Shown: positions 1 through 64,000 of the stretch, piece after piece
How the letters are laid out: every line of letters begins with the position of its first letter
How positions within the stretch are numbered: position 1 is the first letter of the stretch
NCBI RefSeq assembly: GCF_001294535.1
Contig: NZ_LGIC01000065.1
Coordinates: forward strand, 248,001 to 312,000
DNA from: Cypionkella psychrotolerans
GTDB taxonomy: Bacteria; Pseudomonadota; Alphaproteobacteria; Rhodobacterales; Rhodobacteraceae
Direction of reading: 5' to 3'
Length of the DNA: 64,000 nucleotides
Position numbers and translations under genes: made by a program
The notes under the pieces: model-generated
The model's input: only the letters and a program-made list of their open reading frames with translations
What the model was told of the DNA's origin: nothing
The model's database searches: none

Positions 1-1147
1 TCGGGTAGGGGCGCTCGGCGGTAGCTTCCAGCGCCGGTGCGGAATGGTCGCGGCTGATCAAGCCGGGGGTGGCTGCATCTGAGGCGGGCAGCGGCCGGAT
101 ACCGGAATAGGCGTAGATGATATGCTCATGATCAAACGGCAGACCGGGCAGCAAAGCGCGCAGAGCGGTGAGGAAATAGGCGATCTCGTCATCCTCACAG
201 CGGACGTTTTCGGGGTCGGCGGCTTTGATATCGGTCGATCCCACCAGCGCCTTACCGAGGTAATCATAGACCAAAAGGATGCGGCCATCGTCGGCCTCAA
301 AATAGATCATTTGGCCGTTCAGCATTTTCAGAAGCTGCGGGTGGTCGAGCAGGATATGCGAACCTTTGGTGCCGCCGATCAGCTTGGTCTGCGCGCCCAA
401 AGCGGCGTTGACGCGGTCAATCCACGGGCCTGCGGCATTGATCACCAGTTTCGGGCGGATGGTGAAGGCGGCGCCATCCTCGCGGGTGAAGGTGAGCGCG
501 GAGCCGTTGTGGGCGCTGATCTGGGTATAGTTCAGGGCTAAAGCAGTTTGGTTGGCCGCCATGCCATCGGCGAGAAGCTCCCAAACCAGCCGCTCGGGAC
601 CTGCGATTTTGGCGTCGTAATATAGACCCGAGGCGACGATGCGCGGGGTCATTTGCGGAAATTCGGCGAGGGTTTTGGCACGGGATTTCATCTTGTGGTG
701 CGGCATGACGTTGGCGCGGCTGCCGTAGTAATCGTAGATCGTGAGGCCGACTTTCAGCAGTAGCGCGCCCCGGCTGCGGGCGGCGGTGGTCGATCCGAAC
801 AGGGTGCGCAGTGCCGCCCAAACCCCTTTGGTCCAAGAGAAAATCGGGATCAGCGTCGGCAGCGGGGTGACGGCGTGGGGGGCGTTTTTGAGCAGCAGAT
901 TGCGCTCTAGCGTGGATTGCGCGACGAGGCGGAACTCTCCGGTTTCCAGATATTTCAAACCACCGTGGATCATCCTTGAAGGGGCCGCAGAGGTGCCGCC
1001 GCCGAAATCACCCTTCTCGACGATCAGCACGCGCAGGCCTTGTTCGGCGAGGTCGCGAAACAGGCCCGCCCCATTGATACCTGCGCCGAGGATCAGCACA
1101 TCGGTGCCGTTTTCCGACAGGTCTTGCAGGCGGGTGTCGTATGTCAT
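1..1147 (-). CDS. GlpD-like FAD-dependent polyol-phosphate dehydrogenase (partial)
   Basis: The reverse strand reads from ATG at 1147 to the window edge, giving about 382 residues without a stop; the C-terminus is missing. The N-terminus has the FAD-binding GAGINGAG motif (about residues 20-27), followed by the GlpD-type GGTSAAPSRMIHGGLKYLE pattern and, later, VINAAGPW. Glycerol-3-phosphate dehydrogenases of this family oxidise a polyol phosphate to a ketose phosphate and pass electrons to quinone. It overlaps the upstream DeoR gene by ATGA and closes an operon with an FGGY kinase, so kinase plus dehydrogenase probably act in series on an imported polyol. It is a paralogue of EryB at 10971. 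The substrate (glycerol, threitol or another polyol phosphate) cannot be read from the sequence. Confidence 0.85.
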   Translation of the reverse strand, partial: MTYDTRLQDLSENGTDVLILGAGINGAGLFRDLAEQGLRVLIVEKGDFGGGTSAAPSRMIHGGLKYLETGEFRLVAQSTLERNLLLKNAPHAVTPLPTLIPIFSWTKGVWAALRTLFGSTTAARSRGALLLKVGLTIYDYYGSRANVMPHHKMKSRAKTLAEFPQMTPRIVASGLYYDAKIAGPERLVWELLADGMAANQTALALNYTQISAHNGSALTFTREDGAAFTIRPKLVINAAGPWIDRVNAALGAQTKLIGGTKGSHILLDHPQLLKMLNGQMIYFEADDGRILLVYDYLGKALVGSTDIKAADPENVRCEDDEIAYFLTALRALLPGLPFDHEHIIYAYSGIRPLPASDAATPGLISRDHSAPALEATAERPYP

Positions 1148-1917
1148 GGGGTTTCCGTTTCGATCAGATGCAGCCGCACGCCGGCGGCTTTCAGGGCGCA
1201 GGCTTCAGCGGCAGGCAGGGCGGCGCCCGTCAGCACGGCGTCAAAGGCGGTGAGGGGGGCCAAGGCGTGTAGGGCGGAGCGGCCGAATTTCTCGTGGTTC
1301 AACAACAGGATACGGGCGTTGGCGGCGGCCATCATCGCTTGCTTTGCACGGGTGACTTGGGCGTCTTGGATGTAAGCCGTGCCGTTCTGCGCGGCCGAGG
1401 CCGAGCAGATCAGCACATTGGCGCGCAAGTTGGGCAAAGCGGTTTCGCAAAGATGGCCGATGAAGGCGTTGTAGGTGGCATGATACTGGCCGCCAAGGCA
1501 GATCAGGGTGATGTCGTCAGCCCCGGTCAGGGTCTGGATCGAGGCGACGCTGTTGGTGATTATCGTCAGCGGGACGATTTGCGGTAGTAACGGGGCGAGG
1601 GCGTGGCTGGTGCTGGAGTCGTCCAGCATCACCACTTGGCCGGGCGCGATATAGCGCAGCGCGGCACGGGCGAGGGCAGATTTCTCGGCGCTGGCGACGG
1701 TTTGGCGATAGCGGAACAGGCTTTCGTAGACGCCAGAGGGCAGGGCGCTGACAGCGCCATGCAGTTTGCGCAGCAGGCCCGCTTGCGCGAGTTGGTCGAT
1801 ATGGCGGTGGATGGTCATGCGCGAGACGCCAAAACGCTGCACCAGATCGTCGATTCGGGCCTCACCCTGTTGCAAGACATAGGCGGCGATTTCTTCGCGG
1901 CGGGTTTCGGGGGTCAT
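1144..1917 (-). CDS. DeoR-family transcriptional regulator
   Basis: The protein has 257 residues. An N-terminal winged helix-turn-helix (about residues 5-55, containing VQRFGVSRMTIHRHIDQL) is followed by the DeoR C-terminal sugar-phosphate sensor fold, with the DDSST segment near residue 98 and LLLNHEKFGR near residue 200. Members are usually repressors relieved by a phosphorylated sugar. It sits between the FGGY kinase (ATGA overlap at its start) and the GlpD-like gene (ATGA overlap at its end), so all three are translationally coupled. It is the second DeoR protein in this operon; the pair may respond to different intermediates, but that is inference. Confidence 0.88.
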   Translation of the reverse strand: MTPETRREEIAAYVLQQGEARIDDLVQRFGVSRMTIHRHIDQLAQAGLLRKLHGAVSALPSGVYESLFRYRQTVASAEKSALARAALRYIAPGQVVMLDDSSTSHALAPLLPQIVPLTIITNSVASIQTLTGADDITLICLGGQYHATYNAFIGHLCETALPNLRANVLICSASAAQNGTAYIQDAQVTRAKQAMMAAANARILLLNHEKFGRSALHALAPLTAFDAVLTGAALPAAEACALKAAGVRLHLIETETP

Positions 1918-3422
1918 GGCACGAGGGCTTCGATTTCGGGCCAGAGCGGGGCGATGGCGTCGGTGATTTTAGTGTAAAGCTGAAAGCGTTTTTCATACGC
2001 GGCGGCGCGGGTGGGATCTGGCGTGTAGGTTTGTCCCAACAGCGACATATCGCGCGGGTCAGAAAGAGGCGAGGCGTAGAGGCCGACGGCAGCCCCTGCG
2101 CAGAGGGCCGCGCCCCAAGCGGCGGCTTCTTCGGTTTGGCTGGTGGTGACGGGCATCCCCAGAATATCGGCGAACATCTGCGCGAAGGTGGGGTTGCGGG
2201 CGACGCCGCCGGTCAGGCGGGCCTCGCGTACCGGAAAGCTTGCGCGCAGGGCATCAACGTGGGTGCGGTGGTTGAAGATGATGCCTTCCAGCACCGCGCG
2301 CAGCATATCGCCGCGAACATGCCAGCCGCGCAAGCCGATAAAGCTGGCGCTGGCCTGCGGGCCGAAGGGCGATCCGTAGAGATAGGGGTGGAATATCAAG
2401 GTGTTGGGTTTAGTAAGTGTGGCATCAATCTCGCGCGCAAGTGTCGCGTGAATCGACTCGCCCGACACATCAGCTTCTACCAGTTCCGCTTCACACAAGG
2501 TCTCGATGAACCAGTCATAATTCGCCGCAGAGGCGGGCGACAGCGCCATGTTGTTCCATTGGCCGGGCAGAATGGCGTTGCGGCAGAGCCAGCGCGGGTC
2601 GGTGTTCGGGGCGTTTGAGACCACTTCGTTGATCGAATAAGTGCCCGCGACGATGGCCACCACGCCCTCGGCATGGCCGCCAATCCCCAAGGCAGAAGCC
2701 GTCACGTCATGCAGGCCAGCGGCAACCGGCGTGCCTGCGACAAGGCCGGTCAAGAGGGCGGCTTCGGCGGTGATATGGCCGATAATCTCGGCGGACTCGG
2801 CGATGTCAGGCAGGGCGTGAGCGACGTTTTCCAGATCAAAAAGCTGAAGCGCATCAAGGGTATAGTCTTGAGTTTGCACATCGGTGAAGGCGGTGGACGC
2901 TTCGGTGCGGTCAGTGCCAAGGCTGCCGGTCAGACAAAACCGCAACCAGTCCTTGCAGGCGAGGAATGTGCCAATTTGGGCGAAACGCTCGGGTTCATTA
3001 TCCCGCACCCAAGCGAGCAGAGCTGCGGGGGAGCAGGCGGGGGGAATTTGGCCTGTCAGTTTCAAGGCGGCATCGGCGCGGTCGGCCCAGCTTTGGCAGA
3101 TTGCGCCTGCGCGGCCATCCAGCGACAAAATTCCGTTGCCGAGCGGGCGCTTTTCACGGTCGAGCAGATACAACCCGTCGCCATGCGCGGTGGCGGCGAC
3201 GGCGACTATATCGCTGGCGGGGCGTCCGGAAAGCTGGATCGCTTCCGCAATCGCCTCGGCCGTGGCGCGCCACAGGCCTTCCATATCGCGCTCGACATGA
3301 TGCGGCTGGGGCAAAAGCTGCGGAATGCGGCGGCGGGCGACGGCGAGTTGCTGGCCCGAGGCATCAAAGATCACCGCTTTGGTGACGGTTAACCCGTTGT
3401 CGATACCAAGAATGCTGGTCAT
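1914..3422 (-). CDS. FGGY-family carbohydrate/polyol kinase
   Basis: The protein has 502 residues, the usual FGGY size. The N-terminal ATPase motif GIDNGLTVTKAV (residues 6-17) and the C-terminal adenine-site pattern LTGGVARNP are both present. It phosphorylates a sugar or polyol with ATP in the cytoplasm. It is not a close copy of the erythritol kinase at 9406: the two share only family motifs. It lies downstream of the eryEFG transporter and upstream of a GlpD-like dehydrogenase, a kinase/dehydrogenase pairing that mirrors eryA/eryB. A ribitol-, xylulose- or threitol-type kinase is possible. A perfect inverted repeat lies just upstream at 3475-3500, so this gene may have its own regulated promoter. 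Confidence 0.85.
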   Translation of the reverse strand: MTSILGIDNGLTVTKAVIFDASGQQLAVARRRIPQLLPQPHHVERDMEGLWRATAEAIAEAIQLSGRPASDIVAVAATAHGDGLYLLDREKRPLGNGILSLDGRAGAICQSWADRADAALKLTGQIPPACSPAALLAWVRDNEPERFAQIGTFLACKDWLRFCLTGSLGTDRTEASTAFTDVQTQDYTLDALQLFDLENVAHALPDIAESAEIIGHITAEAALLTGLVAGTPVAAGLHDVTASALGIGGHAEGVVAIVAGTYSINEVVSNAPNTDPRWLCRNAILPGQWNNMALSPASAANYDWFIETLCEAELVEADVSGESIHATLAREIDATLTKPNTLIFHPYLYGSPFGPQASASFIGLRGWHVRGDMLRAVLEGIIFNHRTHVDALRASFPVREARLTGGVARNPTFAQMFADILGMPVTTSQTEEAAAWGAALCAGAAVGLYASPLSDPRDMSLLGQTYTPDPTRAAAYEKRFQLYTKITDAIAPLWPEIEALVP

Positions 3423-3474
3423 GCCTTAGCCTTTCGCAAGTGCGAATCTGATGAACTGAACATGACATTATGGG

Positions 3475-3500
3475 ATTGTAACGGCAAGTCTCGTTACAAT
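3475..3500. promoter_or_regulatory. Perfect inverted repeat, probable DeoR operator
   Basis: ATTGTAAC (3475-3482) and GTTACAAT (3493-3500) are perfect 8-base arms around a 10-base spacer. The repeat lies in the 77-base gap between a DeoR gene and the FGGY kinase and touches the DeoR stop codon. There is no T-run on the side of transcription, so an operator is more likely than a terminator. A one-mismatch half site, GGTACAAT, occurs at 8968-8975 in the promoter region of the same operon. Confidence 0.55.
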
Positions 3501-4363
3501 TATTCTACCTCTGCGCCTGCCGCGACCTGCTGCACAGCTTCGTCGGCGATCACCACGTTAATGCCTTTGGCGCGCATCCGGGCGATATGGGCGGCATCGG
3601 TCAGTTGATCGACGATCACCACGTCGAATTCGGTGAGGTCGGCAAAGGCATGTAAAGCGCGGCGGTCGAATTTGGTGTGATCGGCCAGAAGCACGCGTTT
3701 TGAGGCAGACTCAAACATCGCGCGCTTGGTTTCGACCATATCGGGGGATTGGTGAAACACCATGTCATCGGTGATTGCCGACATCGACATGAACAGCGTA
3801 TCCGCCCGCAAACGTTTGATTTCGTTGATCGTCATCCGGCCCATGAAGGCGTTGCACCAGTTGTGCAACTGGCCGCCGAGACCCAGCAGGGTCAGGTCGC
3901 GGATGCCGTTCAGCTCGTTCATCAGGATCAGAGAATTGGTGATCGCGGTCAGCGGCACCTTGGCGGGCAGGTGGGTGACCATTTGCAACACGGTGGTGGA
4001 ATCGTCGAAAAAGATCGCCTGACCGGGTTCGACAAACTGCATCGCAGCGCTGGCAATCGCCTTTTTCTCAGCCGATTGGCGGTTGAAACGGTAAACGTCG
4101 GAGGCTTCAATCAGACTGGTGGGGGCGGCTGATACAATCCCACGGGCTTTGCGCAAAAGGCCACGCGCGACCAATTCATCCAGATCGCGGTGCGCGGTCA
4201 TCAGCGAGATGCCGAACCGCTCGGTCAGATCCTCGATCCGCATCGAGCCTTCGGCCATCACCGCCTCGGTGATCAACTGACGGCGGGCGAGTTGGCGGGC
4301 GTGGCGGCTGTCCGAGGGCAGTTGCGCGGGTGTGAGGCCAGAGGGCGGTTTCATATCGGTCAT
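3500..4363 (-). CDS. DeoR-family transcriptional regulator
   Basis: The start is set at ATG 4363 because AGGGAGG lies a few bases upstream; an earlier in-frame ATG at 4489 would overlap the transporter binding-protein gene by about 40 bases. The product has 287 residues. Its N-terminal helix-turn-helix contains ERFGISLMTAHRDLDELV, and the C-terminal DeoR sensor domain contains FFDDSTTVLQMV and LLADHTKFDRRALHAF. It follows eryG in the transporter operon and precedes the FGGY kinase. It is a likely local repressor responding to a polyol phosphate, perhaps through the inverted repeat directly after its stop codon. Confidence 0.87.
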   Translation of the reverse strand: MTDMKPPSGLTPAQLPSDSRHARQLARRQLITEAVMAEGSMRIEDLTERFGISLMTAHRDLDELVARGLLRKARGIVSAAPTSLIEASDVYRFNRQSAEKKAIASAAMQFVEPGQAIFFDDSTTVLQMVTHLPAKVPLTAITNSLILMNELNGIRDLTLLGLGGQLHNWCNAFMGRMTINEIKRLRADTLFMSMSAITDDMVFHQSPDMVETKRAMFESASKRVLLADHTKFDRRALHAFADLTEFDVVIVDQLTDAAHIARMRAKGINVVIADEAVQQVAAGAEVE

Positions 4364-4448
4364 TCTCGCCTCCCTCTCCCGTGTAGCGATGCCCGCGCCG
4401 ATGTTGAAAAGCAAGGGGGCGCCGTTGCCAGCGCCCCGCGAGGTCAGA

Positions 4449-5396
4449 TTACTGCGACAAGGTGAACGGGCCGGTGTATTTGTCCACATTGTCTTTGGTG
4501 ATCAGCAGGCAATCAAACAGCTGCTTTTCGGTCGCGGCACCCGTGGCGCCGGTTTTGATGAAGCTGTCAGCCTGCTTCACAGCCTCTGCCGAGAACACGG
4601 CGACGGGCTGCAACACGGTGTATTGCATCTCGCCTGCGGTGATCGCAGCGACCGCATCCGGCGAGCCGTCAAAGCCGCCGACTTTCACGCCATCGAGCTT
4701 GCCCGCTTCTTTCAAAGCCGCAATCGCGCCCAGTGCCATCTCGTCATTGCCAGCGATCACGCCGATGATGTCGGGATTGGCTTGCAGGATTGACTGCATC
4801 TTGTCGTGGCCCTTGGTGCGGTCCCAATCGGCAACTTCCTTGGCGGCTTTCACCAGATCAGGATACTGGGTCAGCACGGTTTCATAGCCGTTCGAGCGGG
4901 TGGCGGCGTTGTTGTCTGCCGGGTTGCCGAACAGTTCGGCGTATTTGCCGGTCTCGCCCACAGCGGTCACCCACTGTTGCGCGCCCAAAGCCGCACCTTG
5001 CGCGTTGTTGGACACGAGTTGCGCTTTGGCGAGGCCTTCTTTGTTGATCTCGGCGTTCACCAAGAACACCGGAATGCCTGCGTCGACAGCCTTCTGCACC
5101 GCGCCAACCGAGCCGTCAGCATTCGCCGGGTCAAGGATGATGGCGACGGATTTGTTGGTGATCGCGGTGTCGATCATCGTCGATTCCGCGTTGGTGTCGC
5201 CCTTGTGCGCCGAAACGGCAGCGGTGTAGCCAAGGCTTTCGGCGGTGGCAGCCGCGACATCGCCTTCGGTTTTCCAATAGGGGTTCGCCGGGTCGTTAAC
5301 GATGATGGTGATCAGGCCATCGGCGAAGGATGCGCCTGCGAGCAGGGCGTTGATCGCAACAGCGGCGAGCAGCGCGCGCTTGGTCATGGTGAACAT
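4449..5396 (-). CDS. eryG: Sugar/polyol ABC transporter periplasmic binding protein
   Basis: The protein has 315 residues. An N-terminal Sec signal peptide (about residues 1-25, hydrophobic core ALLAAVAINALLAGASFA) is followed by a type I periplasmic binding protein fold of the RbsB class (IIVNDPANPYWKTEG, VAIILDPANADGS, GNDEMALGAIAALKEAG). It captures the substrate in the periplasm for the adjacent CUT2 transporter. Its position opposite eryABCD matches the eryEFG erythritol transporter of rhizobia, which is the basis for the symbol; the ligand itself cannot be read from the sequence. MFTM offers two possible starts. A 9-bp hairpin precedes it at 5454-5477. Confidence 0.85.
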   Translation of the reverse strand: MFTMTKRALLAAVAINALLAGASFADGLITIIVNDPANPYWKTEGDVAAATAESLGYTAAVSAHKGDTNAESTMIDTAITNKSVAIILDPANADGSVGAVQKAVDAGIPVFLVNAEINKEGLAKAQLVSNNAQGAALGAQQWVTAVGETGKYAELFGNPADNNAATRSNGYETVLTQYPDLVKAAKEVADWDRTKGHDKMQSILQANPDIIGVIAGNDEMALGAIAALKEAGKLDGVKVGGFDGSPDAVAAITAGEMQYTVLQPVAVFSAEAVKQADSFIKTGATGAATEKQLFDCLLITKDNVDKYTGPFTLSQ

Positions 5397-5453
5397 AGTC
5401 TCTCTCCCTTGGTTGATTTAGTCTTTGGTTGCCAATGGTTTGGCAGGGTCTTT

Positions 5454-5477
5454 CCGCAACGGATAGTGCCGTTGCGG
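5454..5477 (-). other. Intercistronic hairpin ahead of eryG
   Basis: CCGCAACGG (5454-5462) and CCGTTGCGG (5469-5477) form a perfect 9-bp stem with a 6-base loop. It lies between the permease stop and the binding-protein start. There is no T-run. Such hairpins often stabilise the binding-protein segment of ABC transporter mRNAs, which would fit a need for more binding protein than permease. Confidence 0.5.
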
Positions 5478-5486
5478 CGAAGTTGG

Positions 5487-6536
5487 TTACGCCTTGGCTT
5501 TCGCCTTTGGCTTGTATTGGATCGAGTTCAGCAGCACCGCCAGAACGATCACCGCCCCGGTGAATACGGTCTGCCAGTAGGACGACACGCCGATGATCAC
5601 GAGGCCATCTGACAGAAAGCCAATGACGAAAGCGCCCAGCATGGTGCCGCGAATGGTGCCTCTGCCGCCCGTCAGCGCCGCCCCGCCGATCACGACGGCT
5701 GCGATGGCGGTCAGCTCATAGGTGGTGCCAGCGGTGGGGCCAGCCGATGTGAGCTGCGACGACAGCACCAAACCCGCGATGGCGGCGCAGATGCCCGACA
5801 GCACATAGACCGTGATCTGCACCCGCTTCACTGGCACGCCGGAAAGCTCCGCCGCCCGCTCATTGCCGCCCGAGGCATAAAGCCAGCGGCCAAAGGCGGT
5901 GCGCGACAGCATCAGGCCCGCGAGGATGGCAAGGGTGGCCAGCACCACAACGCCGATTGGCACGCTCCATTCACGGGTAAACCCAAGGCGGTTGAAGCCC
6001 AGCCAGTTGAAGCCAGTGTTGCCGAGTTCCGGCTTGCCGCCGAGATTGTTGAACGTTAAACCATTTGTCATCAGCAACGCGACGCCGCGTGCCACATAGA
6101 GCACGCCGAGCGAAGCCACAAAGGCCGGAACCTTGAACCAAGCGATCAAAACGCCGTTCACCAGGCCCACAAACGCCCCCAAAACACAGGTCAACAGCGC
6201 CACCGCCCAGACTGGAGGATACAGGATCACGCCGAAGCTGTCGATCTGCACGCCCTGCATCAGAAAGCCCGCGACGCAGCCCGCAAGACCAAGGGTTGAG
6301 CCCACAGAAAGGTCAATGCCGCCGTTCAGGATCACCAGCAGCATCCCAATCGCAAGGATGCCATAGATCGCGACATGGCTCGCCATGATCAGGAAATTCG
6401 CCAGCGAGAAATAGTGGGGGCTTAGCAGCGAGAACACCAGGATAATCGCAATCAGCGCGAAGAAGGCACGGCCTTCCAGCAGCAAAGCAATCGGGTCAAA
6501 CCCTTGTTTCGCGGCAGGTTTTGGGGTGGATGACAT
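5487..6536 (-). CDS. eryF: Sugar/polyol ABC transporter permease (CUT2)
   Basis: The protein has 349 residues, with about nine or ten hydrophobic segments and the CUT2 permease signatures LVILNGGIDLSVGS, GGNERAAELSGV and GGAALTGGRGTIRGT. It forms the inner-membrane channel of a ribose-type importer with the ATPase encoded just upstream (9-base gap) and the binding protein just downstream. Named eryF by context with the divergent eryABCD operon; a broader polyol specificity is possible because the operon also contains a second kinase/dehydrogenase pair. Confidence 0.87.
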   Translation of the reverse strand: MSSTPKPAAKQGFDPIALLLEGRAFFALIAIILVFSLLSPHYFSLANFLIMASHVAIYGILAIGMLLVILNGGIDLSVGSTLGLAGCVAGFLMQGVQIDSFGVILYPPVWAVALLTCVLGAFVGLVNGVLIAWFKVPAFVASLGVLYVARGVALLMTNGLTFNNLGGKPELGNTGFNWLGFNRLGFTREWSVPIGVVVLATLAILAGLMLSRTAFGRWLYASGGNERAAELSGVPVKRVQITVYVLSGICAAIAGLVLSSQLTSAGPTAGTTYELTAIAAVVIGGAALTGGRGTIRGTMLGAFVIGFLSDGLVIIGVSSYWQTVFTGAVIVLAVLLNSIQYKPKAKAKA

Positions 6537-6545
6537 CGGTTGCTC

Positions 6546-8090
6546 CTAGTGAACCACGGCTTCGCCAGAGGCGGCCATGATCTTTTCTTTACTGACTCTG
6601 TGATCAAATTCGGCCGAAATCCGGCCCCGGTGCATCACGATGATGCGATGCGCGATTGACAGACATTCGCCGACTTCCGAAGTGGAATAAACCACGGCAA
6701 GCCCCTGTTTCGCGCCTTCCGCCAGCAGCCGAAACACCTCGGCCTTGGCGCCAATGTCGATGCCGCGTGAGGGTTCATCCAGCACGATCACCTTCGGATT
6801 GGTCGCCAGCATCTTGCCGATCACCACCTTTTGCTGATTACCGCCTGACAATGATCCAATCGGCGCTGTCCCCGAAGCATCGGTCTTCACCGTCACTTTG
6901 CGAATGGCATCGCTGACCACCGCCGCCTCGGCTTTCCGAGAGGTAAACAGCCCTTTGGTAAACGCGCCAATGCTGGCGAGCGACAGGTTTTGCCCGACCG
7001 ACATGGTCTGCACCAAGCCGTCACGCTGGCGATCCTCGGGCACCAAAACCAACCCTTTAGCAATGCGCTGCGCGATGGTCAGGCCCGAAATGTCACGCCC
7101 CTGAAGCATTACACGGCCACCAGAAGGCGCCAGACGCCCCGCCACACATTCCAACAGTTCTGTGCGGCCCGCGCCCATAAGCCCATAGATACAAACGATT
7201 TCACCGGCGCGGACGGAAAGCGAAAGCCTGTCCACCACCGAAAATCCCACCCCTGCCGCATCCGGCACCGACAGGTTTTCAATGCTGAGCGCCGTCTCGC
7301 CCATTGCATAGCCTTCGGGCGGCGCGCCAAGGTCGAAATTCTCGCCGACCATGTTGCGTACGATCCATTCGAGATCAATCTGCGCCCGCTCGGCATAGGC
7401 GGTCATTGCGCCATCGCGCAGCACGACGGCATGGTTGGTGATCTGCAAGGCTTCCTCAAGATGGTGCGAGATATAGACAATCGACACCCCGCGCGCGGTC
7501 AGATCGCGGATCACCTTGAACAAAACCTCAACCTCGGTGGCACTCAGCGCCGAAGTTGGTTCATCCATGATCAGGATGCGGCTGTTCACCGACAAAGCCC
7601 GCGCGATTTCAACGATTTGCTGCTGACCTAAGCGTAGCTCTTCCACCGGGGTCAGCGGGTCGATATCTTCCTCGAGCTCTGCCATCAAGGCGCGGGTCTG
7701 GCGTTCTTCCTCGGCATAATCGACGCCAGAGCGGGTCATAATCTCGCGGCCCATGAAGATATTATCGCGCACGTTCATATTGGTGGCGAGGCTAAGCTCT
7801 TGGTGGATAATCGAAATCCCGCGATTGCGCGCATCGGTAGAATTGGCAAAGGTCACAGGTGCGCCATCGAGCACGATCTGCCCTGAGGTCGGCTTCACCA
7901 CCCCCGATAAGATTTTCATCAGTGTCGATTTGCCCGCGCCATTCTCGCCGAACAACGTGGTGACCTGCCCGCGATGGATGTCGAAATTCACCCCTTTCAG
8001 GGCGTGAATATTGCCGTAAGTCTTGGCGATATTGCGTGCCGAAAGCACTGGTTCTGTTTGTGTAAGATTGGCGGAGGTGTCGAGGCTCAT
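6546..8090 (-). CDS. eryE: Sugar/polyol ABC transporter ATP-binding protein (CUT2, two NBDs)
   Basis: The protein has 514 residues with two fused nucleotide-binding domains, as usual for RbsA/MglA-type ATPases. The first has Walker [10 protein letters not shown] (residues 48-56), an LGQQQIVEIARAL signature and Walker B ILIMDEPTSAL. The second has the usual degenerate Walker A (GLMGAGRTE) and a normal LSGGNQQKV signature with VIVLDEPSRGID. It energises import with EryF. It overlaps the preceding DUF2291 gene by ATGA. The symbol follows the rhizobial eryEFG arrangement. Confidence 0.88.
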   Translation of the reverse strand: MSLDTSANLTQTEPVLSARNIAKTYGNIHALKGVNFDIHRGQVTTLFGENGAGKSTLMKILSGVVKPTSGQIVLDGAPVTFANSTDARNRGISIIHQELSLATNMNVRDNIFMGREIMTRSGVDYAEEERQTRALMAELEEDIDPLTPVEELRLGQQQIVEIARALSVNSRILIMDEPTSALSATEVEVLFKVIRDLTARGVSIVYISHHLEEALQITNHAVVLRDGAMTAYAERAQIDLEWIVRNMVGENFDLGAPPEGYAMGETALSIENLSVPDAAGVGFSVVDRLSLSVRAGEIVCIYGLMGAGRTELLECVAGRLAPSGGRVMLQGRDISGLTIAQRIAKGLVLVPEDRQRDGLVQTMSVGQNLSLASIGAFTKGLFTSRKAEAAVVSDAIRKVTVKTDASGTAPIGSLSGGNQQKVVIGKMLATNPKVIVLDEPSRGIDIGAKAEVFRLLAEGAKQGLAVVYSTSEVGECLSIAHRIIVMHRGRISAEFDHRVSKEKIMAASGEAVVH

Positions 8091-8734
8091 TTTACCTCCA
8101 AAGACACCGGGGTGATCATCCAGCTTTTCGGATTCACCAGTTTGAACGCCCCCACCACAGCCACGGTCTTGCCCGTCAAAGCCGTGTTATCTATGCCGTC
8201 CAGCACCAGCTTTTTCATCTCTTTGTTCAGCGCCGAGCCAGCATCCTGATATTCGATCTGATTGGTGAACTGGCTGAAGCTGATCTCGCCCGTGGCGTCG
8301 CGCAATTCGGTGCCGTTGATCGCGGGGCCGGTCTGGACGCGCAAGCGCAACGGGGCCGGAATCCCCGTAACATCAATGTAATAGATACCGGATTTTCCCT
8401 CACCCACCACGCCTTGCAGCTTCACCGAATAGACGCCACCGACAGAATATTTCGCCTCTGCCGCCTTTGGGTCTGCCGCAATCGCGGTGGCCAACTCCAC
8501 CGCATCCACCGCGCGCGCCGTGACATTGGCCTGCACTTTCGGGAAGGTTTCCGCCCCAAACGCCTCGGGCGAAAACACCGCCGCGCGCACATCGGCATCC
8601 GAGCCGATCCGCACCACCGTGGTATCCAGCGCCATCGCGCCCAGCACCGCCACGACCACGGCGGCGGTGATCAGCAACGATCGATTGGCGCGGGGCTGAT
8701 CGGAATGTGGCGCGGTGTCAGGCTGTTGGCTCAT
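8087..8734 (-). CDS. DUF2291-family membrane-anchored protein of the transporter operon
   Basis: The start is taken at ATG 8734 (MSQQPDTAPH); an open frame extends further upstream but lacks a good ribosome site. The product has 215 residues: a short cytoplasmic tail, one membrane segment (about 18-36, SLLITAAVVVAVLGAMAL) and a periplasmic domain. The sequence resembles DUF2291 proteins, typically found as the first gene of CUT2 sugar transporter operons. Their function is not known to me. It overlaps the ATPase gene by ATGA and is the first gene of this operon, so it may be an accessory of the transporter. Confidence 0.72.
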   Translation of the reverse strand: MSQQPDTAPHSDQPRANRSLLITAAVVVAVLGAMALDTTVVRIGSDADVRAAVFSPEAFGAETFPKVQANVTARAVDAVELATAIAADPKAAEAKYSVGGVYSVKLQGVVGEGKSGIYYIDVTGIPAPLRLRVQTGPAINGTELRDATGEISFSQFTNQIEYQDAGSALNKEMKKLVLDGIDNTALTGKTVAVVGAFKLVNPKSWMITPVSLEVK

Positions 8735-9405
8735 AGTGCTGCGACCTTGGATGTGACGGCGGAAGATGTATCGGCGTATGTGCTGCGCGGGGCGGATAGG
8801 AAAAACGCACCTCGTGACCAGCACAAACGGCCCGCCCAGCCGTGATGCGGCTGCAAATTTAGCATGACTCCCCCCTTTCTGCCGATCCGCAGGGCGATTT
8901 CCTCCCGCCGCGCCGATCTGGCCTGTCGCACATCGATAACCGTGATAGAGTTATGGTATCAACTCTTGGTACAATGTTATAAGTTATCGCATCTGTCAAT
9001 CGAGTCTTTTTCGGGCGTGCTGCCTGTATTCTCAACATTCTGCCCGTGGTTTTCGCCTGCGTGGTCCGAGTCGCAGGCGATTTCTGCATCTGCGAAAAGT
9101 GCTGCGATGCGGCAAAAGCGTGTGAAAGGTCTGGCAGAAATTAGGCGTAAATTACTATAATATATAGATAATATGAAATTCTCACTGCTTCGGGCGCTCA
9201 AAGGGCGAGGTCCCTCGGCGGCACCCACCTCAAGCGGGCTGCGATCGCGCCGATCTGCCTTGGACTTTGGTTGACACAGAGCAGTTTATCTGAAAGGAAT
9301 TGCGGTGTCCGTAAAATAATTCACTCACTGTGTTATCTCTCTGTGATAATGCGGCAAGGCCAGTCGGAGGGGCTGGGAATATGTGCGGGCTCAGGGGGAG
9401 GCGGT
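8735..9405. promoter_or_regulatory. Divergent promoter region between eryEFG and eryABCD operons
   Basis: This 671-base stretch has no convincing gene. It is AT-rich at 8930-9000 and 9145-9180, unlike the flanks. Candidate sites are AGAGTT-N8-AACTCT at 8947-8966, GGTACAAT at 8968-8975, a TATAAT hexamer at 9156-9161, TTGACA at 9271-9276 and TTATC-N7-GATAA at 9333-9349. EryD and the DeoR proteins probably bind here, but I cannot assign a site to a protein. Short open frames here look random. Confidence 0.6.
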
Positions 9406-10974
9406 ATGGCAGAGCTTTTGATCGGCATTGATTCGGGCACTTCGGTGGTCAAAGCGGTGGCGTTTACCCTGAATGGTGCGCAAATCGCGGCCTTTGCGGT
9501 GCCCAACGCCTATATGACGGGCACCGATGGCGCGGCGACGCAAAGCCTTGCGCAGACCTGGGCCGATTGTGCGACAGCCTTGCGTGGCCTTGCCGAAAAG
9601 GTGCCGAACTTGGCCGCGCGCACGGCGGCGGTGTCGGTTACGGCGCAGGGAGATGGCACTTGGCTGGCGGGTCCGGGCAACACACCCATCGGCGACGCGT
9701 GGCTGTGGCTGGATGCCCGCGCGGCACCTACCGTCGAACGTCTCGCCGAAAGCCCCGCCAATCGCGCCCGGTTTGAGGCGACGGGCACTGGGCTGAACAC
9801 CTGCCAGCAAGGCACGCAAATGGCGCATATGGATCGGTTCCACCCCGAACTGCTGGATGCGGCTGAGGTGGTATTGCATTGTAAAGACTGGATTTATCTG
9901 AATCTCACCGGCGTGCGGGCGACCGATCCGTCTGAGGCCAGCTTTACCTTCGGCAACTTTCGCACGCGGCGCTATGACGATCAAGTGATTGAGGCTTTGG
10001 GCCTGAGTCATCGTCGCAACCTCATGCCCGAGATCATCGATGGCAGCCAAATCACGCATCCCCTTACGCCCGAGGCTGCCGCCCAAACTGGCCTGCGCGC
10101 GGGCACGCCGGTGAGCCTTGGCTTCGTCGATATGGTGATGACGGCGCTGGGGGCGGGCGTGCATACCGGGGCGGCGGGGGCGGCTTGTTCGACCGTGGGG
10201 TCGACGGGCGTGCATATGCGCTCGACCCCGGTGGGCGGCGTGCATCTGAACGCCGAGGGCACCGGCTATGTGATCTGCCTGCCGGTGCCGGGGATGGTGA
10301 CGCAGGTGCAAACCAATATGGCGGCGACGCTGAACATCGACTGGCTGCTGCGGATGGCGGCGGATTTGATGTCAGATTTCGGGCGGCCCACCAAACACGC
10401 CGATCTGGTGCCGCTGATCGAAAGCTGGTTGGCCGCCAGCAAACCCGGTGCGTTGCTCTATCAACCCTATATCTCGGAAGCCGGAGAGCGCGGGCCTTTT
10501 GTCAACGCCGACGCCCGCGCGGGCTTTGTCGGCCTGAATTTCACCCACCGTTTCGCCGATTTGCTGCGCGCTGTGGTCGAAGGTTTGGGCATGGCAACCC
10601 GCGATTGCTATGCCGCAATGGGCGCTATGCCGTTGGAATTGCGGCTGACGGGCGGGGCTGCGCGCTCTAAAGGCCTGCGCGGGGTGTTGTCGGCGACGAC
10701 GGGTGCGCCCGTGCGCGTGTCCGCGCGCGAAGAGGCCGGCGCTGCTGCTGCCGCGATGATGTCAGCGGTGGCGATTGGCGCATATTCTTCGATGGACGCC
10801 TGCATTGCTGAATGGGTAACGCCTTTGCTGGGCGCGGCAGAGGCCCCCGATCCGGCGCTGACCGCCACCTATGCCCAAATCTATCCCGCCTATAAATCCG
10901 CCCGCGAGGGGCTGACCACCGCATGGTCGCATCTTGCGGACAGCCGCCAAGCCAAAGACAGGACAGCCGAATGA
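9406..10974 (+). CDS. eryA: Erythritol kinase
   Basis: ATG 9406 is preceded by GGGGGAGG; an upstream in-frame extension to 9271 is not supported. The product has 522 residues and FGGY motifs (GIDSGTSVVKAV at residues 6-17, LTGGAARSKG near 420). Erythritol kinase phosphorylates erythritol to the 4-phosphate (also called D-erythritol 1-phosphate). Gene order eryA-eryB-eryC with a SorC-type eryD downstream matches the Brucella and Rhizobium ery operons. It overlaps eryB by ATGA. The identification rests on family motifs together with this order. Confidence 0.9.
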   Translation: MAELLIGIDSGTSVVKAVAFTLNGAQIAAFAVPNAYMTGTDGAATQSLAQTWADCATALRGLAEKVPNLAARTAAVSVTAQGDGTWLAGPGNTPIGDAWLWLDARAAPTVERLAESPANRARFEATGTGLNTCQQGTQMAHMDRFHPELLDAAEVVLHCKDWIYLNLTGVRATDPSEASFTFGNFRTRRYDDQVIEALGLSHRRNLMPEIIDGSQITHPLTPEAAAQTGLRAGTPVSLGFVDMVMTALGAGVHTGAAGAACSTVGSTGVHMRSTPVGGVHLNAEGTGYVICLPVPGMVTQVQTNMAATLNIDWLLRMAADLMSDFGRPTKHADLVPLIESWLAASKPGALLYQPYISEAGERGPFVNADARAGFVGLNFTHRFADLLRAVVEGLGMATRDCYAAMGAMPLELRLTGGAARSKGLRGVLSATTGAPVRVSAREEAGAAAAAMMSAVAIGAYSSMDACIAEWVTPLLGAAEAPDPALTATYAQIYPAYKSAREGLTTAWSHLADSRQAKDRTAE

Positions 10975-12509
10975 GCCTTAGTACTTCTGACCATAGCAAA
11001 ACTAACCATAGTTTTTCTGAGCCAAATTTGGTTGATCTGTTCGTCATTGGTGGTGGCATCAACGGCGCGGGTATCGCACGCGATGCGGCGGGGCGGGGGC
11101 TTTCGGTGGTGCTCTGTGAGAAGGACGATCTGGCGCAGGGCACCTCGTCGCGTTCGGGTAAGCTGGTGCATGGCGGCCTGCGCTATCTGGAATATTACGA
11201 ATTTCGCCTTGTGCGTGAGGCACTTATCGAACGCGAGGTGCTGCTAAACGCAGCCCCGCATATCATCTGGCCGATGCGGTTTGTGCTGCCACATTCGCCC
11301 ACCGATCGGCCTGCTTGGCTGGTGCGGCTGGGTCTGTTCCTGTACGACCACCTTGGCGGGCGCAAGAAACTCCCCGGCACCCGCACCTTGGATCTGCGCC
11401 GCGATCCGCAAGGCGCGCCGATTATGGACCAATATAAACGCGGCTTTGAATATTCGGATTGCTGGGTCGATGATGCGCGGCTGGTGGTGCTGAATGCTTT
11501 GGATGCGGCGGAAAAGGGCGCATTGGTGTTGACCCGCACCGCCTGCACCTCCGCCCGGCGCGAGAACGGCGCTTGGACGGTTGAGACCACCGATCAAAAT
11601 GGCGAAACGAGGGCGTTTCGCGCGCGCTGTATCGTCAATGCGGCGGGGCCATGGGTGACGGATATCGTCACACGGGTGGCGGGGTCGAACTCGGCGCGCA
11701 ATGTGCGGCTGGTCAAAGGCAGCCATATCATCGTGCCGAAATTCTGGGCCGGCGATCATGCTTACCTCGTGCAAAACCACGACAAACGGGTGATTTTCAT
11801 CAACCCCTACGAGGGCGATAAGGCGCTGATCGGCACCACCGATGTCGCCTATGAGGGGCGTGCCGAGGAGGTGCAGGCGACCGAGGCCGAGATCGACTAT
11901 CTGATTGCCGCCGTTAACCGGTATTTCAAGGAAAAGCTGCGGCGCTCGGATGTGGTGCACCATTTTTCAGGCGTGCGCCCGCTGTTTGACGATGGCAAAG
12001 GCAACCCCTCTGCGGTGACTCGCGACTATGTGTTTGATCTGGATGAGACCGGCGGTGTGCCTTTGCTGAACGTGTTTGGCGGCAAGATCACTACCTTCCG
12101 CGAACTGGCCGAGCGTGGCTTGCATCGTTTGAAAGCAGTCTTTCCGCAGATGGGGCCGGATTGGACCGCTACCGCCAAACTGCCGGGTGGTGAGATGCCG
12201 AATGCCGATTATGAAAGCTTTGCCAATGACTTGCGCATGGCCTATCCGTGGATGCCGCGCAGTCTGATCCGCCACTATGGCCGTCATTACGGCGCGCGCA
12301 CCGGTGATCTGGTTGGGGGTGCCACGACGTTGGAGGGCTTGGGTCAGCACTTCGGGGGTGATCTTTATGAGGCCGAAGCCCGCTATCTGATTGCCCGCGA
12401 ATGGGCACGGACGGCAGAGGATATTCTGACCCGGCGCACCAAGCATAACCTGCATCTGACTCCCGAGCAGCAAGCGGCTTTCACAACTTGGCTGGCGGAA
12501 GGGGCCTGA
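10971..12509 (+). CDS. eryB: Erythritol-phosphate dehydrogenase (GlpD family)
   Basis: ATG 10971 overlaps the eryA stop. The product has 512 residues with the FAD-binding GGGINGAG motif (about residues 24-31), GTSSRSGKLVHGGLRYLEYYE and VNAAGPWV, all typical of GlpD-like membrane-associated flavoenzymes. EryB oxidises erythritol phosphate to erythrulose 1-phosphate (L-3-tetrulose 4-phosphate in the Brucella papers), delivering electrons to the respiratory chain. Glycerol-3-phosphate dehydrogenase is the alternative by homology; operon position decides for EryB. Confidence 0.9.
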   Translation: MSLSTSDHSKTNHSFSEPNLVDLFVIGGGINGAGIARDAAGRGLSVVLCEKDDLAQGTSSRSGKLVHGGLRYLEYYEFRLVREALIEREVLLNAAPHIIWPMRFVLPHSPTDRPAWLVRLGLFLYDHLGGRKKLPGTRTLDLRRDPQGAPIMDQYKRGFEYSDCWVDDARLVVLNALDAAEKGALVLTRTACTSARRENGAWTVETTDQNGETRAFRARCIVNAAGPWVTDIVTRVAGSNSARNVRLVKGSHIIVPKFWAGDHAYLVQNHDKRVIFINPYEGDKALIGTTDVAYEGRAEEVQATEAEIDYLIAAVNRYFKEKLRRSDVVHHFSGVRPLFDDGKGNPSAVTRDYVFDLDETGGVPLLNVFGGKITTFRELAERGLHRLKAVFPQMGPDWTATAKLPGGEMPNADYESFANDLRMAYPWMPRSLIRHYGRHYGARTGDLVGGATTLEGLGQHFGGDLYEAEARYLIAREWARTAEDILTRRTKHNLHLTPEQQAAFTTWLAEGA

Positions 12510-12510
12510 G

Positions 12511-13440
12511 ATGTTAACGCTGTCACTCAACACCAACCCCCTCGTCAACCGCTTCGCCGACCCGGACGACCTGATCACCACGGTCGCGCGTGACCTGCGC
12601 ATCCGCGATCTGCAACTTACGCATGAATTCATCAACCCATCTTGGCCCGCCCCGCTAATCCGCCGCCTGACCCGTCAGATGGATGCGGCTTTGCAGCGTA
12701 CCGGCGTGCGTGTGACTTCGGGCATGACTGGCCCTTATGGGCGCCTGAACCATTTCGGCCACCCCGACCGCGATGTGCGTCGCTACTACATCGACTGGTT
12801 CAAAACCTTCGCCGATATTACCGCCGATCTGGGCGGCACCAGCGTTGGCACGCAGTTTGCGATCTTCACCTACGCTGATTTCGACGATCCCAACCGCCGG
12901 GAATCCTTGATAAATACCGCAATAGACTGTTGGGCCGAAGTCGCCGAACATGCCAAATCTGCGGGCCTTAGCTACGTTTTCTGGGAGCCGATGAGCGTCG
13001 GGCGTGAGTTTGGGGAGACCATCGCCTCGGCCCTCGCCTTGCAAAAACGCCTGACCGAGGCGAATACGGCGATCCCGATGTGGATGATGGCCGATATCGA
13101 CCATGGCGATCTGACCAGCCCGAACCCGGATGACGTGGACCCCTACGCTTGGGCGCGCGCGGTGCCAAAGGTTTCACCGATTATCCATATCAAGCAAAGC
13201 CTTATGGACAAAGGCGGTCACCGCCCTTTCACCGCCGCCTTCAATGCCAAAGGCCGGATTCATCCCGAACCCTTACTTAAGGCTTTCGCCGAAGGCGGCG
13301 CGCGGGACAATGAAATCTGTCTGGAGCTGTCGTTCAAAGAGCGTGACCCGAATGACCGCGAGGTGATCGGTCAAATCGCTGAAAGCATTGCGTTTTGGGC
13401 GCCACATATTAACAGCGGCGTTAACGATCTTCACATCTGA
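12511..13440 (+). CDS. eryC: Tetrulose-phosphate epimerase (TIM-barrel sugar isomerase)
   Basis: The protein has 309 residues and starts one base after the eryB stop. It has the look of an AP-endonuclease-2-type TIM barrel (YVFWEPMSVGREFGETI, MWMMADIDHGD, LELSFKERDP), with acidic and histidine metal-ligand candidates in these segments. EryC was first described as a dehydrogenase and later shown in Brucella to interconvert the two erythrulose 1-phosphate enantiomers (racemase/3-epimerase). Length and position as the third ery gene agree with that protein. Confidence 0.88.
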   Translation: MLTLSLNTNPLVNRFADPDDLITTVARDLRIRDLQLTHEFINPSWPAPLIRRLTRQMDAALQRTGVRVTSGMTGPYGRLNHFGHPDRDVRRYYIDWFKTFADITADLGGTSVGTQFAIFTYADFDDPNRRESLINTAIDCWAEVAEHAKSAGLSYVFWEPMSVGREFGETIASALALQKRLTEANTAIPMWMMADIDHGDLTSPNPDDVDPYAWARAVPKVSPIIHIKQSLMDKGGHRPFTAAFNAKGRIHPEPLLKAFAEGGARDNEICLELSFKERDPNDREVIGQIAESIAFWAPHINSGVNDLHI

Positions 13441-13450
13441 GGAGGCTGCC

Positions 13451-14572
13451 ATGTCTGTATTCGCGTTCCTAACCGCCACAGAAATCCTGTTCGGACGCGG
13501 GCAGGCAGGGCATGCGGCGGGCCGAATCAGGGCGCTTGGCACAGGGGTTTTCCTGCTGCACGGCAGCCCAGCCCGCGCCGATTGGCTGGTGAAAGCGCTG
13601 GTGGGGCAGGGCTGTGATGTCACCCGTTTTGTGGTGCGGGGTGAGCCTGACATTGCGCTGATTGAGGCCGCAACCATGGCCGCGCAGGGCGCGCAAGTGG
13701 TGGTCAGCCTCGGCGGCGGTGCGGTGATTGATGCGGGTAAAGCGGTCGCTGCGATGGTCCCGGCCACGCGATCCTTGATGGATCACCTTGAAGTCATTGG
13801 GAAATCTTTGCCGCTGGATCACGCGCCCTTGCCCTTCGTCGCGATCCCCACGACCGCAGGCACCGGCGCCGAAGTTACCCGCAACGCGGTGATCGGCTCG
13901 CCCGAACACAGCCGCAAAGTGTCCTTGCGCGACAAGCGGATGCTGCCTGCTTTGGCGATCATCGACCCCGCGCTTACGGACAATACGCCGAAAACCATCA
14001 CCCTCGCCTCGGGCCTTGACGCCATCACGCAAGTGATCGAGCCCTATATCTGCACCCGCGCCAACCGTCTGACCGACGCGCTTTGCCACGATGCGATCCC
14101 GCAGGGTTTGCGCGCGTTGCGGCGGTTAATGGTGAACGAGGATGCGCAAGCCCGCGACGACATGGCTTGGGTCAGCCTCTGTGGTGGGCTGGCGCTGGCC
14201 AATGCGGGCCTTGGGGTGATCCATGGTCTTGCGGGGCCGTTGGGGGGGCTGCTGCCCGCCCCGCACGGCGCGATCTGTGGCACGCTATTGCCGCATGGGC
14301 TGGCGCTGAACGCCGCCCGCGCGATAGACCCTACGCGCATCCTGAAGGTGATCGGTTGGATCGCAGAAGCCTTTGAAACGCCTTATGAAAACGCCCTGCC
14401 AGCGCTCACCAAATGGTCGCGCCAAAACGGTCTGCCGAGCCTTGCGCAGATGGGTTTCACGCCGCACCATCTGCACCAAGCCGCCGAAGCTGCCGCTGCC
14501 TCGTCGTCGATGCAGGCTAACCCGGCGCGGCTTTCCGCCTCTGATCTGGTGATCCTGATGGCCAGCGCATGA
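13451..14572 (+). CDS. Iron-type alcohol dehydrogenase within the ery operon
   Basis: ATG 13451 follows GGAGG at 13441. The product has 373 residues with the group III alcohol dehydrogenase fold: GGGAVIDAGKA (88-98) for NAD(P), PTTAGTGAEVT (133-143), then the metal-site region. Three of the four usual metal ligands are visible (D190, H258, H272); the position normally His is Gln194 (LDAITQVIEPY). It overlaps eryD by ATGA, so it is a true member of the operon, although it is not among the known ery genes eryABCD. Its substrate may be a tetritol, tetrose or another aldehyde; nothing in the sequence decides this. Confidence 0.82.
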   Translation: MSVFAFLTATEILFGRGQAGHAAGRIRALGTGVFLLHGSPARADWLVKALVGQGCDVTRFVVRGEPDIALIEAATMAAQGAQVVVSLGGGAVIDAGKAVAAMVPATRSLMDHLEVIGKSLPLDHAPLPFVAIPTTAGTGAEVTRNAVIGSPEHSRKVSLRDKRMLPALAIIDPALTDNTPKTITLASGLDAITQVIEPYICTRANRLTDALCHDAIPQGLRALRRLMVNEDAQARDDMAWVSLCGGLALANAGLGVIHGLAGPLGGLLPAPHGAICGTLLPHGLALNAARAIDPTRILKVIGWIAEAFETPYENALPALTKWSRQNGLPSLAQMGFTPHHLHQAAEAAAASSSMQANPARLSASDLVILMASA

Positions 14573-15516
14573 GCCGAGCGCTTGATCCCGAACAATCGTT
14601 GGCGATCCGCGCGGCTTGGCTGCACTACGTCGGCGGGCTGACGCAAGCAGCTGTGGCGAAACGGTTGGGGATTACCTCGGTGAAAGCCCACCGTTTGATC
14701 GCCCGCGCGGTCGCCGAGGGTGCTGTGAAAGTCACCATCGACGGTGATATCGTTGAATGTGTTGAGCTGGAGACCGAACTCGCCGCCCGCTACGGCTTGG
14801 ACTTTTGTGAAGTTGCGCCAGATTTGGATGAGGTGGGCCTGCCGATCCGCACCTTAGGTGTGGCCGGGGCGGGCTTTCTGCGCCGCCAGATCGAGCTTGG
14901 CACCACCCCGGTAATCGGGCTGGGCCATGGGCGCACTTTGGCCGCGATGGTGCAGCATTTGCCGCGCATCGAGGCCCCCGATCTGAATTTTGTCTCGCTG
15001 TTAGGCGGGCTTACCCGAAATTACGCGGCCAATCCGCATGACGTGATGCACCGCATTGCCGAGAAAACCGGCGCGCGCGCCTACGTCATGCCGGTTCCGT
15101 TTTTCGCCAACACCGCCGAAGATCGTGAGGTTTTGCTGGCACAGCGTGGTGTGGCCGAAGTGTTCGCGATGGCGCAAGGCGCGGGGCTGAAGCTGGTCGG
15201 CATTGGCACGGTCGAGGCTGACGCGCAGCTGGTGGCCTCTGGCATGATCGAACCGAAGGAAATCAAAGCGATACAGGCGGCAGGCGGGGTCGGCGAGTTG
15301 CTGGGCCATTTCTTTAACGCCGATGGACGCATCCTGCAAACCCAGCTGACGGCGCGGACTTTGGCGGTCAGTTTTGCCGAAGCGGGCGATCAAATCATCG
15401 CCATCGCGGGAGGGCCGGACAAGGTGCAGGCGATCCGTGCGGTGTTGTCTAGCCGCCGCATGAAGGGCCTGATCACCGATGAGGCCACCGCCCGCGCGCT
15501 GGTTTTGGGGAAATGA
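14569..15516 (+). CDS. eryD: Erythritol operon regulator (SorC/DeoR-like)
   Basis: The protein has 315 residues. The N-terminal helix-turn-helix lies around residues 14-45 (YVGGLTQAAVAKRLGIT). The remainder is a SorC-type sugar-binding domain (GLGHGRTLAAMVQ, FVSLLGGLTRN, VGIGTVEADAQL, GGPDKVQAIRAVL). EryD represses eryABCD in Brucella and rhizobia and is relieved by erythritol or an early intermediate. It overlaps the alcohol dehydrogenase gene by ATGA and ends the operon. Confidence 0.9.
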   Translation: MSRALDPEQSLAIRAAWLHYVGGLTQAAVAKRLGITSVKAHRLIARAVAEGAVKVTIDGDIVECVELETELAARYGLDFCEVAPDLDEVGLPIRTLGVAGAGFLRRQIELGTTPVIGLGHGRTLAAMVQHLPRIEAPDLNFVSLLGGLTRNYAANPHDVMHRIAEKTGARAYVMPVPFFANTAEDREVLLAQRGVAEVFAMAQGAGLKLVGIGTVEADAQLVASGMIEPKEIKAIQAAGGVGELLGHFFNADGRILQTQLTARTLAVSFAEAGDQIIAIAGGPDKVQAIRAVLSSRRMKGLITDEATARALVLGK

Positions 15517-15583
15517 GGCCGGGCTGGCCCACCACGGTCGCCCGGCCTATCGCCAAGCGCTTTGAGGTGCTACCTCAAGGCGC
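15516..15583. terminator. Convergent hairpins after eryD and the transaldolase gene
   Basis: AGGCCGGG (15516-15523) pairs with CCCGGCCT (15541-15548). A second stem pairs TTGAGGT (15562-15568) with ACCTCAA (15572-15578), extended by GCGC on both sides. They fill the gap between two converging genes. No long T-run is present, so the termination mechanism is inferred. Confidence 0.5.
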
Positions 15584-15584
15584 C

Positions 15585-16238
15585 CTACAGGATCGTTTGG
15601 CCAGTGGCCGCCCAATCCTTGGCGAATTGCTCAAGGCCTTTGTCGGTCAGCACATGATTGGCCAAGCTTTTGATAACATTGGGCGGAATCGTCGCCACAT
15701 CCGCGCCCGCAAGCGCTGCTTCCTTGACATGGTTGGCGCTGCGGATCGAGGCCGCAAGGATCTGCGTCTCAAAGCCGTAGTTGTCGTAAATCTCGCGGAT
15801 GTCGCGGATCAGATCCATGCCGTCGATGTTGATATCGTCCAAGCGACCCAGAAACGGCGAGATGTAAGTCGCCCCGGCTTTCGCCGCCAACAGCGCCTGA
15901 TTGGCACTGAAGCACAATGTCACATTGGTTTTGATACCTTTTTGCGCAAAATAGCGGCAGGCCTTCAAACCAGGCAGGGTCAGCGGCAGCTTGATCACCA
16001 CATTTTTCGCGATCTTCGCCAGATGCTCGCCCTCAGCCACCATGCCATCGTAGTCCATCGAGGCGACTTCGGCCGAGACAGGGCCTTCGACCAAAGCGCA
16101 GATTTCTGCGATCACCTCTTTGAAATTACGGCCAGATTTCGCGATCAGGCTGGGGTTGGTGGTGACGCCATCCAACAAGCCATAATCGTTCAGCTCGGTA
16201 ATATCTTTGATTTCGGCGGTATCGACGAAGAATTTCAT
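15585..16238 (-). CDS. tal: Transaldolase / fructose-6-phosphate aldolase-like protein
   Basis: The protein starts [10 protein letters not shown], the standard start of the small transaldolase family, at ATG 16238; an adjacent GTG at 16241 is less likely. It has 217 residues, [13 protein letters not shown] (24-36) and the Schiff-base lysine in NVVIKLPLT (K83). These enzymes transfer dihydroxyacetone units: sedoheptulose 7-phosphate plus glyceraldehyde 3-phosphate to erythrose 4-phosphate plus fructose 6-phosphate, or the reverse. In this locus it would clear erythrose 4-phosphate made from erythritol. Convergent to eryD, divergent from the DeoR gene. Confidence 0.88.
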
Positions 16239-16304
16239 CACGCTCTCCTCTGCGGGAATCGATGGGATATGCTTGCGCTAACAGATACAGGAAGTCGCCA
16301 ATTA

Positions 16305-16331
16305 TCACAAGTAAAAATCACAAAATCACAT
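16305..16331. promoter_or_regulatory. TCACAA direct repeats in the tal/deoR divergent promoter
   Basis: TCACAA (16305-16310), TCACAA (16318-16323) and TCACAT (16326-16331) lie in an AT-rich part of the 16239-16390 gap between divergent genes. Short repeated motifs of this type are typical DeoR operators, and the rightward gene encodes a DeoR protein, so autoregulation and control of tal are plausible. Confidence 0.4.
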
Positions 16332-16390
16332 AAATCGCTTTCCATTGGTGGCCCCTGATGTTAAAAATTGCCAAAGCAGGGGGGAATCTG

Positions 16391-17161
16391 GTGAAACGCG
16401 AAGATCGCAAGCAGGCGATTATGGATTTGCTGGTGGAGCAGCGCGCGGTCGATCTGGATGATCTGGCCGAACGCTTTGCGGTGTCTAAAATGACCATCCA
16501 CCGCGATCTCGATGATCTGGAGTCCGAGGGTCTGTTGCGCAAAATGCGCGGCGGGGCGACGATTGAATCCGGCACCCAGTTCGAATCCGACTTCCGCTTT
16601 CGCGCCCGCCAAGAGGGTGCGGCCAAGGCCCGCATGGCCCGCGGAGCACTGGAGCTGATCGAACCCGGCATGACGCTGATGATCAATGACGGCTCGATGG
16701 CGGCGGTCTTAGGTGCGATGCTGCCGGAAAAACGCCCGCTGACGGTGATCACCAACAATGCCGCGATCATGGATGCGCTTAGGGCCGAACATGGCATCGC
16801 CCTGATCGCCCTGGGCGGGGTTTACTCCTATAAATTCAACGGCTTCTTTGGTGTCGTCACTGAAGAAACCCTCACCCGTCTGCACGCCGATGTGGCCTTT
16901 ATTTCCGCCCCCGCCGTGCAGGGCACGCGCGCGTTTCACATGGATGACAACGCGGTGCGCGCCAAGCGGGCGATGATCGCCAGCGCCGAAAAGACCTGTC
17001 TTCTGGTCAACCACCAACGCTTTGGCCGCCAAGCTTTGCATGTGCTGGCCGATCTGTCCGAATTCGACACAATCATCACCGATGCCCAGCCCGAACCCGA
17101 AGCCCGGGCGGCTTTGGACCGGGCCGGGATCAGCCTAAGCATCGCAGGAGACCGCGCATGA
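16391..17161 (+). CDS. DeoR-family regulator of eryH-eryI
   Basis: GTG 16391 is preferred because AGGGGGGAA lies five bases upstream; ATG 16358 is an alternative adding 11 residues. The product of about 256 residues has a helix-turn-helix (ERFAVSKMTIHRDLDDL, near 25-41) and the DeoR sensor domain (MINDGSMAAVLGAML, CLLVNHQRFGRQAL). It overlaps eryH by ATGA. In Brucella and rhizobia a deoR-tpiA-rpiB cluster belongs to the erythritol locus, and this arrangement is the same. Confidence 0.88.
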   Translation: MKREDRKQAIMDLLVEQRAVDLDDLAERFAVSKMTIHRDLDDLESEGLLRKMRGGATIESGTQFESDFRFRARQEGAAKARMARGALELIEPGMTLMINDGSMAAVLGAMLPEKRPLTVITNNAAIMDALRAEHGIALIALGGVYSYKFNGFFGVVTEETLTRLHADVAFISAPAVQGTRAFHMDDNAVRAKRAMIASAEKTCLLVNHQRFGRQALHVLADLSEFDTIITDAQPEPEARAALDRAGISLSIAGDRA

Positions 17162-17913
17162 GCAAACACGTCTGGGTCGGCACCAGTTGGAAGATGAACA
17201 AAACTTTGGCCGAGGCGCAGGCCTTCGCCAAGGGCCTGCCGCCCGAGGGCGATCCGCGCATCCAGCGCTTCGTGATCCCGCCCTTTACCGCCGTGCGAGA
17301 GGTCAAGGCGATGCTCGCCAATACCTCGGTGAAGGTCGGCGCGCAGAATATGCACTGGGCGGATGACGGCGCGTGGACGGGCGAAATCTCGCCGCTGATG
17401 CTGAAGGATTGCGGCCTGGATATCGTCGAACTGGGCCATTCCGAGCGCCGCGAATTCTTCCATGAAACCGACGAAACCGTAGGTTTGAAGGTCGAAGCCG
17501 CCGTGCGTCATGGCCTTATCCCATTGATTTGCATCGGCGAAACCCTCGCCGAACGCGAGGCCGGTCGCGCCACCGAAACCCTTGCCGCCCAAGTCACTGG
17601 CGCTTTGGGCAAGTTGTCGGAAAGCCAGAAATCGGCGCAAATCCTGCTGGCCTATGAACCGGTCTGGGCCATTGGCGCCAATGGCATCCCCGCGACTTCG
17701 GACTATGCCGACGCCCGCCAAGCCGAAATCATCGCCACCGCCGAAGCTATCCTGAACCGCCGCATCCCCTGCCTTTACGGCGGATCGGTCAACCCCGGCA
17801 ATGCCGCCGAACTCATCGCCTGCCCGCATATTGACGGGCTGTTCATTGGCCGCTCGGCCTGGAATGTCGCAGGCTACCTCGACATCCTCGCCCGCGTCGC
17901 CGCAACTTTGTGA
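17158..17913 (+). CDS. eryH: L-erythrulose-1-phosphate isomerase (TpiA paralogue)
   Basis: The protein has 251 residues with triosephosphate isomerase fold and motifs: GTSWKMNK near the N-terminus (K12), ELGHSERR (H94), AYEPVWAIG (E167) and LYGGSVNP. The classical TPI GNWK segment reads GTSWK here, so the catalytic-site Asn is replaced, as expected of the EryH branch rather than glycolytic TPI. EryH converts L-erythrulose 1-phosphate to D-erythrulose 4-phosphate. It is coupled to the upstream deoR gene and followed closely by eryI. Confidence 0.9.
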
Positions 17914-17924
17914 AGGAGAATAGG

Positions 17925-18374
17925 ATGAAACTTGCAATCGCTGGCGACAGTGCAGGCGAAGGCCTTGCCAAAATCCTCGCCGACCATCTGAAAGCCACGC
18001 ATGAGGTGTCCGAGATTTCGCGCACCGAGGCAGGGCCGGATGCCTTCTATGCCAACCTGTCCGAGCGGGTGGCGAATGAAGTGCTGGCTGGCAAATACGA
18101 CCGCGCCATTCTGGTCTGCGGCACCGGCATTGGCGTCTGCATTTCCGCCAACAAAGTGCCGGGCATCCGCGCGGCCTTGACGCATGACACCTATTCCGCC
18201 GAGCGCGCGGCCCTGTCGAACAACGCGCAAATCATCACCATGGGCGCGCGGGTGATCGGATCGGAACTGGCGAAGGCGATTGCCGATGCTTTCCTGAAAG
18301 AAACCTTCGATCCGCAAGGCCGCTCGGCCACGAATGTCGATGCGATCAACGCTTTGGATCAGAAATACTCCTAA
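17925..18374 (+). CDS. eryI: D-erythrulose-4-phosphate isomerase (RpiB family)
   Basis: ATG 17925 follows AAGGAGAATAGG. The product has 149 residues, the usual size of RpiB/LacAB isomerases, with the catalytic cysteine in LVCGTGIGV (C65), the loop [10 protein letters not shown] and a [13 protein letters not shown] segment. EryI converts D-erythrulose 4-phosphate to D-erythrose 4-phosphate, the last step of the erythritol pathway. Ribose-5-phosphate isomerase B is the alternative by homology; the neighbouring eryH makes EryI more likely. Tandem hairpins follow directly. Confidence 0.89.
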
Positions 18375-18435
18375 CCTGTGGCGGCGCTTTAGCCGCAGGT
18401 TGACAAGCCCGGCTTCCTCCTCAGCTGGGCTTGTC
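18373..18435 (+). other. Two tandem hairpins between eryI and dhaK
   Basis: AACCTGTGGC (18373-18382) pairs with GCCGCAGGTT (18392-18401) with one G-T pair. Immediately after, GACAAGCCC (18402-18410) pairs perfectly with GGGCTTGTC (18427-18435). No T-run follows, and dhaK begins 44 bases later in the same direction. A partial terminator or an RNA processing/stability element that lowers dhaKL relative to eryHI are both possible. Confidence 0.55.
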
Positions 18436-18479
18436 TCAATCCCGCAGAGCCGCCATTCTGGCGCAAACCGGAGGCGCAG

Positions 18480-19478
18480 ATGGCACCCACACAAAAACTG
18501 ATCAACGATGGCAACCGCGCGGTGGATGAGATGCTGGTGGGCGTTCTCGCCGCCCATCCCAACCATCTGACCCTCGCCGCCCCACGTGCTATTACGGCCA
18601 AACATGGCCCACGCCCCGGCAAAGTCGCGCTGGTGATCGGCGGCGGCTCGGGGCATGAGCCGACGTTTTTAGGATTTGTCGGCAAGGGCTTGGCCGATGC
18701 CGCGGCGGTCGGTAATGTCTTCGCCTCACCGCCGCCGCAGCCCGCTGTTGATGCCGCAATGGCCACCCACGGCGGGGCAGGGGTGCTGTTCATGTATGGC
18801 AACTACGCCGGTGATGTGATGAATTTCGACATGGCCAGCGAGTTGCTGGAGATGGAGGGCATCGAGGCCCGCACCGTGCTGACCACCGATGACATCGCGT
18901 CGTCACCCGACCGCTCGAAACGTCGGGGCGTCGCCGGAAACGTCTTTATCTTCAAATGCGCCGGGGCTGCCGCCGATCTAATGCTGCCCTTGGATCAGGT
19001 GGAACGCATCGCCCGCCACGCCAACGCCCGCACCTATACGATGGGCGTGGCCCTCAGCGCCTGCTCGCTGCCACAAACCCGCCGTCTGAATTTCGAGCTG
19101 CCAGAGGGTGAGATGGAAATCGGCATGGGCATCCACGGCGAACCCGGTATCCGGCGCGGGCCTCTGAAGCCAGCCAATGAGGTCGCAGATGAGATTATGG
19201 ACGCGATCCTCACTGAGATGGCCGTACCTGCGGGCGCGAAAGTTGCGGTTCTGGTCAATTCGCTCGGCTCCACCCCGCTGATGGAGCTCTACATCCTCTA
19301 TGCCCGCGTCGCCGAACGCCTTAGCCTCGCCAAACTCAGCGTCCACACCGCCCTTGTCGGCCCCTATTGCACCTCGATGGAAATGGCCGGAGCGTCGATC
19401 ACGCTCATGCACCTTGACGATGAACTGACCGAAATGCTCGACCACCCCTGCGACTGCGCCATGTTCCGGGTGGGCTAA
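18480..19478 (+). CDS. dhaK: Dihydroxyacetone kinase-type subunit DhaK (candidate erythrulose kinase)
   Basis: The protein has 332 residues with GGGSGHEPT (54-62), the covalent substrate-binding histidine in GMGIHGEPG (H219) and NSLGSTP. In this family the His forms a hemiaminal with the substrate carbonyl, and DhaL supplies the phosphate from ATP or from DhaM. Here only DhaL follows and no PTS-type DhaM is present, as in ATP-dependent two-protein kinases. In mycobacterial threitol/erythritol pathways DhaK-like kinases phosphorylate D- or L-erythrulose, so erythrulose is a good candidate besides dihydroxyacetone. Confidence 0.85.
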   Translation: MAPTQKLINDGNRAVDEMLVGVLAAHPNHLTLAAPRAITAKHGPRPGKVALVIGGGSGHEPTFLGFVGKGLADAAAVGNVFASPPPQPAVDAAMATHGGAGVLFMYGNYAGDVMNFDMASELLEMEGIEARTVLTTDDIASSPDRSKRRGVAGNVFIFKCAGAAADLMLPLDQVERIARHANARTYTMGVALSACSLPQTRRLNFELPEGEMEIGMGIHGEPGIRRGPLKPANEVADEIMDAILTEMAVPAGAKVAVLVNSLGSTPLMELYILYARVAERLSLAKLSVHTALVGPYCTSMEMAGASITLMHLDDELTEMLDHPCDCAMFRVG

Positions 19479-19481
19479 GTG

Positions 19482-20081
19482 ATGGATTTCACAACCGAAA
19501 CCTGCACCGCACTGTTCCAAGCCCTTGCCGCCCGCATGACTGCCGAGCGTGACGCCCTCTGCGCGCTTGACGGTCTGATCGGAGATGCCGATCACGGTAT
19601 CGCGATGGAGCAGGGGATGCAGGCTGCAGCCGCAGCCGTCCCCGACTTGTCCACCCTACAAGACCAATTCAACGCCGCAGCCAAAGCCTTCCTGAACGCC
19701 GTCGGTGCCTCCTCTGGCCCGCTCTACGCCACCGCTTTGATGCGCGCCGCCAAAACCGCTGGCCCCCGCGCCGCCATGCCCGCCGCGGAAACCCCCAGCC
19801 TGATCGCCGCCATGGCCGAAGGCATCGCCCACCGCGGGAAAGCTGAACCCGGTCAAAAGACCATGATCGACGCCTGGCACCCTGCCGCCGAAGCCGCCAA
19901 ATCTGGTGCAACTTGGCCCGAAATCGTGGCTGCTGCCCAAGCCGGAGCAGACGCCACAGCGCAAATGCAAGCCACTCTGGGCCGCGCCGCCCGGCTTGGC
20001 GCACGTAGCTTGGGCCACAAAGATCCCGGAGCCGTCAGCGCCTGCATGATCATTGAGGAATTCGCCAAAACCCTAGGATAA
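19482..20081 (+). CDS. dhaL: Dihydroxyacetone kinase-type subunit DhaL
   Basis: The protein has 199 residues from ATG 19482 (a GTG one codon earlier is possible). The nucleotide and magnesium site is present as LIGDADHGIAM (D35, D37, H38), followed by GASSGPLYATA, GQKTMIDAWHPA and SLGHKDPGAVS, all standard DhaL motifs. It partners with the DhaK subunit encoded three bases upstream. Convergent with the GntR gene; a strong hairpin separates them. Confidence 0.86.
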   Translation: MDFTTETCTALFQALAARMTAERDALCALDGLIGDADHGIAMEQGMQAAAAAVPDLSTLQDQFNAAAKAFLNAVGASSGPLYATALMRAAKTAGPRAAMPAAETPSLIAAMAEGIAHRGKAEPGQKTMIDAWHPAAEAAKSGATWPEIVAAAQAGADATAQMQATLGRAARLGARSLGHKDPGAVSACMIIEEFAKTLG

Positions 20082-20108
20082 TTCGCTAAAACTTATCTAA
20101 AATTTTTC

Positions 20109-20168
20109 ATCTTGGCGAAAATATCCCCGCCGGAGGCATCCGGCATTGGCCAAAGCAGCCTCCGGCGG
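20109..20168. repeat. Dispersed hairpin repeat, copy 1 (also a terminator)
   Basis: The copy begins with ATCTTGGCGAAAATATCCCC. CCGCCGGAGGC (20127-20137) then pairs perfectly with GCCTCCGGCGG (20158-20168). It lies between convergent dhaL and gntR. Its left flank matches, in inverse order, the tail of the repeats at 38782 and 56183. It probably terminates both transcripts. Confidence 0.65.
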
Positions 20169-20208
20169 CAGTATTTCAAAAAGAGAAATTACGAGAGCCG
20201 CGCCCCTC

Positions 20209-20913
20209 TCAGCCGTGATGCCCAATCACATCTGCCGAGCGCGCAATATGCGCCTGCATCGCCGCCACCGCCCCCGGCGCATCATTGGCGGCGATGCGCG
20301 CGATGATCAGCGCATGTTCTTGCAAGGTCACAGCCTCTTTGCCCGACCAATGCAGCAGGGCTGAATGATAATGAAACAGCCATTTCAGCATCGCTTCGGA
20401 CACCGCCAGCATGATCGGATTGCCGGTCATCGCCGCAATCCGGGTGTGGAAGGCGACATCGGCGGCGACAAACGCCTGCGCATCGCCGAGACAGTCGCGC
20501 TGATGCGCCAGAATTGCCTGCAGATCCGCCACGTCCACAGCACTTGCCTTCTCGGCCGCCAGCCGCACCATGCCCGCCTCAAACATCCGCCGGGCTTCTT
20601 TCAGATGCGCCAAAGCCCCCGGTTCTGCCGACAGCAGCAGCTGCGCCACCGCATCGACCTGTCCCAGCACCGCACTTGCGTTCAACGGCTTGACCCGGCT
20701 GCGCTCGCCATGCGCGATGGTGATCAGGCCCATGGTGTGCATCTGCTGCAAGGCCTCGCGCACCGCAGGACGCCCCACTCCAAACCGCTCCATCAGCGCG
20801 CGTTCCGACGGCACCACAGCACCTGCGGCCAATTCGCCGGTCAGGATCATCGCCCGCAGCCGGTCAAACACCTGATCCGAAAGCTTGCGCCGGGTGATCT
20901 TTTCCGAAACCAT
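20209..20913 (-). CDS. GntR/FadR-family regulator of the apiose locus
   Basis: ATG 20913 follows a GGGGGCG ribosome site. The product of about 234 residues has an N-terminal winged helix (LSDQVFDRLRAMI, VPSERALMERFGVGRPAVREAL) and an FCD effector domain with the metal-binding pattern (DVAFHTRIAAMTGNP, EHALIIARI). It is the last gene of the leftward apsD-apnL-gntR operon. A near-identical site in the two divergent promoters at 23674 and 25871 is a likely operator, which would make it the regulator of all the apiose genes. Confidence 0.85.
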   Translation of the reverse strand: MVSEKITRRKLSDQVFDRLRAMILTGELAAGAVVPSERALMERFGVGRPAVREALQQMHTMGLITIAHGERSRVKPLNASAVLGQVDAVAQLLLSAEPGALAHLKEARRMFEAGMVRLAAEKASAVDVADLQAILAHQRDCLGDAQAFVAADVAFHTRIAAMTGNPIMLAVSEAMLKWLFHYHSALLHWSGKEAVTLQEHALIIARIAANDAPGAVAAMQAHIARSADVIGHHG

Positions 20914-20967
20914 CACGCCCCCAATCTTACCACCGCACTCCGTTCCGCTTAGGCGCAAACCCTGCAG

Positions 20968-22605
20968 TCAGGCAAGCTCCGTCCGCACAAATCTCGCCAG
21001 ATTTGTTGTCATCTCGGCCCCCGCAAACCGCAACCGCGTCGCGACATTCGGCAGCAATTCGGCCTCCACCGGTTCCCCCGCCCGCGCCGCAAGACCTGCC
21101 AGCACACGCGCGAGCGGGTAGCTGCGCCCATTCCAATCCATCACCCCGCGCGGCCCGTAAAGCGCCGCCGGAGTCCACACCTCTACCCCGGATCCGACCA
21201 GCGCCGCCGCCAATTCCATCGCATAAATCGCGCCAAACTCCGTGCGATGCCGGGGGTCATCGTCGGTCATACACACCAGCGCCAGCCTCGGATTGGGGAT
21301 TACCCGTGCGCCGTAAGGATTCTGCCGCATCGCAATCGTGCTGGGCCCCAAGCGGTAAGCCTTCCCCCCGATGATCGCGCGGGCCGAGGCGGTGATATGT
21401 GGCACTGCCTCCAGCGTCTGCATCACGCCCGCGTCGCTGGCATCATGCACGATTGGGCAAAGGCCGTGGCTGACGAAATCCAGCATCGCGACGGGGGGGC
21501 GTTTGCGGTTCAATTCGGGGAAGAAACTGACCATGCCACCGCCCAAGCTTACAGCGGGAAAGGCTTTGCGGGCGGCAAGGTAGACCTCCGCCAAGGGCGG
21601 GCAGGGCGGCCATTCTGATCCCGGCGGAGTCGATTGTCGGTCCACTGCAGGGCAGACCATGATCGAGGCGACGCGCAGCCCCGATACGGCCAAGTCATGG
21701 GCATGGTTGGAAAATTCAAAATCCAGATCGCCGTCGCAACGTGCGATCAACTCCAGATCATAGGCCGCGTCATAAACCGACTGCAAGGCGGCGAAAGCCT
21801 GCAACTCTGCCAAGCCGTGCCGGGTTGCATCGAAATGGCAGAGCAGCCGCTGCGGCTTGACGACCGCCAAATCAGCAGGGCGCCGCGCCGCCAGCACAGC
21901 CTCCTCGGCGGTGATCACAAGCGCCGTTTGCGGAAAAATCCCGCTGGCCCGAGGATCGGGCAGGGCGGTTTCCGTCACCGTGGCCGCCTGCCAATGCAGC
22001 CGCACCGCCTGATCAAACCTGGCCTCATCCGCAATCTGATACGGCCAGAGCCGCGCCAAGGGTCGCACATAGGTCTTGTAACTGGCATCGCCCCATTGCC
22101 GTTGGTCCTCCATCTCAAACGCATCGCCCTCCATCCGGCACGCAATCTGCCAGCCGCCCAGCCAATGCGTTAGCACGCGCAGGTCTTGAAACGGCTGCCA
22201 CGGTGCGATCAGCAAGGGAAACTGCGCATGGCGGCGCGTTCCATCGCAGTGCTCCACCAACACAGGCGCACCCGCCACCCCGGTGATCGGATGCAGCACG
22301 GTAAAGCCCGCGCGATTGGTCTCAAAATCGCCATCTGCTTGCGCATGGGCGGTAAAATTCAGCCCCTCGGCAAAGTCGATCACCACAGCCACCACCAGAG
22401 CGGCACCTTGGCTTTCAAACCGCGCGCGGTAGCAAATCCGTGTCCGTTCAATCACTTCCTCGCTGATCTGCGGCACCAAGGTGCCCCAATCGCGGTCCCT
22501 AACCAGATAGGCGATGCCCCGGATCACTTCGACCCCGCCCAAGCAGACCCGCCGCAGCGCGCCGTCCTCGTAGTCGAAACTCAGCGCGCCATGGGTGATC
22601 TTCAT
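20968..22605 (-). CDS. apnL: D-apionate lactonase
   Basis: The protein has 545 residues with no common catalytic motif that I can name. I recognise it as the large lactonase family of D-apiose clusters (ApnL), which opens D-apionolactone to D-apionate. Support: it overlaps the Gfo/Idh apiose dehydrogenase gene (22602-22605, ATGA), and the RuBisCO-like protein, oxidoisomerase and DUF1537 kinase genes of the known pathway are next to it. No signal peptide, so cytoplasmic. The recognition is mainly from context and family memory, not from active-site residues. Confidence 0.78.
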   Translation of the reverse strand: MKITHGALSFDYEDGALRRVCLGGVEVIRGIAYLVRDRDWGTLVPQISEEVIERTRICYRARFESQGAALVVAVVIDFAEGLNFTAHAQADGDFETNRAGFTVLHPITGVAGAPVLVEHCDGTRRHAQFPLLIAPWQPFQDLRVLTHWLGGWQIACRMEGDAFEMEDQRQWGDASYKTYVRPLARLWPYQIADEARFDQAVRLHWQAATVTETALPDPRASGIFPQTALVITAEEAVLAARRPADLAVVKPQRLLCHFDATRHGLAELQAFAALQSVYDAAYDLELIARCDGDLDFEFSNHAHDLAVSGLRVASIMVCPAVDRQSTPPGSEWPPCPPLAEVYLAARKAFPAVSLGGGMVSFFPELNRKRPPVAMLDFVSHGLCPIVHDASDAGVMQTLEAVPHITASARAIIGGKAYRLGPSTIAMRQNPYGARVIPNPRLALVCMTDDDPRHRTEFGAIYAMELAAALVGSGVEVWTPAALYGPRGVMDWNGRSYPLARVLAGLAARAGEPVEAELLPNVATRLRFAGAEMTTNLARFVRTELA

Positions 22606-23621
22606 AGCTCTGCCAACTCCACCATCCGGCCTTCTGCCGCAGAAAGATAGGCGGCCTCCACCAGCGCCAAAGTCTGCAAATTATCCGCACCCGAGGTTTC
22701 CGGCTGAGTGCCCGCCGCGATACAGTCCAGAAAATGCCGCTGGATGATCAGCACGCTTTCCTGAATATTGTGCCAAGGTCGGCTCGCCCAAGCCAACACG
22801 GGTGGTGACAGATCCTCCACCCGATCCGCCATCACCAACCGATAGCCCGCCTCCAGCCGCAAGCTGCCCTTGGTGCCGTCAATGTCTATCAAACTTTCCG
22901 GGAAAGTCTCCGGGCGGCGCTGAGTGGCATAGGAACAATCGACCACGCTCGTCGCGCCCGAGCCATGCGTCAGCAGCATCGTCGCCACATCCTCGCCCTT
23001 GATGCCTGGGTTTATCCGCTTGGTCGTCGCCGCCATCCGCACCACGTCGCCAAACAAAGCCCGCGCAATATCAAGGGTGTGGATGCCCAGATCCTCAATG
23101 ATAAACCGCTTGCCCTCGGCGAGATAGGGCTGGCCCGCGAACACATCAAAGCCAGACCGGAAACTGACCCGGCCAAAGAACACCTCGCCCAGTTCGCCCG
23201 ACCGCACGATCTCAATCACCCGCCGCACCGCCGATTGCCAGCGGAAATTCTCATGCACCATCAGAGTCTTACCTGCAGCCTCCACCGACGCCACCATCGC
23301 CCGGGCATCCGCAAGGTTCGCGGCAAACGGCTTTTGGCAGATCACATGCACCCCGGCCCCCGCCGCCATCTCGACCAAGGGCCGATGCGAAGCAACCGTG
23401 GTCGCAATATCGACGAAATCCAGCCGCTCGGCGGCAAACATTTCGCCTGCATCGGTATAGGTCCGCGCAATGCCAAACCGCGCGGCGGTCTCCGCCAGCC
23501 GCACCGCATCGCGGTCGCACAAAGCCACAATCCGCGCGCCCGGCAGATCGGCCCAAGCATGTAGCTGATTTTGTGCGAAAAATCCGCAGCCGATCACGGC
23601 ACCGATCAGGGGTTGTGGCAA
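22602..23621 (-). CDS. apsD: D-apiose dehydrogenase (Gfo/Idh family)
   Basis: TTG 23621 is chosen because GGAAGGAG lies seven bases upstream and the protein then starts just before the Rossmann motif (IGAVIGCGFFAQN); ATGs at 23642 and 23657 are alternatives. The product has about 339 residues with the family signature EKP-like CQKPFAANL (catalytic Lys) and a C-terminal alpha/beta domain (IIEDLGIHTLDIARALFGD). It would oxidise D-apiose to D-apionolactone with NAD. First gene of the leftward operon; the RuBisCO-like gene starts 100 bases away in the opposite direction. Confidence 0.82.
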   Translation of the reverse strand: MPQPLIGAVIGCGFFAQNQLHAWADLPGARIVALCDRDAVRLAETAARFGIARTYTDAGEMFAAERLDFVDIATTVASHRPLVEMAAGAGVHVICQKPFAANLADARAMVASVEAAGKTLMVHENFRWQSAVRRVIEIVRSGELGEVFFGRVSFRSGFDVFAGQPYLAEGKRFIIEDLGIHTLDIARALFGDVVRMAATTKRINPGIKGEDVATMLLTHGSGATSVVDCSYATQRRPETFPESLIDIDGTKGSLRLEAGYRLVMADRVEDLSPPVLAWASRPWHNIQESVLIIQRHFLDCIAAGTQPETSGADNLQTLALVEAAYLSAAEGRMVELAEL

Positions 23622-23673
23622 AACAAGGCTCCTTCCAAACTGCATCCAACTTGCCACGCAGGGCGCTTGAATT

Positions 23674-23691
23674 CAACAGGTATGATGAGTA
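23674..23691. promoter_or_regulatory. Candidate GntR operator, apsD/RuBisCO-like divergent promoter
   Basis: CAACAGGTATGATGAGTA lies in the 100-base gap between divergent genes. An almost identical sequence occurs at 25871-25889 in the other divergent promoter of the locus. The core GGTATGATGAG is 11 of 11 identical. Confidence 0.7.
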
Positions 23692-23721
23692 TGCAAGCTA
23701 CATGTATTCGAGAGGCAGCCG

Positions 23722-24969
23722 ATGTCCGATGATCTGATCAAAGTCACCTACCGTCTGGAAACACCGGGCGATCCGGCTGCGCTGGCGGCAAAAATCGCAT
23801 CGGATCAGTCGACCGGAACTTTCACCGACCTGCCGGGGGAAACGGCGGCGGTGAAAGCCCGCTGCGCCGCCCGTGTGCTGTCGATCACCGCTTTGCCCGA
23901 TAGCAAAACCCCGTCCTTCCCCACCGAAGGCAGCACTTTCCACCGCGCCGATGTGGTGATCGGCTACCCCTTGGAAGCTGTCGGCACCGACATCGCTGCC
24001 TTGATGACCATCACCGTCGGCGGCGTCTATGCCATGCGCGGGTTGTCTGGGGTGCGGGTGATGGATTTCGACCTGCCTGCTGCTTTTGCCCGCCACCCCG
24101 GCCCGCAATTCGGCATTGACGGCTCACGCAAACTGACCAATGTCTACAACCGTCCGATCATAGGCTCGATCATCAAACCCGCCTTGGGCCTGACGCCTTC
24201 TGAAACCGCGCTGATGGTGAAAGAGCTGTGCGAGGCCGGCGTTGACTTCATCAAAGACGACGAAAAACTGATGAGCCCCGGCTATTCGCCCTTGGCGGAC
24301 CGCATCGCCGCCGTGATGCCGGTGATTGATGCCCACGAACAGCGCACGGGCAAACGGGTGATGTATGCGTGGGGTATTTCCTCGGCTGATCCCGATCAAA
24401 TGCTGGAAAATCATGATCTTGTGGTCAAAGCTGGTGGCAACGCGGCGGTGATCAACATCAACTCGGTCGGCTACGGCGGCATGACTTTCCTGCGCAAACG
24501 CTCTGCCTTGTGCCTGCACGCCCATCGCAACGGCTGGGATATCCTGACCCGCCATCCAGGTCTGGGGATGGAATTCACCGCCTATGGCAAAATCTGGCGG
24601 CTGCTGGGAGTAGATCAGTTTCAAATCAACGGCATAGCCGCAAAATATTGGGAGCCGGACGAGAGTTTCGTACGTTCGTTCCACTCTTGCCGCACCCCGA
24701 TTTTCAGCCCTACCGACCGCCCCTTGCCGGTGGTGGGCTCCGGCCAATGGGGCGGTCAAGCCATTGAAACCTATGCCAGAACCGGGCAGACCACCGACCT
24801 GATGTATCTCGGCGGTGGCGGTATTCACGGCCATCCCGGCGGCGCGGCTTCCGGCGTCGCCGCGATCCGTCAGGCGTGGGAGGCGGCGGTGCAGGGCGTG
24901 GCCTTGGCCGATTATGCCAAAGATCACAAAGAGTTGGCGCAGGCACTTCAGAAATTCGGCCAGAAATAA
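23722..24969 (+). CDS. oiaX: RuBisCO-like protein, 3-oxo-isoapionate-4-phosphate decarboxylase or transcarboxylase
   Basis: The protein has 415 residues of RuBisCO large-subunit fold. The metal site is intact: FIKDDE at 176-181 gives the carbamylated lysine (K178) and the Asp and Glu ligands. The catalytic lysine of IKPALGL is kept (K152), but the next RuBisCO lysine is alanine (A154). The phosphate-site glycines appear as LGGGGIHGHPGG. It is therefore a RuBisCO-like protein, not a CO2-fixing enzyme. In apiose clusters such proteins are OiaX (decarboxylase giving L-erythrulose 1-phosphate) or OiaT (giving 3-phosphoglycerate and glycolate). I favour OiaX because eryH/eryI nearby can use its product; sequence alone does not decide. 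Confidence 0.8.
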   Translation: MSDDLIKVTYRLETPGDPAALAAKIASDQSTGTFTDLPGETAAVKARCAARVLSITALPDSKTPSFPTEGSTFHRADVVIGYPLEAVGTDIAALMTITVGGVYAMRGLSGVRVMDFDLPAAFARHPGPQFGIDGSRKLTNVYNRPIIGSIIKPALGLTPSETALMVKELCEAGVDFIKDDEKLMSPGYSPLADRIAAVMPVIDAHEQRTGKRVMYAWGISSADPDQMLENHDLVVKAGGNAAVININSVGYGGMTFLRKRSALCLHAHRNGWDILTRHPGLGMEFTAYGKIWRLLGVDQFQINGIAAKYWEPDESFVRSFHSCRTPIFSPTDRPLPVVGSGQWGGQAIETYARTGQTTDLMYLGGGGIHGHPGGAASGVAAIRQAWEAAVQGVALADYAKDHKELAQALQKFGQK

Positions 24970-24971
24970 AA

Positions 24972-25001
24972 AACGCCCCCAACCTTGCGGAAGGGGGCGT
25001 T
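24972..25001. terminator. Rho-independent terminator between convergent oiaX and apnO
   Basis: AACGCCCCC (24972-24980) and GGGGGCGTT (24993-25001) form a perfect 9-bp stem. The A-run to its left (24966-24973) gives a T-run for leftward transcription, so it is strongest for apnO; rightward it is followed by TCATTC only. Confidence 0.82.
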
Positions 25002-25018
25002 CATTCACCTGAAGAACC

Positions 25019-25846
25019 TCAGGTAATTCGTTGAATAGATGCAGTAATCTCGTCCCACTCAAACACTTTCTTCCAGTCATCCCGCATCAGCATCGGCTTG
25101 CCGAACTCAATGGCCTTGTTGCAGGCATCCGAGAACACCCCCGGCTGTTCGTCAAAGATCACCGCCGCGAGGATGTTCATATGCCCCAGCAGGAAATCCC
25201 GCGCCGCCGCTTGCGGCACCCCGCGCGCCACACATTCGTCCATCGCCTCACGCATCACCACCAGAAGCGAGGCCACAACGGTTTCCGACAACCCCGGCTC
25301 CAGCATCGCCATCTGCTCGACCGTCACCCGATGCGAGCGGACCACCGGCGCGAAAATCGCCTGCGCCACTGCCTCCCCCACCGCATAATGCGCCTCTGGC
25401 CCCTGCATCAGCGCGTTAACAACGCCCTGCTTTGCCGCCACCCCGCCAAAGAAATCGCGCTTGGCCTTGGGGTCGGTTTCATCGTTGAAAATCGGCGGAT
25501 GGCAGGGGTGGGTGACGAAATAAGTGATGTCCGCGCGCGGCGGCAAATGCCCGGCAAAGGGTGCGGCCGCATCCAGACAGATCACAACCGTCCCCGGCGC
25601 CACCAGCGGCACCACCATTCCAGCGACCTTGCCAATCGCGGTATCCGGCACCGCCAGTACCACCACGTCCGCGCCCAGAACCGCGACCGCAGGCGCCACA
25701 CACTCCGCACCGATAGCGTCGCGCAAACGCGCCTGACCCGCCTCGGACACCTCCACATGCGCCACCGTATAATCGGTTTTCGCCAGATTGCGCGACAGCC
25801 GCACGCCCATCTTCCCGCCCGCACCAAACAGCGCAATCTTCGTCAT
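25019..25846 (-). CDS. apnO: D-apionate oxidoisomerase
   Basis: ATG 25846 has GGAGA upstream; longer in-frame starts at 25858 and 25873 lack one. The product has 275 residues with an N-terminal Rossmann fold (IALFGAGGKMGVRLSRNL, LGADVVVLAVPDTAIGKV) and a helical C-terminal domain, resembling ketol-acid reductoisomerase-like dehydrogenases. In the D-apionate pathway ApnO converts D-apionate to 3-oxo-isoapionate with NAD. It is divergent from the DUF1537 kinase gene and convergent with the RuBisCO-like gene, as expected of one locus. Confidence 0.8.
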   Translation of the reverse strand: MTKIALFGAGGKMGVRLSRNLAKTDYTVAHVEVSEAGQARLRDAIGAECVAPAVAVLGADVVVLAVPDTAIGKVAGMVVPLVAPGTVVICLDAAAPFAGHLPPRADITYFVTHPCHPPIFNDETDPKAKRDFFGGVAAKQGVVNALMQGPEAHYAVGEAVAQAIFAPVVRSHRVTVEQMAMLEPGLSETVVASLLVVMREAMDECVARGVPQAAARDFLLGHMNILAAVIFDEQPGVFSDACNKAIEFGKPMLMRDDWKKVFEWDEITASIQRIT

Positions 25847-25870
25847 AGCTTTCTCCATTCGCCTCTTGCC

Positions 25871-25889
25871 CAACTGGTATGATGAGGTA
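25871..25889. promoter_or_regulatory. Candidate GntR operator, apnO/oiaK divergent promoter
   Basis: CAACTGGTATGATGAGGTA lies in the 73-base gap between apnO and oiaK. It shares the core GGTATGATGAG and the flanking CAAC with the site at 23674-23691. Confidence 0.7.
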
Positions 25890-25919
25890 ATATGCCGAGG
25901 TCAAGCCGAAGGAACCACA

Positions 25920-27281
25920 ATGCGAGAAATCCTGCCGAACGGCCTGCTGATGACATGGTATGGCGATGATTTCACCGGATCAGCGGCGGTGATGGAGGCA
26001 TTAACCTTCGCAGGCCTGCCCTCGATCCTGTTCTTCGACACACCGACGCCTGCGCAACTGGCCCGCTTTCCCGGAATGCGGGGTTTGGGAATCGCCTCCA
26101 CCGCCCGCAGCCATAGCCCGGAATGGATGGCTGCGAACATGCCCGCACCTTTGGCGTTTCTGGCCGCGCTGGATGCCCCCTTCCTGCATTATAAAATTTG
26201 CTCCACCCTCGATTCCGCACGCCATGTCGGAAACATCGGCATCGCCATTAACCTTGCGCTGCAAGCCCGCCCGTCAAAGGGCATCCCCGTGCTGACCGCC
26301 GCTCCCCGGATGCGCCGCTACCAAGCCTTCGGCCATCTGTTCGCAGGCACCCCGCAGGGGGTGTTCCGTCTCGATCGCCACCCGGTGATGGCGCAGCACC
26401 CTGTGACGCCGATGGCGGAATCCGACGTGCTGCGCCACTTGGCGACGCAAACGGATCTGCCATCGGCGCTGCTGGATCTCGAGGCTTTGGCCGATCCGCA
26501 AACCGCCCAAACCGCTCTGAACAGCGCGCTGCAAACCGCCCGTCTGCTCAGCTTTGATACGATGACAGCCGAGACAGATGCCGCCGCAGGTCGCTTGATC
26601 TGGCAGAATCGCGATAATCTGCGGCTTCTGGTTGGCTCTCAAGGCGCAGAATATGTACTTATCGAACATTGGCAGCGCGAGGGCCTGATCCCCACCGCTC
26701 CCCCTACGCCCTCGGCTGGCGAGCTCGCGCAGATCGTCGCCGTCTCGGGTTCGGTCTCACCCACCACCGCCGCCCAGATCGAATGGTCCGCCGCAAACGG
26801 CTTCGGCCTTGTCCGCCTGAACGCCGCAACCCTGCTGACTACCCCTGAAGCCGCCGAAGCTGCAGCCACCCAAGCCGCCCTAAAGCTGATCGACCAAGGC
26901 CAAAGCCCGCTGATCCTCACCGCCGCTGGCCCTGCCGACCCCGCCGTCGCCGCCTTCCGCACAGCCCTGTCGCAAAGCCAAATCCCCTCCGAAACCGCCA
27001 ACCAACGCATCGGTGAAAGCCTTGGCCGGGTGCTGGACGCCACCTTGAAAGCCTCCAAAATCCGCCGCGCCGTGATTTCTGGCGGGGACACCTCCGGCCA
27101 CGGCGCGCGCCAGTTGGGGCTGTTCGCGCTCAGTGCCCTCGCCCCCACCATCCCCGGTGCTGCGCTGTTTACCGCCCATGGTGACGGCGTGCATGACGGG
27201 TTGCAACTGGCTCTGAAAGGCGGCCAAATGGGCAGCGCCGACTATTTCGGCTGGATCAGACAGGGCGGCGGACCGCGCTAA
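25920..27281 (+). CDS. oiaK: 3-oxo-isoapionate kinase (DUF1537 four-carbon acid sugar kinase family)
   Basis: ATG 25920 follows GAAGGAAC. The product has 453 residues with an N-terminal substrate domain (MTWYGDDFTGSAAVMEAL, HYKICSTLDS) and a C-terminal nucleotide-binding domain (AVSGSVSPTTAAQI, VISGGDTSGHGARQLG). Such kinases phosphorylate acid sugars with ATP. In this locus OiaK would make 3-oxo-isoapionate 4-phosphate, the substrate of the RuBisCO-like protein. The first half has the family DDFTGS motif intact. Confidence 0.84.
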   Translation: MREILPNGLLMTWYGDDFTGSAAVMEALTFAGLPSILFFDTPTPAQLARFPGMRGLGIASTARSHSPEWMAANMPAPLAFLAALDAPFLHYKICSTLDSARHVGNIGIAINLALQARPSKGIPVLTAAPRMRRYQAFGHLFAGTPQGVFRLDRHPVMAQHPVTPMAESDVLRHLATQTDLPSALLDLEALADPQTAQTALNSALQTARLLSFDTMTAETDAAAGRLIWQNRDNLRLLVGSQGAEYVLIEHWQREGLIPTAPPTPSAGELAQIVAVSGSVSPTTAAQIEWSAANGFGLVRLNAATLLTTPEAAEAAATQAALKLIDQGQSPLILTAAGPADPAVAAFRTALSQSQIPSETANQRIGESLGRVLDATLKASKIRRAVISGGDTSGHGARQLGLFALSALAPTIPGAALFTAHGDGVHDGLQLALKGGQMGSADYFGWIRQGGGPR

Positions 27282-27353
27282 ATCCCCGCGCTAAGCCATC
27301 GACACCACCGCCAAAATCCCCCACTCTCGCCACAACCCAACCAAGGCCGAACC

Positions 27354-28505
27354 ATGTCGCAAACCGAAAATCTTACCCTGCCAAACGGCCTCTGGCTGGG
27401 CCGCATCTGGCGTGCAGGCATCGGCCCCAGCCTTGTAACCCTGCGCGAGGATCGCGTCATTGACATCACCAGCAAAGCCGCCCCGACGATGCGCGATGCG
27501 CTGGAACAGACTGATATCGCAAGATTTATCAGCAGTATCCAAGGCGAAGACATAGGCCCTCTGTCAGAAATCGCTGCAGCCTCCATCGAGCCCGACCAAA
27601 ACCAAACCCACCTCCTCGCCCCAAACGACCTGCAAGCGGTCAAAGCCTGCGGCGTCACCTTCGCGCGCTCTATGGTCGAACGGGTGATCGAGGAACGCGC
27701 CGCCGGAAACCCGGCCCGCGCCACTGAAATCCGTGCCCGCGTGGCGGATGTGATCGGCAACAGCTTGCGCGATCTGATCCCCGGCTCGCCCAAAGCCGCC
27801 GAGGTCAAAGCCCTGCTGCAAGCCGAAAACCTCTGGAGCCAATATCTGGAAGTCGGCATCGGTCCCGATGCCGAGGTCTTTACCAAAGCCCAGCCGATGT
27901 CTGCGGTCGGCTACGGTGCATCGGTCGGTCTGCATCCGATCAGCAAATGGAACAACCCCGAGCCCGAGGTGGTACTGGCGGTCAATGCCACGGGCCAAAT
28001 CGTCGGCGCGACGCTTGGCAATGATGTGAACCTGCGCGATGTCGAAGGCCGCTCGGCGCTGCTGCTGGGCAAGGCGAAAGACAACAACGCCGCCGCCAGC
28101 ATCGGCCCATTCATCCGCATCTTCGACGGCGATTTCACCCTAGACATGGTCCGCAATCTCGATCTCACCCTGACCGTCACCGGCGAAGACGGCTTCCACC
28201 TGCAAGGCGCCTCCTCGATGCGCCAAATCAGCCGCGATCCCGCCGATCTGGTCGCGCAAACCCGGGGTCGCCATCACCAATACCCCGATGGCTTCATGCT
28301 CTACTGCGGCACGATGTTCTCACCGGTGCAAGACCGCGACGGGCCGGGGCAGGGCTTCACCCACCATATCGGCGACGTGGTGACCATCGCCACGCCAGAA
28401 CTCGGAACCCTGCGCAACACCGTGCGGCTGTCTACCGAGGCCCCGGAATGGAGCTTTGGCACCAGCGCCCTGATGCGCAATCTGGCAGGAAGAGGCCTGC
28501 TCTAA
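27354..28505 (+). CDS. Fumarylacetoacetate hydrolase-fold sugar-acid dehydratase (XylX-like)
   Basis: The protein has 383 residues of FAH fold, with metal-ligand candidates in VGYGASVGLHP and NNPEPEVVLAVN and the conserved GNDVNLRDVEGRSALLLGKAKDNN stretch in two short parts. Proteins of this length include the 2-keto-3-deoxy-pentonate dehydratase XylX of Caulobacter, which makes alpha-ketoglutarate semialdehyde. The semialdehyde dehydrogenase gene converges on it from 28550, so a dehydratase role in pentose oxidation is likely. It also follows oiaK on the same strand by 72 bases, so co-transcription with the apiose genes is possible. Confidence 0.72.
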   Translation: MSQTENLTLPNGLWLGRIWRAGIGPSLVTLREDRVIDITSKAAPTMRDALEQTDIARFISSIQGEDIGPLSEIAAASIEPDQNQTHLLAPNDLQAVKACGVTFARSMVERVIEERAAGNPARATEIRARVADVIGNSLRDLIPGSPKAAEVKALLQAENLWSQYLEVGIGPDAEVFTKAQPMSAVGYGASVGLHPISKWNNPEPEVVLAVNATGQIVGATLGNDVNLRDVEGRSALLLGKAKDNNAAASIGPFIRIFDGDFTLDMVRNLDLTLTVTGEDGFHLQGASSMRQISRDPADLVAQTRGRHHQYPDGFMLYCGTMFSPVQDRDGPGQGFTHHIGDVVTIATPELGTLRNTVRLSTEAPEWSFGTSALMRNLAGRGLL

Positions 28506-28519
28506 CCAGACACGGGGGG

Positions 28520-28551
28520 GGCTGGGGGGACGAGTCCCCCCGGCCTTTCTT
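28520..28551 (+). terminator. Rho-independent terminator after the FAH-fold gene
   Basis: A G-rich arm at 28520-28530 pairs with TCCCCCCGGCC at 28535-28545 (11 pairs, one G-T), loop CGAG, followed by TTTCTT. It lies in the gap between the rightward dehydratase gene and the leftward aldehyde dehydrogenase gene. Confidence 0.75.
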
Positions 28552-30055
28552 AAACCAAATCCGCCGGAAACAACTCGGCTGGCAGGTTCTGGAACGCAAC
28601 CGGACGCAACCAGCGCCGGATCGACAACGTCCCCACAGAAGTCGCGCCAAAATTGGTCGAGGCCGGATAAGGCCCGCCATGCACCTGCGCATCGACCACC
28701 TCAACGCCCGTCGGGAAGCCGTTGGCGAGAACCCGCCCTGCCTTGCGCTCCAACACCGGCAACAGCAGCCGCGCCTGCGGATAATCCGCCGGATCAATCT
28801 GCAATGTGCAGGTCAACTGCCCCTGCAACGCGCCCGCCACCGCCTGCATTTCCGCGAAATCGGCAACCCGCACCACCAGCCCCAAAGGCCCGAACACTTC
28901 CTCGCCCAAAGCATGGTTGGCCAGCCAATCCGCCCCCGAAACCTCAAACAGATAAGGCGTCGCCTGCCGCATATCGCAGACCGAGGTCAGCACTTCCTGC
29001 ACGCCTGCCGATGCTGCGACACGGTCACGCCCGGCGCGATAGGCTTGCGCGATACCGTCCGTCAGCATGGTCTGCGCACCAACTTTAGCCAGCCCAGCCT
29101 TGGCGGCGTCGATAAACGCTTGCGTCTCGGCTCCGTCGATCACCACCGCAATGCCGGGATTGGTGCAGAACTGGCCAGCCCCCATCGTCAAAGAGCCGGC
29201 CCAACCCGCAGCCAGTGCCGCGCCGCGCGCTGCCACCGCAGCAGGCAGCAGGAACATCGGGTTGACCGAACCGAGTTCCCCAAAGAACGGGATCGGCTCG
29301 GGCCTGCGCGCGCAGAGATCAAACAAAGCCCGACCGCCGCCCAAAGACCCGGTGAACCCCACCGCCTTGATCAGCGGATGCTGCACCAAAGCCTCACCGA
29401 CATCGCGGTTGCCGCCTTGCACCAACGAAAATACGCCGGGATGAATTCCACAGGCTTTCACAGCCGCATCAATGGCTTGGGCCACAATCTCACCGGTGCC
29501 CGGATGCGCGGAATGGCCCTTGACCACCACAGGGCAGCCCGCCGCCAAGGCGCTGGCGGTATCGCCGCCCGCTGTTGAGAACGCGAGCGGAAAGTTCGAG
29601 GCCCCAAACACTGCAACCGGCCCCACTGGCACCTGCATCATGCGGATTTCCGGGCGCGGAGCAGGCGCACGATCCGGCTGTGCCGCGTCAAAGCGACGAT
29701 CCAGATATTCGCCCTTGCGGATATGGTTGGCAAACAGCCGCAACTGCCCGGTTGTGCGCCCTCGCTCCCCCTCCAGCCGCGCTGCGGGCAGCCCGGTTTC
29801 CGAAGTGCCAATCGCGGTGATTTCCGGCCCCCGCGCGTCAATTTCCTCGGCGATCTTGTCCAAGAAAGCCGCCCGCGCCTCACGGCTGAGCGCTGAATAA
29901 CTGGGATATGCCGCCTCAGCCCCCTGCACCGCCGCATCGACATGCGCCGGCGTGCCGACCGCAAAAGCGAGGGCTTCACCCGTGGCGGGAGAGGACATAA
30001 AGGGCGTGTCGCCTGCGACCCAGTTGCCTGCGATGAGGTGTTTGCCTATGAGCAT
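28550..30055 (-). CDS. Alpha-ketoglutarate semialdehyde (2,5-dioxovalerate) dehydrogenase
   Basis: The protein has 501 residues of the aldehyde dehydrogenase superfamily. Visible are FGASNFPLAFSTAGGDTASALAAG as nucleotide-site segments, VKGHSAHPGTG, GSLGGGRALFD, the glutamate region FFGELGSVNP and the catalytic cysteine in MGAGQFCTNPG. This subgroup (cysteine in GQFCTNPG) includes KGSADH enzymes ending oxidative arabinose, xylose and galactarate pathways, giving alpha-ketoglutarate for the TCA cycle. It follows the Gfo/Idh gene on the same strand, separated by a repeat element. Confidence 0.85.
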   Translation of the reverse strand: MLIGKHLIAGNWVAGDTPFMSSPATGEALAFAVGTPAHVDAAVQGAEAAYPSYSALSREARAAFLDKIAEEIDARGPEITAIGTSETGLPAARLEGERGRTTGQLRLFANHIRKGEYLDRRFDAAQPDRAPAPRPEIRMMQVPVGPVAVFGASNFPLAFSTAGGDTASALAAGCPVVVKGHSAHPGTGEIVAQAIDAAVKACGIHPGVFSLVQGGNRDVGEALVQHPLIKAVGFTGSLGGGRALFDLCARRPEPIPFFGELGSVNPMFLLPAAVAARGAALAAGWAGSLTMGAGQFCTNPGIAVVIDGAETQAFIDAAKAGLAKVGAQTMLTDGIAQAYRAGRDRVAASAGVQEVLTSVCDMRQATPYLFEVSGADWLANHALGEEVFGPLGLVVRVADFAEMQAVAGALQGQLTCTLQIDPADYPQARLLLPVLERKAGRVLANGFPTGVEVVDAQVHGGPYPASTNFGATSVGTLSIRRWLRPVAFQNLPAELFPADLV

Positions 30056-30076
30056 GATGGTCTCCTTGATCGACGG

Positions 30077-30128
30077 CTGGGGGTTTCACACCCCCAGACC
30101 CCCGTGGGATATTTAAGCCAATGTGAAA
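30077..30128. repeat. Dispersed hairpin repeat, copy 2
   Basis: CTGGGGG (30077-30083) pairs with CCCCCAG (30091-30097) around TTTCACA. The copy continues with ACCCCCGTGGGATATTTAAG and ends at the stop codon of the Gfo/Idh gene. The same layout is found at 38782 and, inverted, at 38908. Confidence 0.7.
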
Positions 30129-31052
30129 TTAGAAATCAAAAGCCTCGGTTTCAATACGGCGGCCCAAAGTCAGCGCGTCGGCGACGTGGACCATGGGGGC
30201 GAGATCAACCTCAGACGCCCCCTGCGCCACCAATTCCGCCATCCGCTTATACAGCGCCGGGTATTCGCCCATGATGGTATTCTCGCCGCCCGCCGCTTTG
30301 CCGCCGATCTCCAGCACATTGCCGCCCATCCGCAAAGCCATCGCGCCTTGGTCGGTGTCGACCTCGATATCCCAAGTCTGCGGCCCGGTTTGCCGCCAGT
30401 CGAAATCGGCGGTGACATGGCCCGAGAAGGTCAGTTTTGCTGCGATCGGGGTCTGGCGGTTGGCCGGGAACTCCAAACTGGCGGCGGTCAGATGCACCGG
30501 GGCGGGCAGGATTTCGGTCAGGATCGAGAGCGCATTGATGCCGGGATCGAACACCCCCATGCCGCCCGGCTCAAACACCCAATCCTGCCCCGGATGCCAT
30601 TTGCGCACATCTTCACGCCAAGTGATATGGGCGCGCAGAATGGCCTTATCCGCCAGCCAAGCCTTCGCCGGAGCCACCGCATGCGCCATCCGGCTGTGCC
30701 AAGTGGTATACAGCGTCAGGCCCTTTGCGCGCGCAAGCGCCTGTAATGCATGAACCTCTGCCAAGGTTGCCCCCGGCGGCTTCTCCAGCATCACGTGCCG
30801 CCCCGCCAGCAGCGCCGCCTCGGCATAGTCAAACCGAGGCACCGGAGGCAGGCACAACGACACAACCGTCACATCGGGCCGTGCCGCCAAAAACGCCGCG
30901 AAATCGTCAAACGCTTCGACGCCGTCAACCGAGCCCTTGCGCGAAACCGTCGCCGCCAACTCCCAATCCGGCGAGTTGGCGATCGCCGGAACATGCTGAT
31001 CAACGGCAATCTTGCCGATGCCGACCAGCGCGACTTTCATAGGTTTGGGCAT
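30129..31052 (-). CDS. L-arabinose/D-galactose 1-dehydrogenase (Gfo/Idh family)
   Basis: The protein has 307 residues with an N-terminal Rossmann motif (VALVGIGKIAVDQHVPAI) and the family EKP catalytic motif (HVMLEKPPGATLAE). It resembles the D-galactose/L-arabinose dehydrogenases of the AraA/Gal type that start non-phosphorylated aldose oxidation. The start at 31052 overlaps the dehydratase stop by ATGA; ATG 31040 is an alternative. It would make the aldonolactone whose acid is the substrate of the IlvD/Edd dehydratase next door. No lactonase gene is visible in this operon. Confidence 0.8.
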   Translation of the reverse strand: MPKPMKVALVGIGKIAVDQHVPAIANSPDWELAATVSRKGSVDGVEAFDDFAAFLAARPDVTVVSLCLPPVPRFDYAEAALLAGRHVMLEKPPGATLAEVHALQALARAKGLTLYTTWHSRMAHAVAPAKAWLADKAILRAHITWREDVRKWHPGQDWVFEPGGMGVFDPGINALSILTEILPAPVHLTAASLEFPANRQTPIAAKLTFSGHVTADFDWRQTGPQTWDIEVDTDQGAMALRMGGNVLEIGGKAAGGENTIMGEYPALYKRMAELVAQGASEVDLAPMVHVADALTLGRRIETEAFDF

Positions 31053-32794
31053 CAGTGCGAATCCTTACCCACCGCATTGCCGCGCGCGCCCTTCAGGAAG
31101 TCGAGGTCCGCCCCGGTATCGGCACCTTCAACATGGCGCTGATGCAGCCAGCCGTAGCCGCTTTCATACAAGGGATGGATCGGCACCCATTTCGCCAACC
31201 GCGCCGCCAGTTCTTCATCGGAAATGTCCAGATGCAACCGACGGTTCGGCACGTCGAGTTCAATGAAATCGCCGTTCTGCACCACCGCCAAGGGGCCACC
31301 AGCGGCGGCTTCGGGCGAGGTGTGCAGCACCACCGTGCCATAGGCCGTGCCCGACATCCGCGCATCGGAAATCCGCACCATATCGGTGATGCCACGGCGC
31401 AGGATCTTCGGCGGCAGGCCCATATTGCCGACCTCTGCCATGCCCGGATAACCTTTCGGGCCGCAGTTTTTCAACACCATGATGCAAGTCTCGTCGATGT
31501 CCAAAGCCTCGTCATTGATCTTGGCTTTGTAGTCGTCAATATCTTCAAACACCACGGCACGGCCCCGGTGGGTCAGCAAAGCCGCCGTCGCCGCAGAGGG
31601 TTTCAACACAGCCCCCTTCGGTGCCAGATTGCCCTTCACCACCACCACGCCACCCGATTGGGCCAAAGCCTTATCGGCAGGCAAGATCACGTCGTCATTG
31701 TTGTTGACCACATCCTTGACCTGCTCCCAAGCCGTCTCGCCCGACACCGTCAGCGCATCCTTGTGCAAAAGGCCTGCCTCGCCCAGCCGTTTGATCACCA
31801 CCGGCAGACCGCCTGCGTAGAAAAATTCCTCCATCAGGTACTTGCCCGATGGCATCAGGTTCACAATCGTCGGCACATCGCGGCCACAACGGTCCCAGTC
31901 TTCCAGCGTCAGATCAATGCCAACCCGGCCCGCGATGGCGAGCAGGTGGATAACCGCGTTGGTAGACCCCCCAATCGCGGCATTGGTGCGAATGGCATTC
32001 TCAAACGCCTCTTTCTTCAGGATATCGGACGGCTTCAGATCATCCTTGACCATCTGCACAATCCGCCGCCCCGTAAGCTGCGCCATCACCCGGCGACGGC
32101 TATCCACCGCCGGAATTGCCGCATTGCCCGACAGCGCCATACCCAAGGCTTCCGCCATCGAGGCCATCGTCGAAGCGGTGCCCATGGTGTTGCACGACCC
32201 TGGAGAGCGGCTCATCGACGCCTCAGCCTCGACAAACTCCTCCCGCGTCATCGTTCCGGCCTTCACGGCCTCGGAAAATTTCCACAGATGCGTGCCCGAC
32301 CCAACCCGCTCATTCTTGTAGTAGCCGTTCAGCATCGGCCCGCCGGTCACCACGATCGACGGAATATCCGTGCTCGCCGCCGCCATCAAAAGCGAAGGCG
32401 TGGTCTTGTCGCAGCCCACCATCAGCACGCAGCCATCCATCGGCTGCCCGCGCATGGCTTCTTCCACCGCCATTGCGGCCAGATTGCGGAACATCATCGC
32501 GGTGGGGCGGAAGGCGCTTTCCGAGGCCGAGAACACAGGAACTTCCACAGGAAAGCCGCCCGCTTCATAGATGCCATGCTTCACACGCTCTGCCAGATCG
32601 CGCAGATGCGCGTTGCAGGGGGTCAGTTCCGACCAAGTGTTCAGAATCCCGATCACCGGGCGGCCATCGAACAAATCCGGCGGGAAGCCTTGGTTCTTCA
32701 TCCAGCCACGGTGATAGATATTGTCCTTCGACGTGCCGCCAAACCAAGTTTGCGAGCGCAGTTTGCGGGGCCATGCGGCGGGTTTGAAGGTCAT
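31052..32794 (-). CDS. araC: L-arabonate (sugar-acid) dehydratase, IlvD/Edd family
   Basis: The protein has 580 residues, typical for pentonate dehydratases of this family. The three iron-sulfur cluster cysteines are in ELTPCNAH (C60), MVGCDKTTPS (C128) and SPGSCNTMGTA (C201). It dehydrates an aldonic acid to its 2-keto-3-deoxy form. Neighbours (aldose dehydrogenase, semialdehyde dehydrogenase, ChvE-type transporter) fit the L-arabinose pathway, as in Azospirillum AraC; D-xylonate or D-galactonate are alternative substrates. Confidence 0.85.
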   Translation of the reverse strand: MTFKPAAWPRKLRSQTWFGGTSKDNIYHRGWMKNQGFPPDLFDGRPVIGILNTWSELTPCNAHLRDLAERVKHGIYEAGGFPVEVPVFSASESAFRPTAMMFRNLAAMAVEEAMRGQPMDGCVLMVGCDKTTPSLLMAAASTDIPSIVVTGGPMLNGYYKNERVGSGTHLWKFSEAVKAGTMTREEFVEAEASMSRSPGSCNTMGTASTMASMAEALGMALSGNAAIPAVDSRRRVMAQLTGRRIVQMVKDDLKPSDILKKEAFENAIRTNAAIGGSTNAVIHLLAIAGRVGIDLTLEDWDRCGRDVPTIVNLMPSGKYLMEEFFYAGGLPVVIKRLGEAGLLHKDALTVSGETAWEQVKDVVNNNDDVILPADKALAQSGGVVVVKGNLAPKGAVLKPSAATAALLTHRGRAVVFEDIDDYKAKINDEALDIDETCIMVLKNCGPKGYPGMAEVGNMGLPPKILRRGITDMVRISDARMSGTAYGTVVLHTSPEAAAGGPLAVVQNGDFIELDVPNRRLHLDISDEELAARLAKWVPIHPLYESGYGWLHQRHVEGADTGADLDFLKGARGNAVGKDSH

Positions 32795-32801
32795 GTTATC
32801 C

Positions 32802-33794
32802 TCAGAGTTGCTTGACAGTCACCGCGCCCGACAGGGCAGGGGCAACGGCCAATGTATTGCGCAGCGGCAGACCAAACGCGTCCACCTGAATCTCAAACAC
32901 ATCGCCGGGCAGCACGTTCAGCCCCTCGGCAAAACTCAACGTCGCGGTGCCAAACATATGGACATGCAGATCGCCGGGATGACGGAACAGATCATATTTG
33001 AAATGGTGATGCTCCAGGTTCGCAAACGTATGCGACATGTTCGCTTCACCGGACAGAAACGGCTTGTCAAAGATCGCCTTCCCATCACGCCAAATCCGGC
33101 TTGAACCGCGCACATCGTTCGGCAGATCGCCCACCAGCAACTCCGGCCCGAACGACGCCTCGCGCAGCTTGGAATGGGCGAGGAACAGGTAGTTGATCCG
33201 CTCGGTCACATGGTCGGAAAACTCATTCGCCAAGGCCCAGCCGACCCGCGCCGGGGTGCCATCCGCATCAATCAGGTAAATGCCCGCGAGTTCCGGCTCC
33301 TCACCGCCATCCAGCGCAAAACCCGGCGAGGTCAAAGCACTTCCGGGGGCCACCGCCGTATAACCGTTGCCCTTGTAAAACCACTCCGGTTGCACGCCCA
33401 CCTGACCCGGCGCGGGCCGGCCATCCGCCAGCCCCATTTGGAACATCTTCATGCTGTCGGTCAGCGTTTCGGCCCCGTCCAGTTTCGCATGCATCGCATC
33501 CCGCGTGGCAGCCGAGCCCAAATGCGTAAGGCCAGTCCCAGTCAGATGCATATGCGTCAAATCCGGGTGGGTGATCGGCAAAGCCAACCGCCCAGCGGCA
33601 GCCAAGGCCACCAGATCCACCGCCTCGCCCAAGCCCCGCGCCGCGATCACTTCGGCCAATCCGCGACCCTGCGCCAAAGCCTCCGACGCCAGTGCATAGG
33701 TGCTGACAGCGCCGCGCACAACCGCCGCCTCGGAGCCTTCCCGCGCCACCACGCTGATCGAGCCATCCGCATTAAGTATCTGAGACAACAGCAT
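32802..33794 (-). CDS. gguC: AraD1-type FAH-fold protein (GguC family)
   Basis: The protein has 330 residues. The C-terminal half has FAH-fold features (EPELAGIYLID, GWALANEFSDHVTER, LHVHMFGTATLSF). Agrobacterium has the same gene as gguC in chvE-gguA-gguB-gguC, and the order here is identical. The family name AraD1 reflects a proposed 2-keto-3-deoxy-L-arabonate dehydratase role, which would fill the step between the IlvD/Edd dehydratase and the semialdehyde dehydrogenase. Gap of 7 bases to the dehydratase gene and 12 bases to gguB. Confidence 0.82.
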   Translation of the reverse strand: MLLSQILNADGSISVVAREGSEAAVVRGAVSTYALASEALAQGRGLAEVIAARGLGEAVDLVALAAAGRLALPITHPDLTHMHLTGTGLTHLGSAATRDAMHAKLDGAETLTDSMKMFQMGLADGRPAPGQVGVQPEWFYKGNGYTAVAPGSALTSPGFALDGGEEPELAGIYLIDADGTPARVGWALANEFSDHVTERINYLFLAHSKLREASFGPELLVGDLPNDVRGSSRIWRDGKAIFDKPFLSGEANMSHTFANLEHHHFKYDLFRHPGDLHVHMFGTATLSFAEGLNVLPGDVFEIQVDAFGLPLRNTLAVAPALSGAVTVKQL

Positions 33795-33806
33795 GATATT
33801 TCTGCC

Positions 33807-34982
33807 TTATTTCGCTTTATTGTATACGTCGAAGATCACGGCAGCCAACAGCACCAGACCCTTGATCATCTGCTGATAGTCAATGCCGATGCCCATGATC
33901 GACATGCCCATGTTCATCACACCCATGATCAGCGCACCGATCACCACGCCGACGATCTTGCCCGACCCGCCGGTCATCGACGCCCCACCGATGAACACCG
34001 AGGCAATCGCGTCCAACTCAAACCCGGTGCCGGCTTTCGGTGTCGCCGAGTTCAACCGCGCCGTCACCATCATGCCCGCCAAAGCGGCCAATACGCCCAT
34101 GTTCACAAAACAGGCGAACACCAGTCGATCCGAATTGATGCCCGACAGTTTCGCCGCCTTTTCATTGCCACCTACCGCGTAAATCCGCCGTCCCATCGTG
34201 GTGTTTTCGGTGAAAAACGCATAGAGCACGGTCAGCACGATCAGCACCACCAGCACGTTCGGCAAGCCTTTCAGGTAAGCCAACTGATAGCCAACAAAGG
34301 CGGTTGCGGCGGCGATCAGCACAGTGCGGCCCATGAACAAAGCCATTGGCTCCGGCTCAATCCCGAACTCAGCATCCCGCGCCCGTGCCCGGAATCCCAG
34401 CCAGAATTGCGCGCCAATCGCCAGCACCACCAAGATCACCGTCAACCCATGCGGCTGGCCAATCCCGGTCAAATCCGGCAGGAAACCGCTTGAAATCGCT
34501 TGGAATTCTTTCGGAAACGGCCCGATGTTCTGCCCGCCGAGCATCCACATCGTAGCGCCGCGAAACACCATCATCCCCGCCAACGTCACGATAAACGAAG
34601 GGATGCGCCAGAACGCCACCCAATAGCCTTGCACAGCACCAATGCAACCGCCGACAATCAGCGTGAGGGGAATTACCACATAGAACGGCAGGCCCAGATT
34701 AACCGTCAGATAAGCTGCAACCGCCCCAGTGAACGCCGCAACCGAGCCGACCGAAAGGTCAATATGCCCCGACACGATCACCAGCAGCATCCCCAAGGCA
34801 AGGATGATCACATGGCCATTTTGCAAGAAGATGTTGGTGATGTTTTGCGGCTGCAAAAACGTTTTGCCCTGATAGGCGAGCAGCACCGAAAACAGCGCTA
34901 CAATGGCGACCAGCGCCAACAACATGCCGTTTTCGCGCAAGCGGTCGCCCAAAGCCGAGCTAGATTTTTTCTCTTGTGCCAT
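33807..34982 (-). CDS. gguB: Multiple sugar ABC transporter permease
   Basis: The protein has 391 residues with about ten hydrophobic segments and the CUT2 motifs MLLVIVSGHIDLSVGS, GGNEKAAKLSGI and GGASMTGGSGKIVGV. It is longer than ribose permeases, as expected for GguB/MmsB/XylH types. It works with GguA and ChvE for import of arabinose, galactose, xylose or glucose. It overlaps gguA by one base at 34982. Confidence 0.88.
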   Translation of the reverse strand: MAQEKKSSSALGDRLRENGMLLALVAIVALFSVLLAYQGKTFLQPQNITNIFLQNGHVIILALGMLLVIVSGHIDLSVGSVAAFTGAVAAYLTVNLGLPFYVVIPLTLIVGGCIGAVQGYWVAFWRIPSFIVTLAGMMVFRGATMWMLGGQNIGPFPKEFQAISSGFLPDLTGIGQPHGLTVILVVLAIGAQFWLGFRARARDAEFGIEPEPMALFMGRTVLIAAATAFVGYQLAYLKGLPNVLVVLIVLTVLYAFFTENTTMGRRIYAVGGNEKAAKLSGINSDRLVFACFVNMGVLAALAGMMVTARLNSATPKAGTGFELDAIASVFIGGASMTGGSGKIVGVVIGALIMGVMNMGMSIMGIGIDYQQMIKGLVLLAAVIFDVYNKAK

Positions 34983-36511
34983 TATGCAGCCTTCCCTTCG
35001 CCCTTCAGGATCAACGCCATGATCTTCTCTTGGCTGGCCTCGGCCCGATCCAATTCCCCCACGATGCGCCCCTCATTCATCACATAAATCCGGTCACACA
35101 TCCCCAGCAACTCGGGCATTTCCGAGCTGATCATCACGATGGACCGACCCTGTTCGGCGAGTTCCTTCATGATGGTGTAAATCTCAAACTTGGCACCCAC
35201 GTCGATGCCACGGGTTGGCTCGTCGAGGATCAGAACCTCGGGCTCGGTGAAGAGCCATTTCGACAGCACCACCTTTTGCTGGTTGCCGCCCGAGAGGTTG
35301 ACCACCTTCTGCTGCACCCCCGGCGTGCGGATCGCGAGCTGCTTGCGATAGCCCTCCGCCACACGGGTTTCGCGCCGCTTGTCCAGTACACCGCGCATCG
35401 CCACCCCGGCCAGATTGGCGAGGGTGATATTCTTTACAATCGGTTCCTCAAGGATCAGCCCCAGCCCTTTGCGGTCCTCAGTCACATAAGCAATCCCGGC
35501 TTTCACAGCCTTCGGCACGGTGGACACATCCACCTCAACCCCATGCATCTTGATCGAGCCTTTATGGCCCTGCCCATAAGATTTGCCAAAGATCGACATC
35601 GCAAGTTCGGTGCGCCCGGTGCCCATCAGCCCGGCGATGCCGACAATCTCGCCCTTCTTCACGTTGAAGGACACATCTTTGATGATCTGCCGCTCGGCCT
35701 GTTCGGTGTGCCAGACATTCCAGCCCGCAACCTCCATCAGCACCGGCCCCGGATTGGGCGTGCGTTCGGGATAGCGATGCGCCATATCGCGCCCGACCAT
35801 ATCGCGGATGATGCGGTCTTCGGTGATTTCGTGCTTGTCCATCGTCGAGACCGACGCGCCATCGCGGATCACGGTGATCCGGTCCGCCACCCGAGAAATC
35901 TCGTTCAGCTTGTGGCTGATGATGATCTGCGTCACCCCCTGCGCCTTCAATTCCAGCATCAGGTCCAGCAGCTTCTGGCTGTCATTCTCCTGCAACGCCG
36001 CGGTCGGCTCGTCCAGGATCAACAACCGCACATCCTTGGCCAAAGCCTTGGCAATCTCGATCAACTGCTGCTTGCCGACGCCCAGCTTTTCGACTTTGGT
36101 GGTCGGCAGTTCGTTCAACCCGACCTTCTTCAACAGCCCCTCAGTGCGCTGATAGGCCTCGCCCCAGTTGATCACCCCGTTCTTCGCCACCTCGTTGCCC
36201 AGAAACAGGTTCTCGGCAATCGACAACAGCGGCACCAGAGCAAGCTCTTGGTGAATAATGATAATCCCGCGCGCTTCGCTGTCGCGGATGTTGCGGCAAG
36301 CCAAAGTCTCGCCGTCATAAATGATATCGCCCTCGTAAGAGCCAAACGGATAGACCCCCGACAGCACCTTCATCAGGGTGGATTTGCCCGCGCCATTCTC
36401 GCCGCAGATCGCATGGATCTCTCCCGGCTGCACGCTCAACGACACGTTATCCAACGCCCGAACACCCGGAAAGACCTTACTGATCCCCCGCATTTCCAAC
36501 AATGCTGTCAT
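34982..36511 (-). CDS. gguA: Multiple sugar ABC transporter ATP-binding protein
   Basis: The protein has 509 residues with two nucleotide-binding domains: Walker [10 protein letters not shown] near residue 37, [12 protein letters not shown] signature and [11 protein letters not shown]; then [26 protein letters not shown] and [11 protein letters not shown] in the second half. It is typical of CUT2 ATPases such as GguA/MmsA/XylG. It lies 52 bases downstream of chvE in the same operon. Confidence 0.9.
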
Positions 36512-36563
36512 GGTTCCCCCCTAAATCCCGTGCCCGCCTCAGAGAGACGGGCACGGAGTTAGC

Positions 36564-37640
36564 TTACTTCAGCTGATCAGCGGTGTAATAGCCCGAAGTC
36601 ACCAGCACAGCTTCGTAGTTGGTGGCGTTGACCGGCTGGCTTTCCAGCAGATACGACGGCACAACTTTGACGCCATTGTCATAGGTTTTGGTGTCGTTGA
36701 TCTCAGGCTCAGCGCCCGACAGCACCGCGTCCACCATCTTGACGGTGACTTTCGCCAGCTCGCGGGTGTCCTTGAAGATCGAGGAATACTGCTCGCCCGC
36801 GATCATCGACTTCACCGACGGGATTTCGCAATCTTGGCCGGTGACGATCGGCATTTTCAGATCGCCCGACCCATAGCCAACGCCCTTGACCGACGACAGA
36901 ATCCCGATCGACAGCCCATCATAGGGCGACAGCGCGCCGTGCAGAACCTTATCGCCGTAGTTCGACGACAACAGGTTGTCCATCCGGGCCTGAGCCACAG
37001 CCGCATCCCAACGCAGGGTGCCAACGACCTTCATGCCGGACTGGCCCGACGGAATGGCAATATCGCCCGCATCAATCAGCGGTTGCAACACCGACATCGC
37101 GCCATCATAGAAGAAGAACGCGTTGTTATCATCCGGCGAGCCGCCGAACAGCTCAACATTCCAAGGCTTAGTGTCGGCAAAACGCTCTTTCAAGCCTTCA
37201 ACCAGGCTGGTCGCCTGCTGCACGCCAACCTTGAAGTTATCAAACGTCGCATAGTAATCGACCGAGCCAGAATCGCGGATCAGGCGGTCATAAGCGATGA
37301 TCTTGATGCCAGCCTTGTTGGCCGCATCCAAAGCGTTCGACAAAGTGGTGCCGTCAATCGCCGCAATCACCAGCGCTTTGACGCCATTGGTGATCATGTT
37401 TTCGATCTGGCTCAGCTGGTTCGGAATGTCGTCTTCTGCATATTGCAGATCAGCGGTGTAGCCCGCTGCGGTGAACTGATCCACCATCGACTTGCCGTCC
37501 GAGATCCAACGCGCCGACGATTGCGTCGGCATGGCGATGCCGATGGTGCCTTTGTCTTGCGCGAAAGCCGGCAGACCGAACACCGAAGTTGCAGCAGCAG
37601 CGCCGCCCAGCGCCAAAAGCGCCCGTCTTGAAACTTGCAT
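36564..37640 (-). CDS. chvE: Periplasmic multiple sugar-binding protein
   Basis: ATG 37640 follows GGGAGGATATAGA; a longer open frame upstream lacks support. The product has 358 residues with a signal peptide (about 1-27, [23 protein letters not shown]; an RR pair precedes the core) and the ChvE/XylF fold ([70 protein letters not shown]). It binds several pyranoses in the periplasm. In Agrobacterium ChvE also signals to VirA; no vir genes are seen here, so transport is the likely role. Confidence 0.9.
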
Positions 37641-37766
37641 TCTATATCCTCCCAAGCAGCACTTTGGCTGCGATAACCCGACGGATCGAAAAGGTAGGCC
37701 CTCCCGAGACCGTGCGGCACTCTTGCAACAGCGAAATATATCGGTCAAATGATGAAATCGTATAGA

Positions 37767-37786
37767 CATATGGCGGTATTGATATG
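37767..37786. promoter_or_regulatory. Inverted repeat in the chvE/gbpR divergent promoter
   Basis: CATAT (37767-37771) and ATATG (37782-37786) flank 10 bases, a LysR-type T-N11-A arrangement, within the 37641-37783 divergent gap and overlapping the gbpR start codon. It is a candidate GbpR autoregulatory site, but the arms are short. Confidence 0.35.
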
Positions 37787-38728
37787 CCAAAGCCCCTCAG
37801 CGCCGATCTTCTGGCCCAACGCGGCCTGAAACTGAGCCATTTGCGCCTGCTGGCCGCCTTGGCCGACACGGGACAGATCAGCCTCGCCGCAGGTCAGATC
37901 GGCACCACCCAACCCGCCGCCTCGCGCCTGCTATCCGAGGTGGAACGCATCGTCGGCCAACCGGTTCACCACCGCACCGGACGCGGCATGTCCCTCACCG
38001 CCGTAGGCCAAGCCCTCGCCGCCCGCGCCCAACGCATCCAGATGGAGCTGCGCGACGCCGCCCGCGATATGACCGAAGTGGCCTCTGGCAGCACCGGCCA
38101 TGTCCGCATCGGTTCCGTCACCGGCCCCGCCATCGACCGCGTGTTGCCGACTTTGCGCAACGCCCGCCTCACCGCGCCGCTGGTGACGGTTGAGGTCGTC
38201 GTCTCGCCCTCGGACCTGCTCTGCGAACAACTCCTTGCCGGACGCCTGGATTTCGTCATAGGTCGCCTTCCCGAAGGCCCGACCCGCGATCTGTTCACCC
38301 TGACCCCCATCGCCACCGAACCCGTCAGCCTCGTCGTGCGCAAAGGCCACCCGCTTGCCAATCACCCCAACCCCACACCGACAGACCTGATGTCCTACGA
38401 TTGGGTGATGCCGCCGCCAGACTCGCTGCTGTCGCGCGCCGTCCACGCCCGCCTGCGCGCCAGCGGCATGCCCAGTCCACCGCAGCGCCTCTCCACCGCA
38501 TCCTTCCTGTTAATCTTCGCGCTGATCCAACAATCCAACGCCATCGCCCCGCTCGCCCGCGCCGTGGTCACCAGCTTCTCCGCCCACCCCGACGCCCCCT
38601 ACACCGAACTCGCGATTGATCTCGGCATCGAGGTCGAACCCTTCGGCCTCGTCACCCGCGCAGGCAGCATCCTGCCGCCGGTGGCCGCAAGGCTGGCAAG
38701 GGAGATTCAGAATATGGTGACTTTATGA
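37784..38728 (+). CDS. gbpR: LysR-family regulator of the chvE operon
   Basis: The protein has 314 residues. The N-terminal helix-turn-helix ([29 protein letters not shown] in parts, residues about 17-45) is followed by a LysR substrate-binding domain ([39 protein letters not shown]). It is divergent from chvE, the arrangement of gbpR in Agrobacterium, where the protein activates chvE with arabinose, galactose or fucose. The start overlaps the inverted repeat at 37767-37786. Confidence 0.85.
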
Positions 38729-38781
38729 CTCCGTCAGCGTGGTCAAGATTTTCTTGTACGCTACGCACCAAGCCGCCAACA

Positions 38782-38836
38782 CCGGGGGTTTCACACCCCC
38801 GGACCCCCGTGGAGTATTTTCGCCAAGATGAAAGCA
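38782..38836. repeat. Dispersed hairpin repeat, copy 3
   Basis: CCGGGGG and CCCCCGG (38782-38802) flank TTTCACA, then ACCCCCGTGGAGTATTTTCG and CCAAGATGAAAGC follow. This is the same arrangement as copy 2 at 30077. It lies downstream of gbpR, in the 190-base gap before gntK. Confidence 0.72.
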
Positions 38837-38907
38837 CCAAGGGGGGAGAGCAGGAGAGGTCAATGCTTAAGCTCCAACCAAGCCCATAAAATTTAACTCA
38901 AATTTGC

Positions 38908-38954
38908 TTTCACATTGGCTTAAATATCCTCGGGGTCTGGGGGAGAGCCCCCAG
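38908..38954. repeat. Dispersed hairpin repeat, copy 4 (inverted, inside the gntK end)
   Basis: On the minus strand CTGGGGG-CTCT-CCCCCAG is followed by ACCCCGAGGATATTTAAGCC and AATGTGAAAG, matching copies 2 and 3. The copy runs through the gntK stop codon at 38920-38922, so it encodes the last residues of GntK. Confidence 0.7.
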
Positions 38955-39444
38955 CCGCCAGCCCAAGACGCTTAAGCTTCCGAACAATCTCCGCCACCAC
39001 AGCCTGCAGCGGCTGATCAATATCCACGACCACGGCCTGCTCATCCGGCGCGGGCACCTCCAAAGTCGCAAACTGGCTGTCGAGCAAAGCAGGCGGCATG
39101 AAATGCCCCGTCCGCCCTCGCATCCGGCCTTCAATCACCGCCCGCGATCCCGAGAGATGCACAAACACCACGCCGCCACCCGCCTCCGCGTCGATCAACT
39201 CCCGATACGACCGCTTCAAAGCCGAGCAACCGATAATCCCCGGCGCGCGCAAAGCCTGCCCCACCAGCGCCAGCCAAGGCCAGCGGTCCGCATCCGTCAA
39301 AGCCTCGCCCCGGCTCATCTTGGCGATATTCTCTGCCGGATGCAGATCATCGCCATCGCGGTAGGGCAGGGCCAGTGCCTCCCCCAACACCACTCCGACC
39401 GAGGATTTCCCGCACCCCGCCACCCCCATCAGAACGATCTTCAT
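38920..39444 (-). CDS. gntK: Gluconate kinase
   Basis: The protein has 174 residues with Walker A GVAGCGKSSVG (7-17), DGDDLHPAENIAKM (31-44) and ALKRSYRELI (75-84), the usual GntK motifs. It phosphorylates D-gluconate to 6-phosphogluconate for the Entner-Doudoroff or pentose phosphate pathway. The C-terminal residues after LKRLGL (SPPDPEDI) are encoded by a dispersed repeat, so the natural end of the protein was probably altered. It follows the SDR gene by 17 bases. Confidence 0.87.
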   Translation of the reverse strand: MKIVLMGVAGCGKSSVGVVLGEALALPYRDGDDLHPAENIAKMSRGEALTDADRWPWLALVGQALRAPGIIGCSALKRSYRELIDAEAGGGVVFVHLSGSRAVIEGRMRGRTGHFMPPALLDSQFATLEVPAPDEQAVVVDIDQPLQAVVAEIVRKLKRLGLAAGGSPPDPEDI

Positions 39445-39461
39445 CAGCCCTCACCCCCGCC

Positions 39462-40211
39462 TCACAAACTGGTGGTAATCCCGCCATCGACATACAAACA
39501 CTGCCCATTCACGAAACTCGACGCCGCCGAGGCAAGAAACACGCAAGCCCCCACCAGTTCCTCGACCCGTCCCCAACGCCCGGCAGGCGTGCGCTTTTCC
39601 AACCATTCGGTAAATGCCGGGTCCGCGACCAGTGCCGCATTCAAAGGCGTATCAAAATACCCCGGCGCAATCGCATTGCATTGCAACCCATGCCGCGCCC
39701 AATCGACGGCCATGCCTTTGGTCAGGTTCCCCACCGCCCCCTTGGTCGCGGTATAAGGCGCGATCCCCGGCCGCGCCAAAGCCGTCTGCACCGAGGCGAT
39801 GTTGATGATCTTCCCCGCGCCCCGGCGGATCATATGCCGCGCGCAGGCCTGCCCGACATTGAAAACGCTGGCAATATTCGTCTGCAACAGGCGCTGAAAC
39901 ACTTCCTCCGGGAAGTCTTCCAAGGCCCCGCGATGCTGCATCCCGGCATTGTTCACCAGAATATCAATCGCCCCCACCTCGGCCTCAAACCCATCCACCG
40001 CCGCCCGCGCAGCCTTGTAATCCGTCACATCAAACGCCAACCCGCGCGCGCCCGACACCTGCGCGACAGCGGCTTCCAGCCGCCCCGCATCCCGCCCGTT
40101 CAGCACCACCGCAGCCCCTGCCTCCGCCAGCCCCTTTGCCAGCGCCAGCCCAATGCCCTGCGACGCCCCGGTGATCAGCGCGCGCTTGCCCGTCAGATCA
40201 AACAGCCCCAT
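39462..40211 (-). CDS. idnO: Gluconate 5-dehydrogenase-like SDR
   Basis: The protein has 249 residues of the short-chain dehydrogenase family: ITGASQGIGLA (14-24), LVNNAGMQHRG, catalytic Ser in IASVQTAL and YxxxK as YTATKGAVGN. The N-terminus LFDLTGKRALITG is typical of IdnO/Gno. It would reduce 5-keto-D-gluconate to gluconate, and the gluconate kinase gene lies directly downstream. The exact substrate is inferred from this pairing. Confidence 0.8.
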   Translation of the reverse strand: MGLFDLTGKRALITGASQGIGLALAKGLAEAGAAVVLNGRDAGRLEAAVAQVSGARGLAFDVTDYKAARAAVDGFEAEVGAIDILVNNAGMQHRGALEDFPEEVFQRLLQTNIASVFNVGQACARHMIRRGAGKIINIASVQTALARPGIAPYTATKGAVGNLTKGMAVDWARHGLQCNAIAPGYFDTPLNAALVADPAFTEWLEKRTPAGRWGRVEELVGACVFLASAASSFVNGQCLYVDGGITTSL

Positions 40212-40283
40212 CCGTTCCCCCTCGACACCCCGCCCGCGCCCCAGTTAGGTAGCGCAAACCCCTGCTGTCAACCGGAGGCCAAA

Positions 40284-41198
40284 ATGCCCAAACCCCACAT
40301 CCTCCAGATCGCCAGCTACCCCGCATCGGACCAAACCGCCCTCGACGCCGCCTACACCGTCCACCACCTCGACCAAAACCCCGATTTCGGCCTGATCGAA
40401 GCCATCGCCACCAACGGCGGGGCAGGGGTCGCCAGCGAAGTGATCCAAGCCTGCCCCAACCTCAAACTCATCGCCATCTACGGCGTCGGTTACGATGCCA
40501 TCGACCTCTCCCTCTGCGCAGAGCGCAACATCCAAGTCACCAACACCCCCGACGTCTTAACCGGAGACTGCGCCGATCTCGCCGTAGGCATGATGCTCGC
40601 CATCGCACGCCAGATCCCAGCCGCCGAGCGCCACGCCCGCTCCGGCGCATGGGCCACCGCCAGCTTTCCCCTCCAGCGCCGCGTCTGGGGTGCCAAAGCC
40701 GGCATCCTCGGCATGGGCCGCATCGGCCAAGACGTAGCCACCCGCCTCACCGGCTTCGGCATGGACATCGCCTATTCCGCCCGCAGCGAAAAACCCTTGC
40801 CCTACAAATACATCCCCGACGCCAAAGCGCTGGCCACCCACGCCGATTTCCTCATCGTCACCGCCGCAGCCACCTCTGAGACCCACCACATCATCAACGC
40901 CGAAACTCTCAAAGCCCTCGGCCCCGATGGCTTTCTGATCAACATCTCCCGCGCCGCCAATATCGACGAAAACGCCCTCCTGCACGCCCTAGAAACAAAC
41001 CAAATCGCCGGAGCTGCCCTCGACGTGTTCGACAATGAACCCCAGATCAACCCCCGCTTCCTCCCCCTCAAAAACACCCTGCTGCAACCCCACCACGCCT
41101 CCGCCACCCTGCAAACCCGCCGCGCCATGGGCCAACTCATGCGCGACAACCTCGAAGCATATTTCGCCAACCGCCCCCTCATCACCCCGGTGATCTGA
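40284..41198 (+). CDS. 2-hydroxyacid dehydrogenase (2-ketogluconate/glyoxylate reductase type)
   Basis: ATG 40284 follows ACCGGAGG. The frame is open far upstream because of GC content, but the fold begins here. The product has 304 residues with AGILGMGRIGQDVA (Rossmann GxGxxG), NISRAANID with the catalytic Arg, FDNEPQINP with the Glu and LQPHHASAT with the His of the D-2-hydroxyacid dehydrogenase triad. It is divergent from idnO-gntK, so reduction of 2-keto-D-gluconate is plausible; hydroxypyruvate or glyoxylate are alternatives. Confidence 0.82.
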   Translation: MPKPHILQIASYPASDQTALDAAYTVHHLDQNPDFGLIEAIATNGGAGVASEVIQACPNLKLIAIYGVGYDAIDLSLCAERNIQVTNTPDVLTGDCADLAVGMMLAIARQIPAAERHARSGAWATASFPLQRRVWGAKAGILGMGRIGQDVATRLTGFGMDIAYSARSEKPLPYKYIPDAKALATHADFLIVTAAATSETHHIINAETLKALGPDGFLINISRAANIDENALLHALETNQIAGAALDVFDNEPQINPRFLPLKNTLLQPHHASATLQTRRAMGQLMRDNLEAYFANRPLITPVI

Positions 41199-41273
41199 GC
41201 CCCCCACCGCCCGCACCCGCCACCCGATCTTAACCACACCGCGCTCCAATCCCCCAAAGCAACGGAGCGCAAC

Positions 41274-42128
41274 ATGCCCCCCCACATCCTCATCCCCACC
41301 GCCGAGATCGACCCAGAAGCCCTGCCGCGCGACCGCACCCAACTGGATGAGGACGCCCTGCAAGAGCTCACCACCTCCATCGCCACCACCGGCCTGCGCC
41401 AACCCATCGAGGTCTGGAAACTAAGCCAACCCACCGAGACCCACCGCTACGGCCTGATCTCCGGCTTGCGCCGCCTCACCGCCCAACAGCGCCTCGCCAC
41501 CTTACGCCAAAACGGCAGCTTCACCGAAATCGTAGCCTTCCTGCGCACCCCGGAAACCATCCCAGCCGCGATGGCCGATATGGTAGCCGAGAACGAAATC
41601 CGTTCTGAGACAAGCCCTTGGGAAAAGGGAGCCACCCTCTTAGCCGCCTCCCGCGCCGGTATCTTCGACACCCTAGACAATGCCACCCAAACCCTGCACG
41701 CCGCCGCCTCTCGTCAAAAACGCGCCCGCCTGCGCAGCTTCGCCGAGGTCGTCGAAGAGCTCGAAGACGCCATCGCCACCCCCGAACGCCTGACAGGCCG
41801 CCAAATGCACCGCCTCTCCGCCGCCCTGCGCGCAGGCCTGTCCGAGCTGATCCACCTGACCTTACGCGACCACCGCCACTCCGCCCTGCCCACGCAATGG
41901 CAAGCCCTGCTGCCGATCCTGTCCGAGTCGCTAGACCCCACCGAGGAAGCCACCGCCGCCACCCCCGGCCGCCCCAGACGCCTGCTGCATTTGAAGCAAG
42001 GATTAACCATAAGACGGGAAAAATCCGGTGACGGCTGGATCATGCGCTTCTGCGGCCCCGAAGCCCGCTCTGGCGCGCTGATCGACGACGTGATGGATCA
42101 CATAGAGCGCTATTTCCAACCCCAATAA
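41274..42128 (+). CDS. ParB-like nuclease-fold protein, orphan
   Basis: The protein has 284 residues. The N-terminal half resembles the ParB N-terminal domain: TGLRQPIEVW, YGLISGLRRLTAQQ (like the ParB GERR box, here SGLRR) and MVAENEIRSETSPWEKG, followed by helices that may form a helix-turn-helix. No ParA gene and no clear parS site are nearby, so it is unlikely to be an ordinary partition protein. RepB-like or regulatory ParB proteins are alternatives. It sits at the edge between the sugar and methylamine regions. Confidence 0.65.
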   Translation: MPPHILIPTAEIDPEALPRDRTQLDEDALQELTTSIATTGLRQPIEVWKLSQPTETHRYGLISGLRRLTAQQRLATLRQNGSFTEIVAFLRTPETIPAAMADMVAENEIRSETSPWEKGATLLAASRAGIFDTLDNATQTLHAAASRQKRARLRSFAEVVEELEDAIATPERLTGRQMHRLSAALRAGLSELIHLTLRDHRHSALPTQWQALLPILSESLDPTEEATAATPGRPRRLLHLKQGLTIRREKSGDGWIMRFCGPEARSGALIDDVMDHIERYFQPQ

Positions 42129-42150
42129 CCCCTCACACCGCTTCCACTTG

Positions 42151-42202
42151 CCCGATTTGTCCCGCGACAAATCGGGCCGCGCCTGCCTGCCCATGGGCAG
42201 GC
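42151..42202. other. Hairpin plus palindrome after the ParB-like gene
   Basis: CCCGATTTGTC (42151-42161) pairs perfectly with GACAAATCGGG (42166-42176), loop CCGC. It is followed by the 18-base palindrome GCCTGCCCATGGGCAGGC at 42185-42202. They may end transcription of the ParB-like gene or be protein-binding sites. Confidence 0.5.
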
Positions 42203-42309
42203 GCGATCCTCGCGCCCACCCAGTCAGGCGCGCGCCGATTTCCCAATTACAAGCCTGCTGCCCCACGCCCCTTGCTCAACGGCCTTCAGCCTTATGAGCA
42301 ACAAACCAA

Positions 42310-42332
42310 AAAACGCTCCGCAGGAGCGTTTT
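42310..42332. terminator. Bidirectional Rho-independent terminator
   Basis: AAAACGCTCC (42310-42319) and GGAGCGTTTT (42323-42332) form a perfect 10-bp stem with loop GCA and A/T tracts at both bases of the stem. It lies between the ParB-like gene and the leftward AT-rich ORF, serving both. Confidence 0.8.
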
Positions 42333-42404
42333 CAGATTGGTTTGAAGAAAAGCCGCGAGCCGCTGACCTGTCGGGAAATGAAATAGATCACTAATAGGAA
42401 ATAT

Positions 42405-42731
42405 TCATTTTTTAGGGGTCTGCCATGCACTTATCCACTCAATTATCTGAAGAATTATTCCAACACCAAACGCGAGTGGAGTTAAGTAATGTGATAAAAA
42501 ATGAAATACATATCTTTGACCGTCGCGGAGATGCGTAAAAACATTGAAGGTATCAATATATAGAAATGCCAGCTGAAGTGCGACTAGCGCCAAAAATAAT
42601 CTTACAGTGTATTCCTTAGAATGCATTCTGCTACGGCACCTTCCACATGTCAAAAGATCAAGCGGCGATCCGATCACTATATGGCTGATGTTGGACCAAT
42701 AAAACCTTAAAATTCCCTTAACGATCCCCAC
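42405..42731 (-). CDS. Small hypothetical membrane protein in an AT-rich island
   Basis: This 108-residue frame starts with GTG 42731 (AGGGG upstream); ATG 42626 would give 73 residues. Two hydrophobic segments are visible (RLFLALVALQLAFLYI and LTPLAFGVGIILQIIEWI), with a CGRC pair near residue 30. I recognise no family. The DNA from about 42370 to 42730 is clearly more AT-rich than its neighbours, so it may be acquired. It could be a non-coding remnant; codon use is unlike the rest of the window. Confidence 0.4.
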   Translation of the reverse strand: MGIVKGILRFYWSNISHIVIGSPLDLLTCGRCRSRMHSKEYTVRLFLALVALQLAFLYIDTFNVFTHLRDGQRYVFHFLSHYLTPLAFGVGIILQIIEWISAWQTPKK

Positions 42732-42763
42732 CTAACCCCTTGAAATTCCTAACCTCAACCCCC

Positions 42764-42779
42764 TGTCCACACGTGGACA
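42764..42779. promoter_or_regulatory. Short perfect palindrome next to the globin stop codon
   Basis: TGTCCAC and GTGGACA surround a 2-base centre (42764-42779), directly beyond the stop codon of the globin gene and upstream of the AT-rich ORF. It may be an operator or a small hairpin; nothing decides. Confidence 0.3.
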
Positions 42780-43181
42780 CTACTCTGCAACCGAGCCGGC
42801 CTCCCGGTTGATCAGCGCCCGGGCGGCCCGCTGGAAGGCCCCGAAAACCTGCCCCCTAACCGGCTCGGCCACCCCCACGTCCTGCAAAGCCTGCCCCATT
42901 AAAGTCAGCCAATCCTCGGCATCCTCGGGCCGGATCGGAACATGGGCGTGCTGCTCCTTCAAACTCAGCGCCCCCACCCGTTCCATATAATCCCGCCGCC
43001 CACCCAGAAAGCCGCACAGAAACTCAAACTGCGCGGCCCTGACGTGGGCAATCCCGTGCCCCCGGAAATGCAGGTGCAGGATCTGCCGCCCCTCGGGCAC
43101 GGTCTCGATCAGATCATAGAACCGCTCCACCAGCGCCCGCACCGCCGCCTCGCCACCGATCCGATCGATCACCGAGGACAT
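42780..43181 (-). CDS. Group II truncated hemoglobin
   Basis: ATG 43181 is used; a GTG two codons earlier is possible. The product of 133 residues fits truncated hemoglobins: IDRIGGEAAVRALVERFYDLI at the start (helices A-B, in two parts), FEFLCGFLGGRRDYMERVG, the proximal histidine region KEQHAHVPIRPED and WLTLMGQAL. It begins 10 bases after the tdm stop codon and is probably co-transcribed with it. It may handle oxygen or nitric oxide for the methylamine oxidation pathway; that is inference. Confidence 0.82.
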   Translation of the reverse strand: MSSVIDRIGGEAAVRALVERFYDLIETVPEGRQILHLHFRGHGIAHVRAAQFEFLCGFLGGRRDYMERVGALSLKEQHAHVPIRPEDAEDWLTLMGQALQDVGVAEPVRGQVFGAFQRAARALINREAGSVAE

Positions 43182-43190
43182 GCCCACCCC

Positions 43191-45560
43191 CTACGATTGC
43201 GGACGGGTTTTCTTCGGATCGTAAGCCGAGGTTGCGGTAATCACCGCAGGCAACCGTTTCTGCTGCCCGTCGAGTTTGCCGACCTCAACCGCCGTTCCGA
43301 CCGCCGCATGGGCCATATCAACGCGGGCGAGCGCGATATTCTTGCCCAGCAAAGGTGAGCGCATCGCCGAAGTCACCACCCCAATCTGCGCGCGACCAAT
43401 ATGGATGCAGTCGCCGTGCCCAACATCCACCGCCGCATCAATCTCCAGCCCGACAAACTTGTCGCGCGGGTTTTCCTTGCGGCGGATCAGCGCGTCGCGC
43501 CCGATGAAATCATCGGTTTTCGACTTCAACGGCACGGTAAAGCCGATGCCAGCCTCGAACGGATCGGTCTGGTCGCTGAAATCGTAGCCCGCAAAGATCA
43601 ACCCGGCTTCAATCCGCACCATATCCAACGCCGCGAGGCCCATTGGCCGCAGGCCCTGATCGGCACCATTCTCCCACACCGCATCCCAGACCGCCGCCCC
43701 GTCTTTCGGATGGCAGAACACCTCAAAGCCCAACTCGCCGGTATAACCGGTCCGCGACACCACCAGCGGCACGCCGTTCGGCCCACCCAGACGCGCAGGC
43801 GTCAGGCGGAACCAGCCGAGTTCTTCAATCGTCGGCTGGTGCGGCGCTGTCCAAACCATCCGCTTGATAATCTCGCGGCTGTTCGGCCCCTGCACCGCCA
43901 GATTGTGTAGCTGATCGGTGGAACTCCGCACCATCACCTTCAGACCCAGCTTTTCAGCCTGCTCACGCAGCCAAATCCCCGAGTAATCATCGCCGCCAAT
44001 CCAGCGGAACTGATCCTTGCCCAGCCGGAACAGCGTGCCATCGTCGATCATGCCGCCATGCTCGTAGCACATCGCGGAATAGACCACCTGACCCACCGAC
44101 AGCTTCTTCACATCACGCGTCAGGCAATAGTGCAGCAACGCCTCGGCATCCGGGCCGGTCACTTCGAATTTGCGCAGCGGCGACAGATCCATCACCACGG
44201 CCTTTTCGCGGCAGGCCCAGTATTCCTCAATCGCGCCGTTCGAGGCATAGGTCTGGGGCAGCCAGTAGCCCTTATATTCCACCAGATTGCGGGTTTTCTC
44301 GGCGATCTTGGCGTGGAAAGCGGTCTCTTTGGTCATCACAGGCTCCGATGTCGGGGTGGGGCGGTAGGCGATGGACCGCTGGAAAGTTTCGGCACCGTCA
44401 TAGGTGCGCACATGAATATCCGAGAGATACCAACCATTTGCGGGTGAGGTATCGTCGGGGCAGGCGGAATTCACGCAGACCAGATCGGTCAGAGCACGCA
44501 GCAGAACATAGTCGCCGGGACGCGACCACGGCTCGTCGGTGACCAGCACTCCATGCGCGTCAATCGCGGTGTTGAAGAACAGGTTCACCGCCATCCAACC
44601 CGGGCGGGCGGTGACGCCGTGCGGGGCGAGGACAGCGTTGAAATTGTCCGAGCAGTTGACATGGCCGGGATAGCCGATGTCGTCATAGTATTTTGCCGCA
44701 CAGGCCATCGCAAAGGCGTCGTGGCGGCCCACGGTGTCCTGAATGACCTCGACCAGCGGCAGCCAATCCTGATCGTAGTATTTCGCGTGCAGACCGGGCA
44801 TGGAATAGGCATGGCCCATCAGTGTGCGCGAGGTGGTCACATCCAACGGATGCTCCAGCCCCTTATCCAGCTTGCGGGCGGAAAAGCATTGAAAATCCGT
44901 GCATTGGCGACCTTCTACGTCAATGATCTGGATATAATCGCCAGCCTTGACGAAATAACTTTCCGCCGTTGCCGACTTCACTCGCAGATCCAGCACTGGG
45001 GTTGCCAACGGATCGGGCAGCTCAAACTTCTTAATCCCGAGCAGGGTGGAGCGCTGCACCCGCACGCCGATCGGGGTGGCGGTGTCTTGTGCCTCGGGCT
45101 GCATCGCGGCACCCGGAGCGGCGATGATCAACACACCGTCGCGGCTGGCAGTGAAGCTTTCCTCATCCCCGGCGGGCGAGGCTTCGCCAAAGCAGGCAAT
45201 GGCTTGCGCCGCAGCAAGATTGATGCCGCGCCGTTCGATCCCCAGTCGCAATCCCACCATGCCGGATGCGGTGCCAGCCGCCAGCAGCGCCTTCAGCCCC
45301 GCCGCATCCGAATTGCCGCTGGCACCCAGAATCCCCGGATCGACCCGGCCTTGATCATCGGCAGCGACCAACTCGGCGCGCTGACCGCCCTCAAGGTTGA
45401 TCACCGTCACGCGGTCGCCCGCGCCCAAGGCGATCAGCCAAGCGCCACCGCCCGGAATCTCAAACTTCTCCAACCCTGCGCGCGCGCCAAAGGGTTCGGG
45501 CGTCAGAATCTGGCTGGGACGCGGCGGGCCGGGGCGAACAGTCGGGTATGAGTCGAGCAT
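43191..45560 (-). CDS. tdm: Trimethylamine N-oxide demethylase (DUF1989-GcvT fusion)
   Basis: ATG 45560 gives 789 residues. Residues about 20-390 are a DUF1989-like region (IQIIDVEGRQCTDFQCFS, GYPGHVNCSDNFNAVLAPHG) that carries the metal centres, and about 410-785 are a GcvT-like tetrahydrofolate domain (MDLSPLRKFEVTGPDAEALL, VSRTGYTGELGFEVF). This architecture is that of Tdm, which splits TMAO to dimethylamine and formaldehyde, the latter captured by tetrahydrofolate. Dimethylamine monooxygenase genes and mgs lie in the same region. Cys residues suited to Zn binding are present. Confidence 0.85.
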   Translation of the reverse strand: MLDSYPTVRPGPPRPSQILTPEPFGARAGLEKFEIPGGGAWLIALGAGDRVTVINLEGGQRAELVAADDQGRVDPGILGASGNSDAAGLKALLAAGTASGMVGLRLGIERRGINLAAAQAIACFGEASPAGDEESFTASRDGVLIIAAPGAAMQPEAQDTATPIGVRVQRSTLLGIKKFELPDPLATPVLDLRVKSATAESYFVKAGDYIQIIDVEGRQCTDFQCFSARKLDKGLEHPLDVTTSRTLMGHAYSMPGLHAKYYDQDWLPLVEVIQDTVGRHDAFAMACAAKYYDDIGYPGHVNCSDNFNAVLAPHGVTARPGWMAVNLFFNTAIDAHGVLVTDEPWSRPGDYVLLRALTDLVCVNSACPDDTSPANGWYLSDIHVRTYDGAETFQRSIAYRPTPTSEPVMTKETAFHAKIAEKTRNLVEYKGYWLPQTYASNGAIEEYWACREKAVVMDLSPLRKFEVTGPDAEALLHYCLTRDVKKLSVGQVVYSAMCYEHGGMIDDGTLFRLGKDQFRWIGGDDYSGIWLREQAEKLGLKVMVRSSTDQLHNLAVQGPNSREIIKRMVWTAPHQPTIEELGWFRLTPARLGGPNGVPLVVSRTGYTGELGFEVFCHPKDGAAVWDAVWENGADQGLRPMGLAALDMVRIEAGLIFAGYDFSDQTDPFEAGIGFTVPLKSKTDDFIGRDALIRRKENPRDKFVGLEIDAAVDVGHGDCIHIGRAQIGVVTSAMRSPLLGKNIALARVDMAHAAVGTAVEVGKLDGQQKRLPAVITATSAYDPKKTRPQS

Positions 45561-45680
45561 CAGAGCCTCACTTTTTGCATACACGGCAAATTTGTTTCTT
45601 TTAAAGAATATCGCAGATAGGGATTTGCGCAAGAGTTTTACGCGGCTAGTTTGCCGCAGGCCACAAACCGGAGGAATGTT
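45561..45680. promoter_or_regulatory. Divergent promoter region of tdm and the DMT transporter gene
   Basis: A 120-base gap with an AT-rich centre (45585-45625). It contains GCATACA at 45578-45584, also seen near 59545 upstream of the APC permease gene. No clear operator is visible, and the TTTYCTG-N-CAGGRAA site found at other promoters of the island is absent. Confidence 0.4.
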
Positions 45681-46523
45681 GTGCAATCGCTGATGCTTGG
45701 ACTTTTGGCGGCGCTTCTGTGGGGGCTGCATGACTTCACCGTGCGCAAGATCGGGCCGAAAGCTGATGCGGCGGCGCTGTATCTGATCGTGTTGGTGGTG
45801 GGGGCGGCTTTGCTGGCACCTGTGGCGATTTTCGCGGGCGGCTGGGCGACACTGACCGCGCCAGTGCTGCGGTTGACTCTGGCCGCGGGTCTGGCGGCGG
45901 CCTTGGCGGGCTATGGCTTGTATCGGGCGTTTGCGATTGGTCCGGTACGATTGGTCGCGCCGATTTGCGGCGCATTTCCGCTGCTCTCGGTCGCTTTCGC
46001 TGTGGTGCGCGGGGCCGAGGCGGGGCCGCTTGTCTGGCTGGGCGTGGCTGCTGTGGTGGGTGGTATTGCCATCGTGGCACGGGGAGAAGACGATGGTACT
46101 GCGGGCAACATGCGGGCCGCCGTGGCGTGGTCACTGCTGGCCTGCGTCAGCTTTGCCGCCACATTCGGTCTGCTGCAATGGGCGGCAGAGCAGGGAGCGG
46201 ATTTGCCAGTTTCATTGGTGGCACGGCTCGCAGCTTGTGGCGCGATGCTGATGTGGGTCGTCATGCAACGCATTGATCTAAAATTCGCTTTTATATTCTT
46301 GCCGCAGCTTGCGTTGATGGGGGCCTTGGATGTCACCGCGCTGACCGCCGTGACCATTGCGGGCGGGTTTGCGCGGCCCGAGTTCGCCTCGGTGGCCGCG
46401 TCGATCTTCGGTATTGTCACCATCGTGCTGGCGTGGCGCTTTCTGGCTGAGGCCATGAAGCCGCTGCAATGGTTTGGCGCAGTGATTGTCTTTGCAGGCA
46501 TCGCCGCGTTGGGCCTTGTCTGA
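45681..46523 (+). CDS. DMT-superfamily (EamA) membrane transporter
   Basis: GTG 45681 follows GGAGGAATGTT with proper spacing; the nearby ATG is out of frame. The product has 280 residues with about ten hydrophobic segments in two EamA repeats (MLGLLAALLWGLHDFTVRKI at the start). Such proteins export metabolites or drugs. Its place between tdm and the mgd operon suggests a role with methylated amines or amino acids, but the substrate is unknown. Confidence 0.8.
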   Translation: MQSLMLGLLAALLWGLHDFTVRKIGPKADAAALYLIVLVVGAALLAPVAIFAGGWATLTAPVLRLTLAAGLAAALAGYGLYRAFAIGPVRLVAPICGAFPLLSVAFAVVRGAEAGPLVWLGVAAVVGGIAIVARGEDDGTAGNMRAAVAWSLLACVSFAATFGLLQWAAEQGADLPVSLVARLAACGAMLMWVVMQRIDLKFAFIFLPQLALMGALDVTALTAVTIAGGFARPEFASVAASIFGIVTIVLAWRFLAEAMKPLQWFGAVIVFAGIAALGLV

Positions 46524-46608
46524 AACGAAGGGCTGCTTGTCGGGAATGAAAGCACACCACCCGCAACTTCGCGCCATATTCAGCCTCAGCAGGACATAGG
46601 AACACCAC

Positions 46609-47859
46609 ATGCGCTATTCGGGTTTTAGGGTGATTGCCGAGGCTTTGACCGGGCATAAGGGCTGGAAACCAGCGTGGCGCGATCCGGCTCCGCAAGCCTC
46701 ATATGACTATATCATTGTCGGTGGTGGCGGGCATGGATTGGCCACCGCCTATTATCTGGCGAAGGAGTTCAAACAGGCGCGGATCGCGGTGCTGGAAAAG
46801 GGCTGGATCGGCGGTGGCAACGTGGGGCGAAATACCACGATTGTCCGCTCGAACTACCTGCTGGATGGCAACGAGCCGTTCTACGAATTCTCGATGAAGC
46901 TGTGGGAGGGGTTGGAGCAGGACTTCAACTACAATGCCATGGTTTCTCAGCGCGGCATCATCAACCTGTTCCACACCGATGCGCAGCGCGATGCGGCGAC
47001 CCGGCGCGGCACTGCGATGATCATGCACGGCGCGGATGCCGAGTTGTTGAACAAGGATCAGGTGCGGGCGATGTATCCGTTCCTGAACTTTGAGAACGCC
47101 CGCTTCCCGATCAAGGGCGCTTTGATGCAGCGGCGTGGCGGCACGGTGCGGCATGATGCGGTGGCTTGGGGCTACGCGCGCGGGGCGGACAGTCGCGGCG
47201 TGGACATCATCCAGAACTGCGAGGTTTTGGGGATGCGGATTGAGAATGGCCGCGTGCTGGGGGTGGACACCTCGCGCGGGTTCATTGGTGCGAAAAAGGT
47301 TGGCGTGGCGGTGGCTGGATCGTCTTCCAAGGTGATGGCCGGGGCGGGGATGCGCCTGCCGATGGAAAGCCATGTGCTGCAAGCCTTTGTATCCGAAGGG
47401 CTAAAGCCGCTGATCGACGGCGTGATCACCTATGGCGCGGGGCATTTCTATGTCAGCCAATCCGACAAGGGCGGCTTGGTGTTTGGCGGCGACATCGACG
47501 GCTATAACTCTTACGCCCAACGCGGCAACCTGCCTGTGGTCGAGGATGTGGCCGAAGGCGGCATGTCGCTGATGCCAATGATTGGCCGCGCCCGCCTGCT
47601 GCGGATGTGGGGCGGCATAATGGATATGTCGATGGATGGCTCGCCGATCATCGACAAGACCCATATCGACGGGCTCTATTTCAATGGCGGTTGGTGCTAT
47701 GGCGGCTTCAAGGCGACGCCTGCGAGCGGCTTTGTCTTCGCACATCTGTTGGCCAAAGATATCCCGCACAGCACCGCCACCGCCTACCGATTTGATCGTT
47801 TCGCCAAGGGCCTGATGATCGACGAAAAGGGCCAGGGCGCCCAGCCGAATTTGCACTAG
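46609..47859 (+). CDS. mgdA: N-methylglutamate dehydrogenase subunit A / sarcosine oxidase beta-type
   Basis: The protein has 416 residues with an FAD-binding GGGGHGLATAYYLAKE motif (about 37-52) and the covalent-FMN motif RRGGTVRHDAVAWGYARGA found in heterotetrameric sarcosine oxidase beta subunits. The four genes soxBDAG/mgdABCD are paralogous, so naming depends on context. Because tdm, dmm and mgs genes surround it and the delta-type subunit lacks zinc cysteines, NMG dehydrogenase is favoured: it cleaves N-methylglutamate to glutamate and formaldehyde (as methylene-THF). Confidence 0.8.
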   Translation: MRYSGFRVIAEALTGHKGWKPAWRDPAPQASYDYIIVGGGGHGLATAYYLAKEFKQARIAVLEKGWIGGGNVGRNTTIVRSNYLLDGNEPFYEFSMKLWEGLEQDFNYNAMVSQRGIINLFHTDAQRDAATRRGTAMIMHGADAELLNKDQVRAMYPFLNFENARFPIKGALMQRRGGTVRHDAVAWGYARGADSRGVDIIQNCEVLGMRIENGRVLGVDTSRGFIGAKKVGVAVAGSSSKVMAGAGMRLPMESHVLQAFVSEGLKPLIDGVITYGAGHFYVSQSDKGGLVFGGDIDGYNSYAQRGNLPVVEDVAEGGMSLMPMIGRARLLRMWGGIMDMSMDGSPIIDKTHIDGLYFNGGWCYGGFKATPASGFVFAHLLAKDIPHSTATAYRFDRFAKGLMIDEKGQGAQPNLH

Positions 47860-47868
47860 GAGCAGACT

Positions 47869-48156
47869 ATGATCATCAATCATCCGCTTTTGGGGCCTCG
47901 GGATTCGCAAGAATTCGTCTACCTCGGCGATGCCGCTTTGATCCACCGCCCGGATGGCATGGCCGAAGGTGCTTTGGATAAGTTCATTGATTACACCTAC
48001 TTGCGCGATAACCCCGCCGGGACGCATCGCGAACTCTGGTATCACGAACAGGGCGACCGCTCTTGGCTGGTCGTCACCCGCAACACCGTGACCCACGAAA
48101 TCACCGCCGTAGAACTGGCCCGCGACGTGGCCCGCACAGAAGGTCGCAGCAAATGA
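47869..48156 (+). CDS. mgdB: N-methylglutamate dehydrogenase subunit B / sarcosine oxidase delta-type
   Basis: The protein has 95 residues of the SoxD family (LGPRDSQEFVYLGDA, YTYLRDNPAGTHRELWYHE). In sarcosine oxidase delta subunits zinc is held by Cys6, Cys9, His59 and Cys63; here these positions are P6, G9, H59 and D63, so the zinc site is lost. This supports an NMG dehydrogenase-type subunit. It starts 9 bases after mgdA and overlaps mgdC by ATGA. Confidence 0.8.
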   Translation: MIINHPLLGPRDSQEFVYLGDAALIHRPDGMAEGALDKFIDYTYLRDNPAGTHRELWYHEQGDRSWLVVTRNTVTHEITAVELARDVARTEGRSK

Positions 48157-51050
48157 GCCGTATCTCTGGCGGTCAGATCGACCGCAGCAAAACCCTGCGC
48201 TTCAGCTTTGATGGCGTTTCCTACAATGGCCATCCCGGCGATACTTTAGCCTCGGCATTGCTGGCCAATAACGTCCGCCTGATGGGCCGCAGTTTCAAAT
48301 ACCACCGCCCGCGCGGGGTGATTTCGGCGGGGTCCGAGGAGCCTAACGCGATTGTCGAGTTGCGCACCGGCGCGCGGCAAGAACCCAACACGCGGGCGAC
48401 GGTGATTGAGTTGTTCGATGGCCTCAGTGCACAAAGCCAGAATCGCTGGCCGAGCCTCAAATTTGACGCGATGGCGATCAACGACCGCCTGTCGCCGTTC
48501 TTCGCGGCAGGCTTCTACTACAAAACCTTCATGTGGCCGGCCGCGTTCTGGGAAAAGATTTACGAACCCATCATCCGCCGCGCTGCGGGCCTTGGCAGCC
48601 TGTCCAAGCAAGACGACCCTGATGATTACGACAAAGGCTTCCTGCACTGCGACCTGCTGATCATCGGTGCTGGCCCCGCGGGTCTTTCCGCCGCTTTGAC
48701 CGCCGGACGGGCAGGGGCGCGGGTGATCCTCGCCGATGAAGATTTCTGCATGGGGGGCAGACTGAACGCCGAAACGCTGGAGATCGGCGGCGTTGCCGGG
48801 GCGGATTGGGCGGCGAAAACCGTGCTGGAACTCGCAGCCCTGCCGAATGTCCGCCTGATGACTCGCACAACCGTGATCGGCGCTTTCGATCACGGCATCT
48901 ATGGCGCGGTTGAACGTGTCTCGGACCATCTCGCGCAGCCGCTTCCCGGTAAACCCCGGCAAATCCTGTGGCGCATCTATACCGCTCGCGCCATCCTCGC
49001 CGCCGGAGCAACCGAGCGCCCGATTGCGTTTGAAAACAACGATCGCCCCGGCATCATGCTGGCGGGTGCCTTGCGCGCCTATGCCAACCGCTGGGGCGTG
49101 GCGGTGGGCGAAAAGGTTGCTGTGTTCACCAACAACGACGATGGCCTGCGCACGGTTTCTGATCTGAAAGCCAAGGGCCTTGATGTCACCCTGATCGACG
49201 CCCGCAAAGGCGATGAAGTCATTGATTCCGCAGGCCGCTTGGGCCTGAAATCTATCACGGTCCGGCGTGGCAACGGCCAAACCGAAACCCTGCAAGTCAG
49301 CGCCCTCGGCGTCTCGGGCGGCTGGAACCCCAACCTCAACATCGCCTCGAACCATCGCGGCCGTCCGATCTGGGATGACAGTATCGCCGCCTTCCTCCCC
49401 GCGCCGGAAAGCATCGCGGGCCTGTCCTGCGTGGGCGCTGCGGCGGGTGCCATGTCCACCCATGCTGCCCTCACCACTGGGGCTGAGCAAGCCGTGGCCA
49501 TACTCGCCGACCTTGGCATCAAAGCCAGTGCCGATGTGCCAAAGGCCGAAGACGCACCCCTCAACCTGTCCCCCGCATGGTATGTCCATTCCGGCAAGGG
49601 CCGCGCCTGGGTCGATCAGCAGAACGACGTGACGGTCAAAGATGTGAAGCTGGCCAAGCAGGAAGGTTTCGTCTCGGTCGAACACCTGAAACGCTATACC
49701 ACCCTCGGCATGGCGACCGACCAAGGCAAAACCGGCAATGTGCTGGGCCTTGCGGTGATGGCCGAACTGACCGGCAAGACCATCCCACAAACCGGCACCA
49801 CGATTTACCGCCCGCCCTATACGCCCGTCGCGATGGGCGCACTCGGGGGGCGAGCGCGCGGCCATGATTTCAAACCCACCCGCCACGCGCCCAGCCATAA
49901 ATGGGCCACCGAGCAGGGGGCAATCTTTGTCGAGGTCGGCTACTGGCTGCGCGCGCAATGGCTGCCCCGCCCGGGCGAGACCACATGGCGGCAATCCGTC
50001 GACCGTGAGGTGCTGCAAACCCGCAAATCGGCGGGCATCTGCGACGTGACCACCTTGGGAAAAATCGACATCCAAGGCACCGATGCGGGCCTGTTTCTGG
50101 ATCGCGTCTACGCCAACACCTTCGGCAGTCTGGCTGTCGGCAAGGTCCGCTACGGGTTGATGCTGCGCGAAGATGGCATGGTGATGGACGATGGCACCAC
50201 GGCGCGGATGGGGCAAAACGAATATGTGATGACCACCACCACCGCCAATGCCGTACCGGTGTTCCGCCATCTGGAGTACTGTCGCCAAGTGCTGTGGCCT
50301 GATCTGGATGTGCAACTGATATCGACGACTGAGGCTTGGGCGCAGTATTCCGTCGCAGGCCCCAACGCGCGGAAACTTCTGGAAAAACTGGTCGATCAGG
50401 ATATCTCTGACGCCGCCTTCCCCTACATGGCTTGCGGCAATATCACCGTGCAAGGCACTCGCGCGCGGCTGTTCCGCATCAGCTTCTCGGGCGAACGCGC
50501 CTATGAAATCGCGGTGCCGACCCGCTATGGCGACGCGATGATCCGGGCTTTGGTTGAAGCTGGGCGCGAGTTTGACGCGGTGGTTTACGGCACCGAAGCT
50601 TTGGGCGTAATGCGGGTTGAGAAGGGCCATGTCGCGGGCAATGAGCTGAACGGTCAATCTTCGGCGCTGAACATGGGCCTTGGCAAAATGGTGTCGCGCA
50701 AGAAAGACAGTATCGGCATGGTGCTAAGCCAACGCGAGGGCATGACCGCGCCCAATGGCTACCGCCTTGTCGGCGTCAAACCGGTTAACCCAAGCGATGC
50801 CCTCACCGCAGGTGCGCATTTCTTGGCCAAAGGTGCCGAAGCGGTGGCGGCGAATGATGGCGGCTGGCTCACCTCGGTGGTCTATTCGCCGCATCTGGGC
50901 CATTCCATCGGCCTCGGCTATCTGAAATCCGGCGATAATCGCAAGGGCGAGCGGATGCGCAGCGTCAACCTGCTGGCGAAAACCGATGTCGAAGTCGAAA
51001 TCATCAGTCCGCATTTCTTTGATCCTGAGGGGGAGCGTCTCCGTGGCTAA
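48153..51050 (+). CDS. mgdC: N-methylglutamate dehydrogenase subunit C / sarcosine oxidase alpha-type
   Basis: The protein has 965 residues. The N-terminal domain (LRFSFDGVSYNGHPGDTLAS, LMGRSFKYHRPRG) resembles small ferredoxin-like folds of SoxA. A dinucleotide-binding region follows (LLIIGAGPAGLSAALTAGRA near 168; AILAAGATERPI). The C-terminal third, about 600-960, is a GcvT-like folate-binding domain (GICDVTTLGKIDIQGTDAG, FRISFSGERAYEIAVP). It oxidises the N-methyl group and transfers formaldehyde to tetrahydrofolate. It overlaps mgdD by 8 bases. Confidence 0.84.
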   Translation: MSRISGGQIDRSKTLRFSFDGVSYNGHPGDTLASALLANNVRLMGRSFKYHRPRGVISAGSEEPNAIVELRTGARQEPNTRATVIELFDGLSAQSQNRWPSLKFDAMAINDRLSPFFAAGFYYKTFMWPAAFWEKIYEPIIRRAAGLGSLSKQDDPDDYDKGFLHCDLLIIGAGPAGLSAALTAGRAGARVILADEDFCMGGRLNAETLEIGGVAGADWAAKTVLELAALPNVRLMTRTTVIGAFDHGIYGAVERVSDHLAQPLPGKPRQILWRIYTARAILAAGATERPIAFENNDRPGIMLAGALRAYANRWGVAVGEKVAVFTNNDDGLRTVSDLKAKGLDVTLIDARKGDEVIDSAGRLGLKSITVRRGNGQTETLQVSALGVSGGWNPNLNIASNHRGRPIWDDSIAAFLPAPESIAGLSCVGAAAGAMSTHAALTTGAEQAVAILADLGIKASADVPKAEDAPLNLSPAWYVHSGKGRAWVDQQNDVTVKDVKLAKQEGFVSVEHLKRYTTLGMATDQGKTGNVLGLAVMAELTGKTIPQTGTTIYRPPYTPVAMGALGGRARGHDFKPTRHAPSHKWATEQGAIFVEVGYWLRAQWLPRPGETTWRQSVDREVLQTRKSAGICDVTTLGKIDIQGTDAGLFLDRVYANTFGSLAVGKVRYGLMLREDGMVMDDGTTARMGQNEYVMTTTTANAVPVFRHLEYCRQVLWPDLDVQLISTTEAWAQYSVAGPNARKLLEKLVDQDISDAAFPYMACGNITVQGTRARLFRISFSGERAYEIAVPTRYGDAMIRALVEAGREFDAVVYGTEALGVMRVEKGHVAGNELNGQSSALNMGLGKMVSRKKDSIGMVLSQREGMTAPNGYRLVGVKPVNPSDALTAGAHFLAKGAEAVAANDGGWLTSVVYSPHLGHSIGLGYLKSGDNRKGERMRSVNLLAKTDVEVEIISPHFFDPEGERLRG

Positions 51051-51606
51051 TCCATTGAAATCCCTCACCCCGTTGGGTCATGACAAACCGATCACCGAAA
51101 TCATCGGCGCGGTGACGATCATTGAGAACGTAGGCACTGCGCTTGCCTCGCTGGCGTCCCGTAGGGGCCGCGAAGCCGAAGTGGCAGGCGCCGCCCAAAC
51201 CGCAGGCATCCCGCTGCCCGGCCCCGGTCGATCACAAGCTGCCGCGACCTACAGCGCAATCTGGCTCGGCCCCGAGCAATGGATGATTGAGGCCCCCTTC
51301 GCCACGCATGAAGACATCAGCGCTATCCTGAAACCGATCTTCGGCGAGGCGGCTTCGATCACCGAGCAGACCGACGCCTGGGTGCGCTTTGACCTCACCG
51401 CCGCCGACCTGCCCGCGCTGTTTGAACGGCTGTGCAACTATGATCTGGGCCGCGCCGGGGTAGGGGCCGCCACCCGCACTGTGATCGACCACTTAGGCTG
51501 CTATGTGGTGCGCCGCAGCGATGTCGAAGTCTCCATTATTGGCCCGCGCTCATCCGCCCACAGCCTGCATCATGCACTGACGACCGCGGCGAAATCCGCG
51601 TTCTGA
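51043..51606 (+). CDS. mgdD: N-methylglutamate dehydrogenase subunit D / sarcosine oxidase gamma-type
   Basis: GTG 51043, inside the end of mgdC and preceded by GAGGGGGAG, gives 187 residues. The sequence is SoxG-like (WLGPEQWMIEAPFATHED, DAWVRFDLTAADLPALFERL, HLGCYVVRRSDVEVSII). It is the smallest conserved folate-fold subunit of the heterotetramer. Last gene of the operon; a strong terminator follows at 51637-51663. Confidence 0.82.
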   Translation: MANPLKSLTPLGHDKPITEIIGAVTIIENVGTALASLASRRGREAEVAGAAQTAGIPLPGPGRSQAAATYSAIWLGPEQWMIEAPFATHEDISAILKPIFGEAASITEQTDAWVRFDLTAADLPALFERLCNYDLGRAGVGAATRTVIDHLGCYVVRRSDVEVSIIGPRSSAHSLHHALTTAAKSAF

Positions 51607-51636
51607 TCGGGCTGCAGAACTTTATCCGAGAGGGGG

Positions 51637-51663
51637 GGGCGGGGGATGCGTAATCCCCCGCCC
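51637..51663 (+). terminator. Strong terminator after mgdD
   Basis: GGGCGGGGGAT (51637-51647) pairs perfectly with ATCCCCCGCCC (51653-51663), loop GCGTA, followed by TTT. It lies between convergent mgdD and the AraC-type regulator gene. Confidence 0.78.
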
Positions 51664-51680
51664 TTTGCGCAAATCACGCC

Positions 51681-52691
51681 CTAGTCGTTCGGTGGCATCG
51701 CCCCTGCCAGTCCCCGCAGGCCGACCAACCTACGGCGCTCGTCATTCGGATTGACGCCAAACGCTTCAGCGTAATGCTTGGTCATCGGCGTCGAGCTGGC
51801 ATAGCCGACCGATTGCGCGATCTCGCGGATGCTTTGCGTGGAATACAGCACCCGCTGCCGGGCTTTGCGCAGCCGCATCAGGCGGTAGTATTTCAGCGGG
51901 CTTTGCCCCGTCGCCTGCTTGAAGCAGCGCTCCAGATGCCGCTCTGACATCGCCAAAGCCTCGGCCACGTCAGCGATCTGCAACGGGTCTTCGATATTCT
52001 CGCCAAAAATCGCAATCGCCGCGCGGACCGTATCTGGCAGCAGATCATCGGTGCCGCCCTGCTTTTGCACCGGCACCTTCTGCGCCGCATCTTCGGTGCG
52101 CACAAACGGATGCTGAAACCAGCAGGCCACCTCTGTCATCGTATCACGGCCCAACCGCTCCTCGATCAGCCGCAGCATCAGATCGAACACCGCGCCCGCG
52201 CCCGACGCCGTATAGCGCCGCCGATCCCGCAGGATCACCGCCTGTGACGCCACTGTGTCGGGAAACTCGGTCTTAAACGCCGCCTCATAGCACCAATGCA
52301 CCGACACCGCATGGCGCTCCATCACGCCCGAGCGCACCAGTGGAAAGATCCCGCCGGAAAATCCGCCCAGCACCACGCCGGAACGATCCAGCCAACGCAC
52401 CTGCGCATTGCCGCGCTTGGGGTTCTGAAACTGCGCGGTCGGGGCTGAGAGGAAAAACAGGTAATCCAAGCCCACCGCATCACTCAACGTCACATCCGGG
52501 TCAAACCGCACCTCGGCTGATGAGCGGATCGGGCTTGCCGCCTCGCCGATCAGCTTCCAGCTGAACTCTTTCCGCCCAGTGATTTCATTCGCCGCCCGTA
52601 AGGGTTCGATCGCCGAAGTCAAACAGGCCATCGGAAAGCCAGGGAACAGCAAAAACCCCAAAGTCGCAGCGGTATCGCGGTGCATATTCAT
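51681..52691 (-). CDS. GlxA-type AraC-family transcriptional regulator
   Basis: The protein has 336 residues. The N-terminal two thirds is a DJ-1/PfpI-like sensing domain (GFLLFPGFPMACLTSAIEPL, VVLGGFSGGIFPLVRSG), and the C-terminal 100 residues form an AraC DNA-binding domain (LAMSERHLERCFKQATGQSP, LRKARQRVLYSTQSIREIAQ). Proteins of this architecture regulate carnitine, betaine and methylamine-related genes. It is convergent with mgdD and divergent from the XRE-cupin gene, so it probably regulates the island. Confidence 0.84.
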   Translation of the reverse strand: MNMHRDTAATLGFLLFPGFPMACLTSAIEPLRAANEITGRKEFSWKLIGEAASPIRSSAEVRFDPDVTLSDAVGLDYLFFLSAPTAQFQNPKRGNAQVRWLDRSGVVLGGFSGGIFPLVRSGVMERHAVSVHWCYEAAFKTEFPDTVASQAVILRDRRRYTASGAGAVFDLMLRLIEERLGRDTMTEVACWFQHPFVRTEDAAQKVPVQKQGGTDDLLPDTVRAAIAIFGENIEDPLQIADVAEALAMSERHLERCFKQATGQSPLKYYRLMRLRKARQRVLYSTQSIREIAQSVGYASSTPMTKHYAEAFGVNPNDERRRLVGLRGLAGAMPPND

Positions 52692-52772
52692 CGTCGGGAA
52701 TTTTCTGTTGAGTGAGAATCTGTTTCACGGTAGTAAACAAGAGCAAGTGTCATAGCGGATGGAGCCTTATTG

Positions 52773-53432
52773 ATGGACATCGAAGCTGACGAACCCAACC
52801 TGCCACGTTCGAAACCGGCGTTTGACCAAGATCCGCACCGGGTGCGCGAGTTGTCCGAGCGCAATCTGGAGATGGCGATTGGCCGCTCGGTCCGGGCTTT
52901 CCGCCGTGCGCAGGGCATGACGGTGGCCGATTTGGCAGGCGTCACCGGACTGTCGATTGGGATGCTGTCAAAGATCGAAAACGGCATCACATCGCCCTCG
53001 CTGACCACCCTGCAAATCCTGTCACACGCGTTTTCCACCCCGGTCACCTCGTTCTTTCGCGGCTTTGAAGAACGCCGCGAAGTGCAGCATGTCAAGGCCG
53101 GCGACCACATTGAAATTGAGCGGCGTGGCACCCGCGCAGGCCATCAATACCACCTTTTGGGCCATATCGGATCGAATGATTCGGGTGTTTTGGTTGAACC
53201 CTATCTGATCACCCTCACCACCGAATCCGACACCTTCCCGGCTTTCCAGCACGACGGAATCGAACTGCTCTATATGCTGGAGGGAGAGGTCGAATATCGG
53301 CATGGCGATCAGCTTTTCCATCTGAAACCGGGGGATAGCTTGTTCTTTGACGCCGACGCCCAGCATGGGCCAGAGGTTCTGGTGAAACTTCCGGCCCGCT
53401 ATCTGTCGGTGATTTCTTACAAACAGGCGTAA
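52773..53432 (+). CDS. XRE-cupin transcriptional regulator
   Basis: ATG 52773 follows GGAG. The product has 219 residues: a helix-turn-helix of XRE type (FRRAQGMTVADLAGVTGLSI, MLSKIENGITSPSLTTLQIL) around residues 42-85, then a cupin (IELLYMLEGEVEYRHGDQLF, LKPGDSLFFDADAQHGPEVL). Such regulators sense small ligands, often amino acids, amines or their derivatives. The divergent promoter 52692-52772 contains AATTTTCTG, a half of the near-palindrome seen upstream of dmmD, so this protein is one candidate for binding it. Confidence 0.84.
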   Translation: MDIEADEPNLPRSKPAFDQDPHRVRELSERNLEMAIGRSVRAFRRAQGMTVADLAGVTGLSIGMLSKIENGITSPSLTTLQILSHAFSTPVTSFFRGFEERREVQHVKAGDHIEIERRGTRAGHQYHLLGHIGSNDSGVLVEPYLITLTTESDTFPAFQHDGIELLYMLEGEVEYRHGDQLFHLKPGDSLFFDADAQHGPEVLVKLPARYLSVISYKQA

Positions 53433-53514
53433 GGCGCTTTGCAACTTCGGCCCTCGCACGCGCCCGGAGATTGAGCGCATACGAAGGCGGTATTTGTTCG
53501 GAACACGAACCCCA

Positions 53515-54555
53515 TCAGTCCGGCGCAAACCCCAGCGAGGTCGGCTGTCCGTCGTCAAATTGCGCCAGATAATCCAGCATCAGCGGTTTGTTGCGCAGAA
53601 AACCCTTATAGGTCGCCAATTCATCCGGGATATCCCGCACCACCCGGTGCAAACGCCGCGCCCATTTCGGCACCGTCACCAATTCCTCAAACCGGATCAG
53701 ATAACAGCGAATCGGGAACACGATGGCATTAGAGCGCGGCAAACGGTGCAGCGTCTGCAACTCCACCCGCAGATGCTGGCGGTGACCGATGGTTTCCGGC
53801 GTCATCGTGGTTTTCGACGGGCCCCATTTCGGGTAATTCTCGGGGCTGGTGTCCAGCAATGGGTCGACGGTCATCGTCCAGTTGAACCGCCGCACGGGTG
53901 CGCCATGCTGCAGCTTCAGCAGGAATTTCAACGCGCGATCAAAGATCCCCATTTGGCCAGCCAAAGGCACCGGCGCGTGCCATTGCTTGAAGCTCATGCC
54001 AATGTCGAAATCCAACGACCAGTCGGCTTGGGTGGTCACCATCCCGGCCTCAATCCACAGATCATCATCGCGCTGATCTTGCAGCGTAAAATCGCCTTGC
54101 GTCTGCCGGGTGATATATTCCAGCGGCCCGTAAGGCAGGGTGGAGGCATCCATGAAGGTAAAGCGCTGCTCGATCTGCAGCGGCTTGTTGATCCAATGCC
54201 AGTTGTTGCCATCCTTGTGCAACTCGAACCAATGCGGATAATCCCGCGCCTTGCTCTCCATGATCAGTTCCAGCAAGTCCCAGCCCGCCAGTTCCATGTG
54301 CGGCAACGACTGGCAACGCAGCGGATCGTCCGCCAGCACCTGCGCGCGGTCGCGCATTTCCGCCACATAATGCTCGTCCACGTCGAACATATGCTCGAAA
54401 ATGCTGCCCACTGGTCCGGGCACATGCGGCTCCATATTCACCGAATACATGTAGCTGTCTTCGGGGAACGGAAACGGAAAGCGCTTGATCGCTTTTGCCG
54501 AATTCTTGAAGGTATAGTCGCCCCGAAAGGTTTCGTCGTTGAAATCCAGTGACAT
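53515..54555 (-). CDS. dmmC: Dimethylamine monooxygenase heme-binding subunit (DUF3445)
   Basis: The protein has 346 residues and matches the heme-dependent oxidative N-demethylase family in length and pattern (NMEPHVPGPVGSIFEHMFDV, FTFMDASTLPYGPLEYITRQ, RRFNWTMTVDPLLDTSPENY, LRVELQTLHRLPRSNAIVFP). With DmmA and DmmB it oxidises dimethylamine to methylamine and formaldehyde. Transcription order here is dmmD, dmmA, dmmB, dmmC, as in Ruegeria pomeroyi. Gap of 10 bases after dmmB. Confidence 0.84.
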   Translation of the reverse strand: MSLDFNDETFRGDYTFKNSAKAIKRFPFPFPEDSYMYSVNMEPHVPGPVGSIFEHMFDVDEHYVAEMRDRAQVLADDPLRCQSLPHMELAGWDLLELIMESKARDYPHWFELHKDGNNWHWINKPLQIEQRFTFMDASTLPYGPLEYITRQTQGDFTLQDQRDDDLWIEAGMVTTQADWSLDFDIGMSFKQWHAPVPLAGQMGIFDRALKFLLKLQHGAPVRRFNWTMTVDPLLDTSPENYPKWGPSKTTMTPETIGHRQHLRVELQTLHRLPRSNAIVFPIRCYLIRFEELVTVPKWARRLHRVVRDIPDELATYKGFLRNKPLMLDYLAQFDDGQPTSLGFAPD

Positions 54556-54565
54556 AGGCTCCCCC

Positions 54566-55531
54566 CTATCGGTCGAGGATCAGGGCAGCGCCCCGAAACC
54601 GCGACACGCATGGCATGATTTTCGTATTCGCCGCTTTCTGATCATCGGTCAGCCAGTGATCGTTATGCTCGATATGGCCGTCGCAGCGCAGCACTTCCGT
54701 CTCACACTGCCCACAAGCGCCGCCGCGGCAGAGATAAGGCGCCTCCACCCCCGCCGCCTCAATCGCCTCCAGCAAGGATTGGTTCGGCTGCACGGTGAAT
54801 GATTTGCCCGAGGCCGCAAGCTGCACGTCAAAGGCCAGACCAACCGGAGGTGCCAAGAATTCCTCGGAATGAACCGCGCGATCCGGCCAACCCATCGCCT
54901 TTGCCGTGGCATGGACCCAACCGATCATCCCTTTGGGGCCGCAGACATAGATATGGGTGCCAAGCGGTTGCGATTTCAGCAGGGTTTTCAGATCAATCTG
55001 CTGTCTAAGCTCGTCAAAATAGACATGCACGCGCGGGCCATAATGCTGTTGCAAGCGGTCCACATAGGCCCCCAAAGCAGGTGATCGCACCGAATAATGC
55101 AGCTCAAACCGCCCGCCCATCGTCTCAACCTGCGCCATTTGTGCGACAAACGGCGTGATGCCAATGCCACCCGCGATCATCAGATGTTTCTTCGCGCGCG
55201 CATCCAGCGGGAACAGGTTGACGGGCTGGCTCAGCACCATCTCCATGCCCGGCTTCACATGATTGTGCATATAGAGCGAACCGCCCCGCCCGACCTCGTC
55301 CCGGCGCACTGAGATTTCATAACCCATCGTGTCGGCAGGATGGCTCATCAGAGAATAGGGGTTCATCCGGCGGGTGCCGTGGTCGTCCATCTCAACCACC
55401 ACATGCGAGCCGCCCGAGAAGATCGGCATCGCGGCACCATCGCGGCGCACAAAGCGGAAGCGTTTGATCAGTTCATTAACTTCGACCACTTCGGCCACAA
55501 CAACGGGGATTTTGGGGGCACCAACACTCAT
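54566..55531 (-). CDS. dmmB: Dimethylamine monooxygenase reductase subunit
   Basis: The protein has 321 residues of the VanB/phthalate dioxygenase reductase type: flavin and NAD domains (MNPYSLMSHPADTMGYEISV, KHLMIAGGIGITPFVAQM) and a C-terminal plant-type [2Fe-2S] domain with CRGGACGQC, then a fourth Cys in IMPCVSR. It passes electrons from NAD(P)H to the heme subunit. It overlaps dmmA by ATGA. Confidence 0.87.
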   Translation of the reverse strand: MSVGAPKIPVVVAEVVEVNELIKRFRFVRRDGAAMPIFSGGSHVVVEMDDHGTRRMNPYSLMSHPADTMGYEISVRRDEVGRGGSLYMHNHVKPGMEMVLSQPVNLFPLDARAKKHLMIAGGIGITPFVAQMAQVETMGGRFELHYSVRSPALGAYVDRLQQHYGPRVHVYFDELRQQIDLKTLLKSQPLGTHIYVCGPKGMIGWVHATAKAMGWPDRAVHSEEFLAPPVGLAFDVQLAASGKSFTVQPNQSLLEAIEAAGVEAPYLCRGGACGQCETEVLRCDGHIEHNDHWLTDDQKAANTKIMPCVSRFRGAALILDR

Positions 55532-56142
55532 TTGAACCGCTCCACCGAAGCCGGAACCAATCCGGGGTCTTCCGCATCAATATTCACGCCCTGAAACGCC
55601 GCAATACGGCGCGAGAAGTGATCGCGCACGAACAGGCTCAGGCCGCAATGGCTGCACACGAAGGGATCAAGCGTGACATTCTCAGTCACCCCCTTGCAAT
55701 GCACGCATTGCACCCGCCGCGCGAGGCTGCCGCGATGCTCCATCTGCACCGCCTCATAGGGCAGGCCAGCCGCTTGCGCCGCCGTCGCCACCTGCGCCAT
55801 CAGCCCTTCGGTGCCTGCCGCATAAACCTGCAATCCCATATGCGCATCGGCCAACACCTTGGCCAATCGTGGCTGTGCGGAGGCAAAACTGGGCGCGCGG
55901 TAGAACTGCGCCACCCCCAAAGCCTGCAAAGCCGCAGACCTATCGCAGCCATTCGCCCCCGGCATATAGATGATGTGGCTGGCCGATTTCATCTCGGCTG
56001 CCTCAGCCTTGGCAAACAGATCGCACACTGCCTCTGCGCCCTCACCATCAGCGACAAACAAATGCGCCGAGCCCACGCCGGGCGAAAGCACGCCGTAAAC
56101 CGGGCGGCTGGTGATGGAAGGCTCGAACATCGTCTTCGTCAT
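55528..56142 (-). CDS. dmmA: Dimethylamine monooxygenase subunit DmmA (zinc ribbon)
   Basis: ATG 56142 is used; the longer open frame to 56184 lacks a ribosome site. The product has 204 residues with a C-terminal zinc-ribbon pattern, CVHC and CSHC spaced by 16 residues, and no other known catalytic motif. It matches the small DmmA subunit required with DmmB and DmmC for dimethylamine oxidation. A dispersed hairpin repeat lies in the 125-base gap between it and dmmD. Confidence 0.8.
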   Translation of the reverse strand: MTKTMFEPSITSRPVYGVLSPGVGSAHLFVADGEGAEAVCDLFAKAEAAEMKSASHIIYMPGANGCDRSAALQALGVAQFYRAPSFASAQPRLAKVLADAHMGLQVYAAGTEGLMAQVATAAQAAGLPYEAVQMEHRGSLARRVQCVHCKGVTENVTLDPFVCSHCGLSLFVRDHFSRRIAAFQGVNIDAEDPGLVPASVERFK

Positions 56143-56182
56143 AGTTCCGTCAATCCCTGAACGATCTGCCCTGCACGATTTC

Positions 56183-56260
56183 ATCTTGGTCCAAATACTC
56201 CCGCCTGAGGCTGCTTCGGCTACTGCCGGATGCCTCCGGCGGGAGTATTTTTGCCAAGAT
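56183..56260. repeat. Dispersed hairpin repeat, copy 5, between dmmD and dmmA
   Basis: Arms of 29 bases (56183-56211 and 56232-56260) are inverted copies with four mismatches, including ATACTCCCGCC against GGCGGGAGTAT. The outer ends read ATCTTGG and CCAAGAT. It lies inside the probable dmmDABC operon. It may reduce expression of dmmABC relative to dmmD or stabilise RNA; a T-run (56249-56251) follows the plus-strand hairpin. Confidence 0.75.
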
Positions 56261-56267
56261 AAAAGCC

Positions 56268-57407
56268 TTAGCCCTTCGCCGTCCGCCGCTTTTTCTCGAC
56301 ATCAAAGAACGGCATCGCATGTGTGGTGGCGGCAATCTCGCCATGCGTGGCGCTGTTGACCACCAGTTTGGTGCCGTTGTTGGCGCAGTCGACGGGCAGG
56401 CGGGCGATGGCGATGGTCCAGTCGTTCAGCGGCGAATACATCGCTTGCGTCACCACGCCGACCTTGTCCTTACCCTTGAACACTGGCGCGCCATTGCCCG
56501 GTACATTCTTGCCTTCCAGCTTCAGCCCCCAGATTTTGAAGCGCTCGCGTCCTTTCAGACGGTAATGCTCCTCCGCACCGCGGAAGCCGGTCTTGCCTGG
56601 CGATACGGTGAAATCAAGGCCCAGTTCCCACAGGGTGTCGCCGGGGCCTTCGTTCTCAAACGGATACATTTCCGAGTTATCGAACGGGAAGAACAACAGA
56701 TAGCTTTCGGTCCGCAGCATGTCCAAAGTGGTAAACCGGCAGGGAATGATTCCCATCGCAGCACCTTCCTCCAGAATCCGATCCCAGATCATCGGCGCGT
56801 CTTGGCCCCGGCAGAACAGCTCATAGCCGCGCTCGCCGGTATAGCCAGTGCGCGAGATCATCACCGGCTTGCCGAACAGCGAGGTCTGCATATGGCTGAA
56901 ATACGCGAGGTCCCGGATGCCCGGCACATGCTTCGCCAGATAATCCACCGCCAGCGGCCCTTGCAGCGAGAGGTCATGCAGGTTGTCGTCAAACCGTACC
57001 GAGACATCGCGCCCATGCGCCGCCATCGTCAATTGCTCAAAGCCGCCACCCGAGCCATGCACCACCATGAACGCATTCGGCCCGGTGCGGTAAATCACGC
57101 AGTCATCGACGAACTTGCCCGCGTCGTTCAGCATCGCCGCATAGACCGAGCGCCCCGGCATCAGCTTCTCAATGTTCCGCGTCGTCGCGCGCTCGATCAC
57201 ATGGCTGGCGCCGTGCCCGGTGATATGCACCTTCTTCAGCCCCGACACGTCCATCAATCCGGCTTTGGTGCGGATCGCCATATATTCGGCATCCGGGTCG
57301 CCCTTCTCATAGGACCAAGCCGTACCCATGCCGGACCAGTCTTCCAGATTGGACCCCAACGCACGGTGACGGTCTGCGAGCGTGGAGAATCGCCAGGAAT
57401 TTGTCAT
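56268..57407 (-). CDS. dmmD: GcvT-like folate-binding protein of the dimethylamine operon
   Basis: The protein has 379 residues of the aminomethyltransferase family (LMDVSGLKKVHITGHGASHV, LSLQGPLAVDYLAKHVPG, MISRTGYTGERGYELFCRGQ, GNGAPVFKGKDKVGVVTQAM). In R. pomeroyi dmmD is not part of the monooxygenase itself but is needed for growth on methylated amines; a folate-linked formaldehyde acceptor role is likely. First gene of the dmm operon, with a candidate operator about 80 bases upstream. Confidence 0.82.
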   Translation of the reverse strand: MTNSWRFSTLADRHRALGSNLEDWSGMGTAWSYEKGDPDAEYMAIRTKAGLMDVSGLKKVHITGHGASHVIERATTRNIEKLMPGRSVYAAMLNDAGKFVDDCVIYRTGPNAFMVVHGSGGGFEQLTMAAHGRDVSVRFDDNLHDLSLQGPLAVDYLAKHVPGIRDLAYFSHMQTSLFGKPVMISRTGYTGERGYELFCRGQDAPMIWDRILEEGAAMGIIPCRFTTLDMLRTESYLLFFPFDNSEMYPFENEGPGDTLWELGLDFTVSPGKTGFRGAEEHYRLKGRERFKIWGLKLEGKNVPGNGAPVFKGKDKVGVVTQAMYSPLNDWTIAIARLPVDCANNGTKLVVNSATHGEIAATTHAMPFFDVEKKRRTAKG

Positions 57408-57481
57408 GTAGCCCCCCTAGAGCGGATAATTTTCTGGCAACAGTCTGCGACCGGTAAATGTTAAAATCAACCTTCTTGTGC

Positions 57482-57508
57482 AAAATTATTTCCTGTCAGG
57501 GAATTTTT
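57482..57508. promoter_or_regulatory. Candidate operator upstream of dmmD
   Basis: TTTCCTG-T-CAGGGAA at the centre, with A/T arms on both sides, forms a near-palindrome. The same pattern, TTTTCTG-A-CAGGAAA, is found at 62941-62954 upstream of the small protein-permease operon. It is probably the site of a methylamine regulator such as the XRE-cupin or the AraC-type protein. Confidence 0.6.
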
Positions 57509-57540
57509 TCGACCTTTTCTTGCGTGCGGGCGGGGAAATA

Positions 57541-57570
57541 CAAACGGGCGGCCCGAAGACCGCCCGTTTG
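57541..57570 (-). terminator. Terminator after the first APC permease
   Basis: CAAACGGGCGG (57541-57551) and CCGCCCGTTTG (57560-57570) form a perfect 11-bp stem. It lies 18 bases after the stop codon of the permease gene (leftward) and is followed by TATTT in that direction. Confidence 0.75.
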
Positions 57571-57587
57571 CACAATTTAACAGCAGT

Positions 57588-59360
57588 TCAGGCCGCGACA
57601 GGCAGCACGAAGAACCAGTTCGCCCACAGCACCACCGCAACCCCGGCAACCAGCGCCAGATAGGGCAGCATCCCGGCCTTGCGCGGCCCCAGATCGCCGT
57701 GATCTGTCAGCCCCAGGTCCTCCATCGCTTCCTTCGGGAAATGGCCCTTGTCCTGCACGTAATGGCGGAACCAGAACACCGGCAAGATGAAGGCGGCAAA
57801 CACCGCACCCGACCACAAGGCGTTTTCATAGCCCCAGACCTTAGCACCCGCGCCCAAGAACAGAGCGTTCACAAAGGCCAGCACGGTGTTGACGCCAATC
57901 AGCCAGTTTGGCGCTTTCCACGGACGGTTCAGATGCCCCGAGTCAATCCGGTGAATCCAGCCTGCATTCAGGTTGAGGAAGTTGAAGATGATGTAGCCGA
58001 CGTTGGAAATCGCCAGCACATAGAAGTAACCGCCGATATCCGAAGCCAGTGCCAGCAGGATCACGTTAAAGCCGAAATCCGTCCACATCGCCCCGACAGG
58101 CGCGCCGTGGCTGTTGGTTTTGCTCAGATACTTCGGCAGCCAGCCATCACGCGAGCCTTGATACAAAGTCCGCGAAGACCCGGCCATTGCGGTCATGATC
58201 GCCAGAAACAGCGCGAGGATCATCAGGATCACGAAGATCTGGATGAAGATCGGGTTCGAGCCAACCATCGCACCCAAAGCCTCTGCCACCCCTGTGCCGT
58301 CGATCACGCCGGGGGTCAACATGCCGCTCAGGCCGTAAACACCTTGGAACGAGAACGGGATCAGGAAGAAGAACACGATGCACAAAAGCCCCGAGTAGAA
58401 GATCGCCCGGAACGTATCGCGCTTGGGGTCTTTCAGCTCGGCGGTATAGCAAACCGCAGTCTCAAAGCCGTAGGTCGACCAAGCGGCAATATACATGCCA
58501 CCCAGAAACAGCGTCCAGCCGCCGACATTCCACTCACCATTTACCCCAGAATAGCTGGAAGTTGGCGGCACGATGCCCGTCACGTTCATCGTATTGATCT
58601 CGCCGGTCAGGATCGGGATCAAGCCCACCAACAGCAGCGGCACCAAGACCACCACCGCCAGCACCTTTTGCGCAGATGCCGTGGTGGCAATGCCGCGATG
58701 CTGGATCGCCAGCATGATCAGCATCAGCACGACGCCGATCACGAAGGTCGAGTTGAAGTGCAGCACACCCAGACCCGGAACGTTCAGCGCGTAAGCCTCC
58801 CAGACCCGGAAGGCGGGGGTCAAGGCCGCCACGCCATCGGCAGAAGCCACGGCTTGAATCGCAGCCTCGGGCGTAGTGCCTGCGTTGGCCGTGATATAAT
58901 CGACGACTGCGGGCGTTGCCGCGGTGTAATCCGCCAGATGCGCCGCGACCCATGCCACCACTTGCGGTGCCGTATCGAGGGGGATCGGGAACAACGCGTT
59001 CAGGATATAGCCTGCCGCGATGGCGCAACCCAAAGACAGCACCGGCGACCATGCAAACCAGTTGCACCAGACCGACAAAGGCGCGATCAGTTTGGAATAG
59101 CGCAGCCAAGCCGTCGCGCCATACACGCTTGTGCCGCCCGACTTGTTGCCGAACATCCCCGCCATTTCGGCATAGGTGAAGCTTTGCGAAAAGCCCATGA
59201 TCATCGACAGCATCCAAACCACGAATGCGGCTTGCCCAGCCACCCCCGCGATACCGCCGATGGAAAACAGTACAAGGGGCGGCACCCCTGCGGCGACCCA
59301 GAAGGCGCCCTTCCAATTCAGCGTGCGATGCAGATCGCCCGCTTTGCTTTCTGTAGACAT
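57588..59360 (-). CDS. APC-family amino acid/amine permease
   Basis: ATG 59360 (MSTESKAGDL) gives 590 residues; the frame is open to 59474 but without a ribosome site. About 12 to 14 hydrophobic segments; the early TM1 region IGGIAGVAGQAAFVVWM and the segment YGFETAVCYTAELKDP have the APC look. The position between dmmDABC and the mgs start makes import of methylated amines or of glutamate derivatives likely. The substrate is not determinable from the sequence. Confidence 0.8.
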   Translation of the reverse strand: MSTESKAGDLHRTLNWKGAFWVAAGVPPLVLFSIGGIAGVAGQAAFVVWMLSMIMGFSQSFTYAEMAGMFGNKSGGTSVYGATAWLRYSKLIAPLSVWCNWFAWSPVLSLGCAIAAGYILNALFPIPLDTAPQVVAWVAAHLADYTAATPAVVDYITANAGTTPEAAIQAVASADGVAALTPAFRVWEAYALNVPGLGVLHFNSTFVIGVVLMLIMLAIQHRGIATTASAQKVLAVVVLVPLLLVGLIPILTGEINTMNVTGIVPPTSSYSGVNGEWNVGGWTLFLGGMYIAAWSTYGFETAVCYTAELKDPKRDTFRAIFYSGLLCIVFFFLIPFSFQGVYGLSGMLTPGVIDGTGVAEALGAMVGSNPIFIQIFVILMILALFLAIMTAMAGSSRTLYQGSRDGWLPKYLSKTNSHGAPVGAMWTDFGFNVILLALASDIGGYFYVLAISNVGYIIFNFLNLNAGWIHRIDSGHLNRPWKAPNWLIGVNTVLAFVNALFLGAGAKVWGYENALWSGAVFAAFILPVFWFRHYVQDKGHFPKEAMEDLGLTDHGDLGPRKAGMLPYLALVAGVAVVLWANWFFVLPVAA

Positions 59361-59573
59361 CAAGTGTTCCTTTGTCCCTGTTGCTGTCTGGCCTTGCTCT
59401 GGCCTGATCGTTTGGTTGTGCCGGATCGGTTGCTTTAGATTGCGACACATTGAAGCGGCGCAGGCCAAGCGCAAAGCGATTTTTCACCTGCGAGGAATAA
59501 TTTTTAACTTTTGATCCGATTTGGATTTGATTTTCCGAGTCTCGCATACAAGTTCTGCTGCATAATCGGGCGA

Positions 59574-59846
59574 TCAACCGGGTTTGCCATGCCGCCAAAC
59601 CTCGAATCGGACGCGGGCGGTTTTGTACGCATCCATCATCGCCAGCGCCCAAACGAACAAACCGCCCGCGAGTTTGCCGACCAGTGATACGTCGGGGCTT
59701 GCGGTTTTCAGGGTGAAGGCACCCAGCAGGATGATGAAGAACACAAACGTCAGCCCCCGGATCGGCTGACGGTTCAGCACTTGGCCAGACCCCGGCAGGA
59801 TCGTCGCGGCCAGCAAGACCAGACGGGGATTCAGAGGTTGGCTCAT
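59574..59846 (-). CDS. Small hypothetical membrane protein
   Basis: The protein has 90 residues and three hydrophobic segments (LVLLAATILPGSGQVL, GLTFVFFIILLGAFTL, GKLAGGLFVWALAMM). The GSGQVLN pattern near residue 20 is common in small DUF6677/TM2-like proteins, but I cannot name a family. It overlaps the next upstream gene (59843) by ATGA, so both are real and coupled. Confidence 0.6.
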   Translation of the reverse strand: MSQPLNPRLVLLAATILPGSGQVLNRQPIRGLTFVFFIILLGAFTLKTASPDVSLVGKLAGGLFVWALAMMDAYKTARVRFEVWRHGKPG

Positions 59847-60502
59847 GGCAACTCCTTCAGATCATCGCGCAGCGCCAGCAATGCGGCCAGCAAAGGTTCT
59901 AACAGGGCAGGGGCCAGCGGCACTTTGCCCATCTCCGCATCACGGAAGGCCAGATAGCGGGTGCGGTCGGCTTCCTCGGCCAGCCACACCAGCCGCAGAC
60001 CTTTAGGCGAGATCACCAGCTCTTTCAGCAAATCCGCATCCAGCCGTTCCAGATGCTTCAGCACCAATTCAGCAGGCGGCGCAGCCTTTGGCGCATCGCT
60101 GCGAATGGCACAATCCTCAGGAAACCCCGGCGGAGTGGCAATCTGCACCGCCAAATCCCGAAAGTTGCTGAACGGCTCCACCCCACGCGGGCGCAGCATC
60201 ACATCCAGCGTAGCACGGACAGGGGTGGGTTCCGCCAGCGTCACCAATAGCCACAGCGCAGGCAGTTTACGGTAGGTTAGCGTATCCGGCACCACTTGCA
60301 GATCAAACAGCGCGCCCTGATAGCGGCCAGAGAGGCGGGGAAATCCGGTCGGGGCAAGCGCGACAATCGGCGCATCAAACAACGGTTCAACAGCCGCGAA
60401 ATATCGCCCGCGCACGGCAAACCGCTTGGCGCTCTGCCCGCGCAACCGCACCGCAATGCCGCAGCCGATCGCAATCACCAAAGCCCAGATCAGAAATTTC
60501 AT
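59843..60502 (-). CDS. Hypothetical membrane-anchored protein
   Basis: The protein has 219 residues with one N-terminal hydrophobic segment (FLIWALVIAIGCGIAVRL) and a soluble remainder rich in Leu, Ala and Pro. I recognise no family and no catalytic motif. The coupling with the 90-residue membrane protein suggests a two-component membrane unit. It is separated from the upstream permease gene by a strong terminator at 60521-60548. Confidence 0.6.
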   Translation of the reverse strand: MKFLIWALVIAIGCGIAVRLRGQSAKRFAVRGRYFAAVEPLFDAPIVALAPTGFPRLSGRYQGALFDLQVVPDTLTYRKLPALWLLVTLAEPTPVRATLDVMLRPRGVEPFSNFRDLAVQIATPPGFPEDCAIRSDAPKAAPPAELVLKHLERLDADLLKELVISPKGLRLVWLAEEADRTRYLAFRDAEMGKVPLAPALLEPLLAALLALRDDLKELP

Positions 60503-60520
60503 GCTTTATCCCAAAAATGA

Positions 60521-60548
60521 TCCGGCCCGCCGATCAGGGCGGGCCGGA
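60521..60548 (-). terminator. Terminator after the second APC permease
   Basis: TCCGGCCCGCC (60521-60531) pairs perfectly with GGCGGGCCGGA (60538-60548). Leftward it is followed by TCATTTTT. It ends the operon that starts at 62839. Confidence 0.8.
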
Positions 60549-60555
60549 AGCTGTC

Positions 60556-61983
60556 TCAATACCCGCGCGGACGTGGCCACGGCATGGTGAACTGATCGGC
60601 GCGTTTTACAAAGCGATAGCGCCAGAAGTGGAACCACAGGCTGACCACGATATAGAACCCGATCATCGCAATCAGCTGCGTGCCATAGCCGAGGAACACC
60701 GCAAAATACGTCACCGAACACAAAGCCATCAGCGAGATCGCTGGCAGCGGGTGCAAAGGATGCTCATAGCCGCGCTTGATCGTATCCAGCGGCCATTTCT
60801 TGCGGAACATGATCATGTTGATCGGCATGAACGTATAGCCCAGCAACCCCGACAGGATCGAGAAGGTGATCACCTGATCCAAAGGTGCGCCCAAAGCAAA
60901 GATCAGCGCGATCGGCACCAGAAAGATGATCGCGCGGTAGGGCGTGCGATAGACCGGATGCACCGCGCCAAACCACGCGGGCAGATAATGGTCGCGCCCC
61001 ATCGAGAACCAAGCGCGCGAGGCATCATTGATACAGCCGTTCGCCGATGCCAAAGTCGCAAACAACGTCCCGATCCCCAGCAACCAAACCAAGGCCGACG
61101 ACCCGGAAATCTGCGCCGCCGAGAACAATGGTGCCACAGCCCCGTTCACCCCGTCACCTAAGTATTCCCACGGCATCAGCCCCGAGCAGATATACCAGGT
61201 CAGCGTCGCGGCAATCAGCAGCGTCATGATCCCGGCCAAGGTGCCAAACGGCAACGACCGCGCAGGCGAGCGTACTTCTTCCGCCGCCTGCGTCGTCCCC
61301 TCGATGCCGAGATAATACCACAGACCAAAGTGCATCGCGGCCAAGATCCCGAGCCAGCCGTAAGGCAATGACGCCTGACCGCTCATCAGGTCTTTGTGCA
61401 GCATCTCGCCCGCCCCCAACAACGGCGAGGTGGCCAAGAAAATCGTGATGATCGCGCAAAACGCAATCGCGGTGATCACAAGGTTGAACGTCAGCGTCGC
61501 TAGCACCCCGCGATAGTTTAGCCATGCCAGAAACATGATCGCCAGCACGATGAATGGCCGTTGATCTAAGCCGCCTTCATGCCCGGTCATCCCCGCCACG
61601 GTATCCACCAAGAACCCCAAGGTGATCGCGTTGCCCGCCTCCAGCATCGTATAGGCGAACACCAGATAAAGCCCGACGTTAAACGCCATCAGCGGCCCGA
61701 TGATATGCTTGGCCTGCGTATACTGGCCCCCAGCGGCGGCCACCGTCGATGTCACCTCCGAGTCAATCATCGCCACGCAGGAATACAAGATCCCGGCGAA
61801 CCAGCAGGCGATCAGCGCGGCATAAGCCCCGCCCTTACCCACCGCAAAGTTCCAGCCCATATACTCGCCGACCAGAACGATGCCGACGCCAAGCGCCCAA
61901 ACATGCGCCGGGCCCAGCACCCGCAACAGCCCCATCGATTGGCCATGTGCGGTATGGTCAACGTCCGTATCAGATTGTGCCAT
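60556..61983 (-). CDS. APC-family permease (ethanolamine/amino acid permease type)
   Basis: The protein has 475 residues with about 12 hydrophobic segments. The beginning GPAHVWALGVGIVLVGEYMG and the segment ASANGCINDASRAWFSMGRD resemble ethanolamine-type permeases of the APC family. Its gene overlaps the 62-residue protein gene upstream by 14 bases and shares an operon with two more small membrane proteins. Given the location beside mgsA and the shared operator with dmmD, uptake of a small amine such as methylamine is a good hypothesis. Confidence 0.82.
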   Translation of the reverse strand: MAQSDTDVDHTAHGQSMGLLRVLGPAHVWALGVGIVLVGEYMGWNFAVGKGGAYAALIACWFAGILYSCVAMIDSEVTSTVAAAGGQYTQAKHIIGPLMAFNVGLYLVFAYTMLEAGNAITLGFLVDTVAGMTGHEGGLDQRPFIVLAIMFLAWLNYRGVLATLTFNLVITAIAFCAIITIFLATSPLLGAGEMLHKDLMSGQASLPYGWLGILAAMHFGLWYYLGIEGTTQAAEEVRSPARSLPFGTLAGIMTLLIAATLTWYICSGLMPWEYLGDGVNGAVAPLFSAAQISGSSALVWLLGIGTLFATLASANGCINDASRAWFSMGRDHYLPAWFGAVHPVYRTPYRAIIFLVPIALIFALGAPLDQVITFSILSGLLGYTFMPINMIMFRKKWPLDTIKRGYEHPLHPLPAISLMALCSVTYFAVFLGYGTQLIAMIGFYIVVSLWFHFWRYRFVKRADQFTMPWPRPRGY

Positions 61984-62158
61984 CTCCGCCCTCCAGCTTA
62001 TGTTTCTCGGTCATCGCTTCCAACACGCCTTCGCGCGACGAGGTCAGCATTTCTTCCGTATAGGTGGTGTCGATCTTGATCCAGTCGATCACGATCAACA
62101 GCCCGAACAGCGCAGACAGTGCCCAGGCGCCGTATTCGATGTAATTCCAGGTATCCAT
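61970..62158 (-). CDS. Small membrane protein co-encoded with the permease
   Basis: The protein has 62 residues with one membrane segment (YGAWALSALFGLLIVIDW) and a charged C-terminal tail. AGGGG precedes the start. It overlaps the permease start by 14 bases. I recognise no family. Confidence 0.6.
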   Translation of the reverse strand: MDTWNYIEYGAWALSALFGLLIVIDWIKIDTTYTEEMLTSSREGVLEAMTEKHKLEGGDGTI

Positions 62159-62167
62159 CTTGCGCCC

Positions 62168-62548
62168 CTATTTCTCGCCAAATTTCTCAGCGATCACTTC
62201 GCGATATTCGATGTCGGAAAACCGGATCATCATCACGAAATAGCCGACGATCACGATCACCATCACCGCGAGGCTCACCCAGCTGAAACTGTAGTCATAG
62301 CGCGCGGTGATCATGTCATGCGCCGAGGCCGCATCTGGAAAGCCCAGCTTGTTCCATTGCTGCACCATCACCGGGTTCTGACCCAGACTCTCCCAAGTCG
62401 GGTTTTCTACCGGCACCGGAAGCTTGGCTGATCCTGCAAGCCCCAGCCACAACGGCAAGAACAATGCGCCGACCGACAGCACCACCAGCACGATGACGTC
62501 GATGATCTGGCCCAATTTGCTTTGAACGGGGGGAATATAGCGCGCCAT
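62168..62548 (-). CDS. Two-pass membrane protein co-encoded with the permease
   Basis: The protein has 126 residues and two membrane segments (IIDVIVLVVLSVGALFLPLW and WVSLAVMVIVIVGYFVMMI), separated by a loop of about 50 residues (PTWESLGQNPVMVQQWNKLG) likely outside the membrane. It starts directly after the upstream stop codon, with a 9-base gap to the next gene. No family recognised. Confidence 0.65.
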   Translation of the reverse strand: MARYIPPVQSKLGQIIDVIVLVVLSVGALFLPLWLGLAGSAKLPVPVENPTWESLGQNPVMVQQWNKLGFPDAASAHDMITARYDYSFSWVSLAVMVIVIVGYFVMMIRFSDIEYREVIAEKFGEK

Positions 62549-62839
62549 CTATTTCCCCTTCGCGGCGCGGGCCGCATCCATGAATTGGATGTCCAAGCCA
62601 TACATAAAGTCGCGGTCCTCGCGGTAATGCCGCAGCATCGCCATGATCGCGGCGGTGTTATAGATCAGCACCAAAGCACCGCCGATCAGCAGCATCACCC
62701 GTGCGCTGGGTGAGGGCGCGAGATCCCAAGTGCCATAGGCCACAAACCCGATGGCCAGCCAAAGGCCGATGACAAAAGCCCACGCAATCCGCGTGTCGCT
62801 TCGATGCATCGCCTCGATCCGTGTGTTCAGATCAGACAA
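62549..62839 (-). CDS. Small two-pass membrane protein, first gene of the permease operon
   Basis: TTG 62839 is chosen because GGGAGGAAATC precedes it; there is no ATG at this place, and a longer frame upstream looks non-coding. The product has 96 residues with two hydrophobic segments (AWAFVIGLWLAIGFVAYGTW and VMLLIGGALVLIYNTAAIMA), followed by a conserved-looking tail (HYREDRDFMYGLDIQFMD). No family recognised. It is first in a four-gene operon ending with an APC permease. Confidence 0.6.
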   Translation of the reverse strand: MSDLNTRIEAMHRSDTRIAWAFVIGLWLAIGFVAYGTWDLAPSPSARVMLLIGGALVLIYNTAAIMAMLRHYREDRDFMYGLDIQFMDAARAAKGK

Positions 62840-62938
62840 GATTTCCTCCCAGGGCCCCCTCCACCTGACCGCGCCTAGGGCCATAGCGCGGCAGTCGCAG
62901 CGGGTTATTGCCCCGCTTGATTTCTGTGCGTGAATTTT

Positions 62939-62956
62939 ATTTTCTGACAGGAAACA
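62939..62956. promoter_or_regulatory. Candidate operator upstream of the permease operon and mgsA
   Basis: TTTTCTG-A-CAGGAAA, centred on 62947, matches the site at 57482-57508. It lies about 100 bases upstream of the permease operon (leftward) and about 150 bases upstream of mgsA (rightward), so it could serve both. Confidence 0.6.
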
Positions 62957-63043
62957 CCGCCTGCGACATTCTGTCAAAGCATTTGATGAGAAATTAGGCG
63001 AAATGAAAATCATTACCCACGGTGAAAAAAAGTTTCTTCACAG

Positions 63044-63071
63044 TTGACGGAATATTTTGCCGTGATAGCGT
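63044..63071 (+). promoter_or_regulatory. Probable promoter of mgsA
   Basis: TTGACG (63044-63049) and TAGCGT (63066-63071) are spaced by 16 bases, about 34 bases ahead of the mgsA start. AAGGAGT is placed as ribosome site at 63091-63097. The hexamers are a fair fit to a housekeeping promoter; no start site was measured. Confidence 0.45.
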
Positions 63072-63104
63072 AACGGCATATCCACACGACAAGGAGTCGT
63101 CGCC

Positions 63105-64000
63105 ATGTGCGGAATCGTCGGGCTTTTCCTGAAGGACCCCAAATTACAGCCTCAGTTGGGCGCAATGCTGACTGATATGCTGATCACCATGACCGACCGC
63201 GGCCCCGACAGCGCCGGAATCGCAATTTATTCCCAAGGCAAGGTCGGCCACGGTAAGTTGACCGTACAGTCGGCCACGCCCGAGGTTGATTTCAAAAACC
63301 TCGACGCGGATCTGAAAGACGCGCTGGGCACCCCGGTGCTGATGCTGGTGAAATCCACCCATGCGGTGCTGGAAGTGCCCGCAGGCCAGTTGGATGCAGC
63401 GCGTTCGGCTTTGGCTAAAATTCGCCCCGGTATGAAAATCATGTCCTCTGGTGAAGGCATTGAGATTTATAAAGAAGTCGGCCTGCCGAAAGACGTGGCG
63501 GCCCGCTTTGAGGTTGCCAAAATGCACGGCACCCACGGTATCGGTCACACCCGCATGGCCACCGAATCCGCTGTGACCACCATGGGTGCGCATCCGTTCT
63601 CCACAGGCCCGGATCAGTGCTTGGTCCACAACGGCTCGCTCTCCAACCACAACGGCGTGCGCCGCGAATTGAAGCGTCTTGGCATGACGTTTGAGACCGA
63701 AAACGACACCGAAGTTGGTGCGGCCTTCGTTAGCCACAAGCTGCAACAGGGTGAAACCTTGGGGCAGGCGCTGGAAGCCACGCTCACCGATCTCGACGGT
63801 TTCTTCACCTTCGTGGTCGGCACCAAAGATGGCTTCGGCGTGGTCCGTGACCCAATCGCCTGCAAACCCGCCGTGATGGCCGAAACCGACCAATACGTCG
63901 CCTTCGGTTCTGAATACCGCGCCCTCGTCAACCTGCCGGGCATCGAATCCGCCCGCGTCTGGGAACCGGAACCCGCCACCGTTTACTTCTGGGAACGCTG
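63105..64000 (+). CDS. mgsA: N-methylglutamate synthase subunit A, class II glutamine amidotransferase (partial)
   Basis: The frame from ATG 63105 stays open to the window end (298 residues seen, C-terminus missing). It starts MCGIVGLFL, so Cys2 is the nucleophile of class II glutaminases; DRGPDSAG, GIGHTRMATES, VHNGSLSNHNGVRREL and DNDTE-like NDTEVGAAF motifs follow. This is the GlxB/MgsA type, which works with two further subunits in N-methylglutamate synthase: methylamine plus glutamate to N-methylglutamate. mgsB, mgsC and gmaS would be expected beyond the edge. Confidence 0.85.
   Translation, partial: MCGIVGLFLKDPKLQPQLGAMLTDMLITMTDRGPDSAGIAIYSQGKVGHGKLTVQSATPEVDFKNLDADLKDALGTPVLMLVKSTHAVLEVPAGQLDAARSALAKIRPGMKIMSSGEGIEIYKEVGLPKDVAARFEVAKMHGTHGIGHTRMATESAVTTMGAHPFSTGPDQCLVHNGSLSNHNGVRRELKRLGMTFETENDTEVGAAFVSHKLQQGETLGQALEATLTDLDGFFTFVVGTKDGFGVVRDPIACKPAVMAETDQYVAFGSEYRALVNLPGIESARVWEPEPATVYFWER

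Follow-up and report, generated by a model that had tools for sequence, protein, structure and literature searches.

The minus strand of the window (the whole 64,000-nucleotide stretch of Cypionkella psychrotolerans DNA that was analysed) carries at 62839-59574 a unit of six genes, in the order s1-s2-s3-APC-p219-p90, that is real and strictly conserved: profile searches of the best 80 of 495 relatives of its permease, together with plasmid loci, recovered all six genes, in one order and on one strand, in 83/83 loci in which no contig end cuts the unit short. We propose that the six genes probably encode one transport system for monomethylamine (methylammonium, CH3NH3+), composed of an APC permease and dedicated accessory subunits. 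A role in amine uptake linked to the N-methylglutamate pathway is very likely; judging by the sequences, monomethylamine is the likely substrate, and a physical multi-subunit complex is plausible. The proposal draws on the obligate linkage of the six genes, their methylamine-pathway context, their alternation with Amt at one slot, and a common motif in the first transmembrane (TM) segment of the permease, TM1.

Architecture and conservation of the six-gene unit

The genes and sites concerned, in window coordinates, are:

62549..62839, minus strand: s1, first gene of the unit, 96 aa, two predicted TM segments, TTG start
62168..62548, minus strand: s2, 126 aa, two TM segments flanking a conserved ~55-residue loop that by charge is probably periplasmic
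61970..62158, minus strand: s3, 62 aa, single TM segment
60556..61983, minus strand: permease of the APC superfamily, 475 aa, TM1 motif VGEYMGWN; predicted transporting subunit
59843..60502, minus strand: p219, 219 aa, N-terminal TM segment and beta-rich domain predicted to be cytoplasmic, weak fold match to TtfA
59574..59846, minus strand: p90, 90 aa, two TM segments, weak DUF5683/DUF6677 similarity below cut-offs
63105..64000, plus strand: mgsA (N-methylglutamate synthase subunit), divergent neighbour running toward the window end; pathway context, outside the unit
62940..62954, no strand assigned: operator-like palindrome TTTTCTGACAGGAAA, which differs from TTTCCTGNCAGGAAA at one position and lies upstream of s1
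57489..57503, no strand assigned: matching operator-like palindrome TTTCCTGTCAGGGAA upstream of dmmD, one mismatch to TTTCCTGNCAGGAAA
60521..60548, minus strand: strong GC-rich hairpin with an 11-bp stem that separates the permease gene from p219, then TCATTTTT (T-rich tail)

The initial annotation had described the four open reading frames (ORFs) from s1 to the permease as a compact minus-strand operon bordering mgsA; all four are present, and the plus-strand neighbour at 63105 is mgsA. Homologs of s1 begin with ATG at the same residue as the TTG proposed as its start (62839), which makes that start plausible, and hydropathy gives two, two and one TM segments for s1, s2 and s3, in line with the one or two described for each, as well as one at the N-terminus of p219 and two in p90. 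The claim that gaps and overlaps are at most 9 bases holds for s1/s2, which directly abut, and for s2/s3, with a gap of 9 bases, but not for s3 and the permease, which overlap by 14 bases. The s1, s2 and s3 protein sequences are conserved out to the Betaproteobacteria while synonymous codon changes are frequent, so the small ORFs are real genes; conservation at the protein level that reaches other classes rules out chance ORFs. The DNA of Sinorhizobium meliloti Ak57 pSymB (L006:6430-6991) encodes intact s2 and s3, which the listed annotation lacks, and annotation-based surveys would therefore miss the partners.

A tblastn search of plasmids returned ~22 records at 66-83% identity, followed by a cliff to <30%, and the order s1-s2-s3-APC-p219-p90 was found in plasmid records of Paracoccus, Pseudohalocynthiibacter, Pararhizobium, Aminobacter, Sinorhizobium, and Paraburkholderia; Aminobacter MD1 is one strain in which a plasmid carries the unit. 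The 495 relatives came from a genome scan with the permease alone, and its closest match to the window permease, 99% identical, lies in a Cypionkella metagenome-assembled genome (MAG). Four loci are incomplete, and all four end at a contig edge. We looked for loci in which the small genes are not conserved with the permease, and every complete locus holds them, so the small genes are obligate genomic partners as had been suggested. The suggestion had been of a four-gene set, and although those four are conserved together, p219 and p90 are just as strictly conserved, which rules out a unit of four. Obligate co-occurrence and a fixed gene order, as for a multi-subunit transporter complex, are thus both found. 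In one MAG (L051:3707-5092) the permease frame is in two pieces, reflecting either a stop or a sequencing error.

Among 398 genomes of the phylum, every permease ortholog (at least 784 bits), including one from another class (G783), has the partners, with one locus cut by the contig end; the next-ranking permeases in that draw (157 bits) have no partner genes. Within 197 genomes of the order, p219 is found only beside the permease. Partner protein distances follow those of the permease (r 0.75-0.83), indicating that the unit is inherited or transferred as a block. Its distribution is patchy, with s2 in 9/248 genomes of the family and 4/240 of the class.

Such linkage could also arise if the permease alone transports methylamine and the five partners are co-inherited neighbours that act separately, for example in envelope maintenance or as insertion factors. 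The complex of six proteins is a prediction from the genes, in most loci the hairpin sets p219-p90 apart from the four genes before them, and the p219 and p90 distances correlate most strongly with each other (0.86), all of which suits separate action; against it, none of our searches turned up a partner that lacked the permease, and the gene order is invariant over several families and classes. We consider separate action somewhat unlikely and favour dedicated subunits of one system.

A counterpart of the hairpin (fold energy -15 kcal/mol or lower) lies 3′ of the permease gene in 73 of the 76 loci with a gap there. It is possibly a partial terminator or an mRNA stabiliser that sets subunit ratios, and would either keep p219 and p90 expression below that of the permease or make the upstream message more stable. 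The operator motif that the initial annotation saw as shared with dmmD is present, with one mismatch to the palindrome upstream of both s1 and dmmD, and related sites scoring at least 12 lie upstream of s1 in 52/84 homologous loci, against ~0.8 expected from simple base shuffles. Genes for a GlxA/AraC-like regulator (51729, minus strand) and an XRE-like regulator (52815, plus strand) lie beside dmmDABC; the XRE-like regulator is a candidate for binding the shared palindrome. In Ruegeria, control has been ascribed to TmaR, an AraC-type regulator that responds to catabolites of methylamine (PMC13390433), and the GlxA/AraC-like regulator could be the counterpart of TmaR.

Methylamine genes and Amt around the unit

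Just upstream of most units, and divergent from them, lie mgsA-mgsB-mgsC-gmaS. Where the locus extends at least 9 kb to either side of the permease (52 loci), gmaS or mgsC is within ~10 kb of the permease in 43, tmoP in 20, and dmmAB in 6; conservation beside mgs/gma genes and a context pointing to amine uptake, both of which had been anticipated, are therefore borne out. Because gmaS/mgs are near so many of these loci and dmm near so few, the unit tracks monomethylamine assimilation, and an association driven by dimethylamine genes is ruled out. In the family draw, gmaS is in 8/9 s2-positive genomes compared with 81/248 overall (Fisher p = 7e-4), and 12 of the 13 genomes whose unit is away from mgs carry gmaS elsewhere.

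Some observations speak against the importer reading. No s2 match was found in 73 of the 81 gmaS-positive genomes of the family, which means that the pathway does not depend on the unit, and Paracoccus sp. IB05 has a complete unit, yet no gmaS or mgsC was detected in its genome. The neighbours of the IB05 unit (L065) are signalling genes, an arginase and a peroxidase, with no amine enzyme recognised among them. A search of five plasmid records for gmaS/mgs lacked a match solely on the 62-kb Pseudohalocynthiibacter plasmid, for which the plasmid alone was covered. Methylamine dehydrogenase (PF06433) had no match in genomes with an unlinked unit, and the control genomes gave none either.

Other arrangements place further amine genes nearby. 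In Sinorhizobium the unit lies between dmm/purU and gmaS-mgs, and in two genomes from a different family all six genes point the same way as mgsABC-gmaS, with Amt after p90 in one of them. In the window, a TmoP-type TMAO permease (NF053774, 819 bits, above cut-off) is encoded at 57588-59360, between the unit and dmmD, such that the cluster holds separate importers for TMAO and, we infer, methylamine. On a Haladaptatus plasmid (L008:3971-7198), a distant APC permease gene is directly followed by a glutamine-synthetase-like gene, without small partners, and the pair may be an archaeal echo of the pairing of permease with amine gamma-glutamylation.

The presence of dmm and tmoP near the unit in some genomes raises the question of whether it is a broader small-amine importer (of dimethylamine, ethanolamine, or others), with methylamine one substrate among several. 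The IB05 unit and the nearest curated family of the permease, an ethanolamine permease, also fit this alternative; however, the common denominator of the loci is gmaS/mgs (43/52) and not dmm (6/52), and we regard a broad specificity as improbable. The likely substrate is monomethylamine.

A second line of evidence for this substrate comes from the slot divergent from mgsA, which we compared in stretches taken at 60 places that hold gmaS or the unit. Over the family draw and the genome scan together, the slot holds the unit in 63 loci, a lone Amt in 14, and both in none; the genome-scan loci had been picked for having the permease. In a further 33 loci of the family draw the slot contains neither of the two. 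The flanks match: one locus with gmaS-mgsCBA / Amt / XRE-like regulator (L116) is paralleled by another with gmaS-mgsCBA / six genes / XRE-like regulator (L014), and mgsA / Amt / dmmDABC (L122) by mgsA / six genes / tmoP / dmmDABC (L011). With the same divergent slot and matching flanks, the simplest reading is that Amt and the unit probably do the same job, methylammonium uptake, although the Amt beside mgsA may serve ammonium instead. Outside this slot, a few genomes (e.g. L097 and L164) do contain Amt together with the unit.

The Amt genes beside mgsA in L116, L118, L122, L125, L128, L129, L141, L146, L147, L149, and L152 fall into two score groups against one query, at ~310-340 and 630-690 bits, and two Amt lineages thus seem to have been recruited to the mgsA slot. 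The unit fills the same divergent slot in relatives and is nonetheless an unrelated protein family: the six proteins have no Amt match in Pfam and NCBIfam scans, and Amt stands alone, without five partners. In Pseudomonas C5pp, whose operon runs gmaS-mgsABC-amt, the amt gene carries the annotation of methylamine transporter (PMC8292978).

The permease and its partner proteins

The permease passes the Pfam gathering scores of PF00324/PF13520 (110.5 and 101 bits against cut-offs of 24.6 and 27), and its best curated model is the ethanolamine permease TIGR00908, for which its score of 179.5 bits lies below the cut-off of 381.75 and rules out membership of that equivalog. Like the ethanolamine permease Eat (TIGR00908), it belongs to the APC fold family and has the acidic TM1 motif G[ED][YF]xGW in a small-amine context; unlike Eat, to which it is 24-27% identical, it has partner genes, none of which stand alongside the annotated eat genes examined. 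By alignment, the motif in its longer form, G[ED][YF]xGW[NS], is common to the permease and annotated ethanolamine permeases. The motif with its acidic residue is invariant in 27 permease orthologs, and so are E40, W44, E228, and E236. In the bacterial APC carrier GkApcT, backbone amides of Thr43/Gly44 in TM1 hold the substrate alpha-carboxylate (PMC5803215). Alignment of the two TM1 segments needs a one-residue gap, with the register uncertain by one, and places the invariant Glu of the permease in the part of TM1 that holds the carboxylate, which would favour a plain amine over a substrate that carries a carboxylate.

This bears on a different possibility, that the permease carries, in or out, an amino-acid compound of the pathway such as gamma-glutamylmethylamide, N-methylglutamate, or a theanine-like relative. 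Its closest Pfam families are amino-acid permeases, and linkage to gmaS/mgs fits any intermediate of the pathway, but the acidic residue in the carboxylate-holding part of TM1, which the ethanolamine permeases have in common with it, and the alternation with Amt at the same slot make this quite improbable, and a methylamine permease is the reading we retain.

None of s1, s2, s3, and p219 has a Pfam or NCBIfam match above cut-off, and p90 has weak sub-threshold matches alone. Looking for known small-subunit families (DUF485 and similar), we found no Pfam match above cut-off for s1, s2, and p90 homologs, or for s3 scanned as the window protein only. The s2 model has low confidence (pTM 0.35) and no PDB match, and searching the PDB sequences with profiles of s1, s2, and p219 returned nothing meaningful. 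The p219 model has high confidence (pLDDT 94, pTM 0.90) and consists of a long N-terminal helix and a beta-rich domain; the TM segment spans residues 2-20 with a positive flank after it, which predicts a cytoplasmic domain.

The sole notable structural match of p219 is TtfA (6t84; Foldseek probability 1.00, E 1e-3, TM-score 0.44/0.52); a viral fold library gave no match. TtfA is membrane-anchored, with a TM segment at 2-24 and a cytoplasmic C-terminus, and it binds the MmpL3 transporter and is needed for MmpL3 transport (PMC6593404). By prediction, p219 would resemble TtfA in having an N-terminal TM segment and a cytoplasmic domain, and in a role as accessory of a membrane transporter; on the other side, the TM-score is modest and the transporter of TtfA is of a different superfamily and substrate. 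We take the match as a hint only, since p219 has no sequence similarity to TtfA.

The initial annotation had considered sensing as well as uptake. A system acting mainly as a sensor (transceptor) that reports external amines would fit a location inside a co-regulated cluster, several accessory membrane proteins, and a soluble domain on p219. None of the six proteins has a recognised kinase, cyclase, DNA-binding, or other signalling domain, the cluster has separate regulators of XRE-like and AraC-like type, and the control attributed to TmaR in Ruegeria also weighs against it; with no supporting domain, we set the sensing role aside as very improbable and keep to transport.

A candidate methylamine transporter and its relatives

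From these observations we infer an exact substrate, a direction and energy coupling of transport, a physical complex, and a role for each subunit. The APC permease would be the transporting subunit, in which E40, in the part of TM1 where amino-acid APC carriers hold the carboxylate on backbone amides, would bind a carboxylate-free amine together with W44 and E228, as in the related ethanolamine permeases. Uptake would probably be proton-driven and would be pulled by GmaS, which traps methylamine as gamma-glutamylmethylamide; PuuP/PuuA is an arrangement that resembles this one. The s1, s2, and s3 proteins could be TM helices that attach to the permease and stabilise it or serve as its gate, with s2 adding a periplasmic cap, and p219 and p90 may work on the cytoplasmic side, either in assembly or in control. 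Given the hairpin before p219, we propose that these last two are made in smaller amounts.

A more specific version, which we put forward tentatively as possible, is a six-component secondary transporter in which the APC permease needs five accessory membrane proteins of undescribed families, a TtfA-like cytoplasmic factor included, and which serves as the methylamine importer of many N-methylglutamate-pathway bacteria in replacement of Amt.

That APC permeases normally act alone, as had been stated, is roughly true, with exceptions. The SLC7 HAT heterodimers are APC carriers with a partner chain, a glucosidase-like heavy chain whose Pfam family none of the five partners matches above cut-off. 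Some secondary carriers have small subunits, as do sodium/solute symporters with DUF485-type partners; there too a many-TM carrier is encoded with small TM proteins, but those carriers are of a different superfamily and have one or two partners, and the DUF485-type families are unmatched here. Crystals of GkApcT contained a small protein, MgtS, bound on TM5, and loss of MgtS lowered total GkApcT uptake (PMC5803215). This is likewise an APC carrier with a small, in this case single-TM, protein bound to it; in contrast to the unit, MgtS is one partner, acquired from E. coli during heterologous expression and not encoded with the carrier.

We found no description of the six-gene unit in open-licence literature, and a subscription journal may hold a mention; the accessible portions of papers on methylamine use in Ruegeria, Paracoccus, Aminobacter, Methyloversatilis, and Methylophilaceae do not name it. 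For methylotrophic Methylophilaceae, one paper calls the mode of methylamine uptake unclear (PMC6794327).

Methylamine is a widespread marine and soil nitrogen source whose entry into N-methylglutamate-pathway bacteria is poorly assigned, and the unit, with 495 permease relatives in the genome scan, is a concrete and testable candidate for its uptake. It also provides five protein families that lack annotation with their first context, although public annotations omit some of the genes, and it is suited to asking what tiny membrane proteins do to transporters. If our proposal is true, the unit would represent an unusually elaborate form of APC carrier, one of the rare cases in which many small partners are obligate.
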